A stretch of 64,000 nt of DNA, taken from NCBI RefSeq assembly GCF_024721175.1, contig NZ_CP099398.1, forward strand, positions 62,001-126,000, written 5' to 3'. The DNA is from Rhizobium sp. Pop5 (GTDB lineage: Bacteria; Pseudomonadota; Alphaproteobacteria; Rhizobiales; Rhizobiaceae). The position numbers and the translations under genes are program-made. A model generated the notes under the pieces. That model did not search any database, was not told the origin of the DNA, and saw only the letters and a program-made list of their open reading frames with translations. The number at the start of each line of letters is the position of its first letter. Within the stretch, counting starts at the first letter, position 1. This document shows, piece after piece, positions 1-64,000 of the stretch.

Positions 1-2
1 CC

Positions 3-248
3 GTCAATTGGATTTACGTTCAAATCAGGCGGAAGCGCCTGCTCATCGACCAGCAATCAACCGGAGCATATTTGTTCCAAAATTCCCCAGCGGTCGTCAA
101 CGCGGTTCGCGACCTTCGCAACCGTACCATTCATCAACTCGATCTGAGAATCATTCAGCCTCACCAGGAGGGGCATCAACATGCGTTGTCGCTGGAGGGA
201 ATTGACTGGCGCGCACGGCAGGAAACCTGGCGCCCCAGCCGGGTTTGA
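3..248 (+). CDS. C-terminal end of an unrecognised protein, cut by the window edge
   Basis: A reading frame is open from the first bases to a TGA at 246-248 and gives about 81 residues. It is rich in Arg, Gln and Leu, and its tail (EGIDWRARQETWRPSRV) looks like genuine protein rather than a shadow frame. I do not recognise the family. It lies just upstream of an IS66 remnant on the same strand, so it may be a chromosomal or plasmid gene tail, or part of an older mobile element. Only the 3' end is visible, and that limits any call. Confidence 0.3.
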   Translation, partial: VNWIYVQIRRKRLLIDQQSTGAYLFQNSPAVVNAVRDLRNRTIHQLDLRIIQPHQEGHQHALSLEGIDWRARQETWRPSRV

Positions 249-295
249 CTCAATTTTTGCATTGAAATTGTTGATAAATCTGATTCAATGTCGTT

Positions 296-962
296 ATGAC
301 ATTGCCGCCGCTTACCCTGCCATCGGACCTTGCCAGCGCTCATCCGGCGCTGCTGGCCGAACGTGCTGCGCGGCTGCAAGCTGAGGCGGACGCGGCCAAC
401 GCGAAGGCGCGGCTGTCGAGCATTGAGGCGCTCAACGTGCATTTGCAGTTGCTGACCGGCAAGCTGGAGCGCGAGAAGCACGGGCCGCGCCGCGAGCGCA
501 CGCAGCGGCTGATCGATCAGTTGGAATTTGCAGCTCGAAGAGCTCGTGGCGTAGGCCGCCGAGGACGAACTGAGCGTCCAAGAGGCCGCGGCCAGAACGC
601 AGTCCGTGCGCGCCTTCGCCCGCAAGCGTCCAGTGCGCAAGGCGTGGCCCAAAGACGTCGAGCGCGCACGCATCGTCATCGAAGCGCCGACGGCATGTGC
701 CTGCTGTGGCGGCTCGCGGCTGTCGAAGCTGGGCGAGGATGTGACGGAAACGCTGGAGGATATCCCGCGCCGATTCAAGGTGATCGAGACGGTGCGCGAG
801 AAATTTACCTGCCGCGATTGCGAGGCGATCAGTCAGGCTCCCGCACCGTTCCATGCGACGCCCGCGCGGCTTCATCGGCCCTCAGTTGCTGGCGACGATC
901 GTGTTCGACAAGTTCGGGCAGCACATCCCGCTGAACCGCCAGAGCACGCGGTTCAAATGTGA
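296..962 (+). pseudogene. IS66-family transposase (TnpC) remnant
   Basis: The frame starts at ATG 296 with the typical IS66 TnpC opening (MTLPPLTLPSDLASAHPALL) followed by the N-terminal coiled coil with KHGPRRERTQRLIDQLE. The reading then shifts: after about 530 the match continues in the frame around 606-830, which carries the zinc-binding part (ACACCGGSRL, then FTCRDC). It shifts again near 860, where GPQLLATIVFDKFGQHIPLNRQ is readable in a third frame. The sequence stops matching near 960, well before the DDE catalytic core. At least two frameshifts and loss of the catalytic half make this a dead fragment. TnpA and TnpB are not visible. Confidence 0.75.
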
Positions 963-1040
963 GGCATCGGTCCGTCGACCTAGACCCTGGCCGGTGAATG
1001 TTGATCCGAATGTCTTCGAGCTGCGGCAAATGCTGGAGCA

Positions 1041-1433
1041 TCACTGTCGCACGGCATACCAGGAGGCAACGTAGCCGGCTGCGGCGACCCCATGCGAATG
1101 CGGGACGTCGCGGACGATGCTACCGACAATGGCGTCCCTTTGATCGACGCCATTCGGCCAGTTCGGCACGATGTAGCCGCGATAGCTGTAGATCCAGGTC
1201 TCGCCGGCCACATCGCCCTTTCCAGTGAATTGCAGCTCGACAGGGTCTCCCGGACGCACCGTACCGGTCAATTCCAGCGACCACCCGGGCCCACCAATGG
1301 TTCCGCCGACCTTGCGCCGAGCCAACTCGGTCAGCACCAGCGTTCCCTGGCCAAATTCCAGTGCATTGAAATCAACCGATAAATCGGGATTGTTGATCAG
1401 GCTGCGATAACTCCAAGTGCCAGTGAAGCTCAT
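1041..1433 (-). CDS. small uncharacterised protein beside the multicopper oxidase
   Basis: 130 residues. I chose the ATG at 1433 rather than the one four codons upstream because the sequence GGGAGGAACT directly before it is a strong ribosome-binding site. There is no signal peptide or membrane segment. The sequence (MSFTGTWSYRSLINNPDLS, later GTLVLTEL, GPGWSLELTGTV) has alternating beta-strand character, Trp/Gly-rich turns and a lipocalin-like look, but I do not recognise a named family. It lies 26 bases downstream of the multicopper oxidase stop on the same strand, so the two probably form one transcript. It may be a partner of that enzyme; this is inference from position only. Confidence 0.6.
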   Translation of the reverse strand: MSFTGTWSYRSLINNPDLSVDFNALEFGQGTLVLTELARRKVGGTIGGPGWSLELTGTVRPGDPVELQFTGKGDVAGETWIYSYRGYIVPNWPNGVDQRDAIVGSIVRDVPHSHGVAAAGYVASWYAVRQ

Positions 1434-1459
1434 AGTTCCTCCCAATGGCGATCGACGCC

Positions 1460-3403
1460 CTAATGATGGCCGGAAACGGTGCCACCCTGGCCGTCCGGCA
1501 GGGTGATCCTGATGTTCTGCATCATGCCCTGGTCCTCATGATCGAGGATGTGGCAATGCAGAACGAACTCGCCGATATAGCGCTGGTAGTGCGTCCGCAC
1601 GGTGATCGTGTAACGCGCCGACGGATCGGTGCCGGGATTCTTGATCCACAGCGTGTCCTTCCAGACATTTTTCAAGCCTGGATATTGCGGATCGCCGTCG
1701 TCATCGGCGCCAAGCGCGCTGACATCGTTGCCGGCCGCATCGACAATTTTGATGATCTGAAACGGATTGACATGGATATGGAATGGGTGGCTGACGAAAT
1801 CCGAGCGGAGCGTCCATTCGTCGACTCCGCTCAGCGGCAACATCCGGTCGATGCGGTTGGGATCATAAGGTTTGCCGTCAACCTCGAAGAAGGTGGCACC
1901 CGGCTGTTTCACATCGATGTTAAACACCAGTTGCTGCTCGCCGGTGACCTCGCCCGCGTCGATGTCCGGATGGGGAATAAAGCTTGAGAGCGACATCTCG
2001 TTCTTGAGGTCATCGATAACCTTGCCGGCGACATTCTGTGACATCGTGCGCTCAGCCGCCGAAATCAGCCAATCCTGAAGATAGGTGCCGATCTCGCCAT
2101 TGACGGCATGGCCGCCTACTGCAGTGACTATGCCGAGAAGCCGTCGGCTTGGAGCCTCCTGGTTGACGCTGGCCGCTGCCGGTGCGGCGCCATCGATGAT
2201 GCAGTAGTCACCCGCTCCTGGCAACACCACCAGCGCGTCAACGCGGTAGCCCGGTTGCAGGATCGCTTGCTGCCGCATCTGCACCTGCGCCATTGTCAGC
2301 CCGTCCTGGGCCACCACCCCATACGGAATAGTATCCTTGCCGCAATTCTGGTCGATCCATCTGTCGGTGTCCGCTGCCGCAAGCGTGCGGAACGCGGTCG
2401 TCCCGGTCTTGCGCCGGATTTCGAAATTGATGGTGTCGCGAACCCCGGCGTGTATCATCCGCCACCGCTCGACCGAGCCAGCCTCCGCTGATGCCAACTG
2501 ACCAAGCACCTGGCCGTTGACGCTGGTGAAGCGGCCCGAAGCCGGCCAACTGCCAGGTCCGAACTGATCGTAGCTTTCGATGCCGCCCACCTGTCCTGGC
2601 TGGCAATCATAAGTGATGTCGCCATTGTTATCGGTGCAAGCATATTGAATCTGCTGTAGCACCAAAACCCGTTCGGCGATATCGGAGCCGCCCGGCTGCT
2701 TCAATAGGCGGTCTATATCGCCAGTCTCGGTCGGTGTCGGCATGCGATCGCCACGGATGATCAACGCCCCGGACATGCCACTCGACACCTGCAATGCGGT
2801 TGATCCGTGTAGGTGTGGGTGATACCAGAAGGTGCCGGCGGGATGCTCAACGGCGATGTTGTATTCATATTGGAACGAAACGCCGGGACGGATTGAGATC
2901 AGCACATTATCGCCATTGCCAGACGGATTTACCCAGAGACCGTGCGAATGCAGGTTGGTACCGTTGAAGCAATGGGGGGTATTGGCACTGCCACCGCCGA
3001 TGCCGCAGGTGGAATCCTGAGGGAACAGGTTGTGAAGCGTTACCCGCACCGTCTGACCGGGCCGTAGATCGATGGTCGGTCCAACCAATGGCGTGTCGGC
3101 ACCGGATAAGCCGGTCTGGCGGGCGTCTTGATAGCCGCGCAGTTTAACGTGGTCGTAGCGCGCCGTGGCCGGATTGTAGATCTGTCGGTCGAGATAGGTA
3201 GCGTTCATATCGAGCAGAACCTCGCCCGGAAATGTCTCCCGGCTTTGTTCGAAGGTTTTCAGCATCCCCTGGGATTTTGTGATAGGTTGCAGCATATAGG
3301 CCAGGGGGTTAGTCACGGCCCTGGCCTCTTGAGCGACTGCGAATAGCGCATGGGTGACCGAAAAAACGCTCGCCATACCGAAGATCGCAATTTTGTCAGA
3401 CAC
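1460..3403 (-). CDS. multicopper oxidase, exported
   Basis: About 647 residues. Multicopper oxidases couple one-electron oxidation of phenols or metal ions to reduction of O2 to water. All four copper-ligand blocks are present: HSHGLW and WYHPHLHG in the N-terminal half, HPFHIHVNPF and HCHILDHEDQG near the C-terminus, so both the trinuclear site and type 1 copper should form. I place the start at GTG 3403, preceded by GGGAGGG at suitable spacing; the protein then opens with a hydrophobic signal-like segment (KIAIFGMASVFSVTHALFAVAQ) and should be periplasmic. An ATG at 3469 in the same frame is less convincing. The long insertions and Cys-rich spots (CGIGGGSANTPHCF) differ from compact CueO-type enzymes. 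The small protein downstream is probably co-transcribed. Confidence 0.85.
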   Translation of the reverse strand: MSDKIAIFGMASVFSVTHALFAVAQEARAVTNPLAYMLQPITKSQGMLKTFEQSRETFPGEVLLDMNATYLDRQIYNPATARYDHVKLRGYQDARQTGLSGADTPLVGPTIDLRPGQTVRVTLHNLFPQDSTCGIGGGSANTPHCFNGTNLHSHGLWVNPSGNGDNVLISIRPGVSFQYEYNIAVEHPAGTFWYHPHLHGSTALQVSSGMSGALIIRGDRMPTPTETGDIDRLLKQPGGSDIAERVLVLQQIQYACTDNNGDITYDCQPGQVGGIESYDQFGPGSWPASGRFTSVNGQVLGQLASAEAGSVERWRMIHAGVRDTINFEIRRKTGTTAFRTLAAADTDRWIDQNCGKDTIPYGVVAQDGLTMAQVQMRQQAILQPGYRVDALVVLPGAGDYCIIDGAAPAAASVNQEAPSRRLLGIVTAVGGHAVNGEIGTYLQDWLISAAERTMSQNVAGKVIDDLKNEMSLSSFIPHPDIDAGEVTGEQQLVFNIDVKQPGATFFEVDGKPYDPNRIDRMLPLSGVDEWTLRSDFVSHPFHIHVNPFQIIKIVDAAGNDVSALGADDDGDPQYPGLKNVWKDTLWIKNPGTDPSARYTITVRTHYQRYIGEFVLHCHILDHEDQGMMQNIRITLPDGQGGTVSGHH

Positions 3404-4034
3404 AGACAAACAACCCTCCCAAACCTCTGCCCGGAGTTTTGTTCTCCCCGGGTCGAACCGCATCCACAAAGTTCTACTGCGTCACCATGCGTTCACCTGC
3501 AATTCGACTTTGACTCGCGCGCTTTCTCGGGAGAAGACAGCTGCCGCCGCGCGACGAGAAAGTTTCAAGACTCATGCCACTCTGGCCGGATCGAGCCTCA
3601 GAAGGAATCTTGTGCCTATGCTTCAAGGACTTCCACGAGAGCGCGGTAGGAAGTCGGGCGGAACAGCACCATGGCGCGCACCTGACAAACCTGACAGCAG
3701 GTGTAGTAGGCCCGACATTTTTGTGGGGAGCATCGTTACGTGCGGCAATACGCGTCTCACCTTGTTTGTTTGTCGAGCTGCACTCGAGCAACGCCTTGAC
3801 GCTCATATCGCGGTCACCGCCGCGGGCATTAATGTCGGCGTCACATACCGTTCATCACACCGCCTAATCGGAGAGACACCACGGGCAGACTACGCCAGTT
3901 CTTCCGGCTCTCTGCGCTGCGCGATGATCTCGAAACAAGGTTGCTTGCTCAGGAGTATCGCGCCCTGCTCCTCGACGATCATTTCGACGACGGCAGGAGG
4001 GAGCCCTTCCACAATCTTCTCCTATGGACGTCTC
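3404..4034. other. gene-poor stretch between the oxidase and the RibD-like gene
   Basis: I see no convincing gene. A long plus-strand frame crosses it but is mostly the shadow of the minus-strand reductase. Between about 3893 and 4025 the minus strand reads as plausible protein ending in a stop (KIVEGLPPAVVEMIVEEQ, ending EPEELA), which may be the tail of a lost gene. The part next to 3403 should hold the promoter of the oxidase unit. Confidence 0.3.
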
Positions 4035-4736
4035 TTATGGACGTCCAACGCGATATCTCAGATGCACGGAGCCGAGGCCAGCGGCTTCGGCGCTGATAAA
4101 CGTGAGCCTCGCCCTGCCGGCAAGCCCATCCTCGCCGCCCTCGAATATGGCCGGTGTATTCGACTTGCCTCCGATCGCAGGGAAGATGACCAGGCTGACC
4201 TCGTCAACAAGACCCGCCTTCAAGAAATGGCCATTGGTTTGCGCCCCGCCTTCCAGCATCAAGCGCTTCACACCGAACTCGGTTCCAAGAAGGTCAAGCG
4301 CGTTTTTCAGATCGACGCCATCTTTCTCCGAGACGATATAGGAAACGCCAGCCTGGGTGAGGCCCGCCAGGTAAGCATCATCCACGTCAGATCCTGTCAG
4401 GACCACAAGGTGAGCTCCGTCAATGTCGCTCTTGTCCCAGCGTAGCCGACCGTCCTTATCCACGATGACAGCGAACTCGCCGGCGTCCGGGTTGGCGATA
4501 TGGATCGGTCGCGCGGCTGTGCCGGTTGCTTGATAGGGGCGGTCGACGGCGTCCGCGAACTCTTCTCCCGTCGCTCTTCCCGAAAGCCAGGCGTCGGCAC
4601 CGATCTTCTCATGCAGGCCGTCATAGATCTTCACGAGCTCATCGACCGAATGGCCGGTTGCCTCGGCCCAATCATTGACGATCAATCGGCCATCCAGCGG
4701 CGACATCATGTGACAGATTACATAGGGTCTGGGCAT
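4035..4736 (-). CDS. RibD C-terminal-domain / dihydrofolate-reductase-like protein
   Basis: 233 residues, starting at ATG 4736, which follows a clear GAGGAGAG ribosome-binding site; an in-frame ATG at 4760 lacks one. The N-terminus MPRPYVICHMMSPLDGRL is the hallmark of the RibD C-terminal reductase fold, and LMLEGGAQTNGHFLKAGLVDEVSL is the matching NADPH/substrate segment. Members reduce pteridine- or pyrimidine-like substrates with NADPH, but stand-alone plasmid copies usually have unknown substrates. The short-chain dehydrogenase gene lies immediately upstream on the same strand (31 bases away), so both are probably co-transcribed. Cytoplasmic; no signal peptide. Confidence 0.8.
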   Translation of the reverse strand: MPRPYVICHMMSPLDGRLIVNDWAEATGHSVDELVKIYDGLHEKIGADAWLSGRATGEEFADAVDRPYQATGTAARPIHIANPDAGEFAVIVDKDGRLRWDKSDIDGAHLVVLTGSDVDDAYLAGLTQAGVSYIVSEKDGVDLKNALDLLGTEFGVKRLMLEGGAQTNGHFLKAGLVDEVSLVIFPAIGGKSNTPAIFEGGEDGLAGRARLTFISAEAAGLGSVHLRYRVGRP

Positions 4737-4767
4737 TGGATTACTCTCCTCTACAAACATTCCACCG

Positions 4768-5619
4768 TCAGTGACCTGCCTTCAACCAGGCTGCGAATTT
4801 ATCCATCCAGTCGGGGTGCCAGCGTGAAAGCGCCGGCCGGTTCAGGATCATGTCGTCGGCCGCCCAGCGGATCCTTCTGGCATCGATCGCAGACGTAACC
4901 GCGTTATCCGGACAGATGATGTAAAAATTCTCGTCGAGCAGACGGACCAGGAAGTATTCCACCAGTTGCTCTGCGGTCCATGCCTCATCGGGTTTCGCAA
5001 TGCCCTGCGGCTTGAGTGCGATGTTCATGGGTGTCCACGTGTAGCCAGGGACGAGGAGATGAGCCGAAACACGACCTCCCGTCTCCTTCAGAAGCTCGTG
5101 CGACAGCTGTTCGGTCAGGACTTTGACAGCTGCCTTCGCCACCGAATATGCGGCGTTACCTGGAGGAGTCGTAATACCTTCCTTGGAGCCGAGGTTGACA
5201 ACGGCCGACTGGCGACCGGCTTCGATCATGTAGGGCACGAAGACGTGTTGCGCGGCCTGAACACCTCGGAAGTTTACATCGATCTGGCGTCGCCACTTTG
5301 CAGGATTGTCCCAAGGGCCGGCTCCTTGCGTTATGCCCGCGTTGTTTACTAGAACGGCCACGTCGCCAAACCGCGAAATCGTTTCGTCCCGCAACCTGGT
5401 CAGTGCCGACAAATCTGATACGTCGCCGCTCACGATCAGGATGTCCGTGTCGAGTGTCGAAGTAACATCCTCAAGTGCGTCGGCGTCGAGATCCAGCAGC
5501 GCGAGCTTCATGCCGCGGGCCGCGAGAGCCCTCGCGATTGCCAAGCCGATGCCCTTCGCAGCTCCCGTGATGACCGCAACGCGGCCAGGAGCAACGACGC
5601 TGTTCATTCTCTCGCTCAT
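4768..5619 (-). CDS. short-chain dehydrogenase/reductase (SDR)
   Basis: 283 residues with classical SDR motifs: the cofactor loop TGAAKGIG near residue 20, DVSD for adenine contact, NNAG near residue 92, and the YxxxK pair in AAYSVAKAA. The active-site Ser position reads NLGSKEG. The C-terminal part (PGYTWTPMN, then DENFYIICPDN) resembles SDRs that act on bulky alcohols or ketones, but the substrate cannot be told. Two in-frame ATG codons (5619 and 12 bases later) are both usable. It leads a two-gene unit with the RibD-like reductase. Confidence 0.82.
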   Translation of the reverse strand: MSERMNSVVAPGRVAVITGAAKGIGLAIARALAARGMKLALLDLDADALEDVTSTLDTDILIVSGDVSDLSALTRLRDETISRFGDVAVLVNNAGITQGAGPWDNPAKWRRQIDVNFRGVQAAQHVFVPYMIEAGRQSAVVNLGSKEGITTPPGNAAYSVAKAAVKVLTEQLSHELLKETGGRVSAHLLVPGYTWTPMNIALKPQGIAKPDEAWTAEQLVEYFLVRLLDENFYIICPDNAVTSAIDARRIRWAADDMILNRPALSRWHPDWMDKFAAWLKAGH

Positions 5620-6086
5620 TTTTTGTCTTTCCCGTCATTGGACCGTCACCGCTGGAAGGTGTGCCGGACAAGCCGTCGCCGTGGAATTTTTCTCCGAGAA
5701 GCGTGCCGGCCGATGGCACCAGCGCAGAGAAGTCCATCAACGCTACTCGGGCGCTTGGGTCGTCGGATCATATCCGCGGGCTGCGAACGACCGTTCGATC
5801 GCACTATAAGAATAGGGTAGCGCGACGGCTACTTGAAGTGAGCGGGATCGCACGCACCGATGAGCCGTGTTCACTCAAGGGCCTTCGTGACGTAGGGAAT
5901 GCCTGGCCAGTTCGACCGCGGACGGGACCAAAAAGGTAACGCACTCCTGGTCCCTGCCAGATCGGTGGATGATTTTCACTCACCGCCCCGATCAATTTTG
6001 CTCATGTAACCAATCGGCTCCACGGGCATTTGGTCACCAGCGCCTCGAGACGATCGTGGTGCTGACCAAACCAAAGGAGTGAAATC
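5620..6086. other. divergent intergenic region, no gene seen
   Basis: 467 bases separate the minus-strand SDR unit from the plus-strand SDR pair. Short frames exist on both strands, but none has a good start, recognisable motif or conserved look. It should hold both divergent promoters. I found no clear operator palindrome. Confidence 0.4.
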
Positions 6087-6864
6087 ATGACAGGGAATAA
6101 ACCACTCGCAATGATCACGGGCGGCTCATCTGGAATAGGCTTCGAGCTTGCCAAACAATTCGCCAAGAATGGATTCGATGTCGCCATTTCAGGCTCAAGC
6201 GACAAGGTGAACGAGGCCGCCGATGCGCTACGAAGCCTTGATGCCGAAGCATATCCGTTCAAAGCGGATGCCTCGACGTACGATGGCGTCGAGAGGTTCT
6301 GGACCTTTACGCACGGGCTGGGGCGCCCCTTGGAAGCCGCGGCTCTGAACGTCGGTATCGGTATTGGCGGCGCCTTTGTCGATAACGATCTCGAGGATGA
6401 GCTTCGCCTGCTTGCGATCAATGTAACCGGGACCGTCCATATGGCCAAACGCGTCGTCCAACATATGGTCAAGAACGGCCGCGGCAGGATTCTCATAACC
6501 TCCTCGGTTTCGGCGACCCTGCCCACGCCATACGAAACCGTTTACGGCCCGTCGAAGGCATTTGGTTATATGTTCGCGTCTGCGCGAGGAGTTGCGCTCG
6601 ACCGGGGTCACGGTGACGGCACTCCTTCCGGGCGCCACCAACAGCGACTTCCACGCGAACGCTGGAATGGGCGGTACGAAGCTCGGTGGCCAACAAAAAA
6701 ACGACAAGACGCTCGTCGCCCAGCAGGGGTTCGAGGCTCTCATGAACGGCATCGACCATATCGTCGGCGGAGATCAGGAAACCAAGCGCCAGGTGTTGGA
6801 AAACCGGACGACCCCCGAGCCCGTCAAAGCCGCGCGGCAAGCCGAATTGACCCAACCGCAGTGA
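6087..6864 (+). pseudogene. SDR-family oxidoreductase, frameshifted
   Basis: The gene opens at ATG 6087, after AAAGGAGTGAAATC, with TGGSSGIGFELAKQFA, the SDR cofactor loop, and continues through ITSSVSATLPTPYETVYGPSKAF, containing the YxxxK catalytic pair. Near 6583 the frame breaks: the expected continuation (LREELRSTGVTVTALLPGATNSDF) is in another frame and runs to the TGA at 6862-6864. A net loss of two bases or gain of one explains it. If real, the protein loses its C-terminal substrate lobe. It is followed by a second SDR only 11 bases away, so the pair was one operon. A sequencing error is possible, but several neighbours are also frameshifted. Confidence 0.75.
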
Positions 6865-6875
6865 AGGAGCACGTC

Positions 6876-7618
6876 ATGTCACATCTGAAAAACAAGGTCG
6901 CCATCGTCACAGGGGCTTCCTCGGGCATTGGAGCGGCGACCGCCAGAGGATTGGCGGAAAAAGGTGCGCGCGTCGTCCTTGCCGGCCGCAATGAGGAACG
7001 CCTCAGTCAGATCGTCGAAGACATCACCGGTTCGGGAGGTATTGCCAGCTACAAGGTTGCTGATGCCACGGATTTTGAGAGTACCAAGGCCCTCGTCGCG
7101 TTCGCCACAACGACGTACGGCCCGGTCGATATATTGGTCAACAATGCCGGCCTCATGCTCTTTTCCTATTGGAAGGATGCCGCCGTCGGCGATTGGAACA
7201 AGATGATCGATACCAATCTGCGTGGCTATCTGCATGCGATCGCCGCGGTGCTGCCGTCGATGTTGGAGCGCCGGTCCGGCCGCATCCTGAATATGAGCTC
7301 TATCGCCGGCGTTCATGTCGGCGAGGCGGCAGGGGTTTACGGAGCCACGAAGTTCTTCATACGCGGTATTACCGAAAGCCTCAGGAAGGAGGTGGGCGTG
7401 GGTAGCGGGATCCAAGTGTCTATGATCAGCCCTGGCGTGATCGATACCGGCTGGGCCGACAAGGTTCATGACGAGACGGGCAGAAAGATCGCCGGAGAGC
7501 TCAACAAGCAGGGTATTCCGCCGTCGTCGGTGGCTGAAGCCGTGGTCTATGCACTAGACCAGCCCCCGGAGATCACGATCAACGACATTTCGTCCATCCA
7601 ACCCGGCAGGACTGGTAG
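6876..7618 (+). pseudogene. SDR-family oxidoreductase, frameshifted only at the C-terminus
   Basis: Starts at ATG 6876 with GAAGGAG upstream. TGASSGIG, NNAG and the catalytic VYGATK segment are intact, as is ISPGVIDTGW. The family normally ends ITINDIxVHPTRQDW; here the frame breaks at about 7588 (ITINDI then SSIQPG), while VHPTRQDW and a TAG at 7616-7618 are readable in the next frame. A single missing base explains this. As written, the product instead runs about 70 residues past the natural end. The catalytic part is complete, so the enzyme might still work. Because of the upstream SDR frameshift, the same frame passes through both genes, giving a misleading long open frame from 6087 to 7823. 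Confidence 0.75.
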
Positions 7619-7954
7619 CCCGCGTTTTCGAGAGCTCAGAACTAGAACCTCCGGGACTGTTAGACCGCCTCGCGGAACCAACCGGTGCCGTCTCTCGTGG
7701 CTGTGGACACGAAGATCTTCATTGCATGACGATCTAATCCCGGACGTTTTCGTTTTTCAGCGACCGGGCCATCTCCGCCGTCCTTCGCAGGATCCAACAT
7801 GGATCACTAGGTCAAATTTTTGACTGCTTCCTCGGCCATCACATACCAAATACAGGGCCAGTTAAATAAGGATTGAAGGTGCCGGCCGGCCTGAAGCAAG
7901 GTCGGCGCCGGCAAGGGCGATCTTTTTCAGTACAAGTGCGAGTATCCATAACTC

Positions 7955-8850
7955 ATGGTATCAACGCGGGCCGACCTTGAAACTTTCGTCGCGATCGCGC
8001 GTGCGGGGGGTTCCGAAAGGCCGCCGCGCTTCGCGGCGTTTCCGGGTCTGCCCTCAGCCACTCGATCAGGGGTTTGGAGGCCCGTCTGGGCGTCCGTCTG
8101 TTTCATCGGACAAGCAGGAGCATCAGTCTCACCGCCGCCGGCGAAGTGCTGCTTGCCGAACTGGAGCCCCGTTTCCTCGGCATTCAAGCTGCGATGGATC
8201 TCCTAGACAGTTTCAGGAGCGGGCCTACGGGCAGAGTGAGAGTGACCACCCTGCGTGACGCCGCCGAGCTGCTGATCGCTCCTCGACTGCACAGTTTTCG
8301 CAAGAGCTACCCAGATGTCGAGGTCGAAGTCAGCGTCGAGGATCGCTTCATCGATATGGTCGCCGAAGGTTTTGACGCGGGCATCCGTTATGGGGGAACG
8401 GTTCCCGAGGGGATGATCGCGTCGCGTCTGACATCCGAACTCGAATGGATCGTAGTCGGTTCTCCGGCCTATCTCAACGAACGAGGGCGGCCCGCGCGGC
8501 CGGAAGATCTCTTGACGCACGAGTGCATCCGGATCCGAACCGGTACAGATCACCTCTGCAAATGGGAACTTGGCGACGGCGATCGCATGGTTTCTCTCGA
8601 CGTTCCGGGACTTCTCACGCTCGGAGATTCGGAACTATCTATCCGCATGGCGGAGGAGGGAGGCGGTCTCTTTTATTGCCTGCAGGCCCGGGTCGAGGAC
8701 AAACTTGCGGCCGGTTCACTCGAAGTCGTGCTGCCGGACTGGACCTCTACCGGGCCGGGTTTTCATGCATACTACGTTTCGCATCGACAGGTGCCGTCCG
8801 CTCTCCGGACGTTTCTCGACTACCTTAAGGCGCCGGTTGCGGGCGATTGA
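7955..8850 (+). pseudogene. LysR-family transcriptional regulator, frameshifted in the DNA-binding domain
   Basis: ATG 7955 begins MVSTRADLETFVAIARAGG, a normal LysR N-terminus. At about 8010 one base is missing in a G/T run; in the next frame the helix-turn-helix reads FRKAAALRGVSGSALSHSIR and continues through LEARLGVRLFHRTSRSISLT into a complete effector-binding domain ending at 8850. The later part is intact, including GRVRVTTLRDAAELLIAP and the inducer-pocket strands. Such LysR genes commonly regulate a neighbouring oxidoreductase; the SDR pair upstream is the obvious candidate. With the shift, no working DNA-binding domain would be made unless translation slips. Confidence 0.75.
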
Positions 8851-8971
8851 AGTGACGACCAGACGAGACAGCTTCACCAGGCAGGAGAATCGCACATGGA
8901 TGGTAAGGAGTTGTTTTGCTGAGGCAAATCGACTCAAGAACTCTCCGATATGTGTTTCGGCGTGCAAATTT

Positions 8972-10616
8972 GGGTCTGACGCAATCTCGATGACATCAGG
9001 GCGCTCCGACAATACGTGCTTCGAGCAGATCCAGCTTTCCGCGGCCGTACATCTGCCGCTTGATGAGTTTGAGCTTGGTGATCTGGCCCTCAGTCTGGCC
9101 GTTCGACCACATCGAAGTTATTGCATTCTGGACCGCTGCCCGGTCGCGGATGACGCCGTTGGCGAATGACGCGACCAGGCTTCTCGCCGCGCGGTCGATC
9201 CAAGCTTCCAGATCATCTTTAGACTTGCTGCGCAGCATTTTGTGGAAGCTCTCGACGACATCCCTGGCCTCGACAAGATCCGGTAGCCTCTCTTCGATGG
9301 CGGCGACTGTCATCGTTTGAGCCGTGGTCAGGTTGTTGCGTTCAAGCGTCATCAGGCGGACGATAGTGCGTGCGGCCGGCGCATGTCCGAGTCCGTTCTC
9401 GGCCTTTTCGGCACGCCTTCGCCGCGTTGCCCATTCGGTGACAACACGCAGACCGCCGCCGAAGCCAGCCAACCGAAGCTGCCGCCAAAGTTCAGCGCCG
9501 TTCCGCAATCCGGCGTCCCATTGCGCTTCAAGCCAAGGGAGATGCGGTTCCAGGGAAGTTTGCCGGATCCGAAAGATGTCGGTCCGCTGACCACGGACGA
9601 CACTGCGAACCAGCTTTCGGCTGTGCCCGGTTCTGCGCACGATCTCCTTGATGGATACGCCTTCGCTGACGAGACCACGGATGACGGCGTTTGCCTCTTC
9701 ACGCCGCAGATATCCCTCATATTGCAGTCGCTCGGCAGCTGTCAGAAGCTTTGGATTTACAGTTGCTGTGCCGATTGCAATGCGGACCTGCCGCATTGAC
9801 TTGCGAACGGCGTCAAGAAAGGCGTGGCTGGCGTTTTCCATCAGATGCCAGCGGTCGGCGACCTGTTCGGCGTGTGGCAGGGCTTGTGCAGCGGCCTGCG
9901 CATACCCGCCGCCGCGGTCTCGTGCGACGATTTCGATCTGCGGCTGCTCGACCAGCCAAGCCTTTGCGGTCGAGGGTTCTCGGTCGGGCAACAACGCGAT
10001 CGTCTTTCGCCGTTCCAGATCGCAGATGATAGTGCCATATCGGTGATTGCGACGCCACGCCCAGTCATCAATGCCGATGACGCTTGGCGGCGGTGGTGGT
10101 GGGCGATCATATCGGCGAACGGTTCGAAGCAGCGTGTCATTGCTAACCGGTAACCCGAGACGATCTGCGAACCGTGCTGCTGGCCGACCACCCAATGCCA
10201 AAGCGAGATGGTGAACCAAGGTCTCCAGGCGCGCTGTCCGGCGGGCCATGGGTCGGATCACGCCATCACCGAAACGCTCGGCGAAAATCTTTCGCTGGCA
10301 ATGGACGACAATGCAGACGAAGCGTCGGACCGTCAGGTGCAATTTGATCCTTCGGCCCGCACACGGCAGATCGGTGATAATCCGAGAATAGCGACTATGA
10401 ACACGATGGGAGGTCGTGCCGCATTCGGGACACCTGCAACCTCGGGACTGACCATGTGCGGTGACGACGATCACATCGGGTCTGTGATGCACTGCCTCCA
10501 CGTTCAACTCGGCAGGGATTAAATCGGAAGGCTGAAAATAAGCTCGCATGGCGCTGATTCTCCTTCAAGAACCAGGCCAGTAGAATCCGAAACATCATCG
10601 AGAATGAGTCAGACCC
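8972..10616. mobile_element. ISL3-family insertion sequence with matching terminal inverted repeats
   Basis: Both ends carry an imperfect inverted repeat. The left end from 8972 reads GGGTCTGACGCAATCTCGAT. The right end, read inward on the minus strand from 10616, gives GGGTCTGACTCATTCTCGAT, so 18 of the first 20 bases agree. The single transposase gene fills the element on the minus strand. I could not find a clean 8-base target duplication: the flanks are both AT-rich (GCAAATTT and AAAATTGG) but not identical. The element looks intact and may be recent compared with its decayed surroundings. Confidence 0.85.
8996..10549 (-). CDS. ISL3-family transposase
   Basis: 517 residues, full length for the family. 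The N-terminus has the zinc-ribbon (CRCPECGTTSHRVHSRY), followed by the region with CRKIFAERF-like sequence (HCQRKIFAERFGDGV), the first catalytic block GIDDWAWRRNHRYGTIICDLE, the second Asp region VARDRGGGYAQAA with AEQVADRWHLMENA, and a C-terminal block with WSNGQTEGQITKLKLIKRQMYGR containing the final Glu. The intact DDE residues suggest an active enzyme. A Pro run (PPPPPP) lies just before the first catalytic Asp. The gene sits within matched inverted repeats. Confidence 0.92.
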   Translation of the reverse strand: MRAYFQPSDLIPAELNVEAVHHRPDVIVVTAHGQSRGCRCPECGTTSHRVHSRYSRIITDLPCAGRRIKLHLTVRRFVCIVVHCQRKIFAERFGDGVIRPMARRTARLETLVHHLALALGGRPAARFADRLGLPVSNDTLLRTVRRYDRPPPPPPSVIGIDDWAWRRNHRYGTIICDLERRKTIALLPDREPSTAKAWLVEQPQIEIVARDRGGGYAQAAAQALPHAEQVADRWHLMENASHAFLDAVRKSMRQVRIAIGTATVNPKLLTAAERLQYEGYLRREEANAVIRGLVSEGVSIKEIVRRTGHSRKLVRSVVRGQRTDIFRIRQTSLEPHLPWLEAQWDAGLRNGAELWRQLRLAGFGGGLRVVTEWATRRRRAEKAENGLGHAPAARTIVRLMTLERNNLTTAQTMTVAAIEERLPDLVEARDVVESFHKMLRSKSKDDLEAWIDRAARSLVASFANGVIRDRAAVQNAITSMWSNGQTEGQITKLKLIKRQMYGRGKLDLLEARIVGAP

Positions 10617-10620
10617 AAAA

Positions 10621-10656
10621 TTGGACGCCGATAAGGGGTGAACTTTGGACGCCGAT
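10621..10656 (+). repeat. tandem 12-base repeats resembling an IS21-family end
   Basis: TTGGACGCCGAT occurs at 10621-10632 and again at 10645-10656, a 24-base period, with AAGGGGTGAACT between. Repeated motifs of this kind are typical at the termini of IS21-family elements in rhizobia. No istA or istB gene follows here, so this looks like an orphan end. A piece of an IstA gene is found about 42 kb away (52370-52565), but nothing shows they belong together. Confidence 0.4.
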
Positions 10657-11030
10657 TGACAGTCGGCAGCATTCTGATCAGCGAAGGCCTTGCAGTACCA
10701 TTCGTCTGCGGCCGCAAGAGCTGTCCTCCGAGGCCGAGACCATGGTGCAAGGCATAGCCGACGAAATCCGGTGGACCCGTTGGATAGTGAGCGCCTTATG
10801 ACGACCATCGAAAAAAGCGCGCCCCTGACTCCTTTTTTGAAAGGAACGAAATGGGAACATTCCTGAGGCGCTCTATTCCATCTCGAATACGGAGGATCCG
10901 GCATGCCTACGGTGTTGTTCAGACACGACCAAGACATCTCGCTTAATGATGTACTGAAGATTGCAGTAGAACGTTGCAGGCAGTGCTATGAAGTGTTCGC
11001 GGAAGATGGTTCGAGGTCTCGTCGGACGCT

Positions 11031-11288
11031 ATGTCGCGGCGAGCGCGGGACGTGTCTGATGCCCTCGATTTCAGTGAAGAACCATATTTCTCGCCGGAGA
11101 CGACGAGGAAGGTTCTTAAGCTTCGCAATGCGGTGTGGGGTATGTGCTTCGACTATCTCGGTGAATGCGGCCACCTGGGCAAATCAACCGACCTTCTCAG
11201 GATGGACCAGGACCTGGAATACGTCGTCGAAAAACTCGTCATCTACCACCTGTCTCCTCAGGAGATCGAAGAGGCTGAGGCCGAGTAG
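11031..11288 (+). CDS. small hypothetical protein
   Basis: 85 residues, acidic at the C-terminus (SPQEIEEAEAE), with a central MCFDYLGECGHLGKSTDLL and no signal or membrane segment. ATG 11031 is preceded by GAGG at a slightly long distance; an in-frame stop upstream limits alternatives. I do not recognise the family. Codon use resembles neighbouring genuine genes, and residue composition is protein-like. Another short frame from ATG 10903 has an excellent GGAGG site and begins MPTVLFRHDQDISLNDVLKI, so an ancestral gene may have started there and later been frameshifted. Confidence 0.45.
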   Translation: MSRRARDVSDALDFSEEPYFSPETTRKVLKLRNAVWGMCFDYLGECGHLGKSTDLLRMDQDLEYVVEKLVIYHLSPQEIEEAEAE

Positions 11289-11365
11289 GCGCATGAAGGC
11301 CAGTTGTTTCGCTGATCTTGGCATCGGCGACGACACGGAGCCTCGGGGCAGCATTTGACATCTCT

Positions 11366-12382
11366 TCATACTTCAAGATCCGGACAATTTTGATATTGCA
11401 GTTTCTGAAGCGATGCCTCGAGGTCGAGCTTGAAGCCGGTTGCGGCGTAGTCAAACGAGACGTCTCCGAAAGCGGACAGGCTCGTATTGACCAAGCGGGA
11501 GCCGAAGCCCTTCTTCTTTGGGGCTTCCACGGCTGGGCCACCGCTCTCTTGCCAATGGAGATTGAAGCGATCGTCGCCGACATTTTTGCGCACGGACCAC
11601 TCGATCTCGACAGTTCCTGTATCCCCTGATAGAGCCCCGTACTTTGTCGCATTGGTGACAAGCTCATGCAGCACGAGGGCGAAGCCAAGAGCCGCTTGCG
11701 GGTTCAGGCTGACTGCCGGACCGCTTGCTTTGATGCGGCTCGGTTCAACGCCGAGATTCACCGCGGTCGCTTCGATGATCGTATCGACGGCTGCGGATAA
11801 CCAGTTCTTCTGCAGCAAAATATCGTGCGCGTTTGCATATGCCTTGATGCGCGACGAGATCGACTGCTCCGCGGCTTCGATGCTGGCGGCGTTCCGGAAT
11901 GACTGGTTGGTGATCGCCTGAACGACTGCCAGCGTGTTCTTGATGCGGTGAGAAAGTTCGTGCATCAGGACGCGCTGTCGCTCCTCATTTTCCCGCTGCT
12001 CGGTTCGATCCCTGAGGATCTTCACGAAGCCTTCGAGTTCGCCATCATCCGATCTCAACGCCATCATCTGGCCCGACGCCCAGAATAACGAGCCGTCCTT
12101 TCGAAGGTGCCAGCGCTCATCATCTCCATGGCCCTGGGTCAGTGCGGCGGTCATTTCCCGTTGAGGAATGCCCGCCGCGCGGTCTTCCTCAGTGAAAATA
12201 ACGGCCACGGGATGGCCGACGATTTCGGTCTCATCCCATCCGAGAATTCGGCGGGCACCCTCATTCCAGGTGATCACTCGGGAGTCGAGATCCAGGGCGA
12301 TGATCGCATATTCGATGGCACTCTGAAGGATTGCTTCGAGAAAGCGCTCCCGAGCGCGACTGGAGGTGGAAATGGAGTTCAT
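11366..12382 (-). CDS. PAS-domain HWE-type sensor histidine kinase
   Basis: 338 residues from ATG 12382. The N-terminal PAS domain (ILQSAIEYAIIALD, ITWNEGARRILGW, then LRKDGSLFWASGQMMALRSDDG) is followed by the HWE kinase H-box HELSHRIKNTLAVVQAI. The ATP-binding part has LVLHELVTNATKYGAL and the signature Trp in LHWQESGGPAV, then KGFGSRLV. HWE kinases are abundant in rhizobia and often sense light, redox or general stress. There is no membrane segment, so it is a soluble cytoplasmic sensor. No response regulator is adjacent. A second, ruined HWE kinase with a LOV domain lies divergently just upstream. Confidence 0.85.
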   Translation of the reverse strand: MNSISTSSRARERFLEAILQSAIEYAIIALDLDSRVITWNEGARRILGWDETEIVGHPVAVIFTEEDRAAGIPQREMTAALTQGHGDDERWHLRKDGSLFWASGQMMALRSDDGELEGFVKILRDRTEQRENEERQRVLMHELSHRIKNTLAVVQAITNQSFRNAASIEAAEQSISSRIKAYANAHDILLQKNWLSAAVDTIIEATAVNLGVEPSRIKASGPAVSLNPQAALGFALVLHELVTNATKYGALSGDTGTVEIEWSVRKNVGDDRFNLHWQESGGPAVEAPKKKGFGSRLVNTSLSAFGDVSFDYAATGFKLDLEASLQKLQYQNCPDLEV

Positions 12383-12585
12383 GATTTTATTCTGCGCCTG
12401 ATCCTTCCGGTCGCGCAAGCGGAATTGCCTTACCTCATCCCATACAGGCGCAATGACAACGCCATCGAACCGTGACTCCCGGACGGGCTGGTCGGGAAGC
12501 CTGCCGCATAGGCCAAGTCGGTCGATCGTCTTTTAGGAAAAAGACGGCGTGCGACGTTATCGGACCTCTTATTGAGCGTGGAAGG

Positions 12586-13119
12586 ATGACGACCCAATTT
12601 GACAAAGACTTACCTTCGGTATCGTCAGAAGCAGCCTTGGCCGACCGGAAAGAACTTGCGGCGGTCGCGTTCGAACGAATAGGATGCCGATGGTCGTCAA
12701 TGACGCGCGCAAGCCGGATCTGCCGATCGGGCTGGCCTACAGATCATTCCTCGAGCTGACCGGTTGCGCCGCCGGAGAGGTGCTGGGCCGGAATTGTCGT
12801 TTCCTTTAGGGCCCGGCGACGTCTCCGATCGCCGTCGCCGAACTTCGCGCTGCATCGCCGACGAGCGGGAGGTGAGCGTCGAGATCTTGAATTATAAGAA
12901 GAACGGGGAGCAGTTCTGGAACCGCTTGCATTTAAGTCCCATCCATGGGGACGACGGAAGGATGCTTTATTTTTCGGATCGTAAATCGACATGACGGAGT
13001 ACCGGCGGATAGAGGCGCTGGAAGCGTCCGAGCATCGGCTGCTGACGGATCGGCCACCGGTCGAAGAACGTCCTCGCCATCGCGGACAGCATTGTTCGCC
13101 TCACCAACGCCGACGATCC
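12586..13119 (+). pseudogene. LOV-domain histidine kinase relic
   Basis: ATG 12586 follows GTGGAAGG. In shifting frames one can read RMPMVVNDARKPDLPI-like sequence, then SFLELTGCAAGEVLGRNCRFL with the photoactive LOV cysteine. A TAG replaces the expected Gln after CRFL, then GPATSPIAVAELRAA, a one-base loss, EVSVEILNYKKNGEQFWNRLHLSPIHGDDGRMLYF, more shifts, MTEYRRIEALEASEHRLL, and the kinase H-box remnant RSKNVLAIADSIVRLTNADDP. The gene ends there, overlapped by the tail of a transposase remnant. Known LOV-HWE kinases sense blue light through a flavin-cysteinyl adduct. One nonsense change plus several frameshifts make it dead. Confidence 0.75.
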
Positions 13120-14055
13120 GGCCGGAGGCGGGCAAAGAGGGCGAGATTGTAAGCGACCACCGATGACCAGACATAAGCCTTGAAGTGGTCGAGCCCACGC
13201 CAGGTGCAGCGCCCCAAGCCACAAGCGCGTTTCAAACATGAGATGCCGGCCTCGATGCCGGCGCGGAAGTTTCTGAGCTTGCGATAGACCCCGGCTACCG
13301 ACCATATCTTCGATCTTGAGGCCGCACTTCTTGTGGAAGGCCATGTCGCGGATGCCGCAGGCTTTGGCTCGGCTCAAATTATCGCGGCTGGCATAGCCGG
13401 CCCTGATGCGGCGCCTGGCCATAAAAGGCGATGTGGCGTTCCAGCATCGGCAGCAAACGCTTGCTGTCTGCCGGTTGCCGGTTTCGACGACGAGGTCGAG
13501 GACCAGTCCGCTTCTGCCGGTGGTCAGATTGAGTTTGTGGCCGTAGTCGACGTCGCGGCTGCCTTCGACGATGATGTCGGCATGCGGCTCGAAGAGGCTC
13601 ACCAGCTTCTCGCCAGCCGGCACCGGCTCGCCGGCCAGGACCCGCCGTTCGGTCTGGCCGATGATCCGGTCGATCAGCAGCTTATAGTGGCGGAGCTGGG
13701 TCTGCCACAGTTCGCCGGCCGGGCCAGCCGTCAGGGGCAACTGTTCACTCGCCTGCTGCAGATAACTCAAGGTCGTGCGCGTGATCTTGAGCAGTTCGCG
13801 GTAGTGCTTGATCCGTTTGGGGCGGCCGCGGGTATTCGATCGCTCGAGCCCGCTTCTTTGCCGCGCGGCGGTGGTCGTGCCATGGGATGGCTCTACCCAG
13901 TGCCACGGCCTGCTGCAACAGCCGCACCGTCACCCGGACAGCGTCCCATAATAGGCTACGGTCGCTCGGCTCATGGATCAGTGCGGCGGTGACGTGCTGT
14001 CGACGCGCACGACCTTGCCACTTTCCAGCTTCTCCTGCCGGGCGCTCGCCAGCAG
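13095..14055 (-). pseudogene. degraded ISNCY/IS5-like transposase
   Basis: On the minus strand the readable order is VTAALIHEPSDRSLLWDAVR, a shift, then a long good stretch from about 13770 (SYLQQASEQLPLTAGPAG, LVSLFEPHADIIVEGSRDVD, YGHKLNLTTGRSGLVLDLVV), more shifts, GYASRDNLSRAKACGIRDMAFHKK, GLKIEDMV, and finally VAYNLALFARLRP ending at about 13098. This matches the widespread rhizobial transposase annotated as ISNCY family. The N-terminus is missing and there are at least four frame breaks. Its end abuts or overlaps the LOV-kinase remnant, so insertion of this element probably truncated that kinase gene. Confidence 0.7.
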
Positions 14056-14301
14056 CACCCTGCCAGAATAATTTTGCCCTGCGAGGAAAAGCAAAATTCG
14101 TGCGTGTTTGTGCCTGTGGTTCCCGAGGTTGCGAGTGTCGCGGCATTCAGGATAGAACGAGCGAGTTCCATCTCAGTGTGCTCCAAGCATTGGCGGCGAC
14201 GAGGAGGCTGCTGCAGCAATGTTATACGCAGAGGACTTTGGTCGTCAAAGCTAAAGGTGACATTCAAAACGACGATCGTTTTCTCAGATGCCACCCGCTT
14301 T

Positions 14302-15288
14302 TCAATTGGATGCTTGGCAGAGGGGAATTGGACGCGGCGGTGGTGCTGGATGATCCTGCTTATATCTTGCGATGATCGGCTCCAGCCGCTCTTTCGGCCA
14401 GAACTGCGGAGAGCCGATCTCGCCAAGGCAGGTAGCGTTCCAGTATGATCCAGCGCTTACTGGCGACTTGCCCGATGTCGTTGCCCGGCCGACCGCGGCG
14501 ATGTCGCGCGCCTCCGGGTAGATATAGAGCGTCGTCGGATTATCCTTGACCATCGACAAGACTTCCGGGGTCTCTTCCGGCGACCAGCTGGTGCATCCGT
14601 CGCTTCGCCCGCCCGCATAGGTGACCAACTTCTCGACAGGGACATAGCCTTTCCGATCGGCATATGGGCTCTCCGGCTTTTTCTGCATGCAGATCCCAGA
14701 GACGAGCGCCGCAGCATGCCCGCCGATGGCGCGTTGTCTGGCGTTGGCGGTATCGCCGATCCCATCGAATTGAACAAACGAGCGGGTCAAAACCGCCTCT
14801 CTGTTAGAAGGCGCCAGATAATAGCCTTTGAACGAGGTCTTGATCTCGCTTGTCAGATACGCGCCGGCGGTCAAGTTTGAGTCCAGCGCGTTGCCAAAAT
14901 TCTTAGCGCATTCCCGGCCGTTGGAGAAGTTGACCACGCCAGGGAGGTTGAGGCCGCCACCATGCCCTGCCGAGATCACCCGAAACGACTGCTTCGCCTC
15001 GCAGATCACGTAGAACCAGCCAACTGTCAGATCGTTGGGTCGTGTCGCATCCATTGCGAAGTAACAGGCGTTCTTGACCGTTCCCTCCGCGACCTTCTCC
15101 AGATATAACCTCCGCGCCCGCTCCAGAACCACGCGCGTGATCTGGCCTTTCCCGTCGCCGACGTAGTCTGCTATCCAAGCCGGGAAAGGCGAACTCTTGC
15201 CCGCGGCACGTGCGGGAGTTGATCCGGACAGCATTGGTGCCAGGATGACCAACCCCGTTGCTAGCAAAAGGTTGAGCCTGGAACGCAT
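14302..15288 (-). CDS. murein L,D-transpeptidase catalytic domain protein (YkuD_2 type), exported
   Basis: 328 residues. Start at ATG 15288, which follows GGAGAGCACCAG; it gives a clear signal peptide (RSRLNLLLATGLVILAPMLSG, ending TPARA). Mature features match the YkuD_2 family: VVNFSNGRECAKNFGNALDS, SNLTAGAYLTSEI, IGGHAAALVSG and the active-site segment GGRSDGCTSWSPEE with the nucleophilic Cys. Such enzymes are periplasmic and thought to cross-link or modify peptidoglycan. The usual His of the HGA motif is represented here by GGHAAA. No operon partner is evident. Confidence 0.75.
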   Translation of the reverse strand: MRSRLNLLLATGLVILAPMLSGSTPARAAGKSSPFPAWIADYVGDGKGQITRVVLERARRLYLEKVAEGTVKNACYFAMDATRPNDLTVGWFYVICEAKQSFRVISAGHGGGLNLPGVVNFSNGRECAKNFGNALDSNLTAGAYLTSEIKTSFKGYYLAPSNREAVLTRSFVQFDGIGDTANARQRAIGGHAAALVSGICMQKKPESPYADRKGYVPVEKLVTYAGGRSDGCTSWSPEETPEVLSMVKDNPTTLYIYPEARDIAAVGRATTSGKSPVSAGSYWNATCLGEIGSPQFWPKERLEPIIARYKQDHPAPPPRPIPLCQASN

Positions 15289-15761
15289 CTGGTGCTCTCC
15301 GTGATGTAAACAAAGACCTGAATGACATCGATCATCATGACAGAGGCGACAACGAGGTTCGATAGTTCGCAATTATGCCTCGACACTCCTTAACAGCGCA
15401 CTTCCAATCGGGTCGCAACAATCTGCGAGTAGTCTGTGCCCACTGGATCGTTGAAGAACATCGTCGTCAGCATCGCCTGATTTTCGGAAAGGATTTCTTT
15501 CGAGCCAGGCCTGACGACTTTGTGAGTGCAACCGCTAAAGCCTTCGCCCGAGATTTTCAGATCGGCATCGCTGGCAAAATCGAGAGCAGTATAGAGTGTC
15601 GGATCATAAACGCCGAAAACAATCAATCCTTTGAGCGGCGTCTTGGCCATTGGCTTCTGTGCGAAAGACAGGGTGAGGGAGCCGTTCTCATAGGTCCCAT
15701 GCAGGATGTCCGGCTTCGCAAGCGCGAGTGTTTTCCCATTGATCGTGATGTTCATATAATA

Positions 15762-16881
15762 GGGTGGGTTCAAGGATGAAGTGCGACTTGCGAATGATAC
15801 CAATGGGTTATCACTCGCAAGGAAGATGCAATGAAACGGACCTACTCCCATATTGATCTGGATGAACGACGCAAGATCGCCCGGTGGCGAATGACTGGCC
15901 TGAGCGTTGAGAGTATTGCCGAGAAGCTCGGCCGGCATCGTTCGACGATCTTTCGGGAGATCAAACGCAACACGTTTATCGACAACGATGTTCCGGATCT
16001 CAACGGCTACTACTGCGTCACAGCGCATGATATCGCTTGTGACCGGCGTACGAAGCTGCGGAAGCTGGCGCGCTTCTCTGACGTCAGACAATCTGTCATC
16101 GACCGGATCGTACACGGCTGGTCGCCACAGCAGATTGCAGGACGCATGCGCCTGGAACGCCATCCGATCTCTGTCAGCCACGAGACGATCTACAAGTTCG
16201 CATATTCGCCCGACGGGCACGCCATCAAGCTGTGGCGGCACCTACCGGAGCATCGTGCGCGACGCCGACCACGACATGCCAGACGCAAGCATGGTCAACG
16301 GTTTAGCCCGGAACTCAACATCTTGCGGCGCCCCGATGTCGTTGCCGAGCGCAAGCAGTTTGGGCATTGGGAATGCGACCTGATCCAGTTTCGGAAAAAG
16401 TTCGGCAAGGCCAATGTGACGTCGCTGGTCGAACGAGTCAGCCGCTTCGCGATCTTCCTGCGCAACAATGACCGTCAGTCCCGTCCTGTCATGGACGGCC
16501 TTGTTCAAGCACTGCAGGCCCTGCCCCACCTTGCTCGCCGTTCCATCACCTTCGACCGGGGGACGGAGTTCACTGACTGGCCGTATCTGCAAGCCAGCAT
16601 CGGCGCCCAAACCTGGTTTTGTGATCCGCAATCGCCCTGGCAAAAAGGCACCGTCGAGAACACCAATGGCCGGGTCCGGAAATGGCTTTCGAGAGAGGTC
16701 GATCCACTGTCCGTGACCGACGCCGACCTGATCGACGTCTGCAATCGGCTCAATGATACGCCACGCAAATGTCTTGGCTATCGAACGCCCGCAGAGGTCT
16801 TCCGCAAGAAACTGCTCGCCCAGATGCGGTATGCAGGTTAGCTTGACCAAGCCCGCAAGTCGCGGTTCAGCATGAACTCAC
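15762..16881. mobile_element. IS30-family insertion sequence with 3-base target duplication
   Basis: 1120 bases. The target duplication is ATA, at 15759-15761 and 16882-16884. The ends are imperfect inverted repeats: from the left GGGTGGGTTCAAGGATGAAG then TGCGACTTGCG; from the right, inward, GTGAGTTCATGCTGAACC then GCGACTTGCG. The outer GTNGTTCA-like part and the inner GCGACTTGCG block agree. It contains one intact transposase gene. It splits the DUF1007 gene cleanly. Confidence 0.88.
15831..16841 (+). CDS. IS30-family transposase
   Basis: 336 residues. The N-terminal helix-turn-helix reads YSHIDLDERRKIARWRMTG then SVESIAEKLGRHRSTIFREI, typical of IS30. The middle contains VHGWSPQQIAGRM and SHETIYKFAY. 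The DDE core is visible as FGHWECDLIQFRKK, ITFDRGTEFTDW and SPWQKGTVENTNGRVRKWL with the final Glu. The ending NDTPRKCLGYRTPAEVF is the family hallmark. All catalytic residues are present, so the enzyme is probably functional. Confidence 0.93.
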   Translation: MKRTYSHIDLDERRKIARWRMTGLSVESIAEKLGRHRSTIFREIKRNTFIDNDVPDLNGYYCVTAHDIACDRRTKLRKLARFSDVRQSVIDRIVHGWSPQQIAGRMRLERHPISVSHETIYKFAYSPDGHAIKLWRHLPEHRARRRPRHARRKHGQRFSPELNILRRPDVVAERKQFGHWECDLIQFRKKFGKANVTSLVERVSRFAIFLRNNDRQSRPVMDGLVQALQALPHLARRSITFDRGTEFTDWPYLQASIGAQTWFCDPQSPWQKGTVENTNGRVRKWLSREVDPLSVTDADLIDVCNRLNDTPRKCLGYRTPAEVFRKKLLAQMRYAG

Positions 16882-17177
16882 ATAGTTGTACTGCGCAAGC
16901 GACTCCCGGACTGTTTTGGCGACGGCAGCAACTTCCGCAGGGTCGAGGGCATTGTTGCGGTTCTTGTCGTAGTCGAGCAGCACTGACGACGAAAACACCT
17001 CATCGAACTGCCATGTGTCGCGCAGCTCCTGGAGGCTTCCATCGGGCGCCGCGACCGCCTCGAATTTCGCATCAACGAAGATATGGGGATGGGCGAACGT
17101 GTTAGTCGGCATCCCGAGGAGGAGAAGTGAAATTGCCATAGTGGCGTGGCGGCGTTTGTTCGCGAGGCTCATGCTAC

Positions 17178-17645
17178 GTGAGTGTCGAGAAGATTGCGAC
17201 GGATTTAAGTTTCGATCGCCGTGGTTTACCGGAATGCACCTTCCGCTATTTCGCCGCCGAGACGTTGGTCGAGTTCCTCGTGCTGGCCGTTGCGGCAACT
17301 TGGCGATTCACGCCGCCACCGCGCGCCTATCGCTGCGGCAGCACAGCCGGCTTCGACGCATCTTCATTCAGACAAGGCGATGGCAAAAATCATCGTCACG
17401 CCCGGGCGCGCTGGCCCTGTCGAGATTGCGGCCTTCCTGATGAAAGGCGACATCGATCCGCTGGACGCCAAGAAGTGACCGTCGTCTTGTCGACCCCCCT
17501 GCGGGAATAGAGCCAATCAAGCGTGCGGCGCGCCAGTGGGAGGATGGCACTTGGCGCGAGAACGTGCCGTTGCGGCAAGTGGAACATCCGTGTCGATTCT
17601 CGCGTCAGCGATTTTGAGCTTGCTCGGGCTTCCGGCGAGATTGAA
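17178..17645 (+). pseudogene. CopD-like copper-resistance protein relic (C-terminal part)
   Basis: The plus strand reads FRYFAAETLVEFLVLAVAAT WRFTPPPRA, the last membrane helix and ensuing motif of CopD-type proteins. After a shift come AMAKIIVTPGRAGPVEIAAF and KGDIDPLDAKK, a premature TGA from a lost base, EVTVVLS-like sequence, GIEPIKRAARQWEDGTWRENV, and SVSILASAILSLL from further shifts. This is the C-terminal CopC-like domain found fused to CopD. At least three frame breaks and no N-terminus remain. Its position divergent to the DUF1007 gene suggests an old metal-handling locus. Confidence 0.6.
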
Positions 17646-17902
17646 ATTGGGAATTAGAATGCCTTCACTGCAAACACACCGGATCTTCGTTTTACGTGGC
17701 GCAACTTTCCTCAAACGAACCCGCGCCCGTGCGGTATTTGGCCACATCCTCGCCGAGGCCGGAGCCGGAATAACCGGGTCACTCTCATCACATCAAGGGT
17801 GCCTGCCACGAGCAAACGCCTAATAATTGGCGCGAAGCCAAACCGCGTCGGTGACAGGGCACTCACAGTAATGGGCAGGTGCGGCTGTGGGCCGGCAATT
17901 GC
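17646..17902. other. short stretch with no recognisable gene
   Basis: Between the CopD-like relic and the AbiEii relic I see no gene, repeat or clear terminator. Confidence 0.3.
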
Positions 17903-18925
17903 TTATTTTGACGCGTCGCTTTTGTTGGCATGCGCCTGAATTTGCGTGCATCGCTCGATCAGGTGCTCGAACGGCTCGGAATCGCCGAGCAGCAGGCCGT
18001 CGTCGACCATGCGCACGTAATCCTCGCCGAGCGCACGCAGACCTTCTCCGGATGGCGTCAGAACCAGATTGCCGTTGACGGCTGCGGCGTAGTCGATGGG
18101 CGAGCGGTCGGCCGCCTTTTCCGCAAAAAACATGGATTTGTGTTTCGCCACGGCATTGGCGAGTTGCCGATCCGCGGATGCTTTGTCGGCGAAACCAGCA
18201 TCGTCCAGCCGGACGACATCATGCCAGTGGCGGGCAAAACGATCGCCGCGAAGGCGCTCCTGCAGGCAGAAGACATGGATGGCGGTCGCTTTCTCCCAGA
18301 ACGTCCGCTCCGCGTGCATGACGCGGGGACTCGCTTTCGGAAATTCGACACCATCAACCTGGCCCGACGCGTCACAGTCGATATCGCGGATACTGGCCGG
18401 CTCGCCGGTCGACGCGCTCCGAATTCGAGCATGACGCTCGGGGCGACATAGCCGGATCCGCTGCTCACCGCTTCATAGTCGAGGTAGAGCGTATCGTCCT
18501 CGAGGCGGATTGCCGCCGGAAGAGATTGAACGCGCAACGCGCCATAACCGGCTCCACCGAGCCCGCCACCCAGACCGGAAGCCGCTTTCGCACCTCGCTG
18601 GTCCAGTGTTTCTCCTCGCTGCGGGTTTTCGGCAGTGCTTCGTCATTGTCGCCAACAGTCCGGCGCCAGGGCGCGGATATCGTAGGTCAGGTCGACATCC
18701 TCGGAGAACCTTTTGATGACACCGTAGGCTTTCGAAAGCGAGGTGCCGCCCTTGAAGACGAGATGCTCACCGAGCTTGGACGAAAAGAGCGTCTGCAGCG
18801 TCCAGACGACCCAGACATCCTTTTCGAGGAGATGAATGGGCCGTCCGCTGTGGTCGGCTGCCACAGCCAAGGCTTCGCGCCGGTCATCTTTGACAAGCTC
18901 AGGAATAGATCAGCGATGCGCAGCC
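17903..18925 (-). pseudogene. AbiEii/AbiGii-type nucleotidyltransferase toxin, frameshifted
   Basis: Reading on the minus strand: [10 protein letters not shown] at the 5' end, a shift, [40 protein letters not shown], then the nucleotidyltransferase core [28 protein letters not shown] stop follows after ALAPD. The next frame contains LRIEDDTLYLDYEAVSSGSGY and VAPSVMLEFGAR, another shift, then MHAERTFWEKATAIHVFCLQ through to the stop at 17903. The core GGTS and SEDVDLT motifs are the catalytic elements of type IV AbiE toxins, which transfer nucleotides and arrest growth. At least three frameshifts disable it. The antitoxin gene directly upstream is intact. Confidence 0.78.
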
Positions 18926-19479
18926 CTTCCTACGCTTCTTGCAAGCCAGGTCGGAAACTGCGGAGCCGCCGCCACCAGCTCGCCGAACGCCTCCGGCGGC
19001 AGCTTTCGCTTGATCCGCGACAGTGCTTCATCGGCCCTCTCCGGCCCAAGCCATGCAAGTGCGCGGACCGCCACGCCAGCAGGTCGATCGGCCAAGGCCA
19101 ATTGCCAGCGCGGCACGTGCTTGAGCTCGACCGTCTGCTGTCCAAGGGTCATCGTCCGGCTACGGCCGGATGTCAGGTAGACGGAGCGGACCGGGACCTG
19201 GGAGGTCAGGCCCAGGGCATTTGCCGCGGCGGCGCCATTCGAGACGATGACCTCACCGCGCTGCTGCGCCACCGCCTCTACGGCCTGTTCGACCGTCGGC
19301 GGCCGACTGCCAAAGCGACTTTTGACGGGCCGCATATAGATACCACGGCCCGCCCGGACGAGCTCGCCACGCTCGGCCAGGCGCGACAGAGCCTGATCCA
19401 GGGCGGCTCGATTTCCGAGATGCAAAAAACTCTTTGCCGAAAGCGCGGATCCTTCCGGCAGTCGTTCAGCATGTCCCAT
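18910..19479 (-). CDS. AbiEi-type antitoxin (DUF6088-like)
   Basis: 189 residues. The N-terminal winged-helix segment (FLHLGNRAALDQALSRLAERGELVRAGRGIYMRP) is typical of AbiEi antitoxins, followed by VSNGAAAANALGL and VYLTSGRSRTMTLG and the effector-like C-terminal domain. In AbiE systems this protein represses its own promoter by binding inverted repeats and neutralises the toxin. The toxin frame overlaps its end, as expected of a coupled pair, but is broken. An inverted repeat at 19515-19542 upstream is the likely operator. Survival of the antitoxin after toxin loss is a common end state. Confidence 0.8.
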   Translation of the reverse strand: MGHAERLPEGSALSAKSFLHLGNRAALDQALSRLAERGELVRAGRGIYMRPVKSRFGSRPPTVEQAVEAVAQQRGEVIVSNGAAAANALGLTSQVPVRSVYLTSGRSRTMTLGQQTVELKHVPRWQLALADRPAGVAVRALAWLGPERADEALSRIKRKLPPEAFGELVAAAPQFPTWLARSVGRAAHR

Positions 19480-19514
19480 GATTTGCTATGTCAGCTTTTG
19501 CATGGCATTTCTCT

Positions 19515-19542
19515 TGTCAGAAATATATGCAAGTTTCTGACA
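19515..19542. promoter_or_regulatory. inverted repeat, probable AbiEi operator
   Basis: TGTCAGAAA at 19515-19523 is mirrored exactly by TTTCTGACA at 19534-19542, with a 10-base AT-rich spacer. It lies about 35-65 bases upstream of the antitoxin start. AbiEi antitoxins are known to bind inverted repeats in their promoter, so autoregulation is the simplest reading; this is inference. Confidence 0.6.
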
Positions 19543-19624
19543 GTTTGCAATGAGAGGGGAAGACGGCGAGCCCGGACGGTGCTGACCAATTTTTATCGGT
19601 CAGTGACCCGCTGTCTCTTCACAA

Positions 19625-19834
19625 TCACGATTCATCTATCAGGCCGTCAAACACTTCCACCATCGCATCGCTGATGGCCTTGCCTAGCGCGGCTGCAGCG
19701 TTTGCAAGCGCCTCGTCGTCCATATCGCGAGCGGCCATCGCAAAAGCAGTTCCCTCGGACGTTACGATTTCCCGCGCCCGCTCAATTGCCCAAAGGCCGA
19801 AGTCGCTGCGGCTGCTGATTTCCACGGTTTCCAT
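19625..19834 (-). CDS. small acidic hypothetical protein
   Basis: 69 residues beginning METVEISSRSDFGLWAIERAREI and ending in an acidic tail. ATG 19834 has a good AGGGGACAAC site. It is Ala/Asp/Glu-rich and predicted mostly helical (DDEALANAAAALGKAISDAM). No family recognised. It sits alone between the AbiE locus and the start of the T3SS region. Confidence 0.5.
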   Translation of the reverse strand: METVEISSRSDFGLWAIERAREIVTSEGTAFAMAARDMDDEALANAAAALGKAISDAMVEVFDGLIDES

Positions 19835-20157
19835 GTTGTCCCCTGATTTGTTCGAGAGGACGGCTTATACCGATTTGCCGGACAATGCAGTCTGAAAACC
19901 GAGCCCGAGGACCGACTTCGATCTGTCTCGTGAGCGCATTCCCTACGGGAGCGTGCTCTATTGCGCCGCACCTTGGCGACTGCGGTGTCACCAGCATTTG
20001 TACTGCGGTATAATTTGGAAGCGCTATGTGGGGGTCAATGGTTCAATTTTGCCGCTCCGATAGCACCCATTTGTCATATCACTGAAAAACTTCTGACCTA
20101 ACGAGGCTTTCCGGGCCTCCGTTCAGGGTGCGGCCGTCGATCAGGAGTGACGAAATC

Positions 20158-22767
20158 ATGTTGGAACGTGTTGGCAGCGGATCGAAAGAGGTCGAAACCC
20201 TGGTCGTGGACCTCGGCCAGAAAGACGTGACTGGCCGTTCTGCATCGACAAAAACCATCGACGCCGGCGAAATACGCAAGATCGCGCCGAGCGGCAACGG
20301 GCAGGCACTCGACATCTCCGCTGCGCGGGGCTTCGTCGGATTTACCCAGAGCAAAAGCGGCGCCACCGCGATCCTGGTCGATGCAAAGGTGAGCACGCCC
20401 GAAACCGACCCGGGCAACGATCTCAAGATCGACCTGGACGGCTTGAAAAAGGTTGCCGCTTCCGAATTCGGCAGCACCGTGCCCAATAATATCACTCACC
20501 TGTTCAACCCGACCATCGAGGCGATGGCCAACCAGTTTTACGGGGGAGACAGCGTCGAGGTCCGCGACAGGTTCAAGGCCGACGTCAAGGCGCTTCTCGG
20601 TCCGCTGCTCGACAAGGTTGGCGCGGGAGAAATCGGCATTGGCGATCTCGCCGGCAATCTGGAGCGCCTGACCTCGCGTCTGATCGCTCCCGGCGGCAAG
20701 GAAGTCTGGGGTTACCGTCACGCGGTGCAGACCGCGCTGGAAGGGCTCGTCATGAGCGCCAGCCTCGTCTCGAAGATGCCGGCCAATCCGGACTGGGACA
20801 AGAATTTCTCGCCGCTGCCTTCCAGCAATCTCGCCAGCTATTCCTTCAACGACGTCATGGCTATGATCATGGTCGGCACTGGGCTGGCCGGCAAGGAGAT
20901 CGCCGCCAACGGCTCAGGTGACGGACGCTTCTTCGCCGGCAGCGGCGGCGACGCCTGGATCGCCGAGCGTATGTTCGGCACCAAGGACAATGGCTGGAGC
21001 AAGACCATCCAAAATCTCGATCTGCCCTATATCGACAGCGACTATCTGACATCGAGCCTCAAGAAGATGGACCTTGTCATGTCGGGCTCGGATGCCATCG
21101 AGCCGGTCGTGGAGCGCCCGATCGACGAGAACGACATCCTGGAAAGCAAGCTGCTGCGCGGCTACGCTCCGTCGACCGCCTATGAGCCGACGCTGAAGAA
21201 GCTCGACGAACTCAAATACGGCATTCTCGGCGACGCCGTGAAGGACGTGAGCCGGGATTTCGTCGCGCCCGACAACATGGACCACCTCGACCAGCTGACG
21301 CCGGAACAGAAGGCGACGCTGCTCTACGATCTCATCGAGATCAAACAGCAGTTCAATGGCTATATGAACCAGTATGGCGACAGCGTGCCCGATGGCGAGC
21401 GCGTCGGCAAGGACCTCGATGCGCGGATCGAAAAGCTGACGGCCGATCCGGCGACGCAGCAGCATCTCTCGGATATCTTCGCGAGCGGCATGAAGGAATA
21501 TCTGCAACGCCCGGCGAATTCCGATCTGCTCACCAACATCGAAGACGCCTATCTGATCGATATCGGCGGCGGCAAGGCGATCGACCGGGCGCTGAGCGCC
21601 GGCAAGAGCTTCGAAGATGCCCTGAAGGATTATTATTCCGAACTCAACACCCTCGTCGATCTCCTGCCCCAGGATTATATCGATGCGCATCTCGACGCCG
21701 CGAACGTCACCTTCGCCAATATCGTCAAGGAACATTATATCGGCGACGGCCAGGGTGTCGATCTCGAGCCGCTGCTGTCGGGGCCGGATGACACCTTCGA
21801 GCCCGGGGCGACGAATGACGCCATCAGCCAGTTGGCAAACACCTTCGCCGAGGATTTCATCAGCAAAAACGGCCCGGCCGATGGCGGCGAGACGCTGAAA
21901 CAGAACCTGGCACAGGACATAGCACGCGACGTCGACGGCGTTCTGCGGATGATGCGCGGCGGTATGAAGCTCGACGATGCGCTTGCCTCCTTCAAGGATT
22001 CGCTCGATCTGCCGCGCCAGACCCGGACACCTGCCGGCATCGATGCCGAAGTGTACAAGGCCGGTCTGATGCACGCCGTGCAGATGCTGACGATGTCGAG
22101 CGTGCTGGTGGCGCGCGGCCTCGGTGTCGGCGGCAAGTGGACGCCGGCCGATATCGCCGCTGCGGTCGGCTCGGCGACACAGATCGTCGGCATGACGATG
22201 GAAGGTCTCGGCAAGAACCTCGACGTTGCCGGCAAACCGTTCAGCGCCTTCGGCAATCAGCCTGGCAGCTGGGGCAAGGGGATCTCGATGAACTTCTCGC
22301 CGAAGACGATGGAAGCGGCAGGCAAGATCCTCGGCGCGGCCGGCGGCCTCGCCATGGCCGGCCTCGGCTTCTATTCGGCGTCGCGGTCGATGAAGGCCGG
22401 CGACCGCGCCAAGGGCGCGCTCGAAATAATCGGCGGCATTGCCGGTACCGGCAACGCGCTCATCGGTTTCTCCGAGGCGATGCTTTATCTGACCAATGCC
22501 ATGTCCCGTGCCTTTTCCGGACTCGGAACGGTGGCGCCGGAAGTCGTGACCATCTTCAGCAGCGCCGCCAAAACCGGCCTTGCCGCGGCCGGACTGGTCA
22601 CCGGCCTCGTTGCCTCGGCCGTCGGGCTAGCGCTTGGCCTGTGGGATATGGCCAATGGCGTGAAGAAGCTCGACAAAATGGAAAAGCAGCTGAACGAGAA
22701 GCTTGAACGCTACACCGGCGAGTCCGTGCATCTCGAATTTGGGCCAGACCCGTCATTCATCTGGTAG
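20158..22767 (+). CDS. HrpK/HrpF-like putative T3SS translocator, paralogue 1
   Basis: 869 residues. Start at ATG 20158, after CAGGAGTGACGAAATC; an upstream GTG at 20128 lacks such a site. There is no Sec signal, as expected of a T3SS substrate. Order of parts: a short unique N-terminus (to ~residue 87), a ~220-residue block (20419-21088) almost identical to one in the next gene, a helical module (LTPEQKATLLYDL to FANIVKEHYIG) and a C-terminal region with hydrophobic stretches (GLAMAGLGFYSAS, AAAGLVTGLVASAVGLALGL) that could insert in a host membrane. The size, layout and position next to the sct operon suggest the HrpK/HrpF family of pore-forming translocators. I rate the family call moderate; the T3SS association is strong. 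Confidence 0.6.
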   Translation: MLERVGSGSKEVETLVVDLGQKDVTGRSASTKTIDAGEIRKIAPSGNGQALDISAARGFVGFTQSKSGATAILVDAKVSTPETDPGNDLKIDLDGLKKVAASEFGSTVPNNITHLFNPTIEAMANQFYGGDSVEVRDRFKADVKALLGPLLDKVGAGEIGIGDLAGNLERLTSRLIAPGGKEVWGYRHAVQTALEGLVMSASLVSKMPANPDWDKNFSPLPSSNLASYSFNDVMAMIMVGTGLAGKEIAANGSGDGRFFAGSGGDAWIAERMFGTKDNGWSKTIQNLDLPYIDSDYLTSSLKKMDLVMSGSDAIEPVVERPIDENDILESKLLRGYAPSTAYEPTLKKLDELKYGILGDAVKDVSRDFVAPDNMDHLDQLTPEQKATLLYDLIEIKQQFNGYMNQYGDSVPDGERVGKDLDARIEKLTADPATQQHLSDIFASGMKEYLQRPANSDLLTNIEDAYLIDIGGGKAIDRALSAGKSFEDALKDYYSELNTLVDLLPQDYIDAHLDAANVTFANIVKEHYIGDGQGVDLEPLLSGPDDTFEPGATNDAISQLANTFAEDFISKNGPADGGETLKQNLAQDIARDVDGVLRMMRGGMKLDDALASFKDSLDLPRQTRTPAGIDAEVYKAGLMHAVQMLTMSSVLVARGLGVGGKWTPADIAAAVGSATQIVGMTMEGLGKNLDVAGKPFSAFGNQPGSWGKGISMNFSPKTMEAAGKILGAAGGLAMAGLGFYSASRSMKAGDRAKGALEIIGGIAGTGNALIGFSEAMLYLTNAMSRAFSGLGTVAPEVVTIFSSAAKTGLAAAGLVTGLVASAVGLALGLWDMANGVKKLDKMEKQLNEKLERYTGESVHLEFGPDPSFIW
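20419..21088 (+). repeat. 670-base duplicated block, copy 1
   Basis: This segment aligns without gaps to 24060-24729, at a constant offset of 3641 bases, with only scattered substitutions (I estimate about 90% identity by eye). It encodes the shared core starting DLKIDLDGLKKVAASEFGST and ending in DYLTSSLKKMDL. Outside the block the two genes diverge sharply. Confidence 0.85.
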
Positions 22768-22988
22768 AGGCAGAGGGGCGGCAACGATGACCGCCACAGC
22801 CTGGGAAATACCCTGCGACCCCTCGGTAAAAATGTGATTTTTGATCTCCAGGCGCGAGGCCGCTGCATTTTATGCAACCGCGATGTCGCGATCGGGCTTG
22901 AATTATCACGCAAAGGTCGATCTTATGCCTAACGTAAGGTAAACGACGTCATCCGCGAAAAGCGGAAAAAGAAAATCAAAGGGAACGC

Positions 22989-25832
22989 ATGTCATCGATC
23001 GCACCAGCATCTTCGGATATCGATACGGTTTCATTTCTCCGGCTAAACGCCAATTCCGATCCAAAGTCCGAAAATTCCACGAGCCAGGGCAAAACCACGA
23101 GCACCACGGTCAAGAAGGCATCGCCTTTTGCCTCTGACGGGACCACGACGGCAGCCCTGACGATTTTCTCCTCTATATCGGCGCAGACGAGCAGTCCGAA
23201 GTTCGTTTCGCTGGCCGCCACGTCGAATGGCACGTCCCGCCCTACCGCGCCGATCCAGCCGGTCATCGATCTCCTGTTCAATTCCGATTTCATGAGCGAG
23301 ATCAATCAGGGCTTCATGGAAGGGCTGAAGGACAAGGACAAATCCTTCGAGAGCATCGACGTCGTCAAAAACCCTCACAATTACACTGCCGAGCAGAAAC
23401 TGATCATGTATCTCGATCTGCTTCAGACCAAGGCGACCTTCGGCCAATACAAGGACAGCCTCGGCGACAACCAGCGCGGCATCTACAACGACCAGGAGAT
23501 CCTGAAGGATCTCGACAAGTCGATCGCCATCCTGGGCTCGGACCCCGACGTCAACTCGCTGATGACGGAGAAGGCGCTGAAGGCCTTCAAGCTGATCTTC
23601 TCCGGTTATCGCGTGGCGCCGCCCGATACGAACAAGGACGCTTCCGAGATCATCAACGACACGATAACGCGTGACGAGAAGATGAAGGACCTGCGTACGA
23701 AGGTCGAGGATGCCTTTGAGCGCGACATCGTCAATGGCGGCCTGCTGAATGACGGTCTCAAATCCGGCAAGGACGTCACCACCATTCTCAAGGAATATAA
23801 TGCCGCCCTCGGCTTCTATTCCATGGTGCTTCCCGACGATTTCGTAAAGCAGCGCTCGGCGATTGCCGACAAGACCTATGCCGAATTCTTCGACAAGAAC
23901 GTGCTGCCGACGATCTCCGATCCGACGACGGCGCTCGATGGCCTGATCCGCATGGGACTGGCCGGCAACAAGACCGAGCGGGAACTGAAGGGGCTCGGCT
24001 CCATCCTGCCGGTTATGGATTTCGACCAGTCGCTCGGGCTCGGCGGCAGCCTGTTCCCCGATCTCAAGATCGACCTCGACGGTTTGAAAAAGGTTGCCGC
24101 TTCCGAATTCGGCAGCACCGTGCCCAACAATATCACCCACCTGTTCAACCCGACCATCCAGGCGATGGCCAACCAGTTTTACGGGTCAGACAGCCCCGAG
24201 GTGCGCGATCAGTTCAAGGCCGACGTCAAGGCGCTTCTCGGTCCGCTGCTCGACAAGGTAGGCGCCGGAGAAATCGGCATCGGCGATCTCGCCGGCAATC
24301 TGGAGCGCCTGACGTCGCGCCTGAGCGCACCCGGCGGCAAGGAGGTCTTGGGCTACCGCCATGCGGTGCAGACCGCGCTGGAAGGGCTCGTCATGGGCGC
24401 CAGCCTGGTCTCGAAGTTGCCGGCCAATGCCGAGTGGGACAAGAGCGTCTCGCCGCTGCCCTCCAGCAATCTCGCCAGCTATTCGTTCAACGACGTCATG
24501 GCGGCGATCATGATCGGCACCGGGCTGGCCGGCAAGGGCATTGCCGCCAACGGCTCAGACGGCGGGCGCTTCTTCGCCGGCAGCGGGGGCGACGCCTGGA
24601 TCGCCGAGCGCATGTTCGCCACCAAGGACAATGGCTGGAGCAAGACCATCCAAAGTCTCGATCTGCCCTATATCGACAGCGAATATCTGACATCGAGCCT
24701 CAAGGACATGGGACTTTCCATGTCAGGCCTGATGAAGACGCTGATGCCCGGCACGGATGTGATCGATCCAATCATCGTCGACGGCAAGACCGCCGAAGAG
24801 GCGATCAAGAAGATCATCGCCCCGAGCCTCGACGCGCTGGCGGAAACCCTGTTCAAGGGCAATGCCGATGCCATGGCGCAATACAAGACCAATTTCACGA
24901 CGATCTTCACCGCGCTTTGGGCGACGATGCGACCGGGCGGCAGCGTCGAAACGATCAAGGCCGACCTTGCCAAGCTGATCGACAAGACCGCGACGGCGGC
25001 GCCGGCAGGGGTCGATCCTGTCAAATACAAGGCGGCGCTCTCTTCCGGCGTGATGTCGGTGCTCACCGCATCCCGCTCCATCTATGCCGGCCTCAACATG
25101 ACCAGCCCGACCTGGGACAGCATCGGCATCGTGGTTCTGCACGCCCTTGGCGCTCTCGCGCACATGGGCAGTGCGCTCGGCTCGGCGATCAAAGCCTCGA
25201 ATTTTTCGCTGCTGGATGGGATCAGTTCACTCGTCGGCGTTTCCGACGAGCTGGCGCGGGCGCAGCGCAGCGTGCTCTCCGCCTTTTTCAAGAATACCGG
25301 GACGACGGTTGGCGCCGTTGCCGGCGTCGCCTGGCTGCCGGTGGAATATTACCAGTTCCTGCAGGGGCTCACCAGTGGCAAGGGCGATCCGGTCGATCTC
25401 ATCTTCATGGGTATCGGAACCGCGGCGGACACGGTCGGCGCGATCGAGGGCATCGCAGGCGTTGCCAATATGCTGGTGAATTCCACCTTCCTCGGGCGCA
25501 CGGGCGCAACGGTAGCGCTCGTCTCCGGCGGCTTCTCGCTCGCCTTCGCAGTCGCCTGCGCGGTGTCCTGGGCGGCCTGGGCGGGCTTTGCCATCTACCA
25601 GAGCATCAAGCAGGAAAAAGCCTTCCACAAGCAGACCGACATGATGAACGACATGCTTAAGCGCACTGTCAACGACACGGTCGGCATCTACGCCAAGACC
25701 GGCCCGATCGTCGGCGCCAAGGGCGGCGTCGCCCCCGCGCCCCGCGACCCGGAACAGCGCGAGCTGACCCCTGAGAACTGGGACGCGATCATCGCCGATA
25801 TCGAGAAGCGCCGCGGTACGGCGGTGGGCTGA
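22989..25832 (+). CDS. HrpK/HrpF-like putative T3SS translocator, paralogue 2
   Basis: 947 residues, starting at ATG 22989 after AAAGGGAACGC. The Ser/Thr-rich, signal-less N-terminus suits T3SS export. A helical module (YTAEQKLIMYLDLLQTKA through KTYAEFFDKNVL) comes first, then the 220-residue core shared with paralogue 1, then a linker and a C-terminal part with several hydrophobic segments (GTTVGAVAGVAWLPVEYY, GATVALVSGGFSLAFAVACA VSWAAWAGF). Compared with paralogue 1 the helical module lies on the other side of the core. It follows paralogue 1 by 221 bases and precedes the sct operon. Likely role: translocon component or large effector; family assignment moderate. Confidence 0.6.
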   Translation: MSSIAPASSDIDTVSFLRLNANSDPKSENSTSQGKTTSTTVKKASPFASDGTTTAALTIFSSISAQTSSPKFVSLAATSNGTSRPTAPIQPVIDLLFNSDFMSEINQGFMEGLKDKDKSFESIDVVKNPHNYTAEQKLIMYLDLLQTKATFGQYKDSLGDNQRGIYNDQEILKDLDKSIAILGSDPDVNSLMTEKALKAFKLIFSGYRVAPPDTNKDASEIINDTITRDEKMKDLRTKVEDAFERDIVNGGLLNDGLKSGKDVTTILKEYNAALGFYSMVLPDDFVKQRSAIADKTYAEFFDKNVLPTISDPTTALDGLIRMGLAGNKTERELKGLGSILPVMDFDQSLGLGGSLFPDLKIDLDGLKKVAASEFGSTVPNNITHLFNPTIQAMANQFYGSDSPEVRDQFKADVKALLGPLLDKVGAGEIGIGDLAGNLERLTSRLSAPGGKEVLGYRHAVQTALEGLVMGASLVSKLPANAEWDKSVSPLPSSNLASYSFNDVMAAIMIGTGLAGKGIAANGSDGGRFFAGSGGDAWIAERMFATKDNGWSKTIQSLDLPYIDSEYLTSSLKDMGLSMSGLMKTLMPGTDVIDPIIVDGKTAEEAIKKIIAPSLDALAETLFKGNADAMAQYKTNFTTIFTALWATMRPGGSVETIKADLAKLIDKTATAAPAGVDPVKYKAALSSGVMSVLTASRSIYAGLNMTSPTWDSIGIVVLHALGALAHMGSALGSAIKASNFSLLDGISSLVGVSDELARAQRSVLSAFFKNTGTTVGAVAGVAWLPVEYYQFLQGLTSGKGDPVDLIFMGIGTAADTVGAIEGIAGVANMLVNSTFLGRTGATVALVSGGFSLAFAVACAVSWAAWAGFAIYQSIKQEKAFHKQTDMMNDMLKRTVNDTVGIYAKTGPIVGAKGGVAPAPRDPEQRELTPENWDAIIADIEKRRGTAVG
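24060..24729 (+). repeat. 670-base duplicated block, copy 2
   Basis: Partner of 20419-21088; gap-free alignment with mostly silent or conservative changes. The sharp edges suggest segmental duplication or ongoing gene conversion between the two translocator-like genes. Confidence 0.85.
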
Positions 25833-25868
25833 TCCGGGACGCTTTCGCAACACCAAATATCTGGGTAC

Positions 25869-25907
25869 TCACAGGCCCGGTTGGCGTAGAGGCAGTCTGG
25901 CCTGTGA
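25869..25907. promoter_or_regulatory. 9-base inverted repeat downstream of paralogue 2
   Basis: TCACAGGCC (25869-25877) is exactly complementary to GGCCTGTGA (25899-25907), with 21 bases between. There is no T-run after it, so it is a poor intrinsic terminator and could be an operator for the downstream sct operon. It lies 37 bases after the paralogue 2 stop and 231 bases before the next gene. The rest of 25833-26137 is AT-rich and should contain the sct operon promoter. Confidence 0.4.
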
Positions 25908-26137
25908 ACATTTGATAGCAATAAATTTAAGTATGAATTTCATGCGCAATCTGGATATCTGCTGCGCTTTACGGATAAAAAACGTTCAATTTTAATATAA
26001 AGGTCGATAAAGTTGTCAATGCCGATTGCAAGTTCCGAAAATTAACCATCGGTTAAGTTTAAACAATTGACCGGCCGTTTTTTTATCCATATCAAATCAT
26101 GCATTCATTTTGATAACTCCTTGATGGAAGTGCTCAT

Positions 26138-26395
26138 ATGGCCGTAGATTCAGTGAACTCCGACCTCAACCTGGCGCTCGCAAACCCTGTCTCGGTGGAG
26201 CTGACGACCGATAAGACGGGTTCCAAGGACACCACCGGCAGCACGACGAAAAAGGTCGATCCGAACAGCGAGAGCGAGATACTCTCCGCTGCCGTGGACG
26301 CGTTTCTGCCAGGCATGATTTCCAACACCCTGATGCTGAACAATTCGCTTTTCAATTTCGCCAAGGAGGCGATCGACGAAGGCAGCGACGAGTAG
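26138..26395 (+). CDS. small T3SS-associated protein, possibly secreted
   Basis: 85 residues, first gene of the sct operon, with no signal peptide. The first half is Ser/Thr/Asp-rich and polar (TTDKTGSKDTTGSTTKK); the second half is an amphipathic helix (ILSAAVDAFLPGMISNTLML, ending FNFAKEAIDEG). Small polar-then-helical proteins at this position are usually needle, rod or chaperone-like subunits, but the sequence is not diagnostic. The rod role fits the next gene better. ATG 26138 follows an acceptable GATGGAAG site. Confidence 0.55.
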   Translation: MAVDSVNSDLNLALANPVSVELTTDKTGSKDTTGSTTKKVDPNSESEILSAAVDAFLPGMISNTLMLNNSLFNFAKEAIDEGSDE

Positions 26396-26445
26396 CGTTC
26401 CCGTTCATCGTTTGCAGTTGACGTGTACCGAGTTGAGGAATTGCA

Positions 26446-26922
26446 ATGAGCGGAGAAGAACTTACCGGCCGCGCCTTTACGCCGCCCGTTGATGGCGTAT
26501 CGACAGGCAATGTGCTGAAGACCTCGGAGATCGTGGCGGAGCGGATCGGGCTGCAGCCGGCGGATTTCGCCGGCCTTCGGCCAACCGAACTCACCTCCAT
26601 TCCCAACATCCAGGGCCGCAAGATCGCGCCTGAGTCCGACGCCGTCCCGCCCTCCTATTCACCGGAAGGCAATACCAGGCCCTCCAGCATTCTCGACCGG
26701 CTGTCGGCATTCTTCATGCCGGTGGCCGGGAACGGCCAGCCGGAGACGCCGCTGGTGCGATTTGCCGCGGACAAGGATCACAGCGGCCCGAAGATCGAAG
26801 ACATCACGACATCGATCGACCGGCTGGAGAAATCACAGCAATTCGCGACCGGCACGACGCTGCTGTCGTCACTCACCCAGTCGGTGATGTCGTCGTCCAA
26901 ACGGCTGACGCAGGGCCAGTGA
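26446..26922 (+). CDS. sctI: T3SS inner-rod protein candidate (SctI/HrpB2-like)
   Basis: 158 residues. Its place directly before sctJ-K-L is where sctI (yscI, hrpB2, nolB) sits in other systems. The last ~40 residues (DITTSIDRLEKSQQFATGTT, then LLSSLTQSVMSSSKRLTQGQ) form the amphipathic helical tail typical of rod proteins, while the N-terminal part is disordered and Pro-rich. Rod proteins assemble inside the basal body beneath the needle. Its stop overlaps the beginning of sctJ, indicating translational coupling. The assignment rests on synteny and C-terminal character. Confidence 0.55.
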   Translation: MSGEELTGRAFTPPVDGVSTGNVLKTSEIVAERIGLQPADFAGLRPTELTSIPNIQGRKIAPESDAVPPSYSPEGNTRPSSILDRLSAFFMPVAGNGQPETPLVRFAADKDHSGPKIEDITTSIDRLEKSQQFATGTTLLSSLTQSVMSSSKRLTQGQ

Positions 26923-27749
26923 ATATCATGATCACATCGGCCCTTGCGAGATCACCGATCACTTCGCCCGCGCGCAAAGTCCTTCCGAAGGCCGCCATGC
27001 TCGCCCTCTGCCTGTTCCTCGCCGCCTGCAGCCAGGACGTGCTGACGGGACTCGATCAGCGCGATGCGTTGGATGCTCAGGTCCTGCTCGAACGCGCCGG
27101 CATCTCCGTCACCATGAAGAGCGAAAAGGGCGGGACCTATGCGATCGCCGCTGAATCAGCCGATCATGCCCGGGCGATCGAGTTGCTGGCGGGCGCCGGT
27201 CTGCCGCGTCAGTCGTTCGGAAATGTCGCCGAACTCTTTCCCGGCAACGGCTTCCTTGTGACGCCTTACGAACAAAAAGCCCGGATGAGCTACGCCATCG
27301 AGCAGCAGCTTGCCGAAACGCTTTCGGGGCTTGACGGCGTGGCGACGGCGCGCGTCCATGTGGTGCTGCCGGAGGAAAACGGCCGCGGGCTCATCAAGGA
27401 AAAGGCGAGGGCGGCGGCCGTGTTGCAATATCGCCCCGGCGCCAATCTCAACGAGATCGACATGAAAAGCCGGTCCGTTCTGGTCAACAGCATCCGTGAT
27501 CTCTCTTACGAAGATGTCTCGGTGGTGGTCAGCCCCTGGTCGGAGGTCGGCGCGCCGGCGGCCCCGCCGGCAACGGCAGCATCGGCCCCGGCGGCAACCG
27601 TGACGCCGGCACCCGCCGCAGCGCCATTCTCGATGGTGCAAAGCGCTCTCTCGGCTTTCAAGGCCCCCAATCTGGCCGTGATCGGCGCAATTATCCTCGC
27701 CATCGGGGCATGCCTGCTGCTGCTGTTGCCGCAGCGGAAGGAGCGCTGA
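26919..27749 (+). CDS. sctJ: T3SS inner-ring lipoprotein SctJ (HrcJ/RhcJ, YscJ/FliF family)
   Basis: 276 residues from GTG 26919, which overlaps the sctI stop; an ATG at 26928 is equally usable. A lipoprotein signal ends in the lipobox LAAC (AMLALCLFLAACSQDVLTGL). The ring-building motifs follow: RDALDAQVLLERAGISV, YAIAAESADHARAIELL, ARMSYAIEQQLAETL, VATARVHVVLP and VLVNSIRDLSYEDVSVVVSP. A Pro/Ala-rich linker and one C-terminal membrane helix (LAVIGAIILAIGACLLLLLP) complete it. SctJ forms the inner-membrane ring of the basal body with SctD. Excellent family match. Confidence 0.93.
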   Translation: MNIMITSALARSPITSPARKVLPKAAMLALCLFLAACSQDVLTGLDQRDALDAQVLLERAGISVTMKSEKGGTYAIAAESADHARAIELLAGAGLPRQSFGNVAELFPGNGFLVTPYEQKARMSYAIEQQLAETLSGLDGVATARVHVVLPEENGRGLIKEKARAAAVLQYRPGANLNEIDMKSRSVLVNSIRDLSYEDVSVVVSPWSEVGAPAAPPATAASAPAATVTPAPAAAPFSMVQSALSAFKAPNLAVIGAIILAIGACLLLLLPQRKER

Positions 27750-27751
27750 GC

Positions 27752-28381
27752 ATGCGCACGCCGCGTTCGGACGGCGAGGCGATCTCGGATGCGGCGAGGA
27801 TCCGCAGGGCAGCGCTGCTTTCCGCGGATATGCTGACGGCCGCCCGATGGGATGGGACCGCGCCGCTCCTTGCCGATGGGTCTACCCTGTCGCGGCGGCT
27901 GCACCGGCGGCTTTTCACGGAGATCGCAGAAGCCCATGGCGACCCCGCCACATTTGCCGACGGCGCCCGCCGCCTGATTTCCATGGACGCGGACGGACTC
28001 GCAAAGGCCGCGTTCCGGGCGGGCTTCGCCTATCATCTCGCAGCCTTCTGCCCCGCGGTCGATCGCCCGACCCTTGCGAGGCTCAGGGCCGCCTACGGCG
28101 AGGAAGCGGTCGCATTCGCCCTCGGCCACATCAATCTTTCCACGGCAACGCCGCCGCTTGATCTGTTGAGCGAGCAGGCAAGGCATGTCGTCGAGGCCGA
28201 TGGCTGGTCGATGCTGACGCTTCTGGCAGACGAATATCGGATCTCTGCGGCATGGCGGTGGGCGGGCTGGCGCGACATGGCCGAAAACGGCTCGGCTTCC
28301 CTGTTGAAGAGCCCGGCGCTCGTTCTGGCGACGGCCGCCGTCGACGAGGTCGCCTCCACACAGGAAGGCGCCGGACGATGA
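27752..28381 (+). CDS. sctK: T3SS accessory cytosolic protein SctK-like (HrpB4 position)
   Basis: 209 residues from ATG 27752, which follows GGAAGGAGCGCTGAGC and lies 2 bases after the sctJ stop. No membrane segment. The sequence is Ala/Leu-rich and poorly conserved, as SctK proteins are. In the order J-K-L-N, SctK is the sorting-platform adaptor linking SctD to the SctQ pods. Its stop overlaps the sctL start (ATGA), so translation is coupled. Family membership is inferred from synteny and size; I see no diagnostic motif. Confidence 0.6.
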   Translation: MRTPRSDGEAISDAARIRRAALLSADMLTAARWDGTAPLLADGSTLSRRLHRRLFTEIAEAHGDPATFADGARRLISMDADGLAKAAFRAGFAYHLAAFCPAVDRPTLARLRAAYGEEAVAFALGHINLSTATPPLDLLSEQARHVVEADGWSMLTLLADEYRISAAWRWAGWRDMAENGSASLLKSPALVLATAAVDEVASTQEGAGR

Positions 28382-28941
28382 GCTCGGGATTTGCACGCCA
28401 CGACCGCATCATTCCGGCGGAAAACTTCGGCCAGATCAGGGAGGCGGCGCAAATTCTGGCGGCTGCCCGCCAGGACGCCGCCCAATCCCAGGCCACACTT
28501 GCAGCCGCCAGCGAGCAGGCCGCCCAAAACGGCTATCGCGACGGGTTCGAACAGGGCGTTCGTGATGCCGCCGCACGGCTTGCCGCCTCGCTCGGAAAAG
28601 CCGAACAGGAGATTGCCAATCTCGACAGCTGGGTCGAGGCGGTGGTTCTGAAATCGGTCGGATTGATCCTCGGATCGATGGAGGCCGACGAACGCACCAG
28701 GCGATTGGTCCGCCACGCCATATCCCAGACCGCAGAGGCCCAGGAGATCGCCCTCCATGTCGCCCCCGAGGATGCCGCCATGATCGCCCAGGCAATTGCG
28801 GATATCGATCATCGCATCACTATCGAAACGGATCCGCTGATGTCTGCCGGCGAGATCGTCCTGGAGACATCGGCGGGACGAAGCCAGATCGGCTTGAAAG
28901 ACCAGCTCGCCACCGTGATCGAGGCCCTCGTCCATGGCTGA
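28378..28941 (+). CDS. sctL: T3SS ATPase regulator SctL (HrcL/RhcL, FliH family)
   Basis: 187 residues from ATG 28378 (ATGA overlap with sctK). The N-terminal half is a long Ala/Gln-rich coiled coil (IREAAQILAAARQDAAQSQA) and the C-terminal half is the FliH/HrpE-like globular part (VLKSVGLILGSMEADERTRR, IETDPLMSAGEIVLETSAGR). SctL dimers hold the ATPase SctN at the export gate. The sctN start lies inside its last codons. Confidence 0.85.
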   Translation: MSSGFARHDRIIPAENFGQIREAAQILAAARQDAAQSQATLAAASEQAAQNGYRDGFEQGVRDAAARLAASLGKAEQEIANLDSWVEAVVLKSVGLILGSMEADERTRRLVRHAISQTAEAQEIALHVAPEDAAMIAQAIADIDHRITIETDPLMSAGEIVLETSAGRSQIGLKDQLATVIEALVHG

Positions 28942-30253
28942 CGCATTGCTTCGCATGGAGCGGACGCTCGAACAGACGGACGTGCGACGGCAGAGCGGCC
29001 GCGTGACGAGTGTTTCGGGCCTGCTGGTGCGGGCGCTCATCCCCTCGGTTCGGATCGGCGAGCTCTGCGAACTGCATGAGCCGGGCAGGGGCCGCATCGG
29101 CCTCGCCGATGTCGTCGGTATCGACGGCGAGACGGCACTTCTCTCGCTTCACGGCGAAACCCGCGGCATCTCCCAGCGCACGGAAATCGTCCCGACCGGC
29201 CGGGAGCCGGCGATCTCTGTCGGCAACTTCCTGCTCGGCGCGATCGTCGATGCGCACGGCAACGTCCTGCGTCCCTCCGCCAATCCGGCCGGCGAGGACG
29301 CGCGTTTCCTGCAGCCGCTCTACGGCCAGCCGGTCAACCCCTTGTCGCGCCGTCCCATCCGCCAGCCGTTCACCTCGGGAATTGCCGCCCTGGACGGATT
29401 GCTGACCTGCGGGCAGGGCCAGCGCATCGGTATTTTCGGCGCGCCTGGCGCCGGCAAGTCGACGCTGGTGTCCCAGATCGTCGCCAACAACAAGGCCGAT
29501 GTGATCGTCTGCGCCCTGGTGGGCGAACGCGGACGCGAGGTCGGCGAATTCGTTGCCGGCAACATGCCGGAAGGCGTCCCCTCGAATGTGACGCTGGTTG
29601 TCGCCACATCCGACCGCCCGGCGCTGGAGCGGTTCAAGGCGGTGATGACGGCAACGGCGATCGCCGAATATTTTCGCGAGCAGGGAAAACACGTGCTGCT
29701 CGTCATCGACAGCGTCACCCGCATGGCCCGCGCCTTGCGCGAAGTGGGGCTTGCCGCCGGCGAACCGCCGGTGCGGCGCGGCTTTCCGCCTTCCGTATTC
29801 GCCGTCCTGCCGCAAATCTTCGAGCGTGCCGGCAACAGCGCAAACGGCATGATGACGGCTTTCTATACGGTGCTCGTCGAAGGCGAAGAGCAAGACGATC
29901 CGATTGCCGAAGAAACCAGATCGCTGCTGGACGGCCATATCGTGCTCTCCGACAAGATTGCCAAGGCAGGCAATTTTCCGGCGATCGATGTGCTGGCCAG
30001 CCGAAGCCGGACGATGAGCGCAGTGGTGAGCGAGAGCCATCGCCAGGCAGCCGACAGGCTGCGCGCCCTGCTTGCCCTCTATGACGAGGTGGAACTGCTG
30101 ATCCGCGTCGGCGAATATCGCCAGGGGCGCGACGCAGCCGTCGACGAGGCCGTCGCCAAACACGGGCTCATCCAGCGCTTCCTGTTTGACGGCCAGGGCA
30201 AGCCGCAGCCGTTCGGCGCGATCGTCGAAGCGCTCGAGGAGCTTGTCCGATGA
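28934..30253 (+). CDS. sctN: T3SS ATPase SctN (HrcN/RhcN)
   Basis: 439 residues, the normal length. Walker A is GIFGAPGAGKSTL, Walker B is LLVIDSVTRMARAL, and the conserved GERGREVGEF, RRGFPPSVFAVLPQ and TAFYTVLVEGEEQDDPI are all present, with DGHIVLSDKIA and PAIDVLASRSR in the C-terminal domain. It unfolds substrates and strips chaperones at the cytoplasmic face of the export gate. ATG 28934 lies inside sctL (8-base overlap), and the stop overlaps sctQ. The catalytic residues are complete, so this core part is not decayed. Confidence 0.96.
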   Translation: MADALLRMERTLEQTDVRRQSGRVTSVSGLLVRALIPSVRIGELCELHEPGRGRIGLADVVGIDGETALLSLHGETRGISQRTEIVPTGREPAISVGNFLLGAIVDAHGNVLRPSANPAGEDARFLQPLYGQPVNPLSRRPIRQPFTSGIAALDGLLTCGQGQRIGIFGAPGAGKSTLVSQIVANNKADVIVCALVGERGREVGEFVAGNMPEGVPSNVTLVVATSDRPALERFKAVMTATAIAEYFREQGKHVLLVIDSVTRMARALREVGLAAGEPPVRRGFPPSVFAVLPQIFERAGNSANGMMTAFYTVLVEGEEQDDPIAEETRSLLDGHIVLSDKIAKAGNFPAIDVLASRSRTMSAVVSESHRQAADRLRALLALYDEVELLIRVGEYRQGRDAAVDEAVAKHGLIQRFLFDGQGKPQPFGAIVEALEELVR

Positions 30254-31269
30254 ATATCGCCGCGCCCGCATGGCCCCGCTCATCGATGGCCGGGAGCTTC
30301 TTTTCCCGTTCCGGCACGACGATGCGCGCCGCCTGGCAAATTCCGGTCCGGGAGCAGACGCTTTCCGTTCGCCCGCTGTCCCCCGATATCGCAGCCGCGC
30401 GGATTGCCGATCCAGTCGGCATTCTCTGCCGCGTCGGCGAACGGGAGCAGACGCTGATTGCGTCGGCCGGCGCATTGTGGTTGCTGGCCGAAAGGCTTGA
30501 ACCGCTGCTCCTCTGGGAAAAACTGTCACCGCACGAACAGGCGGCGGTGGTCGAACATCAGTTCGTCGAGGCCTTCGAGGAAATCGAGAACAAGATCGGC
30601 ATCAGCCTGTCGCTGCTGCAGATCGGTGCAGAGCCGCAGCCGGATTTCAGCGGCAATTTCGGCTTCGAAATCGGCTGGAGCGGCATGAGCCTGCCCTTGA
30701 GCGGCCGTTTCGATGAAACCTTCCTTGCCGGCCTCGTCGGCTGGGCAAGCCGCCTACCGCGCCGCACGCTCAATGCCCTGACGACGGCGGTCAACATCCG
30801 GCGCGGTTATGCCGTGCTGTCGGTCGGTCAGATCAAATCCCTGCGATTGGGGGACGGCATCGTCATCGATGGGGGGGCAGCGGAGACCGTGGTCGCGATC
30901 ACGGGTGAACGTTACCTCGCAACCTGCATGCGCTCGGACAAAGGCGCGGTCCTCACCGAGCCGCTCCTGTCGACGCCAACCGGACCAATGAGGCATTTCA
31001 TGACGAATGACACCGTCGATCAGGAATTGCAGGGCGAGCCGCGTCCGTCGCCTGTCGATAGCATCCCGATCAAGCTGGTCTTCGATGCCGGACGGCTGGA
31101 GTTGCCGCTGCGCGCACTCGAGACGATCGGCGAGGGCTATGTGTTCAACCTCGACAGGCCATTGTCGGACGCCGTCGATATCATCGCCCAGGGCCGCATT
31201 ATCGGACGGGGCGAAATCATTTCCGTGGATGGGTTGAGCGCCGTTCGCGTCACGGCGCTGCACGACTGA
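30250..31269 (+). CDS. sctQ: T3SS C-ring/sorting-platform protein SctQ (HrcQ/RhcQ)
   Basis: 339 residues, a single fused SctQ rather than the split HrcQA/QB form. Start ATGA overlaps the sctN stop. The N-terminal part is variable (GTTMRAAWQIPVREQTLSV). Two SPOA-like domains are visible: one around RRGYAVLSVGQIKSLRLGDG, the second near the end, IPIKLVFDAGRLELPLRALE, followed by GYVFNLDRPLSDAVDIIAQG and GEIISVDGLSAVRVT. SctQ forms the cytoplasmic pods where substrates are sorted. The sctR start overlaps its stop by one base. Confidence 0.9.
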   Translation: MNIAAPAWPRSSMAGSFFSRSGTTMRAAWQIPVREQTLSVRPLSPDIAAARIADPVGILCRVGEREQTLIASAGALWLLAERLEPLLLWEKLSPHEQAAVVEHQFVEAFEEIENKIGISLSLLQIGAEPQPDFSGNFGFEIGWSGMSLPLSGRFDETFLAGLVGWASRLPRRTLNALTTAVNIRRGYAVLSVGQIKSLRLGDGIVIDGGAAETVVAITGERYLATCMRSDKGAVLTEPLLSTPTGPMRHFMTNDTVDQELQGEPRPSPVDSIPIKLVFDAGRLELPLRALETIGEGYVFNLDRPLSDAVDIIAQGRIIGRGEIISVDGLSAVRVTALHD

Positions 31270-31922
31270 TGGAACAGAGCTTTCCTCTTGCCCAGAGCCT
31301 CGCGGCAATGGCGGCGATCTCGATGCTGCCGGTCATTGCCGTGATCGCAACCTCCTTCACCAAGATTTCAGTCGTCCTGCTGATCGTGCGCAATGCGATC
31401 GGCATCCAGCAGACGCCGCCGAATCTCCTGGTCTTTGCGATTGCCATCGTGCTCTCGGCCTTCGTGATGAACCCGGTGCTGCAAAACAGCTGGCAATTGC
31501 TGCTCGCCCATAGCGGCGATTTCGGCACGGTCAGTGGCATGGCGGACGGCATGATCAAAGTGGCAGCGCCGCTGAAGGATTTCATGCTGAAATTTTCCGA
31601 CGCCGAGGTGCGCGACTTTTTCGTGCAGGCGTCGCAGAAGATCTGGGCAAACGCGCCGGCAACCCCCATTGCCTCCGACGATATCACCGTGCTGACGCCG
31701 AGCTTCCTCGTTTCGGAACTGACGCGGGCCTTTGAAATCGGATTTCTGATCTATCTGCCCTTCCTGATGATCGACTTCGCCGTCTCCGCCATTCTGGTGG
31801 CGCTCGGCATGCAGATGATGTCCCCGACCGTGGTGTCGACACCGCTGAAGCTGCTGCTGTTCGTCTCGATCGACGGCTGGCGGCGATTGCTGGAAGGTCT
31901 GGTGCTGTCCTATGCGCAGTGA
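31269..31922 (+). CDS. sctR: T3SS export-gate protein SctR (HrcR/RhcR)
   Basis: 217 residues, the normal size. Family signatures include SMLPVIAVIATSFTKISVVL, RNAIGIQQTPPN, VLTPSFLVSELTRAFEIGF and FLMIDFAVSAILVALGMQMM, ending in the helix with SPTVVSTPLKLLLFVSIDGW. Four membrane helices; five copies form the core of the export gate with SctS and SctT. It begins one base before the end of sctQ. Confidence 0.95.
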   Translation: MEQSFPLAQSLAAMAAISMLPVIAVIATSFTKISVVLLIVRNAIGIQQTPPNLLVFAIAIVLSAFVMNPVLQNSWQLLLAHSGDFGTVSGMADGMIKVAAPLKDFMLKFSDAEVRDFFVQASQKIWANAPATPIASDDITVLTPSFLVSELTRAFEIGFLIYLPFLMIDFAVSAILVALGMQMMSPTVVSTPLKLLLFVSIDGWRRLLEGLVLSYAQ

Positions 31923-31987
31923 GCATCGCGCCTTGACGAAAGCCCCGGTTCGAGCGCCTGCCGCGCCCACGCGAAAGGCCTGCCGTC

Positions 31988-32257
31988 ATGGGTGAAGACC
32001 AGGTCGCAGCCGAAATCGGCATGTCCGTCATGGCGACCTTCGCCTTGGCCGGCCCCATTCTAGGCCTGGCCGCGCTTCTCGGGCTGATCATCGCCATTTT
32101 CCAGGCGGCAACGCAAATCCAGGAGCAGACCATCGCGCAGATCGTCAAGATTTTCGTGATCTCCATCACCCTGCTGCTGTTCGGCCGGGTGCTGGCAACG
32201 CCGCTGATCGAACATTCCGTTCATATCCTGAACGACTTCCCGACCATGGTTCAGTGA
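31988..32257 (+). CDS. sctS: T3SS export-gate protein SctS (HrcS/RhcS)
   Basis: 89 residues with two membrane helices: MATFALAGPILGLAALLGLIIAIF and IVKIFVISITLLLFGRVLA. The linking motif QAATQIQEQTI is the family signature. It is 65 bases after sctR, the largest gap in the operon, and 10 bases before sctT. ATG 31988 is the only good start. Confidence 0.93.
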   Translation: MGEDQVAAEIGMSVMATFALAGPILGLAALLGLIIAIFQAATQIQEQTIAQIVKIFVISITLLLFGRVLATPLIEHSVHILNDFPTMVQ

Positions 32258-32267
32258 GGCGGGGCGG

Positions 32268-33077
32268 ATGGGGCCGGATCATCTTCCGCTCGTCGGCATC
32301 GAGGTCGCGGCACCGGCCGCGGCGATGCTCGGCGCCGCCCGCGCGCTCGGGATCCTGCTGATCTTCCCGATCTTCTCGCTGTTCAGCATCGTCGGCATTC
32401 TGCGTTTCGGCCTGGCAATCGGCCTTTCGGCGCCCTCCGTCGCCTTCGCCTATTCGGTGCTGGCTCTCGGAGATACGTCCTGGTTCGATCTGGCCGCCCT
32501 TTCGATGAAGGAACTTTGCTTCGGGGCGCTTATCGGCATGGGGCTCGGCATTCCCTTTTGGGCGGCCCAGGCGGCGGGTGATATGACCGATGTCTATCGC
32601 GGCGCCAATGCCGCCAATCTCTTCGACCAGATCAACGCGCTGGAAACCGCGCCGCTCGGTTCGCTGATGATGTCGATCGCCCTGGTGCTTTTCGTCAGCG
32701 CCGGCGGCATCATCGATCTGGTCGCGATTTTCTACAAGTCGTTCGAGTTCTGGCCGCTCTTCAAGCTCATGCCCGCCATGCCCGACGATCCGCTCGACAT
32801 GATCCTCGGTGTATTCGGCCGGCTGTTCAAAGCGGCCGGATTGCTTGCCGCCCCGTTCATGATCGTCACCTGCGCGCTCGAATTGTCGCTGGCCTTCGTT
32901 GGCCGCTCGTCGAAACAATTCCCGCTGAACGATAGCCTGCCGGCCATCAAGAACTTCGCGGTCGTGGTCATTCTCGTCATCTACACGGCCTTTATCTCCA
33001 GCTATTTCCACGATCTCTGGATCGACGGATTCAACGAGGTGAAAGCCATGCTGGAGGTGACCCATGGCCAAAAATGA
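32268..33077 (+). CDS. sctT: T3SS export-gate protein SctT (HrcT/RhcT)
   Basis: 269 residues with about six membrane helices. Typical motifs are ARALGILLIFPIFS, KELCFGALIGMGLGIPFWAA, GDMTDVYRGANAANLFDQ and SLMMSIALVLFVSAGGI. The C-terminal part is longer than the transmembrane core. It overlaps sctU by 14 bases, so the two are translationally coupled. It caps the SctR pentamer in the export gate. Confidence 0.93.
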   Translation: MGPDHLPLVGIEVAAPAAAMLGAARALGILLIFPIFSLFSIVGILRFGLAIGLSAPSVAFAYSVLALGDTSWFDLAALSMKELCFGALIGMGLGIPFWAAQAAGDMTDVYRGANAANLFDQINALETAPLGSLMMSIALVLFVSAGGIIDLVAIFYKSFEFWPLFKLMPAMPDDPLDMILGVFGRLFKAAGLLAAPFMIVTCALELSLAFVGRSSKQFPLNDSLPAIKNFAVVVILVIYTAFISSYFHDLWIDGFNEVKAMLEVTHGQK

Positions 33078-33861
33078 CGATACCGAGGAAAAACCCCTGC
33101 CGCCGAGCCGGGTGAAGCTCGATCGGCTCCGGCGCGAGGGCCAGGTTCCCCGCTCGAAGGAAATCCCGGTTGCGATCTCCGTCCTTGCCATCGCCGTCTA
33201 CGTCACCTGGGGCTTGCCTGCTATCCTCGAGGATTTCACCCGCAGTTTCGATAGCGGCCTGCAGTCCGCCGGACGGGCCGACCTCTCCGACGCCGTCACT
33301 GTCGGCTTGAGCGAAACCGGCGTGGCGCTGCTCGATCTCATCTGGCTGCCGCTTGCCACGGGTCTTGCCGCGACCATCCTGGTGTCGATCCTCGACGGGC
33401 AGGGGTTTCCCGTATCGTTCAAACATATGAGCTTCGATTTCACCCGGCTCAATCCGTTCGAGGGCATCAAGAGGCTTTTTTCGCTCGCGAGCATCGCCGA
33501 GTTCGTCAAGGGGCTCGTCAAGTTTGTCCTGCTCGCCACCGCCGGCGGCGGTGCGATCCTCTATTTCCTCAACAGCATCTTCTGGTCGCCTCTTTGCGGA
33601 GAAGCATGCACGCTCTCCGCGACAGCCCATCTCCTCGGCTCGATCCTCGTCATTGCCGCCGGCATCATGGTGGCCGCGGCGTTTTTCGATATCCGCATTT
33701 CGCGCGCGTTGTTCAGGCACGAACACCGCATGACCAAGACCGAGGCGCGGCGCGAATACAAGGATACCCAGGGCGACCCGAAGCTGAAATCGGCGCGCCG
33801 GCAAATCGGCGCGGAAATGCGCAGCAGCCCGCCGCGCAGGCAAGGACCAGGCCGGCAATGA
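33064..33861 (+). CDS. sctU: T3SS export switch SctU (HrcU/RhcU), lacking the C-terminal autoprotease domain
   Basis: 265 residues; the family usually has about 350. The N-terminal part is normal: KPLPPSRVKLDRLRREGQVP RSKEI, four membrane helices, FKHMSFDFTRLNPFEGIKRLF, and the linker helix with MTKTEARREYKDTQGDPKLK. The frame then ends in a low-complexity tail (RSSPPRRQGPGRQ) exactly where the cytoplasmic NPTH autocleavage domain should begin. In the other forward frame the sequence also stops by about 33894, so a single frameshift does not restore the domain, and no NPTH-containing frame is visible elsewhere in the window. The pectate-lyase-like gene starts its tail 60 bases away on the opposite strand. 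Confidence 0.9.
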   Translation: MAKNDDTEEKPLPPSRVKLDRLRREGQVPRSKEIPVAISVLAIAVYVTWGLPAILEDFTRSFDSGLQSAGRADLSDAVTVGLSETGVALLDLIWLPLATGLAATILVSILDGQGFPVSFKHMSFDFTRLNPFEGIKRLFSLASIAEFVKGLVKFVLLATAGGGAILYFLNSIFWSPLCGEACTLSATAHLLGSILVIAAGIMVAAAFFDIRISRALFRHEHRMTKTEARREYKDTQGDPKLKSARRQIGAEMRSSPPRRQGPGRQ

Positions 33862-33912
33862 AAAGCGGGAGCCTAAGCCGCCCGCTTGATCTTCGCTTTG
33901 CGGTTCCGGTGG

Positions 33913-33933
33913 TCGGGCGTCTCAGACGCCCGA
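33913..33933. terminator. strong hairpin between convergent sctU and hrpW-like genes
   Basis: TCGGGCGTC is exactly complementary to GACGCCCGA around a 3-base loop. The loop is the stop codon of the minus-strand pectate-lyase-like gene. There is no strong T-run on either side, so it may be a Rho-assisted or bidirectional terminator. Confidence 0.45.
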
Positions 33934-34845
33934 TTGGTTGTCACCTACACGCGTCCAGTTCTTCACATCGTCCAGCGTGATATCGGAGAGGAACGTCACG
34001 CTGGCAAGTGAGCTGTCGGTGCGGAAGACGTTGCTGCCGTGGGAGAACGCCCCGCCGTCGATGGTGACGTCGGCGTCGATCTGCTTGCCGCCGTTGGTGC
34101 GCACGAGCGTGGTAAAGCCGTCAGCGACGAAATCCTTCAGATAGAACCTCGTGTCGGCATTGATCTGGAAGATCTTGTCGGTCGCGCCCTTGGCGGAGCC
34201 ACCGACAATAGTGACGTCGCCGGCGCTTTTTACCGTCAGCGCATCCTCGCCGACATTCTGCCAATTGACGTTTTCGAGCGTCGCGCCGCCATAGACGTGG
34301 ATTCCGTCGGCGCCATTCTCGCCGAGATTGACATTCTTGAGCGTCGCGCCGTTCTTGAGAATGAACAGCGGCGATTGGGTTTCGGACTGGCCGCCATCGC
34401 CGAGCTTGGACGAGGCCGTATAGGTCGCGCCCTTGCCGTCGAACACGCCGCCATCCACGACGATCGGCTCGTTGACGACGATGACGCTGCCCTCTTTCGA
34501 GAGGTCGGGTTTTTCCGTCGTGGTCTGCAAAGTCGTGGCCTGTTTCTCGTCGGATGGATCCACCTTCTTGGAGTGGGATTGCCAGTTGATGTGCTTGCGC
34601 AGCAGATCCTTGGGGTCGGAATCCATGCCGTTTTCCGACGTTTCCCGCGACTTCGGCACATAGGAGGTCAGCGTCGGCGGGTTGCCGGAGAAATCTTCGA
34701 AGGGCGAGACCTTGCGGGTTCGGATGGCGGTGAAATCCGTGTCGGCCCTATTGCTGCCGCCAAGGCAATCGGACTCAAGGTCGAAACGGGAGGTTCTGTC
34801 GAAGTCTATGGGCCTTTGTCCATCTACGCCACACATTGCATTCAT
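33922..34845 (-). CDS. pectate-lyase-like secreted protein (HrpW-type harpin, PL3 family)
   Basis: 307 residues; the ATG at 34836 is an alternative start with better spacing from GGGG. There is no Sec signal. The N-terminal ~110 residues are polar and probably disordered, as expected for T3SS export. The C-terminal ~190 residues are a PL3-type parallel beta-helix: EPIVVDGGVFDGKGATY, SPLFILKNGATLKNVNLGEN, GADGIHVYGGATLENVNW, VGEDALTVKSAGDVTIVGGS, KGATDKIFQINADTRFYLKD. This is the HrpW layout of plant-pathogen T3SSs, where the protein is secreted and binds or loosens pectin. It sits between sctU and sctV within the secretion locus. Enzyme activity is not certain from sequence. Confidence 0.82.
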   Translation of the reverse strand: MNAMCGVDGQRPIDFDRTSRFDLESDCLGGSNRADTDFTAIRTRKVSPFEDFSGNPPTLTSYVPKSRETSENGMDSDPKDLLRKHINWQSHSKKVDPSDEKQATTLQTTTEKPDLSKEGSVIVVNEPIVVDGGVFDGKGATYTASSKLGDGGQSETQSPLFILKNGATLKNVNLGENGADGIHVYGGATLENVNWQNVGEDALTVKSAGDVTIVGGSAKGATDKIFQINADTRFYLKDFVADGFTTLVRTNGGKQIDADVTIDGGAFSHGSNVFRTDSSLASVTFLSDITLDDVKNWTRVGDNQSGV

Positions 34846-34878
34846 CCCCAGTTGGTCTCGTCTACTTCACTTGCTCTA

Positions 34879-36810
34879 TCAGCCCGGCCTTTGTTTGGAG
34901 CCGGCAGCGTTCCGGATTTGCCCGATCTCTCCGATGGTTTCGATCGTTATATCCCTGTCGATCTCCTCCGCCGCCAGCACCGGAATGCGGCAGTTGTGGT
35001 GGATCATCAGCGTCTGGGTGAGCAGGCGCCACTCGCCCGGCACGATGATGATGGGATCGTATCCCCGCTCGTTGGCGTCCTCGAGAGCCTGCCTGGCTTT
35101 CTCGGCCAGCAGGCGCAGCCTTTCGGCTATCTCGATCTTCTCGGTCGCTCCAGCGGCGTCATAGGAGCGGATGAAGTGGTCCCATTCGGCGGGAAGCACC
35201 AGCGCCGGCAGCAATCCGCGCCGGTCGAGAAGCCCGAAGGCGATCTGCTTGACCAGCGCGGCGCGCGCCATTTCGGCCAGGGCATCCGGCGCGTGATCGG
35301 TGCCGGCGTGCAGCATCACTTCCAGCAGTCCGCGCGGCTGGGAAAGCGTCACGCCGGAATCCAGCAGGCGTCTGACGACCGCGACCGTCAGCATCAGCGG
35401 CACCTGGGTGGCGACGTCGATCGCCAGTTTGCCGAGACGCGGTTCGAGGCTGCCCAGCCATTGTGCCGCGTCGTCGACGCTGAACAGGGCGCCGATATGG
35501 CGGCGGACGATGCGCACGATGTCGTCGGCAATCTGTTCGGCCGTCCGTTCGGGACCGCAGCTGACGAGACCGGCGGGCACGTTTTCGACCTGAAGGTGGA
35601 TCAGATCCTCGGCCATGCGGGGATCGGCGTTGAACGTCGGCACCGTCACGGAGACGCCGACGGCGCGCGCCGCCATGCGGATCCGCCCGTCCAGCATTTC
35701 GCCGAGTCGCATCGCCTCAAGCCGCGCCAGCGTTTCCACCGCGACGGTGGCGATGACGGGATCGCCATATTTCGTCCTGTCGAGCGGATAGGAATTGGCG
35801 CTTTCCACGGCATTTGCCGATCCGGCCGCGGCTGGGCCGGCGCGCCGGCGATGCACCATGAAGGCAAGGCCCGCCAGACACAGGCCGATCGCGCCGAGCA
35901 CGCCTGTGGGAAATCCCGGCACGAAGCCCGCGCAGATCGTCAGCGCCGCCGCAATCGCCAATGCACGGGGCTCCCGGAAGAGTTCGCGGCCGATATCGCT
36001 GCCGAGACTGCCGTTGCCGTCATCGGACACGCGGGTCACGACGATACCGGCCGAGACTGCCATCAGAATGGACGGAATCTGCGACACCAGACCGTCGCCG
36101 ATCGACAGCAGCGTATAGAGATGGGCGGCCTCGGCGAAGCTCAGGCCCTTCTGGAAGATACCGATCGCCAGGCCGCCGATGAGATTGACGGCGACGATCA
36201 CCAATCCTGCGACCGCATCGCCCTTGACGAAGCGCATCGCGCCGTCCATCGCCCCGAAGAACTGGCTCTCCTGTTCGAGGCGCGACCGGCGCTTCTGCGC
36301 GGCTTCCGTGGTGATATGGCCGTTACGCAGGTCGCTGTCGATGGCGAGCTGCTTGCCGGGCATGGCGTCGAGCGTGAAACGCGCGCCGACCTCGGCGATG
36401 CGCTCGGCGCCCTTCGTCACCACGATGAACTGCACCAGCGCCACGATCAGGAAAATGATCAGCCCGACGACGACATTTCCCGCAACGACGAAATCGCCGA
36501 AGGCCATGATGATCTCGCCGGCATCGGCGTCCGCCAGCACGAGCCGGGTCGAGGAAATCGTCAAGGCCAGGCGGAACAGCGTGCCGATCAGAATGACCGC
36601 GGGAAAGGTCGAGATTTCAAGCACGCTCTTCAGATAGGTCGTGGTGATCAGCACCACGAAAGCGAAGGAGAGATTGAAAGCGATCAGCACGTCCAGAACG
36701 ATTGTCGGAAGCGGCAGCACCAGCATCGTCACGACGGAGGCGAAAAACACCGCAAGCAGCATATCGGTGCGTTGCGCAAGCATGGCGATGGCGGATGACC
36801 TTACCTTCAT
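34879..36810 (-). CDS. sctV: T3SS export-gate protein SctV (HrcV/RhcV, FHIPEP family)
   Basis: 643 residues, slightly short for the family. Eight membrane helices fill the first ~320 residues, with the hallmark VLIAFNLSFAFVVLITTTYL, FPAVILIGTLFRLALTISST R and the FHIPEP-type cytoplasmic loop (ARFTLDAMPGKQLAIDSDLR NG). The soluble domain follows with YGDPVIATVAVETLARLEAM, and near the end NERGYDPIIIVPGEWRLLTQ. Nine copies form the cytoplasmic export ring. It is transcribed with sctD and the pilin candidate upstream, and ends 34 bases before the HrpW-like gene. Confidence 0.95.
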   Translation of the reverse strand: MKVRSSAIAMLAQRTDMLLAVFFASVVTMLVLPLPTIVLDVLIAFNLSFAFVVLITTTYLKSVLEISTFPAVILIGTLFRLALTISSTRLVLADADAGEIIMAFGDFVVAGNVVVGLIIFLIVALVQFIVVTKGAERIAEVGARFTLDAMPGKQLAIDSDLRNGHITTEAAQKRRSRLEQESQFFGAMDGAMRFVKGDAVAGLVIVAVNLIGGLAIGIFQKGLSFAEAAHLYTLLSIGDGLVSQIPSILMAVSAGIVVTRVSDDGNGSLGSDIGRELFREPRALAIAAALTICAGFVPGFPTGVLGAIGLCLAGLAFMVHRRRAGPAAAGSANAVESANSYPLDRTKYGDPVIATVAVETLARLEAMRLGEMLDGRIRMAARAVGVSVTVPTFNADPRMAEDLIHLQVENVPAGLVSCGPERTAEQIADDIVRIVRRHIGALFSVDDAAQWLGSLEPRLGKLAIDVATQVPLMLTVAVVRRLLDSGVTLSQPRGLLEVMLHAGTDHAPDALAEMARAALVKQIAFGLLDRRGLLPALVLPAEWDHFIRSYDAAGATEKIEIAERLRLLAEKARQALEDANERGYDPIIIVPGEWRLLTQTLMIHHNCRIPVLAAEEIDRDITIETIGEIGQIRNAAGSKQRPG

Positions 36811-36833
36811 GATCCGGCTTCCGACGCCATCGC

Positions 36834-37802
36834 CTATTCTTGTTCGCTGCTGGAAATTTCGGCGAGCTTCGGCTCGGCACTGCCGGCGGGGGCGAAATTG
36901 ACCGTATCGTCCTCACTGTCGCGGGAAACGGTCATCTGGTCTTTGCCGATCTCCTTGATCCGCCAGCCGCTCGAAACGACATCGCCTTCCTCGTAGCGGC
37001 GGCCGTCGGAGCCGATGATGAATCTGACGGGCGTATAGCCGGCGGCGGCGACGAAGCCGTCGAGACCGGAAGAGAGGGCGGTGAGATCGACGATGGAAAC
37101 GGAACCGCGCCGGCTCATCGAGGCGATGATGCTGCGCAGCTTGGCCTTGTCGGGCAGGCAGAGAGGGCGCGATCCTTCGCCGATGCGAATCTCGTCGGCG
37201 GTGGCGACGATGCTCAGATCTTGGGGAAGCTGAGCCATACGAATGACCTGGCGGATTTCGGCAGCAATTGCCGCCGATGACGGCGCCGGTTCCGGCGCGG
37301 CGGAAACCCTGACGAGCGGGGCTTCGTGAGCCGGCGCATCGCTGTTGTAAAGCCCGGCCAGCAAAAGCAACGCCGCCAGCCCGAGAAGGCCGGCAGCCGC
37401 AATCCGGCGTGGCGCGAACCGCACGCGCCCGGCGCCGAGACCTTCGAGTTCGCAGGCCGTGCCGTCGAAGGAGATGGTCTGCCTCTTCGTAAGGGTCATC
37501 GTCCGATCGCGTGGGATGGAACGACCGTTGATCACGACGTCATCCCGCAGCGCGGTCAACGACACCGTGTCGGAGCCGCGGGAGCGCTGCAAACTGATGG
37601 CAAAGGCGGGTTCTGGTTTGGCGCCGAGGATGATCAGGTCGCAATCGGCGCTGCCGCCGACCACCTGCCGCTCCGCCGTCAGCGGCAGATTGGAGCTGCG
37701 CCCGGCACGCGTGATGCGCAAGACCGGTCCGCCGCTGCCTGACGCAGCGTTGCCGGCGTTACCTCTGAATGTCGGCGAAGAGGAATCTAGATCCATAACC
37801 AT
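36834..37802 (-). CDS. sctD: T3SS inner-ring protein SctD-like, FHA-type cytoplasmic domain
   Basis: 322 residues. The N-terminal ~110 residues look like the degenerate FHA fold of SctD (LPLTAERQVVGGSADCDLII, VVINGRSIPRDRTMTLTKRQ TISFDG). One membrane helix (RIAAAGLLGLAALLLLAGLY) is near residue 140, then a periplasmic part with a ring-building repeat and a C-terminal BON/PilP-like strand region (FIIGSDGRRYEEGDVVSSGW RIKEIGKDQMTVSR). SctD forms the outer collar of the inner ring with SctJ. It lies between the pilin candidate and sctV. Confidence 0.82.
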   Translation of the reverse strand: MVMDLDSSSPTFRGNAGNAASGSGGPVLRITRAGRSSNLPLTAERQVVGGSADCDLIILGAKPEPAFAISLQRSRGSDTVSLTALRDDVVINGRSIPRDRTMTLTKRQTISFDGTACELEGLGAGRVRFAPRRIAAAGLLGLAALLLLAGLYNSDAPAHEAPLVRVSAAPEPAPSSAAIAAEIRQVIRMAQLPQDLSIVATADEIRIGEGSRPLCLPDKAKLRSIIASMSRRGSVSIVDLTALSSGLDGFVAAAGYTPVRFIIGSDGRRYEEGDVVSSGWRIKEIGKDQMTVSRDSEDDTVNFAPAGSAEPKLAEISSSEQE

Positions 37803-37890
37803 CTTGTTCCCGAACCGTCCGTCGAGCGGCTTTTATTGTCTTCGAGAGCGGGGAAGCGAGACGGGCGAACCCGTCTCGCCATTGTTTCAA

Positions 37891-38049
37891 TCAGCCTGGG
37901 CCGATCTTCTTGATGGCGTTTGCGACGCCGTTGATCTTGGTGATTTCGGTTGCAACCTTCAGGCTCTGCTCGGTCGCTTCGTTCTGGGCCGACTTGAAGG
38001 CGGAAATCGCCGAGCCGATGCCCGCATCAAGTGTCGAAGTACTAGCCAT
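37891..38049 (-). CDS. 52-residue T3SS pilin/needle candidate
   Basis: The minus strand encodes 52 residues from ATG 38049 to TGA 37891, with a strong AGGAG site six bases upstream. The product begins MASTSTLDAGIGSAISAFKS and ends NAIKKIGPG. It is small, signal-less, Cys-free and Trp-free, and almost wholly alpha-helical with Ala/Ser/Gln-rich faces, as in Hrp pilins and needle subunits (HrpA, HrpY, NopA). It is the first gene of the minus-strand sctD-sctV unit, divergent from sctC1, with an AT-rich promoter region ahead. Needle genes are often promoter-proximal and strongly expressed. No other needle gene is seen in the cluster. The role is inferred. Confidence 0.65.
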   Translation of the reverse strand: MASTSTLDAGIGSAISAFKSAQNEATEQSLKVATEITKINGVANAIKKIGPG

Positions 38050-38302
38050 GTCTTGAACTCCTTGCATGGTTTTGGCGGCCAGAGCCTTGCAGAATTCAAG
38101 ATCGAATTCAATAGCTTATGTTAAAAAGTTATTAATTCGCGATATGTACAACAAATGCGCGAAATGGATATCCGTCCTGTTCCCAGCGGACCGATGATCT
38201 GCAACAGTAGATCAGATAATTATTAATAGATTGGATTTCGCAGCCCTGCCTTCATTCGTTCATTAGTTGTCGGGCGATATCCGGATCGTGAGGTAAACTC
38301 AG
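38050..38302. promoter_or_regulatory. divergent promoter region between the pilin candidate and sctC1
   Basis: 253 bases, markedly AT-richer than the genes on both sides (for example TTAAAAAGTTATTAATTCG and CAGATAATTATTAATAGATT). It should drive both T3SS units. I looked for a PIP box (TTCGC-N15-TTCGC), a HrpL box and a tts box and found none; two TTCGC words at 38136 and 38237 are too far apart. Confidence 0.5.
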
Positions 38303-38851
38303 ATGTTTGCGCGTTTTGTTTACATGGCCGCTATCGGACTGCTGGCCTCCTTTCCTCCACCGGCCGGCGCCAGCGAGCGGGAGGTGCGCCTGGATGTCGT
38401 CTCCCTGCCGCTTGGCGATGTCGTCCAGACGCTGTCCTTCATGTCCGGCATCCCGGTCACGACAGTCGGGACGCTGAGCGGCAAGGTCGAGCACTGGTCC
38501 GTCCGGGAAAGCGGAGCTAAGGCCTTTGTCAAGCTTGGCGATGCCAGCAATCTCTTCGTCGCCTATGACGGCAGCCGCATCATCATCGCGCCGAAGCAGG
38601 AGGTCTCCACCGTTGTCCTCGATCGCGGCGGCCGCAGCTGGAAGACCGAGCAAAACGCCATTCGCGCGCTGTTCCCGCTGCTGCCGGACGATGCGCTGCG
38701 TGAAGATCCCGCCAGCGGCTTGGTGCTGGTGCGCGGGCCCGCCGTCTTCACCAAGGCCGTCGAAGACGTGCTGAGCCGGCAGCAAGCCGACAGCATCAAG
38801 GTCATCAAGGGCGGCCAGCTGGAAATCCTGACGACGAACAACGGTGCCTGA
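38303..38851 (+). CDS. N-terminal half of the T3SS secretin, SctC1 (RhcC1)
   Basis: 182 residues with a Sec signal (MFARFVYMAAIGLLASFPPPAGA). The mature part has the N0/N1 secretin fold: VSLPLGDVVQTLSFMSGIPV, FVAYDGSRIIIAPKQEVSTV, then NAIRALFPLLPDDALREDPA SGLVLVRGP. In rhizobia the outer-membrane secretin is split into RhcC1 (this part) and RhcC2 (the pore-forming part). This gene ends naturally; no RhcC2 follows, sctO is next. It should be periplasmic. ATG 38303 has a GAGGTAAACTCAG site. Confidence 0.85.
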   Translation: MFARFVYMAAIGLLASFPPPAGASEREVRLDVVSLPLGDVVQTLSFMSGIPVTTVGTLSGKVEHWSVRESGAKAFVKLGDASNLFVAYDGSRIIIAPKQEVSTVVLDRGGRSWKTEQNAIRALFPLLPDDALREDPASGLVLVRGPAVFTKAVEDVLSRQQADSIKVIKGGQLEILTTNNGA

Positions 38852-38860
38852 GCGGCTGAT

Positions 38861-39274
38861 ATGAAGGCGTTGAAATCTCTCAGGCAGTTGCTGCAGATCC
38901 GCAGCCTGCGGGCGGACAATCTTTCCCGCAGCCTCTCCGAGGCGCGGGCGGATGCCGAAAGCGCGCGGGAGCGGGAAACGAAAGCCTCCGAAGCGCTCGA
39001 CATCGCGGCAAGCCGGGCCGCCGGCAATCCTGTCGTCGACGTATTGCGCAAGAGTGGTGTCATCGCCGCCGCCGAGCTTCAGGACGCGCTGATGCGACAA
39101 TCCGTATTGCGCAGCCATGAAGCCGATGCCGGCCTATCGCTTGCGCAACACAAAGCCGCCCGGCGCGCCGCGCAAGAGCGGGCAGAACACGTCGCCGCCG
39201 ATTTTTCGCGAGCACAGAAGGCGGTATTGCGCGTCGAATTTTCGCTTGAAGCAGCGGAGAAAATCGACCGGTAG
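38861..39274 (+). CDS. sctO: T3SS stalk protein candidate SctO (YscO/HrpB7-like)
   Basis: 137 residues, almost entirely predicted coiled coil and rich in Arg, Ala, Glu (LLQIRSLRADNLSRSLSEAR, AHVAADFSRAQKAVLRVEFS). SctO proteins are Arg/Glu-rich coiled coils that act as the stalk linking the ATPase to SctV. Usually sctO follows sctN; here it follows sctC1, 9 bases after its stop. The call rests on size, composition and genomic neighbourhood. Confidence 0.65.
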   Translation: MKALKSLRQLLQIRSLRADNLSRSLSEARADAESARERETKASEALDIAASRAAGNPVVDVLRKSGVIAAAELQDALMRQSVLRSHEADAGLSLAQHKAARRAAQERAEHVAADFSRAQKAVLRVEFSLEAAEKIDR

Positions 39275-39278
39275 GGAG

Positions 39279-39776
39279 CTAAGAACCAGCAGATGAACCA
39301 ACCGGCTTCTGTTCTTCCATCTCTTCATCGACAATCGAGCTGACGAGGGCAACGACCCGGCTGCGCACACGCGGAGAAAGGAGCAAAACGTCGTCTATCA
39401 GACGCCGTCCCTCCGCCGTGGAAATGTAGGCAATCTTCTCATCGATCTCTGTTATGATTTGCTGGCCCTGAGTGGTTTTGGGATCTGGAAGACCTTCGAA
39501 AAACCTCGAAACAGGGATCTTGAGGCAATTGGCAAGCTCGTAGAGCATCGAAGCGCTGACGCGGTTCTTACCGCTTTCATATTTTTGTACCTGCTGCAAA
39601 CTGACCCCGATGCCGGCGCCGAGATCCCCTAGGGATACATTCGACTGCATTCGGCGGATACGGATTTGCTGTCCGACATGCCGATCAACTGGATGCACCA
39701 ACTCGCGCGCTACATTCGACTGTTCGGCTTGCGCAGGCCTCGAAGTCCGGACCTGTGCTGCTGCATAGCGCTTCAT
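39279..39776 (-). CDS. XRE-family transcriptional regulator (PraR-like)
   Basis: 165 residues from ATG 39776; longer upstream frames exist but add unlikely sequence. The helix-turn-helix reads SLGDLGAGIGVSLQQVQKYE SGKNRVSASMLYELANCLKI, followed by a short C-terminal part with ITEIDEKIAYISTAEGRRLI DDVLLLSPRVRSRVV. It resembles the rhizobial PraR/SinR-type regulators. It converges with sctO (4 bases apart) at the end of the T3SS locus and might regulate it; this is positional inference only. Confidence 0.78.
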   Translation of the reverse strand: MKRYAAAQVRTSRPAQAEQSNVARELVHPVDRHVGQQIRIRRMQSNVSLGDLGAGIGVSLQQVQKYESGKNRVSASMLYELANCLKIPVSRFFEGLPDPKTTQGQQIITEIDEKIAYISTAEGRRLIDDVLLLSPRVRSRVVALVSSIVDEEMEEQKPVGSSAGS

Positions 39777-40059
39777 GGTGGACACCCCGATGGAGAGTTT
39801 CACGCGGTGCGCCCCCGCTGAAAACTCGCTAAACCCACTGATCGGGGAGTTGGAAACCGTACACGACGGTCCTGTGGCCTTTAGTTCCGAGGAACCTGGA
39901 CATACGCCACAGGCTCCTCGACCGAAGGTCAAGGAGTGTGATGCCGTTACGGCCGGCATCAACCACGTGTAGGGGTTTCCACACCCCAGGGCAGCGCGTA
40001 CTGCCCTATCGAAAAAGATAGCGGGAATCCGCCCGCTGCGCAACCGAATTCTTTACAAG

Positions 40060-40619
40060 ATTCAATAGCTTCGCTTTACGCTCGGACACTTGCCTCAAAA
40101 GCGAGAGGTCACGCTTCGGGCGGTAAAGTGGTCAGAAAACCAAAGGAGGTGCGATCAGCGGAACGCCCATTGCGAGGATTGTCTGCCCACTCTCCCGGAA
40201 GAGATGACGATGACACCTGGGAGAGCGCGGACGTCGTGGCGATCGAGGAGACGGACGATACCGTCACCGTACTTCTCTGGCATCTGAAATACTCGCAGGC
40301 AGTAATGGGGCGCCGGGCGGACGATCTTTACCTCGTTTGCGGTCAAGCACAGAAGGGGGTGAAGGGGACATGGAGCTTGAAGAACCTCATCAACCACCTG
40401 ACCGTGAGAGAAACATCACATCTTAAGGGCCGGGCCCGTTTCATTCGAGGCAGCCTGAATGACTTGGCCACGCTTCGAAAGGCTGCCCGACGCAAGTTCA
40501 TCGAGTACCGGATCGGGATTGTACAGCCGGGTCTTAACGGTGAAAACATACCCGCAGAACATCTTGCGCTTCTGGGAGCGACTGCCACTTCATACTGTCT
40601 GTCACCGGGTGTCCCCTAA
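40060..40619 (+). pseudogene. C-terminal fragment of a large protein, probably defence or helicase related
   Basis: An open frame without a good start codon reads TWESADVVAIEETDDTVTVL, YSQAVMGRRADDLYLVCGQA, QKGVKGTWSLKNLINHLTVR, and ends IIVQPGLNGENIP-like sequence (GIVQPGLNGENIPAEHLALL) with GATATSYCLSPGVP. I have seen such tails at the end of large DEAD/DEAH-type or phospholipase-D-type proteins, but I cannot name the family with confidence. The absent N-terminus and the lack of a ribosome-binding site suggest a truncated remnant. Confidence 0.4.
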
Positions 40620-40873
40620 TGACTGTCGCGAACCGCACCGATCCAGCTTAGCTGCCGGCCACCGTCTCCAGCGGCGCTACTTTCCATGACGGCAGGGCCG
40701 CCGCGAACTGTCACGGCCTTCTTGGGGCTTTCGATATCGAAATTGACGTTGTAGCGGTTCCACTCTGTAACAGCGGCAGAGCCGCCGACAAAATCAGGGG
40801 TAGGAATGCTCGATGTCCTGCCGATTGTTGCGGCGGGTGCATAGCTGCAGTGCAACATAGACGCTGGCTTCAT
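40616..40873 (-). CDS. small hypothetical protein
   Basis: 85 residues, beginning MKPASMLHCSYAPAATIGRT and containing TPDFVGGSAAVTEWNRYNVN FDIESPKKAVTVRG, which looks like real protein. The start is weak and the N-terminus may have been damaged. Family unknown. It converges with the fragment above, overlapping it by four bases, and lies just before the small RNA. Confidence 0.35.
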   Translation of the reverse strand: MKPASMLHCSYAPAATIGRTSSIPTPDFVGGSAAVTEWNRYNVNFDIESPKKAVTVRGGPAVMESSAAGDGGRQLSWIGAVRDSH

Positions 40874-40900
40874 GGCGCTGGCCCGAGTATTGCTATTTTC

Positions 40901-41057
40901 ATCGAAGCGATGCTTCCTCCCGCAACGCTTCGAAGTTTAGACGGCCCACTCCTCCTCCCAAAGGGACGTCTGTGGGAACAGCGGCACTCCTCCTCCCAGG
41001 TCGCCGTTCGGTTCTTTTAGGAAAGCCTGCCGCACCTCCTCCCGCGGCAGGCTTTTC
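40901..41057 (+). ncRNA. four-hairpin small RNA with anti-Shine-Dalgarno loops (cuckoo-like)
   Basis: Four consecutive hairpins, each with a C-rich loop. (1) CGAAGCG pairs CGCTTCG, loop with CTTCCTCCC. (2) AGACGGCCC pairs GGGACGTCT with one mismatch, loop ACTCCTCCTCCCAAA. (3) AACAGCGGC pairs GTCGCCGTT with one mismatch and one wobble, loop ACTCCTCCTCCCAG. (4) AAAGCCTGCCGC pairs GCGGCAGGCTTT perfectly, loop ACCTCCTCCC, followed by TTCTATTTC, an intrinsic terminator. CCTCCTCCC is complementary to ribosome-binding sites. This is the architecture of the alphaproteobacterial cuckoo family of small RNAs. The strand is set by the terminal T-run; the other strand would show G-rich loops. Confidence 0.75.
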
Positions 41058-41090
41058 TATTTCGGGGCGATGGGCCGTCAGAGCCCGAGA

Positions 41091-41180
41091 TCAAGTTGGG
41101 ACTGGGGTCGTGCATTGCCGATCGGAGGTCGTCAGCGTTGAAAGCGTGACGCCGAGCAGCCGCACTGGCCGCTTGAATGG
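41091..41180 (-). pseudogene. DNA polymerase IV (DinB) C-terminal scrap
   Basis: The minus strand reads PFKRPVRLLGVTLSTLTTSD RQCTT and stops at 41091-41093. RPVRLLGVTLS is the characteristic end of DinB-type polymerases. Nothing of the catalytic palm remains upstream, so this is a leftover of a deletion. Confidence 0.5.
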
Positions 41181-41580
41181 ATAGACAGTCGCCAATCGAC
41201 GGGGCATCGTTCGATGGTGTGCTCGAAGATCTTGGCTGGTTCGGCAAACGGTTCACGCCGGACATGCGCGCCGATGTGCTGCTGTTTCGAGCGGGAGACC
41301 GGCGGCTGGTTGCCGTGGATCCCAAATGGATCCCGCTTCGGCTAACGTTGCGTTTTTATAAGATCGACAGGACGCGTGTGGCAAGCAACCAAGTTTTCCT
41401 ATCTCCAGCGCCGGCTGCGGGCGAGGGCCCGGTCGCGTCTTTGAAGGCCATGATGTTCGGCTGCGTCAAGAGCGCGGCCATGGTCTATGACGATCAACCC
41501 ATCGTCGACCATTTCCGGCGGATCGACGCCGAGAGGATCATGGGCGCGAAATTTCGCTCTGCGCAAGTAAGGCACGAACC
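41177..41580 (+). pseudogene. DUF4334 (GXWXG-type) protein fragment
   Basis: FDGVLEDLGWFGKRFTPDMR ADVLLFRAGDRRLVAVDPKW IPLRLTLRF, then YDDQPIVDHFRRIDAERIMG, are readable in one frame with a disturbed stretch in the middle where a short frameshift and its compensation seem to occur. The N-terminal GXWXG half is missing and the C-terminus is replaced. It is a relic of a small stand-alone protein of unknown role. Confidence 0.5.
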
Positions 41581-41623
41581 GTCGAGACGGCAGTTCCTAA
41601 TGAGCTCATCGAAAGGTCATATC

Positions 41624-41749
41624 ATGCTGAAATACAAGCTCTACGTACTCGTGGTAAAAGCCGACGGGAATCTCGCGATCCTCGCCGCGCTTGCCATGGT
41701 TCTTACCGCGATATGGCGCGGCGTTTTACCCATAGGAAGTTTCTACTGA
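41624..41749 (+). CDS. very small membrane protein candidate
   Basis: 41 residues from ATG 41624, with GAAAGG about nine bases upstream. The product begins MLKYKLYVLVVKADGNLAIL and ends with a hydrophobic helix (LAALAMVLTAIWRGVLPIG). It is in frame with the DUF4334 fragment upstream, which weakens the case, but the start context and single membrane helix are consistent with an independent small gene. Confidence 0.3.
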   Translation: MLKYKLYVLVVKADGNLAILAALAMVLTAIWRGVLPIGSFY

Positions 41750-41755
41750 AAGACT

Positions 41756-41784
41756 GGAGGTGCAGGATCATTCCTGCACCCTCC
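41756..41784. terminator. hairpin downstream of the HAD gene
   Basis: GGAG-GTGCAGGA pairs with TCCTGCAC-CTCC around a short loop, making a stable stem. It lies about 35 bases beyond the end of the minus-strand HAD gene, so it probably ends that operon. No strong T-run follows. Confidence 0.5.
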
Positions 41785-41818
41785 TCACATATCACCACGT
41801 TCGCAGTACGCGTGTCAC

Positions 41819-42568
41819 CTATCTCTCACGCGCAACAGCGGAAACGACAAGGTCTGTCATTTGAGAGTTACCCGGAGCGCCCCACCAGTCGCAGAGGGAC
41901 AGGTAGGAGAAGTCGCTCACACTGTCACCGTAGCCGATCACTGGGCGACCTGGATGCTCCGTCCGAAGCTTTTTGAGCAGAAATTGTGAGGCCACCCGTT
42001 TTGAGATCGCAGGCGGAACTAGCGCAAGGTTATTGCCGTTGTGGTGTCGAACCCAACCCCGTTTTTCTCGAATGATCGGCACAATCTCTTCAAGGCGTGA
42101 GCCGTCTCCGTCAATCTCTTTGAAGACAACATATGTCGCGAGATCAGCTTCCATCACCGACCAGCACCGGATGTGGACGCCAAGTTCCCTCGCCTTGGTC
42201 CTGCCCTCATCGAGGAGCTTATCGAAAAAGCCGGCAAGCGGCCGGAGCTCCCTTGCGACGACCTCATGCCATTCGGCGTCAGGCTTGCCGTCCTTTTTGA
42301 GGATGACGGCACCGTTCGATACGATTGAGTAGCTTTCAAACGCGATCGTAACGCGCGAAAGAGCCTCAGAGCCGCGCGCCGTAACCGGGATGGCCTCCGT
42401 GGAGACGAGCAGCCACTCGACAAAGGCAGCTTGAATCTTCGTCATATAGGAGTTGCTTCCATTAATGGATTTGGACGCCAATACCAGATCGGCTTCCGCA
42501 ATCTCCGGTATCTTTTTCTTGGTTTGAAACAAGGTGTCGTCGAGGTCCACCAGAGCAATGGGCTTCAT
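41819..42568 (-). CDS. HAD-superfamily hydrolase of the StiP/PRTase module
   Basis: 249 residues starting MKPIALVDLDDTLFQTKKKI; DLDDTLF holds the nucleophile Asp and the acid/base Asp. Motif II Ser/Thr is in IPVTARG, and the acidic motif IV is PVIGYGDSVSDFSYLSL. The cap between resembles Cof-type phosphatases. It is last in a three-gene minus-strand set with a StiP protein and a phosphoribosyltransferase. Such trios accompany tellurite-resistance (ter) loci, where they are thought to make or hydrolyse a nucleotide-like molecule; the exact substrate is unknown. Confidence 0.8.
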   Translation of the reverse strand: MKPIALVDLDDTLFQTKKKIPEIAEADLVLASKSINGSNSYMTKIQAAFVEWLLVSTEAIPVTARGSEALSRVTIAFESYSIVSNGAVILKKDGKPDAEWHEVVARELRPLAGFFDKLLDEGRTKARELGVHIRCWSVMEADLATYVVFKEIDGDGSRLEEIVPIIREKRGWVRHHNGNNLALVPPAISKRVASQFLLKKLRTEHPGRPVIGYGDSVSDFSYLSLCDWWGAPGNSQMTDLVVSAVARER

Positions 42569-42726
42569 ATGCGTACTCCAAAATGCGACTGGTTAAATAT
42601 CTGATCGATTGCCAGATGTGAGCTTTCGCGGATTCTCCATTGGCAATGAATTTTACGATACGGAATTTGTCACATCTCAGTTTCCTTGACCTGCGCGCCG
42701 AGCTCGTAAGTAGACATACGTGGAGA

Positions 42727-43827
42727 TTAGGAGACGTGCCGGATCAGCGTGACGGCGCGGTAGGGGGCGATCTTTCTAGGGGAGACGACATACGGGACGC
42801 CTTTGTTGTCGATCAGGTACATGAGGGCCGCGAGTTCTGGATCGGTTGGCGACGAGACGTACACCTTTTCCGGCACACGTCGCAGGATGGCTCTGGTCGC
42901 CTCCGCAATGCCCGGCTTTACTCGGTTGATGTTCGTTACGGCGTCCTCCCCCATCACCCAGGCGACGGCAGCGGCGGCGGCATCGCGATGCGCCCGGCGG
43001 GTCTCGATACTCCAGACGCTCGGGATTTCGGTTGCAATCACAGTGGAGACATCATTCCACATACCATCCACGAATGATCGGGAAATATCGTGTTCCGCGA
43101 GATTATCCCACTGGACGCAGGCGTGGAAGTCACCGGGACCGACGAGGGCAGCGTTGAGGATCGAGCGGCTGATAAGCCCGGATACGGTGCATCCTAGCAT
43201 TCCGGAGGGAATAAGCCAGTCGTCGCCCGATGCGGCGAGCCATGCGCAGCCGCAGGGGTCGGCCAATACAACTAGCCGCGCAGGCCGGTCTGAGTAGTCC
43301 TTGAAGCTCTTTTCGAGTTGGTTCGCAATTGCTCCTTTGCCCGTCCAGCTATCTACGAAGACGATGCTCTCGACAGGACGCCTGGCAAGAATGTGGCGCA
43401 TAGCCTCGTCGTCAACGCCCTTGTCGCGAATGATCGACAACCCGTAGTGTCCGACGTCCCGGCCGAGTAAGGCGATGGCCCTCTTGAGAAGGATGCCGAA
43501 GGGCACGCCGGCGCGGACCAAACTGACAAGGGTAATAGGACCCTCGACCGACTGCACGATCGCGAGGGCGAGGCGTGCCGTCTCGGCGCCCATGCGCGGG
43601 CCACCAGTGGCCATGGCCTTAGCAAACAGCTCCATGTATTCGCGGGTCGGGGCCATCTCGGCGGAAATCATTTCCGAGTAATGCCGCCGCCCGGATTGGA
43701 TGGCCTCTTCCCTCGTGGCCGTGTCAGTAGGCTGAATATCCACTCTCTTGAGAAGGAGCGTCACGTCGTATTCGGCGTAGGAGCCTAGTGTGGCAGGGGA
43801 GGCGATGCTGTCATAGGTATCCCCCAT
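42727..43827 (-). CDS. StiP-family protein (putative cysteine protease/RNA-binding)
   Basis: 366 residues. Recognisable family segments are YDSIASPATLGSYAEYDVTL LLKRVDI at the N-terminus, ISAEMAPTREYMELFAKAM, LVSLVRAGVPFGILLKRA, VDSWTGKGAIANQL (a phosphoribosyl-binding-like loop) and ADPCGCAWLAASGDDWLIPS GMLGCTVSGLISRS containing the conserved Cys residues. Soluble. It lies between the PRTase and HAD genes on the same strand with gaps of 114 and 158 bases, so an operon is likely. Molecular function is predicted, not established. Confidence 0.78.
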   Translation of the reverse strand: MGDTYDSIASPATLGSYAEYDVTLLLKRVDIQPTDTATREEAIQSGRRHYSEMISAEMAPTREYMELFAKAMATGGPRMGAETARLALAIVQSVEGPITLVSLVRAGVPFGILLKRAIALLGRDVGHYGLSIIRDKGVDDEAMRHILARRPVESIVFVDSWTGKGAIANQLEKSFKDYSDRPARLVVLADPCGCAWLAASGDDWLIPSGMLGCTVSGLISRSILNAALVGPGDFHACVQWDNLAEHDISRSFVDGMWNDVSTVIATEIPSVWSIETRRAHRDAAAAAVAWVMGEDAVTNINRVKPGIAEATRAILRRVPEKVYVSSPTDPELAALMYLIDNKGVPYVVSPRKIAPYRAVTLIRHVS

Positions 43828-43941
43828 GGGAGTGATGTCCTTAGGTAACGCGACAGCAGTGTTGTGTCGCTGTGGACTGGCGGAAATGTCCGATCGAGTG
43901 AGCCGATTTCGAAGCGGCAGACCGCATGGCCTAAGGCGGCT

Positions 43942-45075
43942 TCATTCACCTTCTACGTCTGAAAGGACAATGGGATCGCCCAGTGCGGACATCAGGCTGG
44001 CACAGACATTTTCCGGGCCTGTCTCCGAGCAGAGTATAATTTTCGAGTACAGCGCTGGATCGACGTTGTAGAGGTAATGTGGAACCGTTCCGCCGTAGTT
44101 GTCGGAGAACGAAAGTACTGAACCGATCGCGTGGCCTTTCGACAGGGGAGAACGCGTCACGGATGAATAGAAAACCTCAGCGCCCTCCTTTTCCAAGCGC
44201 TCCGCAAGCAGGAAGGGCTGCCACACGTGTTCGCCCGTTCCGAGTACGAGGGTAATCCCGTCATCGGCAGCGTTTGCATTGAGACCCTGCAAGTGATCGA
44301 CGACGCCGAGACGCGCCCAGTCTCGAGCGACGTCGGGACAGACCTCGGGCCGCTTAGGACGGTCACAGGAAGGGACCTGCGGAGTAGCTGCCGTGAAATC
44401 CCCACGCGGAGTCCAACTGTACCGTCCGGAAACGATAGTAGCCTCACTGACTGTTCCCGTGATCTCCGCGCGGGCAGCGCCTTCTGACCAGTCGGTAAGC
44501 GTAAGTAGGACTGTGTGCTTCAGCTTCAAACGAATTTTTGCAGGAAGGGCAGCGAAGATGTTGGCAAATGTCTTACCTGTCGAAGCCTCATCGTCAACGA
44601 GTACCAAGCCGGTCGCACCATGAACCAAGTCGCGGAGCCTTGCCTCGCATGGTTCGTGCAGGAGGTGCCGCGGGGCATGGCTATGCTCTTCCTCAAATTC
44701 GCACAGCAGCGGCAGTTTAAGATCATGGCGAGTGGAGCAGATATATATTGCATCGCCGCGACCAGTGAGTTCGCGGAACCGCCGATGGACACCCGCACCA
44801 AGGCCAATGCCCGCTTCGGCTATTCCGATGAACAAAACCGGACCAGGAATATCGGCAGGAATCTGACGTGCAAGGAGGTCGAATGCATTTCCCATGACCG
44901 AAGGGCGGATCGGCAGGAATCGACCAAGAACCTTGGAAACAAACAGAAACGAGCGGTTCGGGTTGATTCGCTGCCCGAAGCCGAACATCTCGATGGGGGG
45001 TACAAGGCTTCGATCCACGTGAACCGAGATAGTGCCGTCGGCGAGTTGCGCAGAGTATGTTGAAGGATTCACCAT
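43942..45075 (-). CDS. phosphoribosyltransferase-domain protein (PRTase-2/TRSP type)
   Basis: 377 residues. The phosphoribosyl-binding loop is GLVLVDDEASTGKTFANIF, the classic type I PRTase motif. An N-terminal VLFIGIAEAGIGLGAGVHR segment and a C-terminal TRSP-like region (TLVLGTGEHVWQPFLLAERL) match the double-domain protein of ter-linked modules. It opens the three-gene set on the minus strand. The start is uncertain: ATG 45075 is followed at once by an alternative GTG, and the ribosome-binding site is poor. Confidence 0.75.
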   Translation of the reverse strand: MVNPSTYSAQLADGTISVHVDRSLVPPIEMFGFGQRINPNRSFLFVSKVLGRFLPIRPSVMGNAFDLLARQIPADIPGPVLFIGIAEAGIGLGAGVHRRFRELTGRGDAIYICSTRHDLKLPLLCEFEEEHSHAPRHLLHEPCEARLRDLVHGATGLVLVDDEASTGKTFANIFAALPAKIRLKLKHTVLLTLTDWSEGAARAEITGTVSEATIVSGRYSWTPRGDFTAATPQVPSCDRPKRPEVCPDVARDWARLGVVDHLQGLNANAADDGITLVLGTGEHVWQPFLLAERLEKEGAEVFYSSVTRSPLSKGHAIGSVLSFSDNYGGTVPHYLYNVDPALYSKIILCSETGPENVCASLMSALGDPIVLSDVEGE

Positions 45076-45091
45076 TGCCAGCTTTCGAAAG

Positions 45092-46328
45092 TACGGACGT
45101 TTACCGTGGAAAAAATCCGTCCCATATGTTTCTGTGACGCCGCACGCTCATTGGCGTCTCGTTGACGAGCAGGGTAGCACTTACCTCTCGAGGCTCAGAG
45201 TGCATCCGCGCCACGATATCGCAGGAGAATTCGCCGGCCCTTGGCGCGAAGGCCAGCACGGCGCGAGCGCCTCCCTGGTTTCAGCTTCGTTGGGGCTAAA
45301 TCCCGATCTGAGGCCTTCCTGCCCCGTCGATGCGGCTCGTGACCCATCTCCGACAAAGCGACTGGGGCGATAGAAATAGAGTTTACGTCAGTTCATCCTC
45401 GCTCTCTGCGGTGAATCAGTAGCATGAAGTGAAGCAAGGGACGTGCCACTCGGACATGCAGCACGAATGCGAGCTGAATAGGCACCAGAACTCGAATATT
45501 GCATTCCAGGTCTCACGCGGCAGATGTCCAGATTGCCGGGAAATTTCGTATTGCATCCATAACGGCTTTGGGCGACGGATTGCGGGACCTGCCATGGCAA
45601 GCGCGTGCGGTCGCGAAACCTCAGATGGCGGCGAAGCGCTGCAGTTAAGAGAGATGCTGGAGCGTATATTCGCCTAAACGCTGCTGACGTGGCGGTGGGG
45701 CCTTTGAACGGTGGACGAGATCAGCCGGGAAAAAAGGCGTAGCTTCATTGAAATCGGCAGGGTGTACCCCGCCCACTACCGGGGATCAGAGCAGGCCAGC
45801 CTTGGCCCCAACCTGCGATGATAGCAGGTGCCTGGGGCACCTCCAGCACGTCGAGGGTTCTGCATCTTCGTGTCAGCCAATAGCCGACAGTTCGCACCAC
45901 GTTTGTATTCGCTTTGTCTGCTTTACGACAGACTTAAGTCTTGATGCCTGCACTCAGCCGTCGTTGTTCAGTCCCGGCATTTTCATGGAGCGGATCGAGG
46001 GTGAAACGTTCAGGCTGCGAAGTCTATGTCTTGCAGACGAACTCGTAGTGTGAGGCCCTTGAGGGTCTTGAGCCTGCGTGACCTGCCACTGAACTTTCAT
46101 CCAGCGGCGATTAGAGCCTCGGCGGTTTTGAATACGCCAAGTGGCGCGGTGTGAGCAACCGGCACGCGGATCGTGTCCCAGCACCTGGTGTAGCTGACGG
46201 GAGGGAGTAAAGCCGAGTGCCCGCGCGCTTCTCGCTGCGCTGTAGCGGGTGATCGGCTTTGCGGGCGGCCATCAGTGTTTTCCGCTAGGGTCGGGTTGTT
46301 CAAGACCAACCTGACGGAAAGATCACCG
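45092..46328. other. long gene-poor stretch upstream of the PRTase operon
   Basis: Only short frames without good starts or motifs are present. The plus frame 45429-45677 (82 residues) looks unremarkable. The far right end, from about 46260, belongs to the IS256 element. I see no RNA gene or clear repeat. The region next to 45075 must hold the operon promoter. Confidence 0.35.
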
Positions 46329-47392
46329 ATGACCAATGACATGATGAACGTGCGCTCCCTTGTTGAGAAGAGTGCCGATGCAGATTTGTTGCGTGAGATG
46401 ATCGGTCTTGCTGCCGAGCGGCTGATGGAGCTGGAAGTAGGCTCGGCTACGGGTGCAGACTTCGGTGTGAAGAACTCGATGCGGCTCACTCAACGCAATG
46501 GCTACCGTGACATCGGGAGACGCGGGCTGGCACCGTGGAGCTTCGCATTCCGAAGCTGCGCAAAGGCAGCTACTTTCCGAGCTTCCTTGAACCGCGCCGC
46601 ATGGCAGAGAAAGCTCTGACGGCCGTTATCCAGGAAGCGTATATCCAGGGAATCTCGACCCGTTCTGTCGACGACCTGTGGTGGACGCGACCTATCTCAA
46701 GGTCCGGCGTGGCGGCCGCATCGTCTCAGTCGCCGTCATTATCGCGGTGGGCGTCAACAGCGACGGTCGGCGCGAGGTCCTGGGTATGGAAGTTGGCACC
46801 TCGGAGGCCGAACCGATCTGGACGGAATTCCTGCGCAGGCTAACGCGCCGCGGTCTACGCGGGGTGAAGTTGGTTGTCTCTGATGCACATGAGGGCATCA
46901 AGGCTGCCGTTTCCAAGGTTCTCAATGCCACTTGGCAAAGGTGCCGGGTTCACTTCATGAGGAACGTGCTCGCGCATGCTGGAAAGAGCGGCAGGCGGGT
47001 CGTATCCGCCTTCATCGCGACGGCCTTTGCCCAGGAGACCCCGGAGGCAGCAAGCCGCACAATGGCGCAGTGTCGCCGATCAAATCAGGCCGAAAGTGCC
47101 GAAGCTTGCCACCATCATGGACGACGCTGAAGAGGACGTGCTCGCCTACATGACCTTCCCGAAAGAGCACCGGGCAAAGCTGCACTCGACGAATCCAATT
47201 GAGCGTCTCAACGGCGAAATCAAGCGACGCACCGAGGTCGTCGGCATCTTTCCGAACGACGAAGCCATCGTCCGTCTCGTCGGTGCATTGCTGCTCGAAC
47301 AGAATGATGAATGGGCCGTTCAACGCGCCAGGTATATGACGCTTGAGACCATGGCCCAAATGAGCGATGATCCCCAAATCAGCCTGCCCCGC
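46329..47392 (+). pseudogene. IS256-family transposase with an internal deletion and frameshifts
   Basis: ATG 46329 starts MTNDMMNVRSLVEKSADADL LREM, normal for the family. A frame break near 46515 moves to [39 protein letters not shown]; after STRSVDDL about 40 residues are deleted and the catalytic [20 protein letters not shown] starts at about 46680. Another break lies near 47080, after which VPKLATIMDDAEEDVLAY, STNPIERLNGEIKRRTEVVG IFPN and the end follow. The first two Asp blocks and the NxEIKRR segment are visible, but the gene is clearly dead. Confidence 0.85.
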
Positions 47393-47669
47393 TGTGATGT
47401 CGGGTTAGGAAACGAGCGGGACAGCAGGCTAATACACTGCCCGAATTGCCCCGTGTGGACGGCAAGCGTCAAGCCTTGATGCCAAATTCAAACGGATATG
47501 AGTGGGGCTTCGCAGCTGCGGCGAGGTCTCGATAGGGTCCGACAGTAAGCCCGAATGAGTGGGCACAATGGGACTGAAAGTGGGATCACTTGGTGAGCCC
47601 GTTGTTCCCGCGCGGAGATCCCGCCGCTATTCTCGCAAATGTCGGACAGCCGCCGCCCTTTGTCGCATT

Positions 47670-47685
47670 TGTCGAGATCACGACA
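47670..47685. promoter_or_regulatory. NifA-type upstream activator sequence
   Basis: TGT-CGAGATCACG-ACA fits the TGT-N10-ACA consensus exactly and lies in the larger dyad TTGTCGAGATCACGACAA. It is about 390 bases upstream of the -24/-12 promoter, further than the usual 80-150, so DNA bending would be needed. A chance match is possible. Confidence 0.5.
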
Positions 47686-47987
47686 ATCAGTTTGTCCCGC
47701 TCTGCTCTACGCACCCGTCAAGCCACGGAGTGGTGCCTGCTTCGCAGTTTTGAATTTGAGAGCGAGCGGGCTACGGCTCCGTCATTGCTGGGGGCCCGAT
47801 AGCGAAAGCCTGTTCGAGATGCGTGCTTCTCTATCGTCGCACAGGGCGTTTTCAGCATCTTGGGCCCTCTCACCGGTCTGAACAACTGTTTCAGCTTGAT
47901 CATTTGAGGTTTTCGCAACCGAACGTGCTTGCCGTGGCTGGTCGGCAAGCCGTCGCTCGAACGATCATGGAATGCGATACTAAGTTT

Positions 47988-48013
47988 TCCGGAATCTGGA
48001 TTCCAACTGGAAT
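47988..48013. promoter_or_regulatory. overlapping GGAAT palindromes
   Basis: Three interlocked palindromes occur in 26 bases: TTCCGGAA, GGAATCTGGATTCC (47991-48004) and ATTCCAACTGGAAT (48000-48013). They lie 58-83 bases upstream of the -24 element, where enhancer-binding activators or a repressor would act. Confidence 0.5.
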
Positions 48014-48070
48014 GCAGGAATACGATCGGTAGTAGCGTTTTTAGCTCGCATTTTACGCTGCATTTTCGAG

Positions 48071-48086
48071 TGGCACGTCGCTTGCT
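48071..48086 (+). promoter_or_regulatory. sigma-54 (-24/-12) promoter of the tyrosinase unit
   Basis: TGGCACGTCGCTTGCT matches the consensus TGGCACG-N4-TTGCW without a mismatch. It lies 160 bases upstream of the melA start codon and points to it. Tyrosinase of R. etli is reported to depend on RpoN and NifA, which agrees. Confidence 0.8.
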
Positions 48087-48245
48087 TCATTTCTCATGCC
48101 GCCGATTCACCGAAACTCAGAAAGAGCCAACGCAAGCTCTATGGTGGTGCGAATTGCCCACTGCTCCCGCGCCCAGACGGCGCGGAACCGGCCTAAAAGC
48201 GGCATTATCTTGGCGAAGGACAATTCAAATCCAAGGGAGAGTAAG

Positions 48246-49757
48246 ATGAGCATCACACGCAGACATGTCATCGTTCAGGGTGGCGTCATTGCAGCAGGCC
48301 TGCTCGCCAGCGGCCTACCGGGGACAAAAGCCTTCGCGCAGATACCGTCAATCCCTTGGCGGCGCTCACTGCAGGGCTTGGCCTGGAACGACCCGATCAT
48401 CGAGACCTATCGCGACGCAGTGCGCCTTCTCAACGCCCTTCCCGCCAGCGACAAATTCAACTGGGTCAACCTCTCGAAAATTCACGGCAGCGGTGACGTC
48501 GTCAAATACTGCCCGCATGGCAACTGGTATTTCCTGCCGTGGCACAGGGCCTATACGGCTATGTACGAGCGCATCGTTCGGCACGTGACCAAGAACAACG
48601 ATTTCGCTATGCCGTTCTGGGACTGGACCGACAATCCGTACCTGCCCGAAGTGTTCACAATGCAAAAGACGCCCGACGGCAAGGACAATCCACTTTATGT
48701 TTCGTCGCGCACCTGGCCAATCACGCAGCCGATGCCGGACAATATAGTTGGGCCACAGGTTCTCAACACCATCCTAACGGCGAAGCCATACGAGGTCTTC
48801 GGCACCACCCGCCCCGAGGGACAGAACTCACTCGATCCTTCCTGGGTCACCACCAGCAGCGGCACGCAGGGGACGCTGGAATACACACCGCACAATCAGG
48901 TGCACAACAATATCGGTGGCTGGATGCCGGAAATGTCGTCGCCCCGCGATCCGATCTTCTTCATGCATCATTGCAACATCGACCGCATCTGGGCGACGTG
49001 GAATTTGCGCAACGCCAACAGCACGGATCGGCTCTGGGCCGACATGCCGTTCACCGACAATTTCTACGATGTCGACGGCAACTTCTGGTCCCCGAAGGTC
49101 TCTGACCTTTATGTTCCAGAGGAACTCGGATACAATTATGGTTTCCGGACCTACTTCAAGGTCGCGGCGGCGAGCGCCAAAACGCTGGCCCTGAACGATA
49201 AACTCACGTCCGTGATCGCGGCGACGGCGACCGATGCTGCAATCGCCGGCGTGACGACCACCTCCACGGACAACAGCAAGGCGGCAACGGAAAACGTGCC
49301 GCTTTCGCTGCCGATCAAGATCCCGGCGGGCGCATTGCAGGAGATCGTCCGCCAACCGCCTCTGCCATCCGGCATGGATACAATGGATTTCGGCGCGGCA
49401 CAGGAGCAGGCGGCCTCCGCTCCTCGTGTGCTGGCATTCCTGCGCGATGTCGAGATCACCAGTGCCAGCACGACCAGCGTTCGGGTGTTTCTCGGCAAGA
49501 ACGACCTTAAGGCCGATACGCCCGTCACCGATCCCCATTACGTCGGTTCTTTCGCCGTTCTCGGTCATGACGGCGACCATCATCGCAAACCATCCTTCGT
49601 CCTCGATCTGACGGACGCGATCCAGCGGGTTTACGGCGGAAGGGGGCAGACGGATGGCGAGGCCATCGACCTGCAGCTCATTCCTGTCGGATCGGGAGCG
49701 GGCAAACCCGGCGCCGTAGAGCCCGCAAAGCTAGAAATAGCCATAGTGTCCGCCTAA
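48246..49757 (+). CDS. melA: tyrosinase (polyphenol oxidase), Tat-exported
   Basis: 503 residues from ATG 48246, preceded by GGGAGAGTAAG. The signal peptide has a twin-arginine motif (ITRRHVIVQGGVIAAGLLAS), fitting export of a folded copper enzyme. Copper A ligands lie in KIHGSG, YCPHGNWYFLPWHRAY; copper B ligands in TPHNQVHNN and FFMHHCNIDRIW. A second domain (from ~residue 300) contains LPIKIPAGALQEIVRQP and ends in a beta-sandwich with FAVLGHDGDHHRKPSFVLDL. It oxidises monophenols and diphenols and makes melanin. In R. etli the melA gene is plasmid-borne and helps nodulation. The gene is intact and followed by a small secreted protein. Confidence 0.88.
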   Translation: MSITRRHVIVQGGVIAAGLLASGLPGTKAFAQIPSIPWRRSLQGLAWNDPIIETYRDAVRLLNALPASDKFNWVNLSKIHGSGDVVKYCPHGNWYFLPWHRAYTAMYERIVRHVTKNNDFAMPFWDWTDNPYLPEVFTMQKTPDGKDNPLYVSSRTWPITQPMPDNIVGPQVLNTILTAKPYEVFGTTRPEGQNSLDPSWVTTSSGTQGTLEYTPHNQVHNNIGGWMPEMSSPRDPIFFMHHCNIDRIWATWNLRNANSTDRLWADMPFTDNFYDVDGNFWSPKVSDLYVPEELGYNYGFRTYFKVAAASAKTLALNDKLTSVIAATATDAAIAGVTTTSTDNSKAATENVPLSLPIKIPAGALQEIVRQPPLPSGMDTMDFGAAQEQAASAPRVLAFLRDVEITSASTTSVRVFLGKNDLKADTPVTDPHYVGSFAVLGHDGDHHRKPSFVLDLTDAIQRVYGGRGQTDGEAIDLQLIPVGSGAGKPGAVEPAKLEIAIVSA

Positions 49758-49788
49758 CATCCCGACTGGCTGGGTTGTGGAGACATCG

Positions 49789-50244
49789 ATGCGCTATCAT
49801 CGTTGGGTGCTTATCGCTATTCGTGCGGCGGCATTATCGATGCTGCGCATCGTCAGCCCGGTTCAAGCTAACGAGAGCGACATGCGGGCAACGACCAGTA
49901 AGCCCGCGACGATAACCATATCGAGCAGAGCAGTCCACTCATCGGCTGATACCAGTGCGCGGGTCGTCCTTACTGTCACTGGTTATGAACCGTCGACTTC
50001 AGGACCAGTGACGACGGTCGTTTCGCTTGACTGCGGCAGTAACGTTCGCGAAATTGGTAGGTTTGGTATTTTTCCGAACAAGGCGTTTTCGGTATTGGAC
50101 GGGGCAAAGCCTCAACGATTTGGGTTTCCCTTGCCCGATGACCCGTCTTGCCGTCAGCCACAGACCGTCATTATCCGGCTGGAGCCTCAAACAGGCGGCG
50201 GTTCGGGCGCCAGCATCACTATCAGCGACGCTAGCATTGAATAG
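49789..50244 (+). CDS. small secreted protein co-transcribed with tyrosinase
   Basis: 151 residues. ATG 49789 has GGAG at six bases. A signal-like N-terminus (WVLIAIRAAALSMLRIVSP, cleavage after VQA) precedes a beta-rich domain (RVVLTVTGYEPSTSGPVTTV VSLDC, ending GSGASITISDASIE) with two or three Cys. It lies 31 bases after melA, so it shares the transcript. I do not recognise a family; it may be a tyrosinase partner comparable to the copper caddie proteins of other bacteria, but no His-rich metal site is visible. Confidence 0.6.
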   Translation: MRYHRWVLIAIRAAALSMLRIVSPVQANESDMRATTSKPATITISSRAVHSSADTSARVVLTVTGYEPSTSGPVTTVVSLDCGSNVREIGRFGIFPNKAFSVLDGAKPQRFGFPLPDDPSCRQPQTVIIRLEPQTGGGSGASITISDASIE

Positions 50245-50726
50245 ATTGGCAGTCGGGGCTGATTTGCCGCTAGCTCCAGAACCTTGGCGGCAATGAAAGT
50301 CCGCCGGATAAAATAGAGGGTTTTGATAGGTTGTTGTGACAAAGGTCCAACGCGCAGCGCCTATCGTGGTCAACAGTTTACAGTCTTGCCGCTGCATTCG
50401 GCGACTGATGGTCGTCTGCAAGCAGGCAAAGGTTTTTGGCCGACCCGAGACTAGGCTCAAGATAAAGTCGCTCTTAAAGGCATTGAACCAACGACGCGTT
50501 CCTAGATCAGTAAAGTGACTCTTCAACCACTTCAGATGCTTGCGCGGAGTCTGTCCGAAAGCTGCATTGACTTCGCACGCGGTCCAAAACCGATTCAGAC
50601 TGCGCGTTCAATTCAAAACTGAAGATTAGACGTGTGCTTTTAATGGCACTGGATTTGCAAGGACACGGGCGGCGTGCGGCCATAGGTATCGCTTCCATTC
50701 GTGATAGAGAGGCGCGGAGGTTAGTC
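50245..50726. other. intergenic region upstream of the peptidase gene
   Basis: No convincing gene. Short frames around 50336-50518 lack starts and look random. The right side should contain the promoter of the peptidase. Confidence 0.35.
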
Positions 50727-52254
50727 TTGAAACGAAGAGATTTTTCGACTGTTGGGCTCACTGCTCTTCTCGCCGGGATCGTATTCCCGGCTTTTCCCAG
50801 CACCGGATTCAGTGAGCAGCGAAAGCCGTCCATCCCCGCACTCCCTGATCAGCGGAAACTTTGGAGTTGGATCAAAAGGCTCAACAGTTTCGGCCCCCGA
50901 TTGACCGGCAGCCCGGCGCAAGCACGGGCAATCGATTATCTTGCTGGTGAGTTGAGAGGGATGGGCCTTGAGGTGAAGCGCGATCAACTCACGATGCGCC
51001 GGTGGATGCCACGAACCACCGCGTTCAAACTGTCAAATGGTGAAGTAATTGAGGTAGCGGCGCCGTTCCCGTATTCCGGGCTTACACCTCCCGGCGGTAT
51101 CTCGGGTAAGATGGTTCTTTTCAACGGTCGGGTTCAGGCGTTTGAGAAAGCCCGCGGCAAAATTGCGGTGGTGACGGTAAAGCGTCGGGATCTGGCGGCA
51201 TTCCTCGAACTGGTGACCAATCGACGCGGCAGCCTGCCGGAAGGCATAGACTTTCCCAAAGCCGTAACCACGCCGCTTATCACCGGTTTGCTTGGCGTAC
51301 CGATCGACAAGGCGCGTGAAGCAGGGGTTTTAGCCGTCGTTTGCATTTTCGAAGGCGTCTCGGAAGTGCAGTTGAAGGGGCAGGTGCTGCCATTCACCAC
51401 ACCGTATTGGGGCTTACCTGCAATATGGGTGGCGCAATCTGAAGGAGAGCGGATCAAAGCCGCGAGCAAGCACGGTTTGAGCGGTCGCCTGACCTTGGAT
51501 GGCACGTTGGAAGACGTTGCGACCGATACGATTTATGCGGTTTTGCCGGGCTGCAACCTGCTTGAGACAATCATCATCAACACCCACACCGATGGACCTA
51601 ATGCGTGCGAAGAGAACGGCGGTGCTGGGGTACTCGCTCTGGCGCATTATTTCTCCTCGCTACCGAAATCTGCCCGCAACCGGAGCCTCGTCTTCGTACT
51701 CGTCACGGGTCATTTCCAGCTTCCCCAGTTCGGCCGCCACGGGAATCAGGCGACGGCGACCTGGCTCGAAATGCATCCAGAATTGTGGGACGGCAAACCC
51801 GGCCATGCTAAAGCCGTTGCAGGAGCTACGATTGAGCATCTTGGATGTACCGAGTGGCGAGATGACTTTGCAAAAGGGCACCCCGCGCCCACCGGGAAGC
51901 CGGAACTCGATTTGATCTATACCAGTAATAAGTCGATGAGTGACGTGTACATCGCTGCCGCACGCGGGCGCAAAAAGGTACGCGCGCTGATAGTCGCCCC
52001 AGCGGCGGCGCAGGTGATGTTGGGCGAAGGACAGCCATTATACGCATCAGGAATTCCGACGATATAGCTGTCCGATACCGGACTATCTTTGCCAGGTCTT
52101 GCCGGGCGGAGGCTTGGACCGGCTCGACCCTGATTACGCCTTTCAGCAAGTCGAAACCTTTGCCCGCACGGTCGACTTGCTCGACAGGATGCCGCGTGGT
52201 GAGATCGGAATCGTTCCGTTTAACCTGTCCACTGTTATCGGTGATCTGCTGTAA
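50727..52254 (+). pseudogene. M28-type zinc aminopeptidase, frameshifted near the C-terminus
   Basis: TTG 50727, after GGAGGTTAGTC, starts a Tat-like signal (LKRRDFSTVGLTALLAGIVF). The mature part has SFGPRLTGSPAQARAIDYLA GEL, a PA-type insert (RGKIAVVTVKRRDLAAFLEL), then the metal-site region IIINTHTDGPNACEENGGAG VLALAHYF. The usual zinc-binding His-x-Asp is HTD, and the Glu-Glu-like EEN follows. At about 52067 a TAG interrupts, but one frame over the sequence continues YLCQVLPGGGLDRLDPDYAF QQVETFARTVDLLDRMPRG to a TAA at 52252-52254. A single frameshift thus removes the last ~60 residues, including the terminal metal-ligand segment. Confidence 0.65.
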
Positions 52255-52369
52255 ACCTGACCAACACTAACGCCAGCGAAAATGGCGGTGTCACGCGGTC
52301 GGCACTTTAACTGGCGCCGAGGATCATCTGGCTGTTCACGATAGTGCCGGGTCATAGCCGTCCCATCTG

Positions 52370-52565
52370 GGCACGCTTCGTCATGCATCAGATGACCGGC
52401 CTGCGTTTCCACATCGCGGCCTTCGAGGCTCTCGGCGGCGCTCCGCGGGAGTGCTTTGCGACCGGATGAAGACTGCCGTCATCGGTGAGCGTCAGACAGA
52501 AGGCATCGTCTATAACCGTGCCACCACCAGCCTTAGCCCCAACCAAAGCCACGCGGACGGCCGCT
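52370..52565 (+). pseudogene. IS21-family IstA fragment
   Basis: In shifting plus-strand frames one can read IWARFVMHQMTGLRFHIAAF EALGGAPRE, then RMKTAVIGE and EGIVYNRA, the central catalytic part of IstA transposases. About 65 residues survive, with at least one frame break. No other part of the element is nearby. Confidence 0.6.
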
Positions 52566-52915
52566 GAAACATCCTAGTTGGTGGGATCCCACACCGCAGG
52601 CGAATCCATCACCTCCTGTCCTCCGATAGTCTCCAACGAGCTGGGAGAAACTGCTGATCCAGGCTGAATGAAGACTTTGTGTGGCTTTCCCTGGCGACGA
52701 GCTTGCTGCCCCCTCTCCCGGCGTAGCTGGCTGACCCAGTGCTTGGCATAGACATTGCAGGGGATGAATGCGGCGGTAACTCGTTGGGGTCGGAAGTCGT
52801 CAAACTGCTTTCCTAGGCGTCGGCATTGCCTACCGAGCACCTCGCCAGACGGAAGCACGATCGATCTGGCACGTATGTATGCGTACGGGATCATAACCAT
52901 AGAGGAGTTGAAACG
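52566..52915. other. region upstream of the DUF3141 gene
   Basis: A minus-strand frame at 52574-52900 reads plausibly at its end (VSPSSLETIGGQEVMDSPAV WDPTN), but it has no good start and no recognisable family. The promoter of the DUF3141 gene must lie here; GAGGAGTTGAAACG just before 52916 is its ribosome-binding site. Confidence 0.3.
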
Positions 52916-53567
52916 ATGGCGGATATTCTTACATCTCTAAACCCGCTCCGGTGGATTGAAGCGCCATCCACGGAACTGGACAGCCAAGTGACCCAAAGTC
53001 TATTCCCGATGTTCCAACGCTTGGCGGCAGCGGGCGCTGAAACCGCTAAAATTCTGCAGGTTGCCTTATTGCGCCGCGTGCAAGTCATGTGCGACACCCA
53101 CTCTACCCGCCAGGGAAAGCTCTTTACTGAGGCCGAACGTCTTGCCGAGAGTCTACGCGAGGTGCACGGCAATGGGAATTTGGGCCACGCTTGGGCGGAA
53201 TACCTGCGCGACGCTAGTGAGCGCGCCATATTGTGCATGGATCTTCTCCGACAGCGCGGCGACATCTTCCTCGAACATGAAGCGGCAGGCTGTCCGCCGG
53301 TTTTCTTCTGCGACTACGAGACAGTTATGGATGGAAACGATCTGCCCTTGAAATCCAATTACGTGTTACTTCGAATGATCCCGCCCCAAGGTGTTAACGT
53401 CGATGACACGAAGCGCCCCTTCATAATCATTTGCCCGCGCGCCGGACATAGTCCCGGCGTCGGTGGCCACAAAGAAGACAGCCAGGTCGGCGTGGCGTTC
53501 CGGGAAGGTCACCCGGTTTATTTGGTGTCCTTCCGCCGAGAGCCAGAGGGGGGGCAGTATCTCTCTA

Positions 53568-54410
53568 GGCGGTGTGGACTCTTGGGATTCCCAAGGCTGA
53601 GCAAATCAGATTCAAGACTGTCTTTTGGAGGCAGTCATGGGTGTTTTGGATCGTCTGATCCTTCGGGACGAGCAGTGGGAGCGGATATCGCACCACATCA
53701 TTGGTGACGAGCGCACACGCGGTTCGTCCGGCCGCGACAACCGCATGTTTATGGAAGCGGTGCTTTGGATTGTGCGAACGGGCTCGCCCTGGCGCGATCT
53801 GCCAGAAGTGTTCGGCGAGTGGAACAGTGTCTTCCGTCGTTTCAGCCGCTGGAGCCGGAAGGGCATCTGGTGGCGCATATTCGAGGCGATGGCGGACGAT
53901 CCAGACTTCGAGTACTTGATTGTTGATTCCACCATCATCCGCGCCCATCAGCACGCTGCCGGCGCAAAAAAGGGGCTGAAGATCAAGCCCTTGGCCGCTC
54001 CCGCGGCGGATTGAGCACCAAGATCCACATGGCCGTGCGGGGTCTCGGTTGCCCGGTCCGCTTCACATTGACCGCAGGCCAGAAGGGCGATGCGCCGCAA
54101 GCCGACGCCCTGATCGAGGGCCTACCCGCCGACATCATCATGGCCGATACCGCCTATGACAGCAATCACCTGCGCAATGCCATCGCCGATAAGGGCGCCG
54201 TGGCAGTGATCCCCAACAATCCTTCGCGTGCGCGAAAATACCCGCTCGACAAACATCTCTATGCTCAGCGACACCTGATCGAATGCTGCTTTTCTAAACT
54301 CAAGCAGTTCAGAAGGGTCGCGACGCGCTTCGAGAAAACCGCCGAAAACTACCTCGCCGTCGTCACTATCGCGGCGACAATGCTATGGATCAGATAACTG
54401 TCCACACGAC
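53568..54410. mobile_element. IS5-family (IS427-like) insertion sequence with CTA target duplication
   Basis: 843 bases. CTA flanks both sides (53565-53567 and 54411-54413). Ends are imperfect inverted repeats: GGCGGTGTGGAC from the left; GTCGTGTGGAC from the right read inward. It carries one transposase in two overlapping frames. Confidence 0.88.
53637..54397 (+). CDS. IS5-family transposase, two frames joined by likely programmed frameshift
   Basis: ATG 53637, after GGAGGCAGTC, opens the first frame (MGVLDRLILRDEQWERISHH), with DLPEVFGEWNSVFRRFSRW and the first catalytic Asp in IVDSTIIRAHQHAAGAKKG, stopping at 54014. The second frame, ending at 54397, has STKIHMAVRGLGCPVRFTLT AGQKGDA, the second Asp in IIMADTAYDSNHLR and the Glu block HLIECCFSKLKQFRRVATRF EK. 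The switch occurs at a run of six A and four G near 53968, a typical slippery site; one-frame slippage would fuse AGAKKG to the EDQALGRSRGG-like bridge of the family. Confidence 0.88.
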
Positions 54411-56389
54411 CTAATGTCACGTATGCGGAAGCGGCCTTTGTTCGTGAGGTCATGCGCCTGCATCCGCTTGCCCGCCTTCCAGTCGTAGTCGGCAACTGCC
54501 AAGCTGGCTGGGCTACCCTTCTGATGGTTGCGACAAATCTCGACTTAGCTGGCCCGATCATCCTCAACGGATCGCCGGTGACACCTACCTCGGGAAATAT
54601 CGGCGAAAATACCCTCCGCTACATGGCGGGCCTCTTCGGGGGAGCTTGGATAACCATGTTTTTGTCAGATCTGGGCGGAGGCATCTTCGACGGCGCCCAT
54701 CTCGTACAGAATTTCGAAACGCTCAATCCCGAGCGCCAGTTATTCATGAAGTATGTCGAACTGTTCCGAGATGTGGATGCGGCGAGCGAAGCCTTCCTTA
54801 AGGCTGAGAAGTGGTGGGGCGGCTTCTGCCTGATGCGGGGAGACGAGATCCGCTGGATAGTTGAGCACCTCTTTGTTGGTAATCGACTGGCGCACAACAA
54901 GGCGTATGGGGAGCCGGACCGGCGGCATTTCGACCTTAAGAAGATCAGGGCGCCTATTATCATATTTGCCAGTCATGGCGACAATGTAACGCCGCCGCAG
55001 CAGGCGCTGAATTGGATCCCCGAAATCTATGACAACGAGGAGGAAATCCGCCTTCTCGGCCAGCACATTATTTATATGGTACACAACGACGTCGGTCACC
55101 TCGGTACATTCGTTTCCTCGAGAGTAATCAACAAAGAATACAATGAGGTTGCAAGCACGCTCGAGGCAATTGAGGCGTTGTTGCCTGGCCTTTACGAGAT
55201 GCGCATCACGGACATTCAAGAAGATGCTGGACACAAGAGCTATAGTGTTGAACTGATCGAGCGCACCTTCGAGAATATCCGTGAGTTTAACGACGGCCAT
55301 GACGATGGAGGTCCCTTCGCTGCCGTCGCCCGCGTCTCTGAACTGCAAGCGCAGATCTATCACACAGTTGCCCGCCCCTTTGTGCAGGCCGCGGTCACAG
55401 ACATCTCAGCAGACGCCAGCCGAATGTTCCATCCAAAGCGGCTGGAGCGATCGCTGCTGTCTTCTCAGAATCCGATCATGGTTGGCTATAAGTCAATTTC
55501 AGAGCAGGTACGGAACTCCCGGGCGAACGCAGCAGCGGAAAATCCTTTCCTGGCTGCGGAAGCGCTCTATTTCAAGGCTGTCGAACAGGCGATCGTGGTC
55601 ATGCGCGACTGGCGCGACATGGGTTATGAGCTCGCGTTTCACATGATCTGGAACAACCCTTGGCAGCGATATTTTGACAATCCCCACGAAGCATACCGCA
55701 AAGGGACGACACTTGACGATATGAGATGGCAGCCGGACATCGCCAATGCGCTCAGGAGGATCGCGATCGGCGGACTCGCCGATGCCATCATCCGTATGGT
55801 CGTACTCCTGGTGAGCGATCGTGGCGGGATCCGACGCGACCGCCTGGCGCGCTGGTCACGGGTGCTGACCGAGGACGAGCCCTTCCGCTCACTAAGCGCT
55901 GATCATTTGGCCGAAATCACTCGCGTGCAGACGGCTATCGTCACCTTTGAGCCGGAGCAAGCAATCGAGACGCTGCCGCTGTTGCTAACGGAACCGAGGC
56001 AACGGCAACTCGCTTATGCAGCCGCTTGCTATATCCCGGGCTCCAGGGCGGAGATGTCATCGAGTACTGTTGCCATGCTACAGCGCTTCGCGGACGTGCT
56101 TGGCCAGCCATCGATCGTCGATGTGATTGAGGATCCGCTGGCAGTGACATAGTTTGTTCGTAGAGTAGCGTCTCGATCTCACCGAATCACATAATTATTG
56201 GTTTTCGCTCGTTGGTCACGGAGGCGCTTGAAACAATTCCATCGCAAATCCAGCCAGGACCGCAGATCGGAAAATTGCCATTGGACATCCGTCCTTTACA
56301 ACGCAACGATGCCGTAATCCGGTTCAGTGATCGGGCCGGCAGAGGGCGGATTGAAACTGTGGAGGAAGGCTCTCGTCATAGGGCTGGCG

Positions 56390-56866
56390 CTCGCTGCAAA
56401 TCATCGTGATCGAACGCACTGGCCATACGGTTGATCTCGGCTGACCGCGCACCGACCGCCTTGGCGGTCTCGCGCCACCTTGCGGTGTCGCGACTTCCTT
56501 AATGATCGCGCGAGCCTCGGCGAGCGTTAGGGCGTAGAGCCCTGCAGGTTCTTCCAGCAGGTCAAGGGAGCAGGTGCCTTCATCAAGATCAATGTTTGTC
56601 GTCAGCGCGCGCGCCTTGACATCCGTAGGCACTGGATTGAGGTCATAGGCAGGGGACAACGACCAGCTGGCTTTATTGAGCCACAGAAAGCCGTGATTTT
56701 TCTCCCCAGCTCAGAGCTAGAGCGGGCTGCAGCGAGAAGCGGCCCGGGTCCTCGAGCCAGGCACGATCATACTCAAACACGATTGTTTCGGCACCACGGG
56801 CGCGATTGCTCCGGGCCAGATGGGACGTGTGCGGCCGTGAAGGTCGAGATGAACTTCGAAATCAGC
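56390..56866 (-). pseudogene. HipA-type kinase toxin remnant
   Basis: From about 56866 the minus strand reads MADFEVHLDLHGRTRPI, shifts to GLARSNRARGAETIVFEYDR AWLEDPGRFSLQPALELG, then jumps to KASWSLSPAYDLNPVPTDVK ARALTTNIDLDEGTCSLDLL EEPAGLYALTLAEARAIIKE VATP. The first piece is the HipA N-terminus and the last its C-terminal end; roughly 300 residues with the kinase core are gone. The HipB relic is directly upstream, in the normal hipBA order. Confidence 0.7.
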
Positions 56867-56879
56867 CATCGCGTGACGA

Positions 56880-57180
56880 TCCCGGTGATCGCCTTGGGTG
56901 AGCGTGCTTGGGCAACTCTGCATTGGCCAGAGACTGGCCGACGCTGTCGTCACCGATGTCGGCGACTTGGCTCAGCCCATCTAGCAGGCCGAGTGCCTGG
57001 AGGACGCCTGCATAGATGCCGATGCTGACATTGGTGTCGCCGGCCTCGATCTTTTGAAGCGTTGAGCGTGAGGTGAAGGCACGTTCGGCTACTACCGCCA
57101 TAGGCAGGCGGCGACGTCGACGTGGATGTCTGCGCCCAGTTTGCGCAGCGCGCGCCGCACCCGGAGGGTTGTGAGGTGTC
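56880..57180 (-). pseudogene. HipB-type antitoxin remnant
   Basis: The minus strand reads VRRALRKLGADIH, then after a one-base break RRRRRLPMAVVAERAFTSRS TLQKIEAGDTNVSIGIYAGV LQALGLLDGLSQVADIGDDS VGQSLANAELP. The helix-turn-helix (MAVVAERAFTSRSTLQKIEA) is that of HipB/XRE antitoxins. Only one frameshift near the N-terminus spoils it. Confidence 0.65.
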
Positions 57181-57182
57181 GG

Positions 57183-57240
57183 AATTTGTCACCTTCGCAC
57201 TACAGATTGCACTAGATATGTAGCACGAAGGTTACAATTT
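57183..57240. promoter_or_regulatory. inverted repeat upstream of the HipB relic
   Basis: AATTTGTCACCTTCGC at 57183-57198 is mirrored by ACGAAGGTTACAATTT at 57225-57240 with two or three mismatches and a 26-base spacer. HipB proteins bind such repeats to autoregulate hipBA. The operator is better preserved than the genes. Confidence 0.5.
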
Positions 57241-57693
57241 TTCAAGAGAGATGGTCAGAGAGAAAAGTGGTTAGAATGGGAATTGCGGATAGCGCAAGTA
57301 CGAGCCAGGCTGGCAGGCGAAGAAAGATGGCGGATCTTGAGGCGCTCAAGATCGATGCCGCCTCCGGACCGGAGGCGCGATCGGAACCACTATCGTCTGC
57401 TGATGCGGCTTTTGCCGATTGCCAAGCTGCACCCGGCCGTTAGTCGAACGGGTGCTCCTGGAAGATGCGGTGGTGTCGGTGACCGTGGACACCTCGTCGA
57501 TCAGGGTCGCAACGTGGCTGGTTTTGAGAAATCGGCGGGCGGACATTGTCGGCCATCAGGACACCAATTGAACTAGGCCATTTGGACTAGAATTTCCACT
57601 TATGGCGCGCCAACCGATCGGTTCCTCATGGATCGGGAAGCCGACCTCTACACAGCGGGCTCAATCCTCGAGAATAGTTGCTAATGACCGCTC
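57241..57693. other. stretch with only one weak small frame
   Basis: A 57-codon frame from ATG 57276 to a TAG at about 57449 (MGIADSASTSQAGRRRKMAD LEALKID...) looks protein-like but has no ribosome-binding site and no recognised family. The rest shows no gene. Confidence 0.3.
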
Positions 57694-57708
57694 ATCAGAC
57701 AATCTGAT
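57694..57708. promoter_or_regulatory. GntR operator 1, upstream of the regulator gene
   Basis: ATCAGACAATCTGAT is a perfect 6+3+6 palindrome 65 bases before the GntR start. The core CAGACAATCTG recurs at three other places in the cluster, so autoregulation is likely. Confidence 0.7.
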
Positions 57709-57773
57709 TGAAAGTTCCCCGCGAAGCAGCCATATATTGCTCAAATTCATTAGTGCTACGTAGGACATTGATC

Positions 57774-58454
57774 ATGGTAGATGTGGAGCTGCAGGTCGCT
57801 CGGCAAAATGCCTCTCTTCGAGTGCAAGTCGAAGAAAGGCTCAGACAGGCTATTGCGACGGGCAAGTTCAAGCCGGGGCAAAGGCTCGTCGAGCGCGAGC
57901 TTTGCGAAATGATCGGCGTGGGTCGCACGTCCGTCCGTGAAGCGCTTCGGCAGCTTGAGGCAGAGGGATTGATCACAAGCTTCCCCCACAAGGGTCCAGT
58001 TGTCAGTATCATAACCTATGAGGAGGCCGCTCAGCTCTACACCGTCCGCGCGCTGCTCGAGGGGTTTGCTGGTCAGCAGTTCGCCGAAAATGGAACGGCG
58101 GAAGATATTGCCACTTTGCAAGATGCCGTTAGAGAATTCGAAGCGTCGGCGGAAAGCGGCGTGGGACACAGGCTCATCGCTGCCAAAAACGCCTTCTATG
58201 ACTGCTTGATGGATGGCAGCAAAAACGTCTTCGTCAGGCAAATGCTAACATCGCTGCACAACCGGATCAATCTTCTGCGCATGACTTCGATGACACAACC
58301 GGGGCGCCTCAAACATAGCATTGCAGAAATCAAAGAGATTGCCGAAGCGATCCAAAATCGCAACGGACCCAGGGCTGCGGCCGCTTGTAAGCACCACATT
58401 GATATGGCTGCGAAAGTCGCACTCGAGTACCTGCGCAACAACACCTCAGGCTGA
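57774..58454 (+). CDS. GntR-family transcriptional regulator (FCD/FadR subfamily)
   Basis: 226 residues from ATG 57774. The N-terminal winged helix has LRVQVEERLRQAIATGKFKP GQRLVERELCEMIGVGRTSV REALRQLEAEGLI, the GntR signature. The C-terminal helical FCD domain includes LYTVRALLEGFAGQQFAE and the metal-binding type His residues in CKHHIDMAAKVALEYL. It precedes, on the same strand, a catabolic and uptake gene set. The repeated CAGATTGTCTG sites near this gene and its neighbours are its probable operators, one of them over the -35 of the next gene, so it is likely a repressor released by the pathway substrate. Confidence 0.88.
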   Translation: MVDVELQVARQNASLRVQVEERLRQAIATGKFKPGQRLVERELCEMIGVGRTSVREALRQLEAEGLITSFPHKGPVVSIITYEEAAQLYTVRALLEGFAGQQFAENGTAEDIATLQDAVREFEASAESGVGHRLIAAKNAFYDCLMDGSKNVFVRQMLTSLHNRINLLRMTSMTQPGRLKHSIAEIKEIAEAIQNRNGPRAAAACKHHIDMAAKVALEYLRNNTSG

Positions 58455-58475
58455 TGCCATAAGATTTTCCGAAAA

Positions 58476-58492
58476 TTGACAGATTGTCTGAT
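58476..58492. promoter_or_regulatory. GntR operator 2
   Basis: TTGACAGATTGTCTGAT, identical over 17 bases to operator 3, lies 22 bases after the GntR stop. No good -10 follows, so its role is unclear. Confidence 0.6.
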
Positions 58493-58681
58493 GCTGGAGG
58501 TGGCCGGGTGTAATTAAATCCTTCAGGCACGGTGCTTTTGACAACGCAACAACCTCTCTGGTGTCCATCGGACGATAAGATGGGTGCTGCTTGCACGTCA
58601 TTTTAAGTGAGGTGATTGAAGAAGCGACGGCAAAATTGGCGTCGTAGCGAGGGCGCGCCGGCCCAAGCATGAATTTTCCGA
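58493..58681. other. intergenic region between operators 2 and 3
   Basis: No gene seen. The two identical 17-base operators 206 bases apart could be bridged by a repressor. Confidence 0.3.
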
Positions 58682-58698
58682 TTGACAGATTGTCTGAT
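58682..58698 (+). promoter_or_regulatory. GntR operator 3 overlapping a promoter -35
   Basis: TTGACAGATTGTCTGAT begins with TTGACA, a consensus -35; exactly 17 bases later TTAACT can serve as -10. The dyad CAGATTGTCTG therefore covers the RNA-polymerase site of the dehydrogenase gene. A bound regulator would block transcription. Confidence 0.7.
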
Positions 58699-58766
58699 AG
58701 GTCGTTAACTACTCCTCACTAACGGAGGTAGCTGATTGTGCTTGCCTCACATTCGGGAGCGGGACG

Positions 58767-59651
58767 TTGTCACCACGAAAAAATCTGCGCGTCGCCTTTA
58801 TTGGTCTCGGCGCAATGGGCGGGCCGATGGCACAACATCTGTTGTCGGCTCAATTCGAAGTCACTGGCTTTGATCTATCGGCCGAGGCTAGGGAAAGGTT
58901 CGCGGCCGTCGGCGGCGTTCCGGCAGAGACGGTAGCGGAAGCATTCAATGGGGCCGATGTTGCGGTTACCATGCTTCCCAACGGCAAGGTTGTTCAAGAC
59001 GCGCTCTTCAAGGATGGGGCCTGGCAATCCCTGAGTGCTGACGCGCTTGTCATCGACATGAGCTCATCGGCGCCCAATGATACTCGTGAGCTCGCAGAGC
59101 GCTTGCATCAGAAGGGCTTGCGGCTGGTCGATGCTCCCGTGTCAGGCGGAGTGAAGCGAGCCGTCGAAGGCTCTCTTACTATCATGGCAGGCGGTGCTTC
59201 TGACGATATCGATCAAGCTGATCCCATCCTGTGCGCCATGGGCGGCCAGATTTTTAGGACAGGCCCGATCGGCTCAGGGCACGCCATGAAAGCCATCAAC
59301 AATTTCGTATCGGGAGCCGGGGTTCTGGCAGCTATCGAAGGCGTTCTTCTTGGCCGAACGTTTGGTCTCGATCCTAGAACGATCGTCGATATTCTCAACT
59401 CGTCGTCTGGCAAGAACAACGCAACAGAAGTGAAGATGAAGCAGTTCATCCTCTCGGAGACTTTTGGCTCTGGTTTTGCTTTGGGGCTTATGGCGAAAGA
59501 CATTAGGATTGCAGCGGACTTGTCGAAGGCGCTCAATCTCCAGCTGCCGACATTGGCCGGTACCGCTGATGCCTGGGATGCTGCTCGGCATGCTTTAGGC
59601 CCCGATGTCGACCATACGAAAATTGCGCAGTTCGTGAAAGATCAGGCCTGA
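58767..59651 (+). CDS. NAD(P)-dependent beta-hydroxyacid dehydrogenase (HIBADH family)
   Basis: 294 residues from TTG 58767, preceded by GGGAGCGGGACG. The Rossmann loop is VAFIGLGAMGGPMAQHLL; the substrate loop is VDAPVSGGVKRAVEGSLTIM AGG; the catalytic Lys lies in HAMKAINNFVSGAGV. A final block is FALGLMAKDIRIAADLSKAL. It resembles 3-hydroxyisobutyrate dehydrogenases and tartronate semialdehyde reductases. Its substrate is unknown, but the cluster suggests oxidation of a small hydroxyacid. First gene behind operator 3. Confidence 0.85.
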   Translation: MSPRKNLRVAFIGLGAMGGPMAQHLLSAQFEVTGFDLSAEARERFAAVGGVPAETVAEAFNGADVAVTMLPNGKVVQDALFKDGAWQSLSADALVIDMSSSAPNDTRELAERLHQKGLRLVDAPVSGGVKRAVEGSLTIMAGGASDDIDQADPILCAMGGQIFRTGPIGSGHAMKAINNFVSGAGVLAAIEGVLLGRTFGLDPRTIVDILNSSSGKNNATEVKMKQFILSETFGSGFALGLMAKDIRIAADLSKALNLQLPTLAGTADAWDAARHALGPDVDHTKIAQFVKDQA

Positions 59652-59684
59652 CCGCGAAAAACTACGCCAAACTGACAGTTGAAA

Positions 59685-59704
59685 ATTGTCTGATAATCTG
59701 TCAA
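59685..59704 (+). promoter_or_regulatory. GntR operator 4 before the CMD-like gene
   Basis: ATTGTCTGATAATCTGTCAA combines two half-sites of the same motif in a looser arrangement. It lies 25 bases upstream of the carboxymuconolactone-decarboxylase-like gene, so the downstream genes may have a second controlled promoter. Confidence 0.6.
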
Positions 59705-59728
59705 ATATGATGAAGGGAGCGAAACCCA

Positions 59729-60157
59729 ATGGCCACTTTGGACAGGAAAGATAAGGGGTCTAAGGCCGGCGAGCGAACAGCTCCATCGGAGCAGTTCAAG
59801 CGCGGACTTGCTACTCGTCGGCAGGTGATGGGGGACGCTTACGTTGATGCGGCCCTCGGAAAGGCGACCGACTTCACCTGGCCGATGCAGGAACTCGTCA
59901 CCGAGTATTGTTGGGACAATATCTGGAACCGACCTGGCCTCGACCGTCGCGCTCGATCGATCCTCAACCTTGGAATGATAGCGGTTTTAAACCGACCGCA
60001 CGAGCTCAGAGGCCACATCCGCGGCGCCATCAACAACGGTGTTACGAAACAGGAGATCCAGGAGATCTTCCTTCAGGTGGCTATCTACGTTGGTGTGCCA
60101 GCAGGCATCGACAGTTTCAGGCATGCCCAGGAAGTATTCACCGAAATGGGCATTTGA
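59729..60157 (+). CDS. carboxymuconolactone decarboxylase family protein
   Basis: 142 residues; ATG 59729 follows GAAGGGAGCG. The family core is SILNLGMIAVLNRPHELRGH IRGAINNGVTKQEIQEIFLQ VAIYVGVPAGIDSFRHA, close to 4-carboxymuconolactone decarboxylase (PcaC). PcaC acts in protocatechuate breakdown, but no other pca gene is here, so a related decarboxylase or lactone-handling role is as likely. The AhpD-type Cys pair is missing, which argues against a peroxidase role. Confidence 0.82.
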   Translation: MATLDRKDKGSKAGERTAPSEQFKRGLATRRQVMGDAYVDAALGKATDFTWPMQELVTEYCWDNIWNRPGLDRRARSILNLGMIAVLNRPHELRGHIRGAINNGVTKQEIQEIFLQVAIYVGVPAGIDSFRHAQEVFTEMGI

Positions 60158-60234
60158 GAATGTGCTGTCCCGTGAGGGGGCATGTACAACATGCGCGGAG
60201 TTCTCAGCGCTTATCAACAAGGGAGGAGCCTAAA

Positions 60235-60618
60235 ATGGCGATAGATCTCAAGAAATTCATAGAATTCGTGCGGGAGGATTTCGAGTTCAAGCGCGAAACT
60301 CGTTATCTTAACGGTATATTAAAATGCGATTTCCCTACCCGCAGTGTAGCGCTTCATTTCGAGGACGGTACGTTGCTAAAGGTGGAAGAGGCCGAATACG
60401 ACGACGACAAGTGCACTATCGTCATACGCGGGACCGGTTCACAGTGGGAGGCGCTGCTTCAGCACAAACCCTTGCCGTTTTATCAGTGCTTGCAGTCATC
60501 AAACATCAAGCATGGCCTCTACCTTAGCAGTAACAACGAAACCTTCGCGTATCTGCCTGCTCTCAACCGCATGACCACCCTGATGCGCAATGCCCGTTCT
60601 GAAGGAGCAGCAGCATGA
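60235..60618 (+). CDS. SCP2-like lipid/ligand-binding protein
   Basis: 127 residues from ATG 60235, after AGGGAGGAGCC. The strand-rich part VALHFEDGTLLKVEEAEYDD DKCTIVIRGTGSQWEALLQH resembles sterol-carrier-protein-2 domains, with LYLSSNNETFAYLPALNRMT TLMR following. No signal or membrane segment. It probably binds a hydrophobic intermediate of the pathway. The stop overlaps the start of the hydrolase (ATGA). Confidence 0.55.
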   Translation: MAIDLKKFIEFVREDFEFKRETRYLNGILKCDFPTRSVALHFEDGTLLKVEEAEYDDDKCTIVIRGTGSQWEALLQHKPLPFYQCLQSSNIKHGLYLSSNNETFAYLPALNRMTTLMRNARSEGAAA

Positions 60619-61511
60619 CCAAGTTTGACCCCATTATCGGCCGTTATCTCTATCTCACCGTAGAAGGTATCGAGTACCGCGTCTATTACGAAGAAGCGGG
60701 CCAGGGGATTCCGCTTCTCGTCGGTCATACGGCAGGGTCCGACGGTCGCCAATACCGTCATATGCTTTGCGATTCCGACGTGACGAAAAATTTTCGCGTC
60801 ATCGCGTTCGATCTGCCGTATCACGGCAAGTCCCTTCCCCCCTACGGCGTTCGCTGGTGGGAGAAGGAATACAACATGACCAAGAAGTTCATGATGGACT
60901 TCCAGCTCGAACTCTCAAAAGCGCTCGACCTAGACCGCCCCGTTTATTTGGGCAGCTCCATGGGCGGCCATCTCGCGATCGACCTGGCATCGAACTATCC
61001 GGACAACTTCCGCGCCACGATCTCGGTCGAAGGTGCGTTGCGCTCGGCGGCGGAGTACGTCGACGTCGGTATGGCTGGCATCCGCAGGGAGTTCGACAAT
61101 CCAAACGTCAATCGCACCTCCATCGGTGCGGCGATGATGCTGAATATCTCACCGTACTCGCCAGAAGCGAATGTCCGTGAAATCCAGTGGGAATACAGCT
61201 GCGGTGGACCGGGAATCTTCGCGGGTGATCTTTATTACTACTACTACGACCACGATGTGTCGCCAGAAGAAGCCAGCAAAATCGATACGTCGAAATGTAT
61301 GCTATACTTCCTCACGGGCGAATACGATCCAAACACGTCCCCGGCCGATACCAAGATTGCTGCAGACCTGGTCAAAGGCTCCAAGTTTTGGACAATGGAA
61401 AAGCTCGGACATTTTCCCGTTACTGAGGACTATAGCGAGTTCCGGAAGTATCTGTTGCCGATTCTTGAGGAGATCCAACAGTCATCAGCAGCCCGGTCTA
61501 AGGTTGCCTGA
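60615..61511 (+). CDS. alpha/beta-fold hydrolase
   Basis: 298 residues. The nucleophile elbow is GSSMGGHLA; the oxyanion region is LLVGHTAGSDGRQYRHML; the acid is in LTGEYDPNTSP and the catalytic His in LGHFPVTEDY. An unusually Tyr-rich segment (GDLYYYYYDHDVS) lies between. It starts within the last codon of the SCP2-like gene. It is likely an esterase or C-C hydrolase of the pathway; substrate unknown. Confidence 0.83.
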   Translation: MTKFDPIIGRYLYLTVEGIEYRVYYEEAGQGIPLLVGHTAGSDGRQYRHMLCDSDVTKNFRVIAFDLPYHGKSLPPYGVRWWEKEYNMTKKFMMDFQLELSKALDLDRPVYLGSSMGGHLAIDLASNYPDNFRATISVEGALRSAAEYVDVGMAGIRREFDNPNVNRTSIGAAMMLNISPYSPEANVREIQWEYSCGGPGIFAGDLYYYYYDHDVSPEEASKIDTSKCMLYFLTGEYDPNTSPADTKIAADLVKGSKFWTMEKLGHFPVTEDYSEFRKYLLPILEEIQQSSAARSKVA

Positions 61512-61536
61512 TCCTTTTCTCGGGAGGAGAACTTCA

Positions 61537-62702
61537 ATGAGGTGCATTCTGAATGTCACACTTGGGGCGCTGATCTCGGTTAGCGCCCTGGCGACAACCG
61601 CTTACGCGGATGGTGTCGATCAGCTACCGGCTACAGAAAAGAAGATCTATGAAACTGTAGATCCGCAGATTCCATTGGGGGCGAGCGCCTACAAAGACTT
61701 CAAGCCCAAAAAGGGTCCTCCGTGGAAGATCGGCTATGCAAGCAGCTACGCTGGCAACACCTGGCGAGCCGCAGCTCTCGATGCGGTCATGAGCGATCTT
61801 TTACCGCGATCAAAGGCTGCGGGCCTGGTGTCTGATGTCGTGGTCACCCAGTCGGATCTTAAAGACGCCGTTCAGATCCAGCAGATGCGTCAAATGGTGG
61901 ACGAAGGCGTCGATGCAATCATCATCTGCTGCTCGAACGTCACGGCTCTTAATCAGACGATCGAATATGCCTACAAAGCCGGTGTGCCGGTGTTCTCATT
62001 TTCGGGCTACGTGACGTCGCCATACGCCATCAATGGCGCGGCCAATCACGCGCAGGGCGGTGCCGAGATGGCGACGTGGCTGGCGGAAAAAATAGGAAAG
62101 AAGGGCAATATCCTTCTCGTTTCTGGTATTCCCGGTTTCGCTTCTTCGGACAGCTTTGACAAAGCGGCTAAGGAAGCACTTGCTAAGTACCCCGACATAA
62201 AGATCGTCGGTGAAGTTGCAGGGAAGTGGACCGACCAGGTGGCCCAGGTCGAAGTTCAGAAGTTTCTTGCGACGAACCCGACGAAGATTGATGGGATCCT
62301 CACGCAGGGGGCCCAAGAGAACGGCGTTCTCAACGCAATGCTGCAGTCAGGTCGAGACATGATCCCGATTACTCTCGGGGGGAAGCTTCCGCCGCGTGCT
62401 ACTGGCGCAAGAACCCCGAGTTTGTGGACAGGAGTTTCCATATTTGGCCGCCGCGTCGCGAGATGCAACAGATGTGGGAGATCATGCTCCGCACATTGGA
62501 GGGACAAGGCCCTAAGGTTCAGTCCTTCCTTCGACCCGTCTTGCCTTACACCATCGATGAAGTCCGCGCGGCGATACCAGAAGATTGCGACTTGAACTCG
62601 ACAGACTTCGTGGAGCCCAAGGCGGACGGGTGGTTTCCTGCTGCGATTGCTGCAGACTACTTCGAACGCCCGGCTGATCCCTGGAAGCCTGTGTCGAAGT
62701 GA
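61537..62702 (+). pseudogene. sugar-type ABC transporter substrate-binding protein, frameshifted
   Basis: ATG 61537 after GGGAGGAGAACTTCA. A Sec signal (LGALISVSALATTAYA) is followed by a type I periplasmic-binding fold: WKIGYASSYAGNTWRAAALD AVMSDLL, MVDEGVDAIIICCSNVTALN, GAEMATWLAEKIGKKGNILL VSGIPGFASSD. At a run of six G near 62380 the frame breaks; the continuation EASAACYWRKNPEFVDRSFH IWPPRREMQQMWEIMLRTLE is in the next frame to TGA 62702. One extra G explains it. The tract is prone to sequencing error or slippage. The family binds sugars or other small polar ligands. Confidence 0.78.
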
Positions 62703-62793
62703 AACTGTTCTGCCCGGTGGGTCTTGCCACCGGACAGAAGTTTCTCTTGTGGGAGGACCGCCTCGCGCGGCCGTTGGGATTAGAGGATCTCCG

Positions 62794-64000
62794 ATGCAAA
62801 ACCAAACTACGATCAAGTTGATCAATGTTGCCAAGTCTTTCGGCGAGACTAAGGCCTTAAAGAAGTGTGATTTTGAAGCCCGGGCCGGAGAAGTGCACGC
62901 CATCGTCGGAGAGAATGGAAGTGGCAAAAGCACGATGGCGAAGATCATGTCTGGAGTGTTGCACCCAGATTCCGGGAGCGTTTCGGTCCTTGGAGAAGAG
63001 ATTTCGACTCCGACTGACGCCAAGCGCATCGGGCTGACAACGATCTTCCAGGAAGTGCTGGTGGCCGACGAGGCCAGTGTATTGGAAAACCTGTATGTCG
63101 GGCGCGACGGCATCTTCCGCTCGCAGGGCGGCAGTGGTCGGCGTACCGAGGCTGAGGAGATCCTGAAACGCCTCGTCGGCAAGCCCGTGGATCTCGATCA
63201 GAACGTTGGGGCATTGCCTCTGAGCGTCAAGCAATGGATAGTTATTGCGCGAGCGGTCTTGCGCAGGCCGAAGGTCCTCATCCTCGATGAATCGTCTGCG
63301 GCATTAGACCTCGATTCCACGATCCGCCTCCACGAGGAAATTGATCGTCTCCGTAGGGAAGGTGCGACCGTGCTGATCGTAACGCATCGGATCGCTGAAC
63401 TTGTCCGCATCGCCGATCGAGCCACGATCCTTCGCGACGGCGTCACCATTGGTACGCTCGAGAAGCATGAAATAACTGAAGAGAACCTGCTTTCAATGAT
63501 GACGCCCGCGGACCGAAACGCAAGCGACGCGAAGGCGTACGAATCAAAGCAAGTAGGCGCCGCCGCGCCGGCCGTGGTAGCGGTAAGAGACCTCGTTACT
63601 CACAGCGCGGCAGCGCCCTTCGATTTCGATCTACCGAAAGGAGCGATCATCGGTGTTGCAGGACTCGACGGGCAGGGGCAGGACGCTTTCGTACGCGCCG
63701 TTGCGGGTATCATCCAGCCTTTTGGTGGTAATGTCCAAGTCTGGTCATCCAGCACCGAGAGAATGAAAAAGGTCGCATCGCTCGAAGACGCTACCAAAGC
63801 AGGAATCTCGTATATTTCCGGCGACCGCAAGCGTGAAGGTATCTTCCCTCAGCAGAGCATCTTCGAAAATCTTGCCATCGGCGTCTATCGCAAGAACCTC
63901 GGTCCTCTTGGTATAATCAATAAGGCCGGCCTCAAACCCATGTTCAAACGCGAGGTGGATCGGCTCCGGATTAAGATTGGAAGTCCGGCGAACAAGATCA
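62794..64000 (+). CDS. sugar-type ABC transporter ATP-binding protein (runs off the window)
   Basis: At least 402 residues from ATG 62794 (AGAGGATCTCCG upstream), open at the window end. The first ATPase domain has Walker A GENGSGKSTMAK, the Q-loop FQEVL, a signature written LPLSVKQWIVIARA (the usual LSGGQ is replaced by LSVKQ) and Walker B VLILDESSAALD. A second, degenerate domain starts at FDLPKGAIIGVAGLDGQGQD and has ISYISGDRKREGIF, as in RbsA/XylG-type double ATPases. It powers uptake with the binding protein encoded just upstream; the permease must lie beyond the edge. Confidence 0.92.
   Translation, partial: MQNQTTIKLINVAKSFGETKALKKCDFEARAGEVHAIVGENGSGKSTMAKIMSGVLHPDSGSVSVLGEEISTPTDAKRIGLTTIFQEVLVADEASVLENLYVGRDGIFRSQGGSGRRTEAEEILKRLVGKPVDLDQNVGALPLSVKQWIVIARAVLRRPKVLILDESSAALDLDSTIRLHEEIDRLRREGATVLIVTHRIAELVRIADRATILRDGVTIGTLEKHEITEENLLSMMTPADRNASDAKAYESKQVGAAAPAVVAVRDLVTHSAAAPFDFDLPKGAIIGVAGLDGQGQDAFVRAVAGIIQPFGGNVQVWSSSTERMKKVASLEDATKAGISYISGDRKREGIFPQQSIFENLAIGVYRKNLGPLGIINKAGLKPMFKREVDRLRIKIGSPANKI

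Follow-up and report, generated by a model that had tools for sequence, protein, structure and literature searches.

Which RNA, if any, is encoded by the hairpin-rich stretch at 40901..41057 on the plus strand, and which mRNAs might it act upon? A sequence-only reading had proposed a small RNA of four hairpins, each loop of which carries an anti-Shine-Dalgarno (anti-SD) sequence, located on a mobile region next to a type III secretion system (T3SS). We therefore followed up this proposal in the window, i.e. the whole stretch of 64,000 nucleotides of Rhizobium sp. Pop5 DNA that was analysed. The RNA is real and well conserved, and it represents an already described family in an already described four-hairpin form. 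We are confident that the stretch encodes an αr14/cuckoo RNA which resides on a symbiosis plasmid and is homologous to SmelA099; it would repress several mRNAs through its C-rich loops.

Hairpin architecture and family assignment

The minimum free energy of the segment 40890-41070 is -74.5 compared to a mean of -56.4 for shuffled sequences (z = -4.25), and none of 200 dinucleotide shuffles reaches an energy as low. Folding and shuffle test thus bear out the four adjacent hairpins at 40901..41057, all of which lie on the plus strand. H1 (40902-40933) consists of 8+3 pairs and H2 (40938-40972) of 6+3 pairs, H3 comprises 10 pairs within its family-consensus limits (40976-41009), and H4 (41018-41059) has 16 pairs. 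The loops read CTTCCTCCC in H1, CTCCTCCTCCC in both H2 and H3, and CCTCCTCCC in H4. As had been claimed for the last stem, H4 is intrinsic-terminator-like and is followed by a T-rich tail; it would end the transcript.

The assumption that every loop carries an anti-SD sequence stands for H2 to H4 with their CCUCCUCCC motif, but only in part for H1, whose motif is shortened to CTTCCTCCC. At this loop position 17 of 24 aligned rows show CACCTCCTCCC, compared to which the window copy is two bases short. CCTCCTCCC occurs three times on the plus strand of the window, in each case inside H2-H4, and not once on the minus strand, which was searched over the whole window. Folded alone, H3 of the window copy is longer (40974-41016), and part of its loop is self-paired.

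A covariance-model search against Rfam returned a single match at gathering cut-offs in the whole window, namely αr14 (RF02344) at 40933-41059 on the plus strand, which covers model positions 1-123 of 123 with 97.1 bits (gathering cut-off 58.8). H1 lies outside the model. The full-length match bears out the suspected cuckoo/αr14-type identity. CcsR1 (RF02791) was rejected at 17.2 bits against a cut-off of 65.3, as were ar7, mraW, Thr_leader and the other Rfam candidates of the region, all of which fall below their cut-offs. The study from which the cuckoo RNAs take their name reportedly gives 2 to 4 hairpins in its abstract.

The αr14 family is that of NfeR1, whose members are described with three hairpins, each bearing the CCUCCUCCC anti-SD motif (PMC10746234). 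A four-hairpin form has been published for SmelA099 of the S. meliloti plasmid pSymA (PMC3927594, section 2.7), and relatives of SmelA099 are reported there in both R. etli genomes, along with local synteny in R. leguminosarum. SmelA099 was recorded as a sequenced transcript contig of 160 nt at pSymA 1328175-1328334, minus strand (PMC7143759, PMC2873474). Window positions 40898-41056 are 78% identical to pSymA, and the S. meliloti 2011 record aligns identically. Hereby, the 5' end of SmelA099 (1328334) maps to window position 40900 and the 3' end (1328175) to about 41060, from which the small RNA of about 160 nt is placed at 40901..41060 on the plus strand.

Four copies of the motif in one transcript had been regarded as special. 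This view finds no support, since four-hairpin members are published and a four-hairpin query of 167 bases matches all 148 genomes of the genus at E ≤ 0.001. Among the matches listed, 132 of the 148 genomes reach E ≤ 1e-30 and 16 are weaker, which is not in itself proof of 132 four-hairpin loci; every listed match covers nearly all 167 bases. αr14 itself is found above cut-off in 148/148 genomes. The genome of Rhizobium sp. Pop5 holds six αr14 copies above cut-off and one weak match, and the fourth hairpin is present in the window copy and in a copy on contig C3 (L003).

Covariation among homologues

Twenty-six loci were compared, and an alignment (A1) of 24 rows, window included, was used to count paired cells and compensatory changes in the RNAalifold consensus. 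L038, which equals the window, L062, which is the L041 locus of another strain, and L046, which is close to L045, were left out. The loci were chosen from best and spread hit lists, plus L003 and SmelA099, and do not constitute a random sample.

In the 24 sequences 97.7% of 979 cells are paired, and changes on both sides are seen in 11 of 41 pairs. Neither value was reached by any of 500 shuffles, and the maxima among slid versions were 53.0% and 6. A weaker count, that of further pair types, was matched by 8 of the 500 shuffles. Compensatory changes in the stems of homologues, which the sequence-only reading had named as bearing on its structure, are found in H2 (5 of 9 pairs), H3 (5 of 10) and, with one pair, H4 (1 of 14 counted), but not in H1 (0 of 8 counted), where six of the pairs are invariant and hence uninformative. 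Owing to these per-hairpin counts, the structure is backed by covariation for H2 and H3 and weakly for H4. A model built from A1 gives 162.6-178.2 bits for three four-hairpin loci, all three of which are inside the model, compared to 84.3-95.3 bits for nine other αr14 loci, 45.2 for L006 and 16.9 for L007.

Promoter and extent of the transcript

As the Rfam model spans only 40933-41059 and H1 is devoid of covariation, only the last three hairpins might be transcribed, yielding a standard αr14 RNA with H1 as upstream DNA. We consider this very improbable, given that H1 is strongly conserved across the 24 aligned sequences, that SmelA099 begins at the position equivalent to 40900, and that a promoter motif holds its distance to the start of H1. 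In 23 of the 24 rows, L061 being the exception, a relaxed GCATAGCTGCANTGCA motif precedes the start of the RNA by 60-62 bases, and this fixed spacing argues that H1 is transcribed.

In the window the element reads GCATAGCTGCAGTGCAA (40839..40855, plus strand); it precedes the putative start by 62 bases and resembles a LysR-type site, to which a regulator may bind. A -10-like stretch is recognizable by eye at a similar place across the rows. The putative -10 element of the window is TATTGC (40888..40893, plus strand), in place of which several homologues show TATGAT, and a clear -35 is not evident by eye upstream of the RNA. We infer that the four-hairpin RNA would be transcribed in Rhizobium sp. 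Pop5 from a sigma-70-type promoter with a start at about 40901.

In S. meliloti, LsrB acts at -72 to -57 of the nfeR1 promoter, with TGCA-N6-GCAT as motif (PMC10746234). The window motif at -62 resembles this published motif but is not identical to it. The likeness suggests control by a LsrB-like activator of the LysR type, which may operate under stress or in symbiosis.

A hypothetical gene annotated on p42d, RHE_RS29785 (40616-40873, minus strand), overlaps the RNA promoter. It has no Pfam match, and 40 plasmid records match the stretch 40616-40900; the gene call may be spurious.

Plasmid setting and neighbouring genes

With a query of 261 bases, 535 of 72,556 plasmid records match, 34 of them at 99% identity or above, and R. 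etli CFN42 p42d matches at 100%, window position 40901 corresponding to 77636 of p42d. Phaseolus vulgaris is given as source in 30 of these 34 records, and four name none. With these matches, the window represents a copy of the symbiotic plasmid of R. etli/phaseoli. The notion of a mobile region proved apt, as the carrier plasmid (p42d) is typed as conjugative.

At the position of the match no RNA gene is annotated in the plasmid records inspected, whose gene table is devoid of RNA genes altogether. For R. etli, 89 candidate ncRNAs have been reported, some of them on the symbiotic plasmid (PMC3188799, PMC2881028, PMC4167512); in the accessible parts of these transcript papers, supplement lists aside, the present locus is not named. 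For NfeR1 of S. meliloti six loci are listed, of which one is reliably visible on northern blots (PMC7143759), and the window copy could therefore be weakly expressed.

Directly downstream of the RNA lies a DUF4334 gene (41177-41749, plus strand) with a weak partial GXWXG match, and a DUF4334 gene is also close to the copy of Sinorhizobium sp. C101. Further on, a hypothetical gene, a StiP/PELOTA gene and a phosphoribosyltransferase gene stand in a row on the minus strand (41819-45075), the first of which has no Pfam match and looks HAD-like by eye.

In 13 of the 24 aligned loci, including the C3 copy of the same genome, the RNA is directly preceded by a DUF1127 gene. Near the window RNA neither such a gene nor a remnant was detected by tblastn with five DUF1127 proteins, the best window hit (E 0.60) being at about 55.7 kb, and a Pfam search of the genome placed DUF1127 nowhere on contig C1. 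In Rhodobacter sphaeroides a DUF1127 gene and a CcsR-like RNA make up the 'CIN1 locus', and ccaF1 and CcsR are co-transcribed (PMC10253847). In the 13 loci, a terminator-like hairpin, identified by eye and by folding for L003, separates the DUF1127 gene from the RNA promoter, so that gene and RNA look separately transcribed, unlike ccaF1-CcsR.

In L003, where it precedes the start of the RNA by about 139 bases, this hairpin has a TTCCTCCC loop and resembles a fifth anti-SD hairpin. The corresponding loop reads TTTCTCC in L053 and differs, mostly by eye, in the other 11 DUF1127-bearing loci. At L004 (contig C2 of the same genome) two DUF1127 genes (941-1084 and 515-637) follow the αr14 copy on the same strand, and the RNA model gives a further, weak match at 857-975.

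The shortened first loop and the missing DUF1127 neighbour would also fit a decaying plasmid paralogue. Such decay is unlikely in view of the three intact CCTCCTCCC loops and the kept promoter motif. Moreover, fewer than four intact loops are common: four are present in 16 of the 24 rows, three in six including the window, two in one and none in one. The extra H3 base of the window copy recurs in five other rows, and the 34 plasmid records at 99% or above likewise speak against decay, although they perhaps reflect mostly the recent spread of one plasmid.

Candidate targets

For a functional αr14 copy with C-rich loops, pairing with the GGAGG-rich ribosome-binding sites (RBSs) of several mRNAs, probably those of transporter genes first, would lower translation by analogy with NfeR1. 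Predicted NfeR1 targets are mostly transport genes (PMC10746234, PMC7143759), and NfeR1 lowers ntrB expression, an effect that is lost when all three of its loops are mutated (PMC10746234, section 8).

The pattern GGGAGGAG-N3-9-ATG occurs 53 times in the genome compared to 6 times for a reversed control pattern, an excess which is expected for strong RBSs and alone is no proof of regulation. The window contains two such sites against 0.21 expected, a number reached by 2 of 100 shuffles; for GGAGGA-N3-10-ATG and GGGAGG-N4-11-ATG the window shows no excess over chance. The two sites, both on the plus strand, precede the hypothetical gene RHE_RS29855 (60221..60237) and the ABC-transporter substrate-binding gene RHE_RS29865 (61522..61539; both p42d names), which belong to one row of same-strand genes and represent possible targets.

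We ranked 33 annotated p42d starts, one of which reads ATT, by predicted loop pairing alone, site accessibility standing outside the ranking. For the H2 loop the two GGGAGGAG sites rank first and second and sctT third, and for the H4 loop the transporter gene is first and sctT second. The start of sctT/FliR leads for the H1 loop, and the hypothetical gene RHE_RS29780 does so for H3. A more specific scenario holds that a DUF1127-linked four-hairpin RNA became a stand-alone regulator of the bean-symbiosis plasmid, which lost the DUF1127 gene but retained the stress-type promoter as well as three complete loops. Such a regulator would control the ABC-transporter row of the same plasmid (from about 60235) via the two GGGAGGAG RBSs. 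We put this forward as a specific but unlikely proposal.

The sequence-only reading had placed the RNA next to a T3SS and suggested that it may tune genes of the host plasmid. T3SS genes annotated on p42d do lie upstream of the RNA, with sctV (FlhA-like) about 4 kb away at 34879-36810, and the sctT start is predicted to pair well. A specific action of the RNA on the adjacent T3SS is nonetheless highly unlikely: predicted pairing does not point to the T3SS in particular, the six T3SS starts other than sctT rank 13th or lower of 33 for the H2 loop, and a T3SS gene is present in 0 of 16 annotated homologous loci (of 24, eight being without usable annotation), many of which have short flanks, ten of them 2.5 kb on each side compared to the distance of 4 kb seen here.

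The H4 loop contains CACCUCCU, which we take to be the 16S anti-SD core. Together with the apparent redundancy of the loops, this would agree with an RNA that mainly acts as a decoy of the 16S rRNA 3' end or as a sponge instead of pairing with particular mRNAs. Such a role has very little probability, because loop-dependent repression of a specific mRNA has been demonstrated for NfeR1 (PMC10746234), and we retain repression of several mRNAs by an αr14/cuckoo copy as the preferred reading.

Relation to known systems

For annotation purposes, the present work places a four-hairpin family on a widely shared Phaseolus symbiotic plasmid, and it offers a lead on a plasmid-borne RNA copy possibly acting on transport genes in nodules. 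It also illustrates that a sequence scan picks up real regulatory RNAs, although no new kind of system is opened. Added here are the covariation of H2-H4, the spacing of the promoter motif, the shortened first loop and the lack of an adjoining DUF1127 gene.

Compared to CcsR1-4/CcaF1 of Rhodobacter sphaeroides, the loop motif is common to both and a DUF1127 gene lies upstream in 13 of 24 aligned loci, whereas the window RNA has no such neighbour and scores only 17.2 bits with the CcsR1 model. The αr14 RNAs NfeR1/SmelC397/Smr14C2 correspond to the window RNA in the last three hairpins, the loops and the terminator; the window RNA differs by one extra 5' hairpin and by a promoter motif that is similar, not identical. 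SmelA075 has the loop motif in common with the window RNA but possesses three hairpins, and its authors proposed SmelA075 and SmelA099 as one family (PMC3927594, section 2.7). The closest counterpart is SmelA099/RFMSmelA099, which resides on a different plasmid and has a first loop two bases longer than that of the window copy, and which matches it in its four hairpins, CCUCCUCCC-type loops, variable stems, length of about 160 nt and plasmid-borne location.
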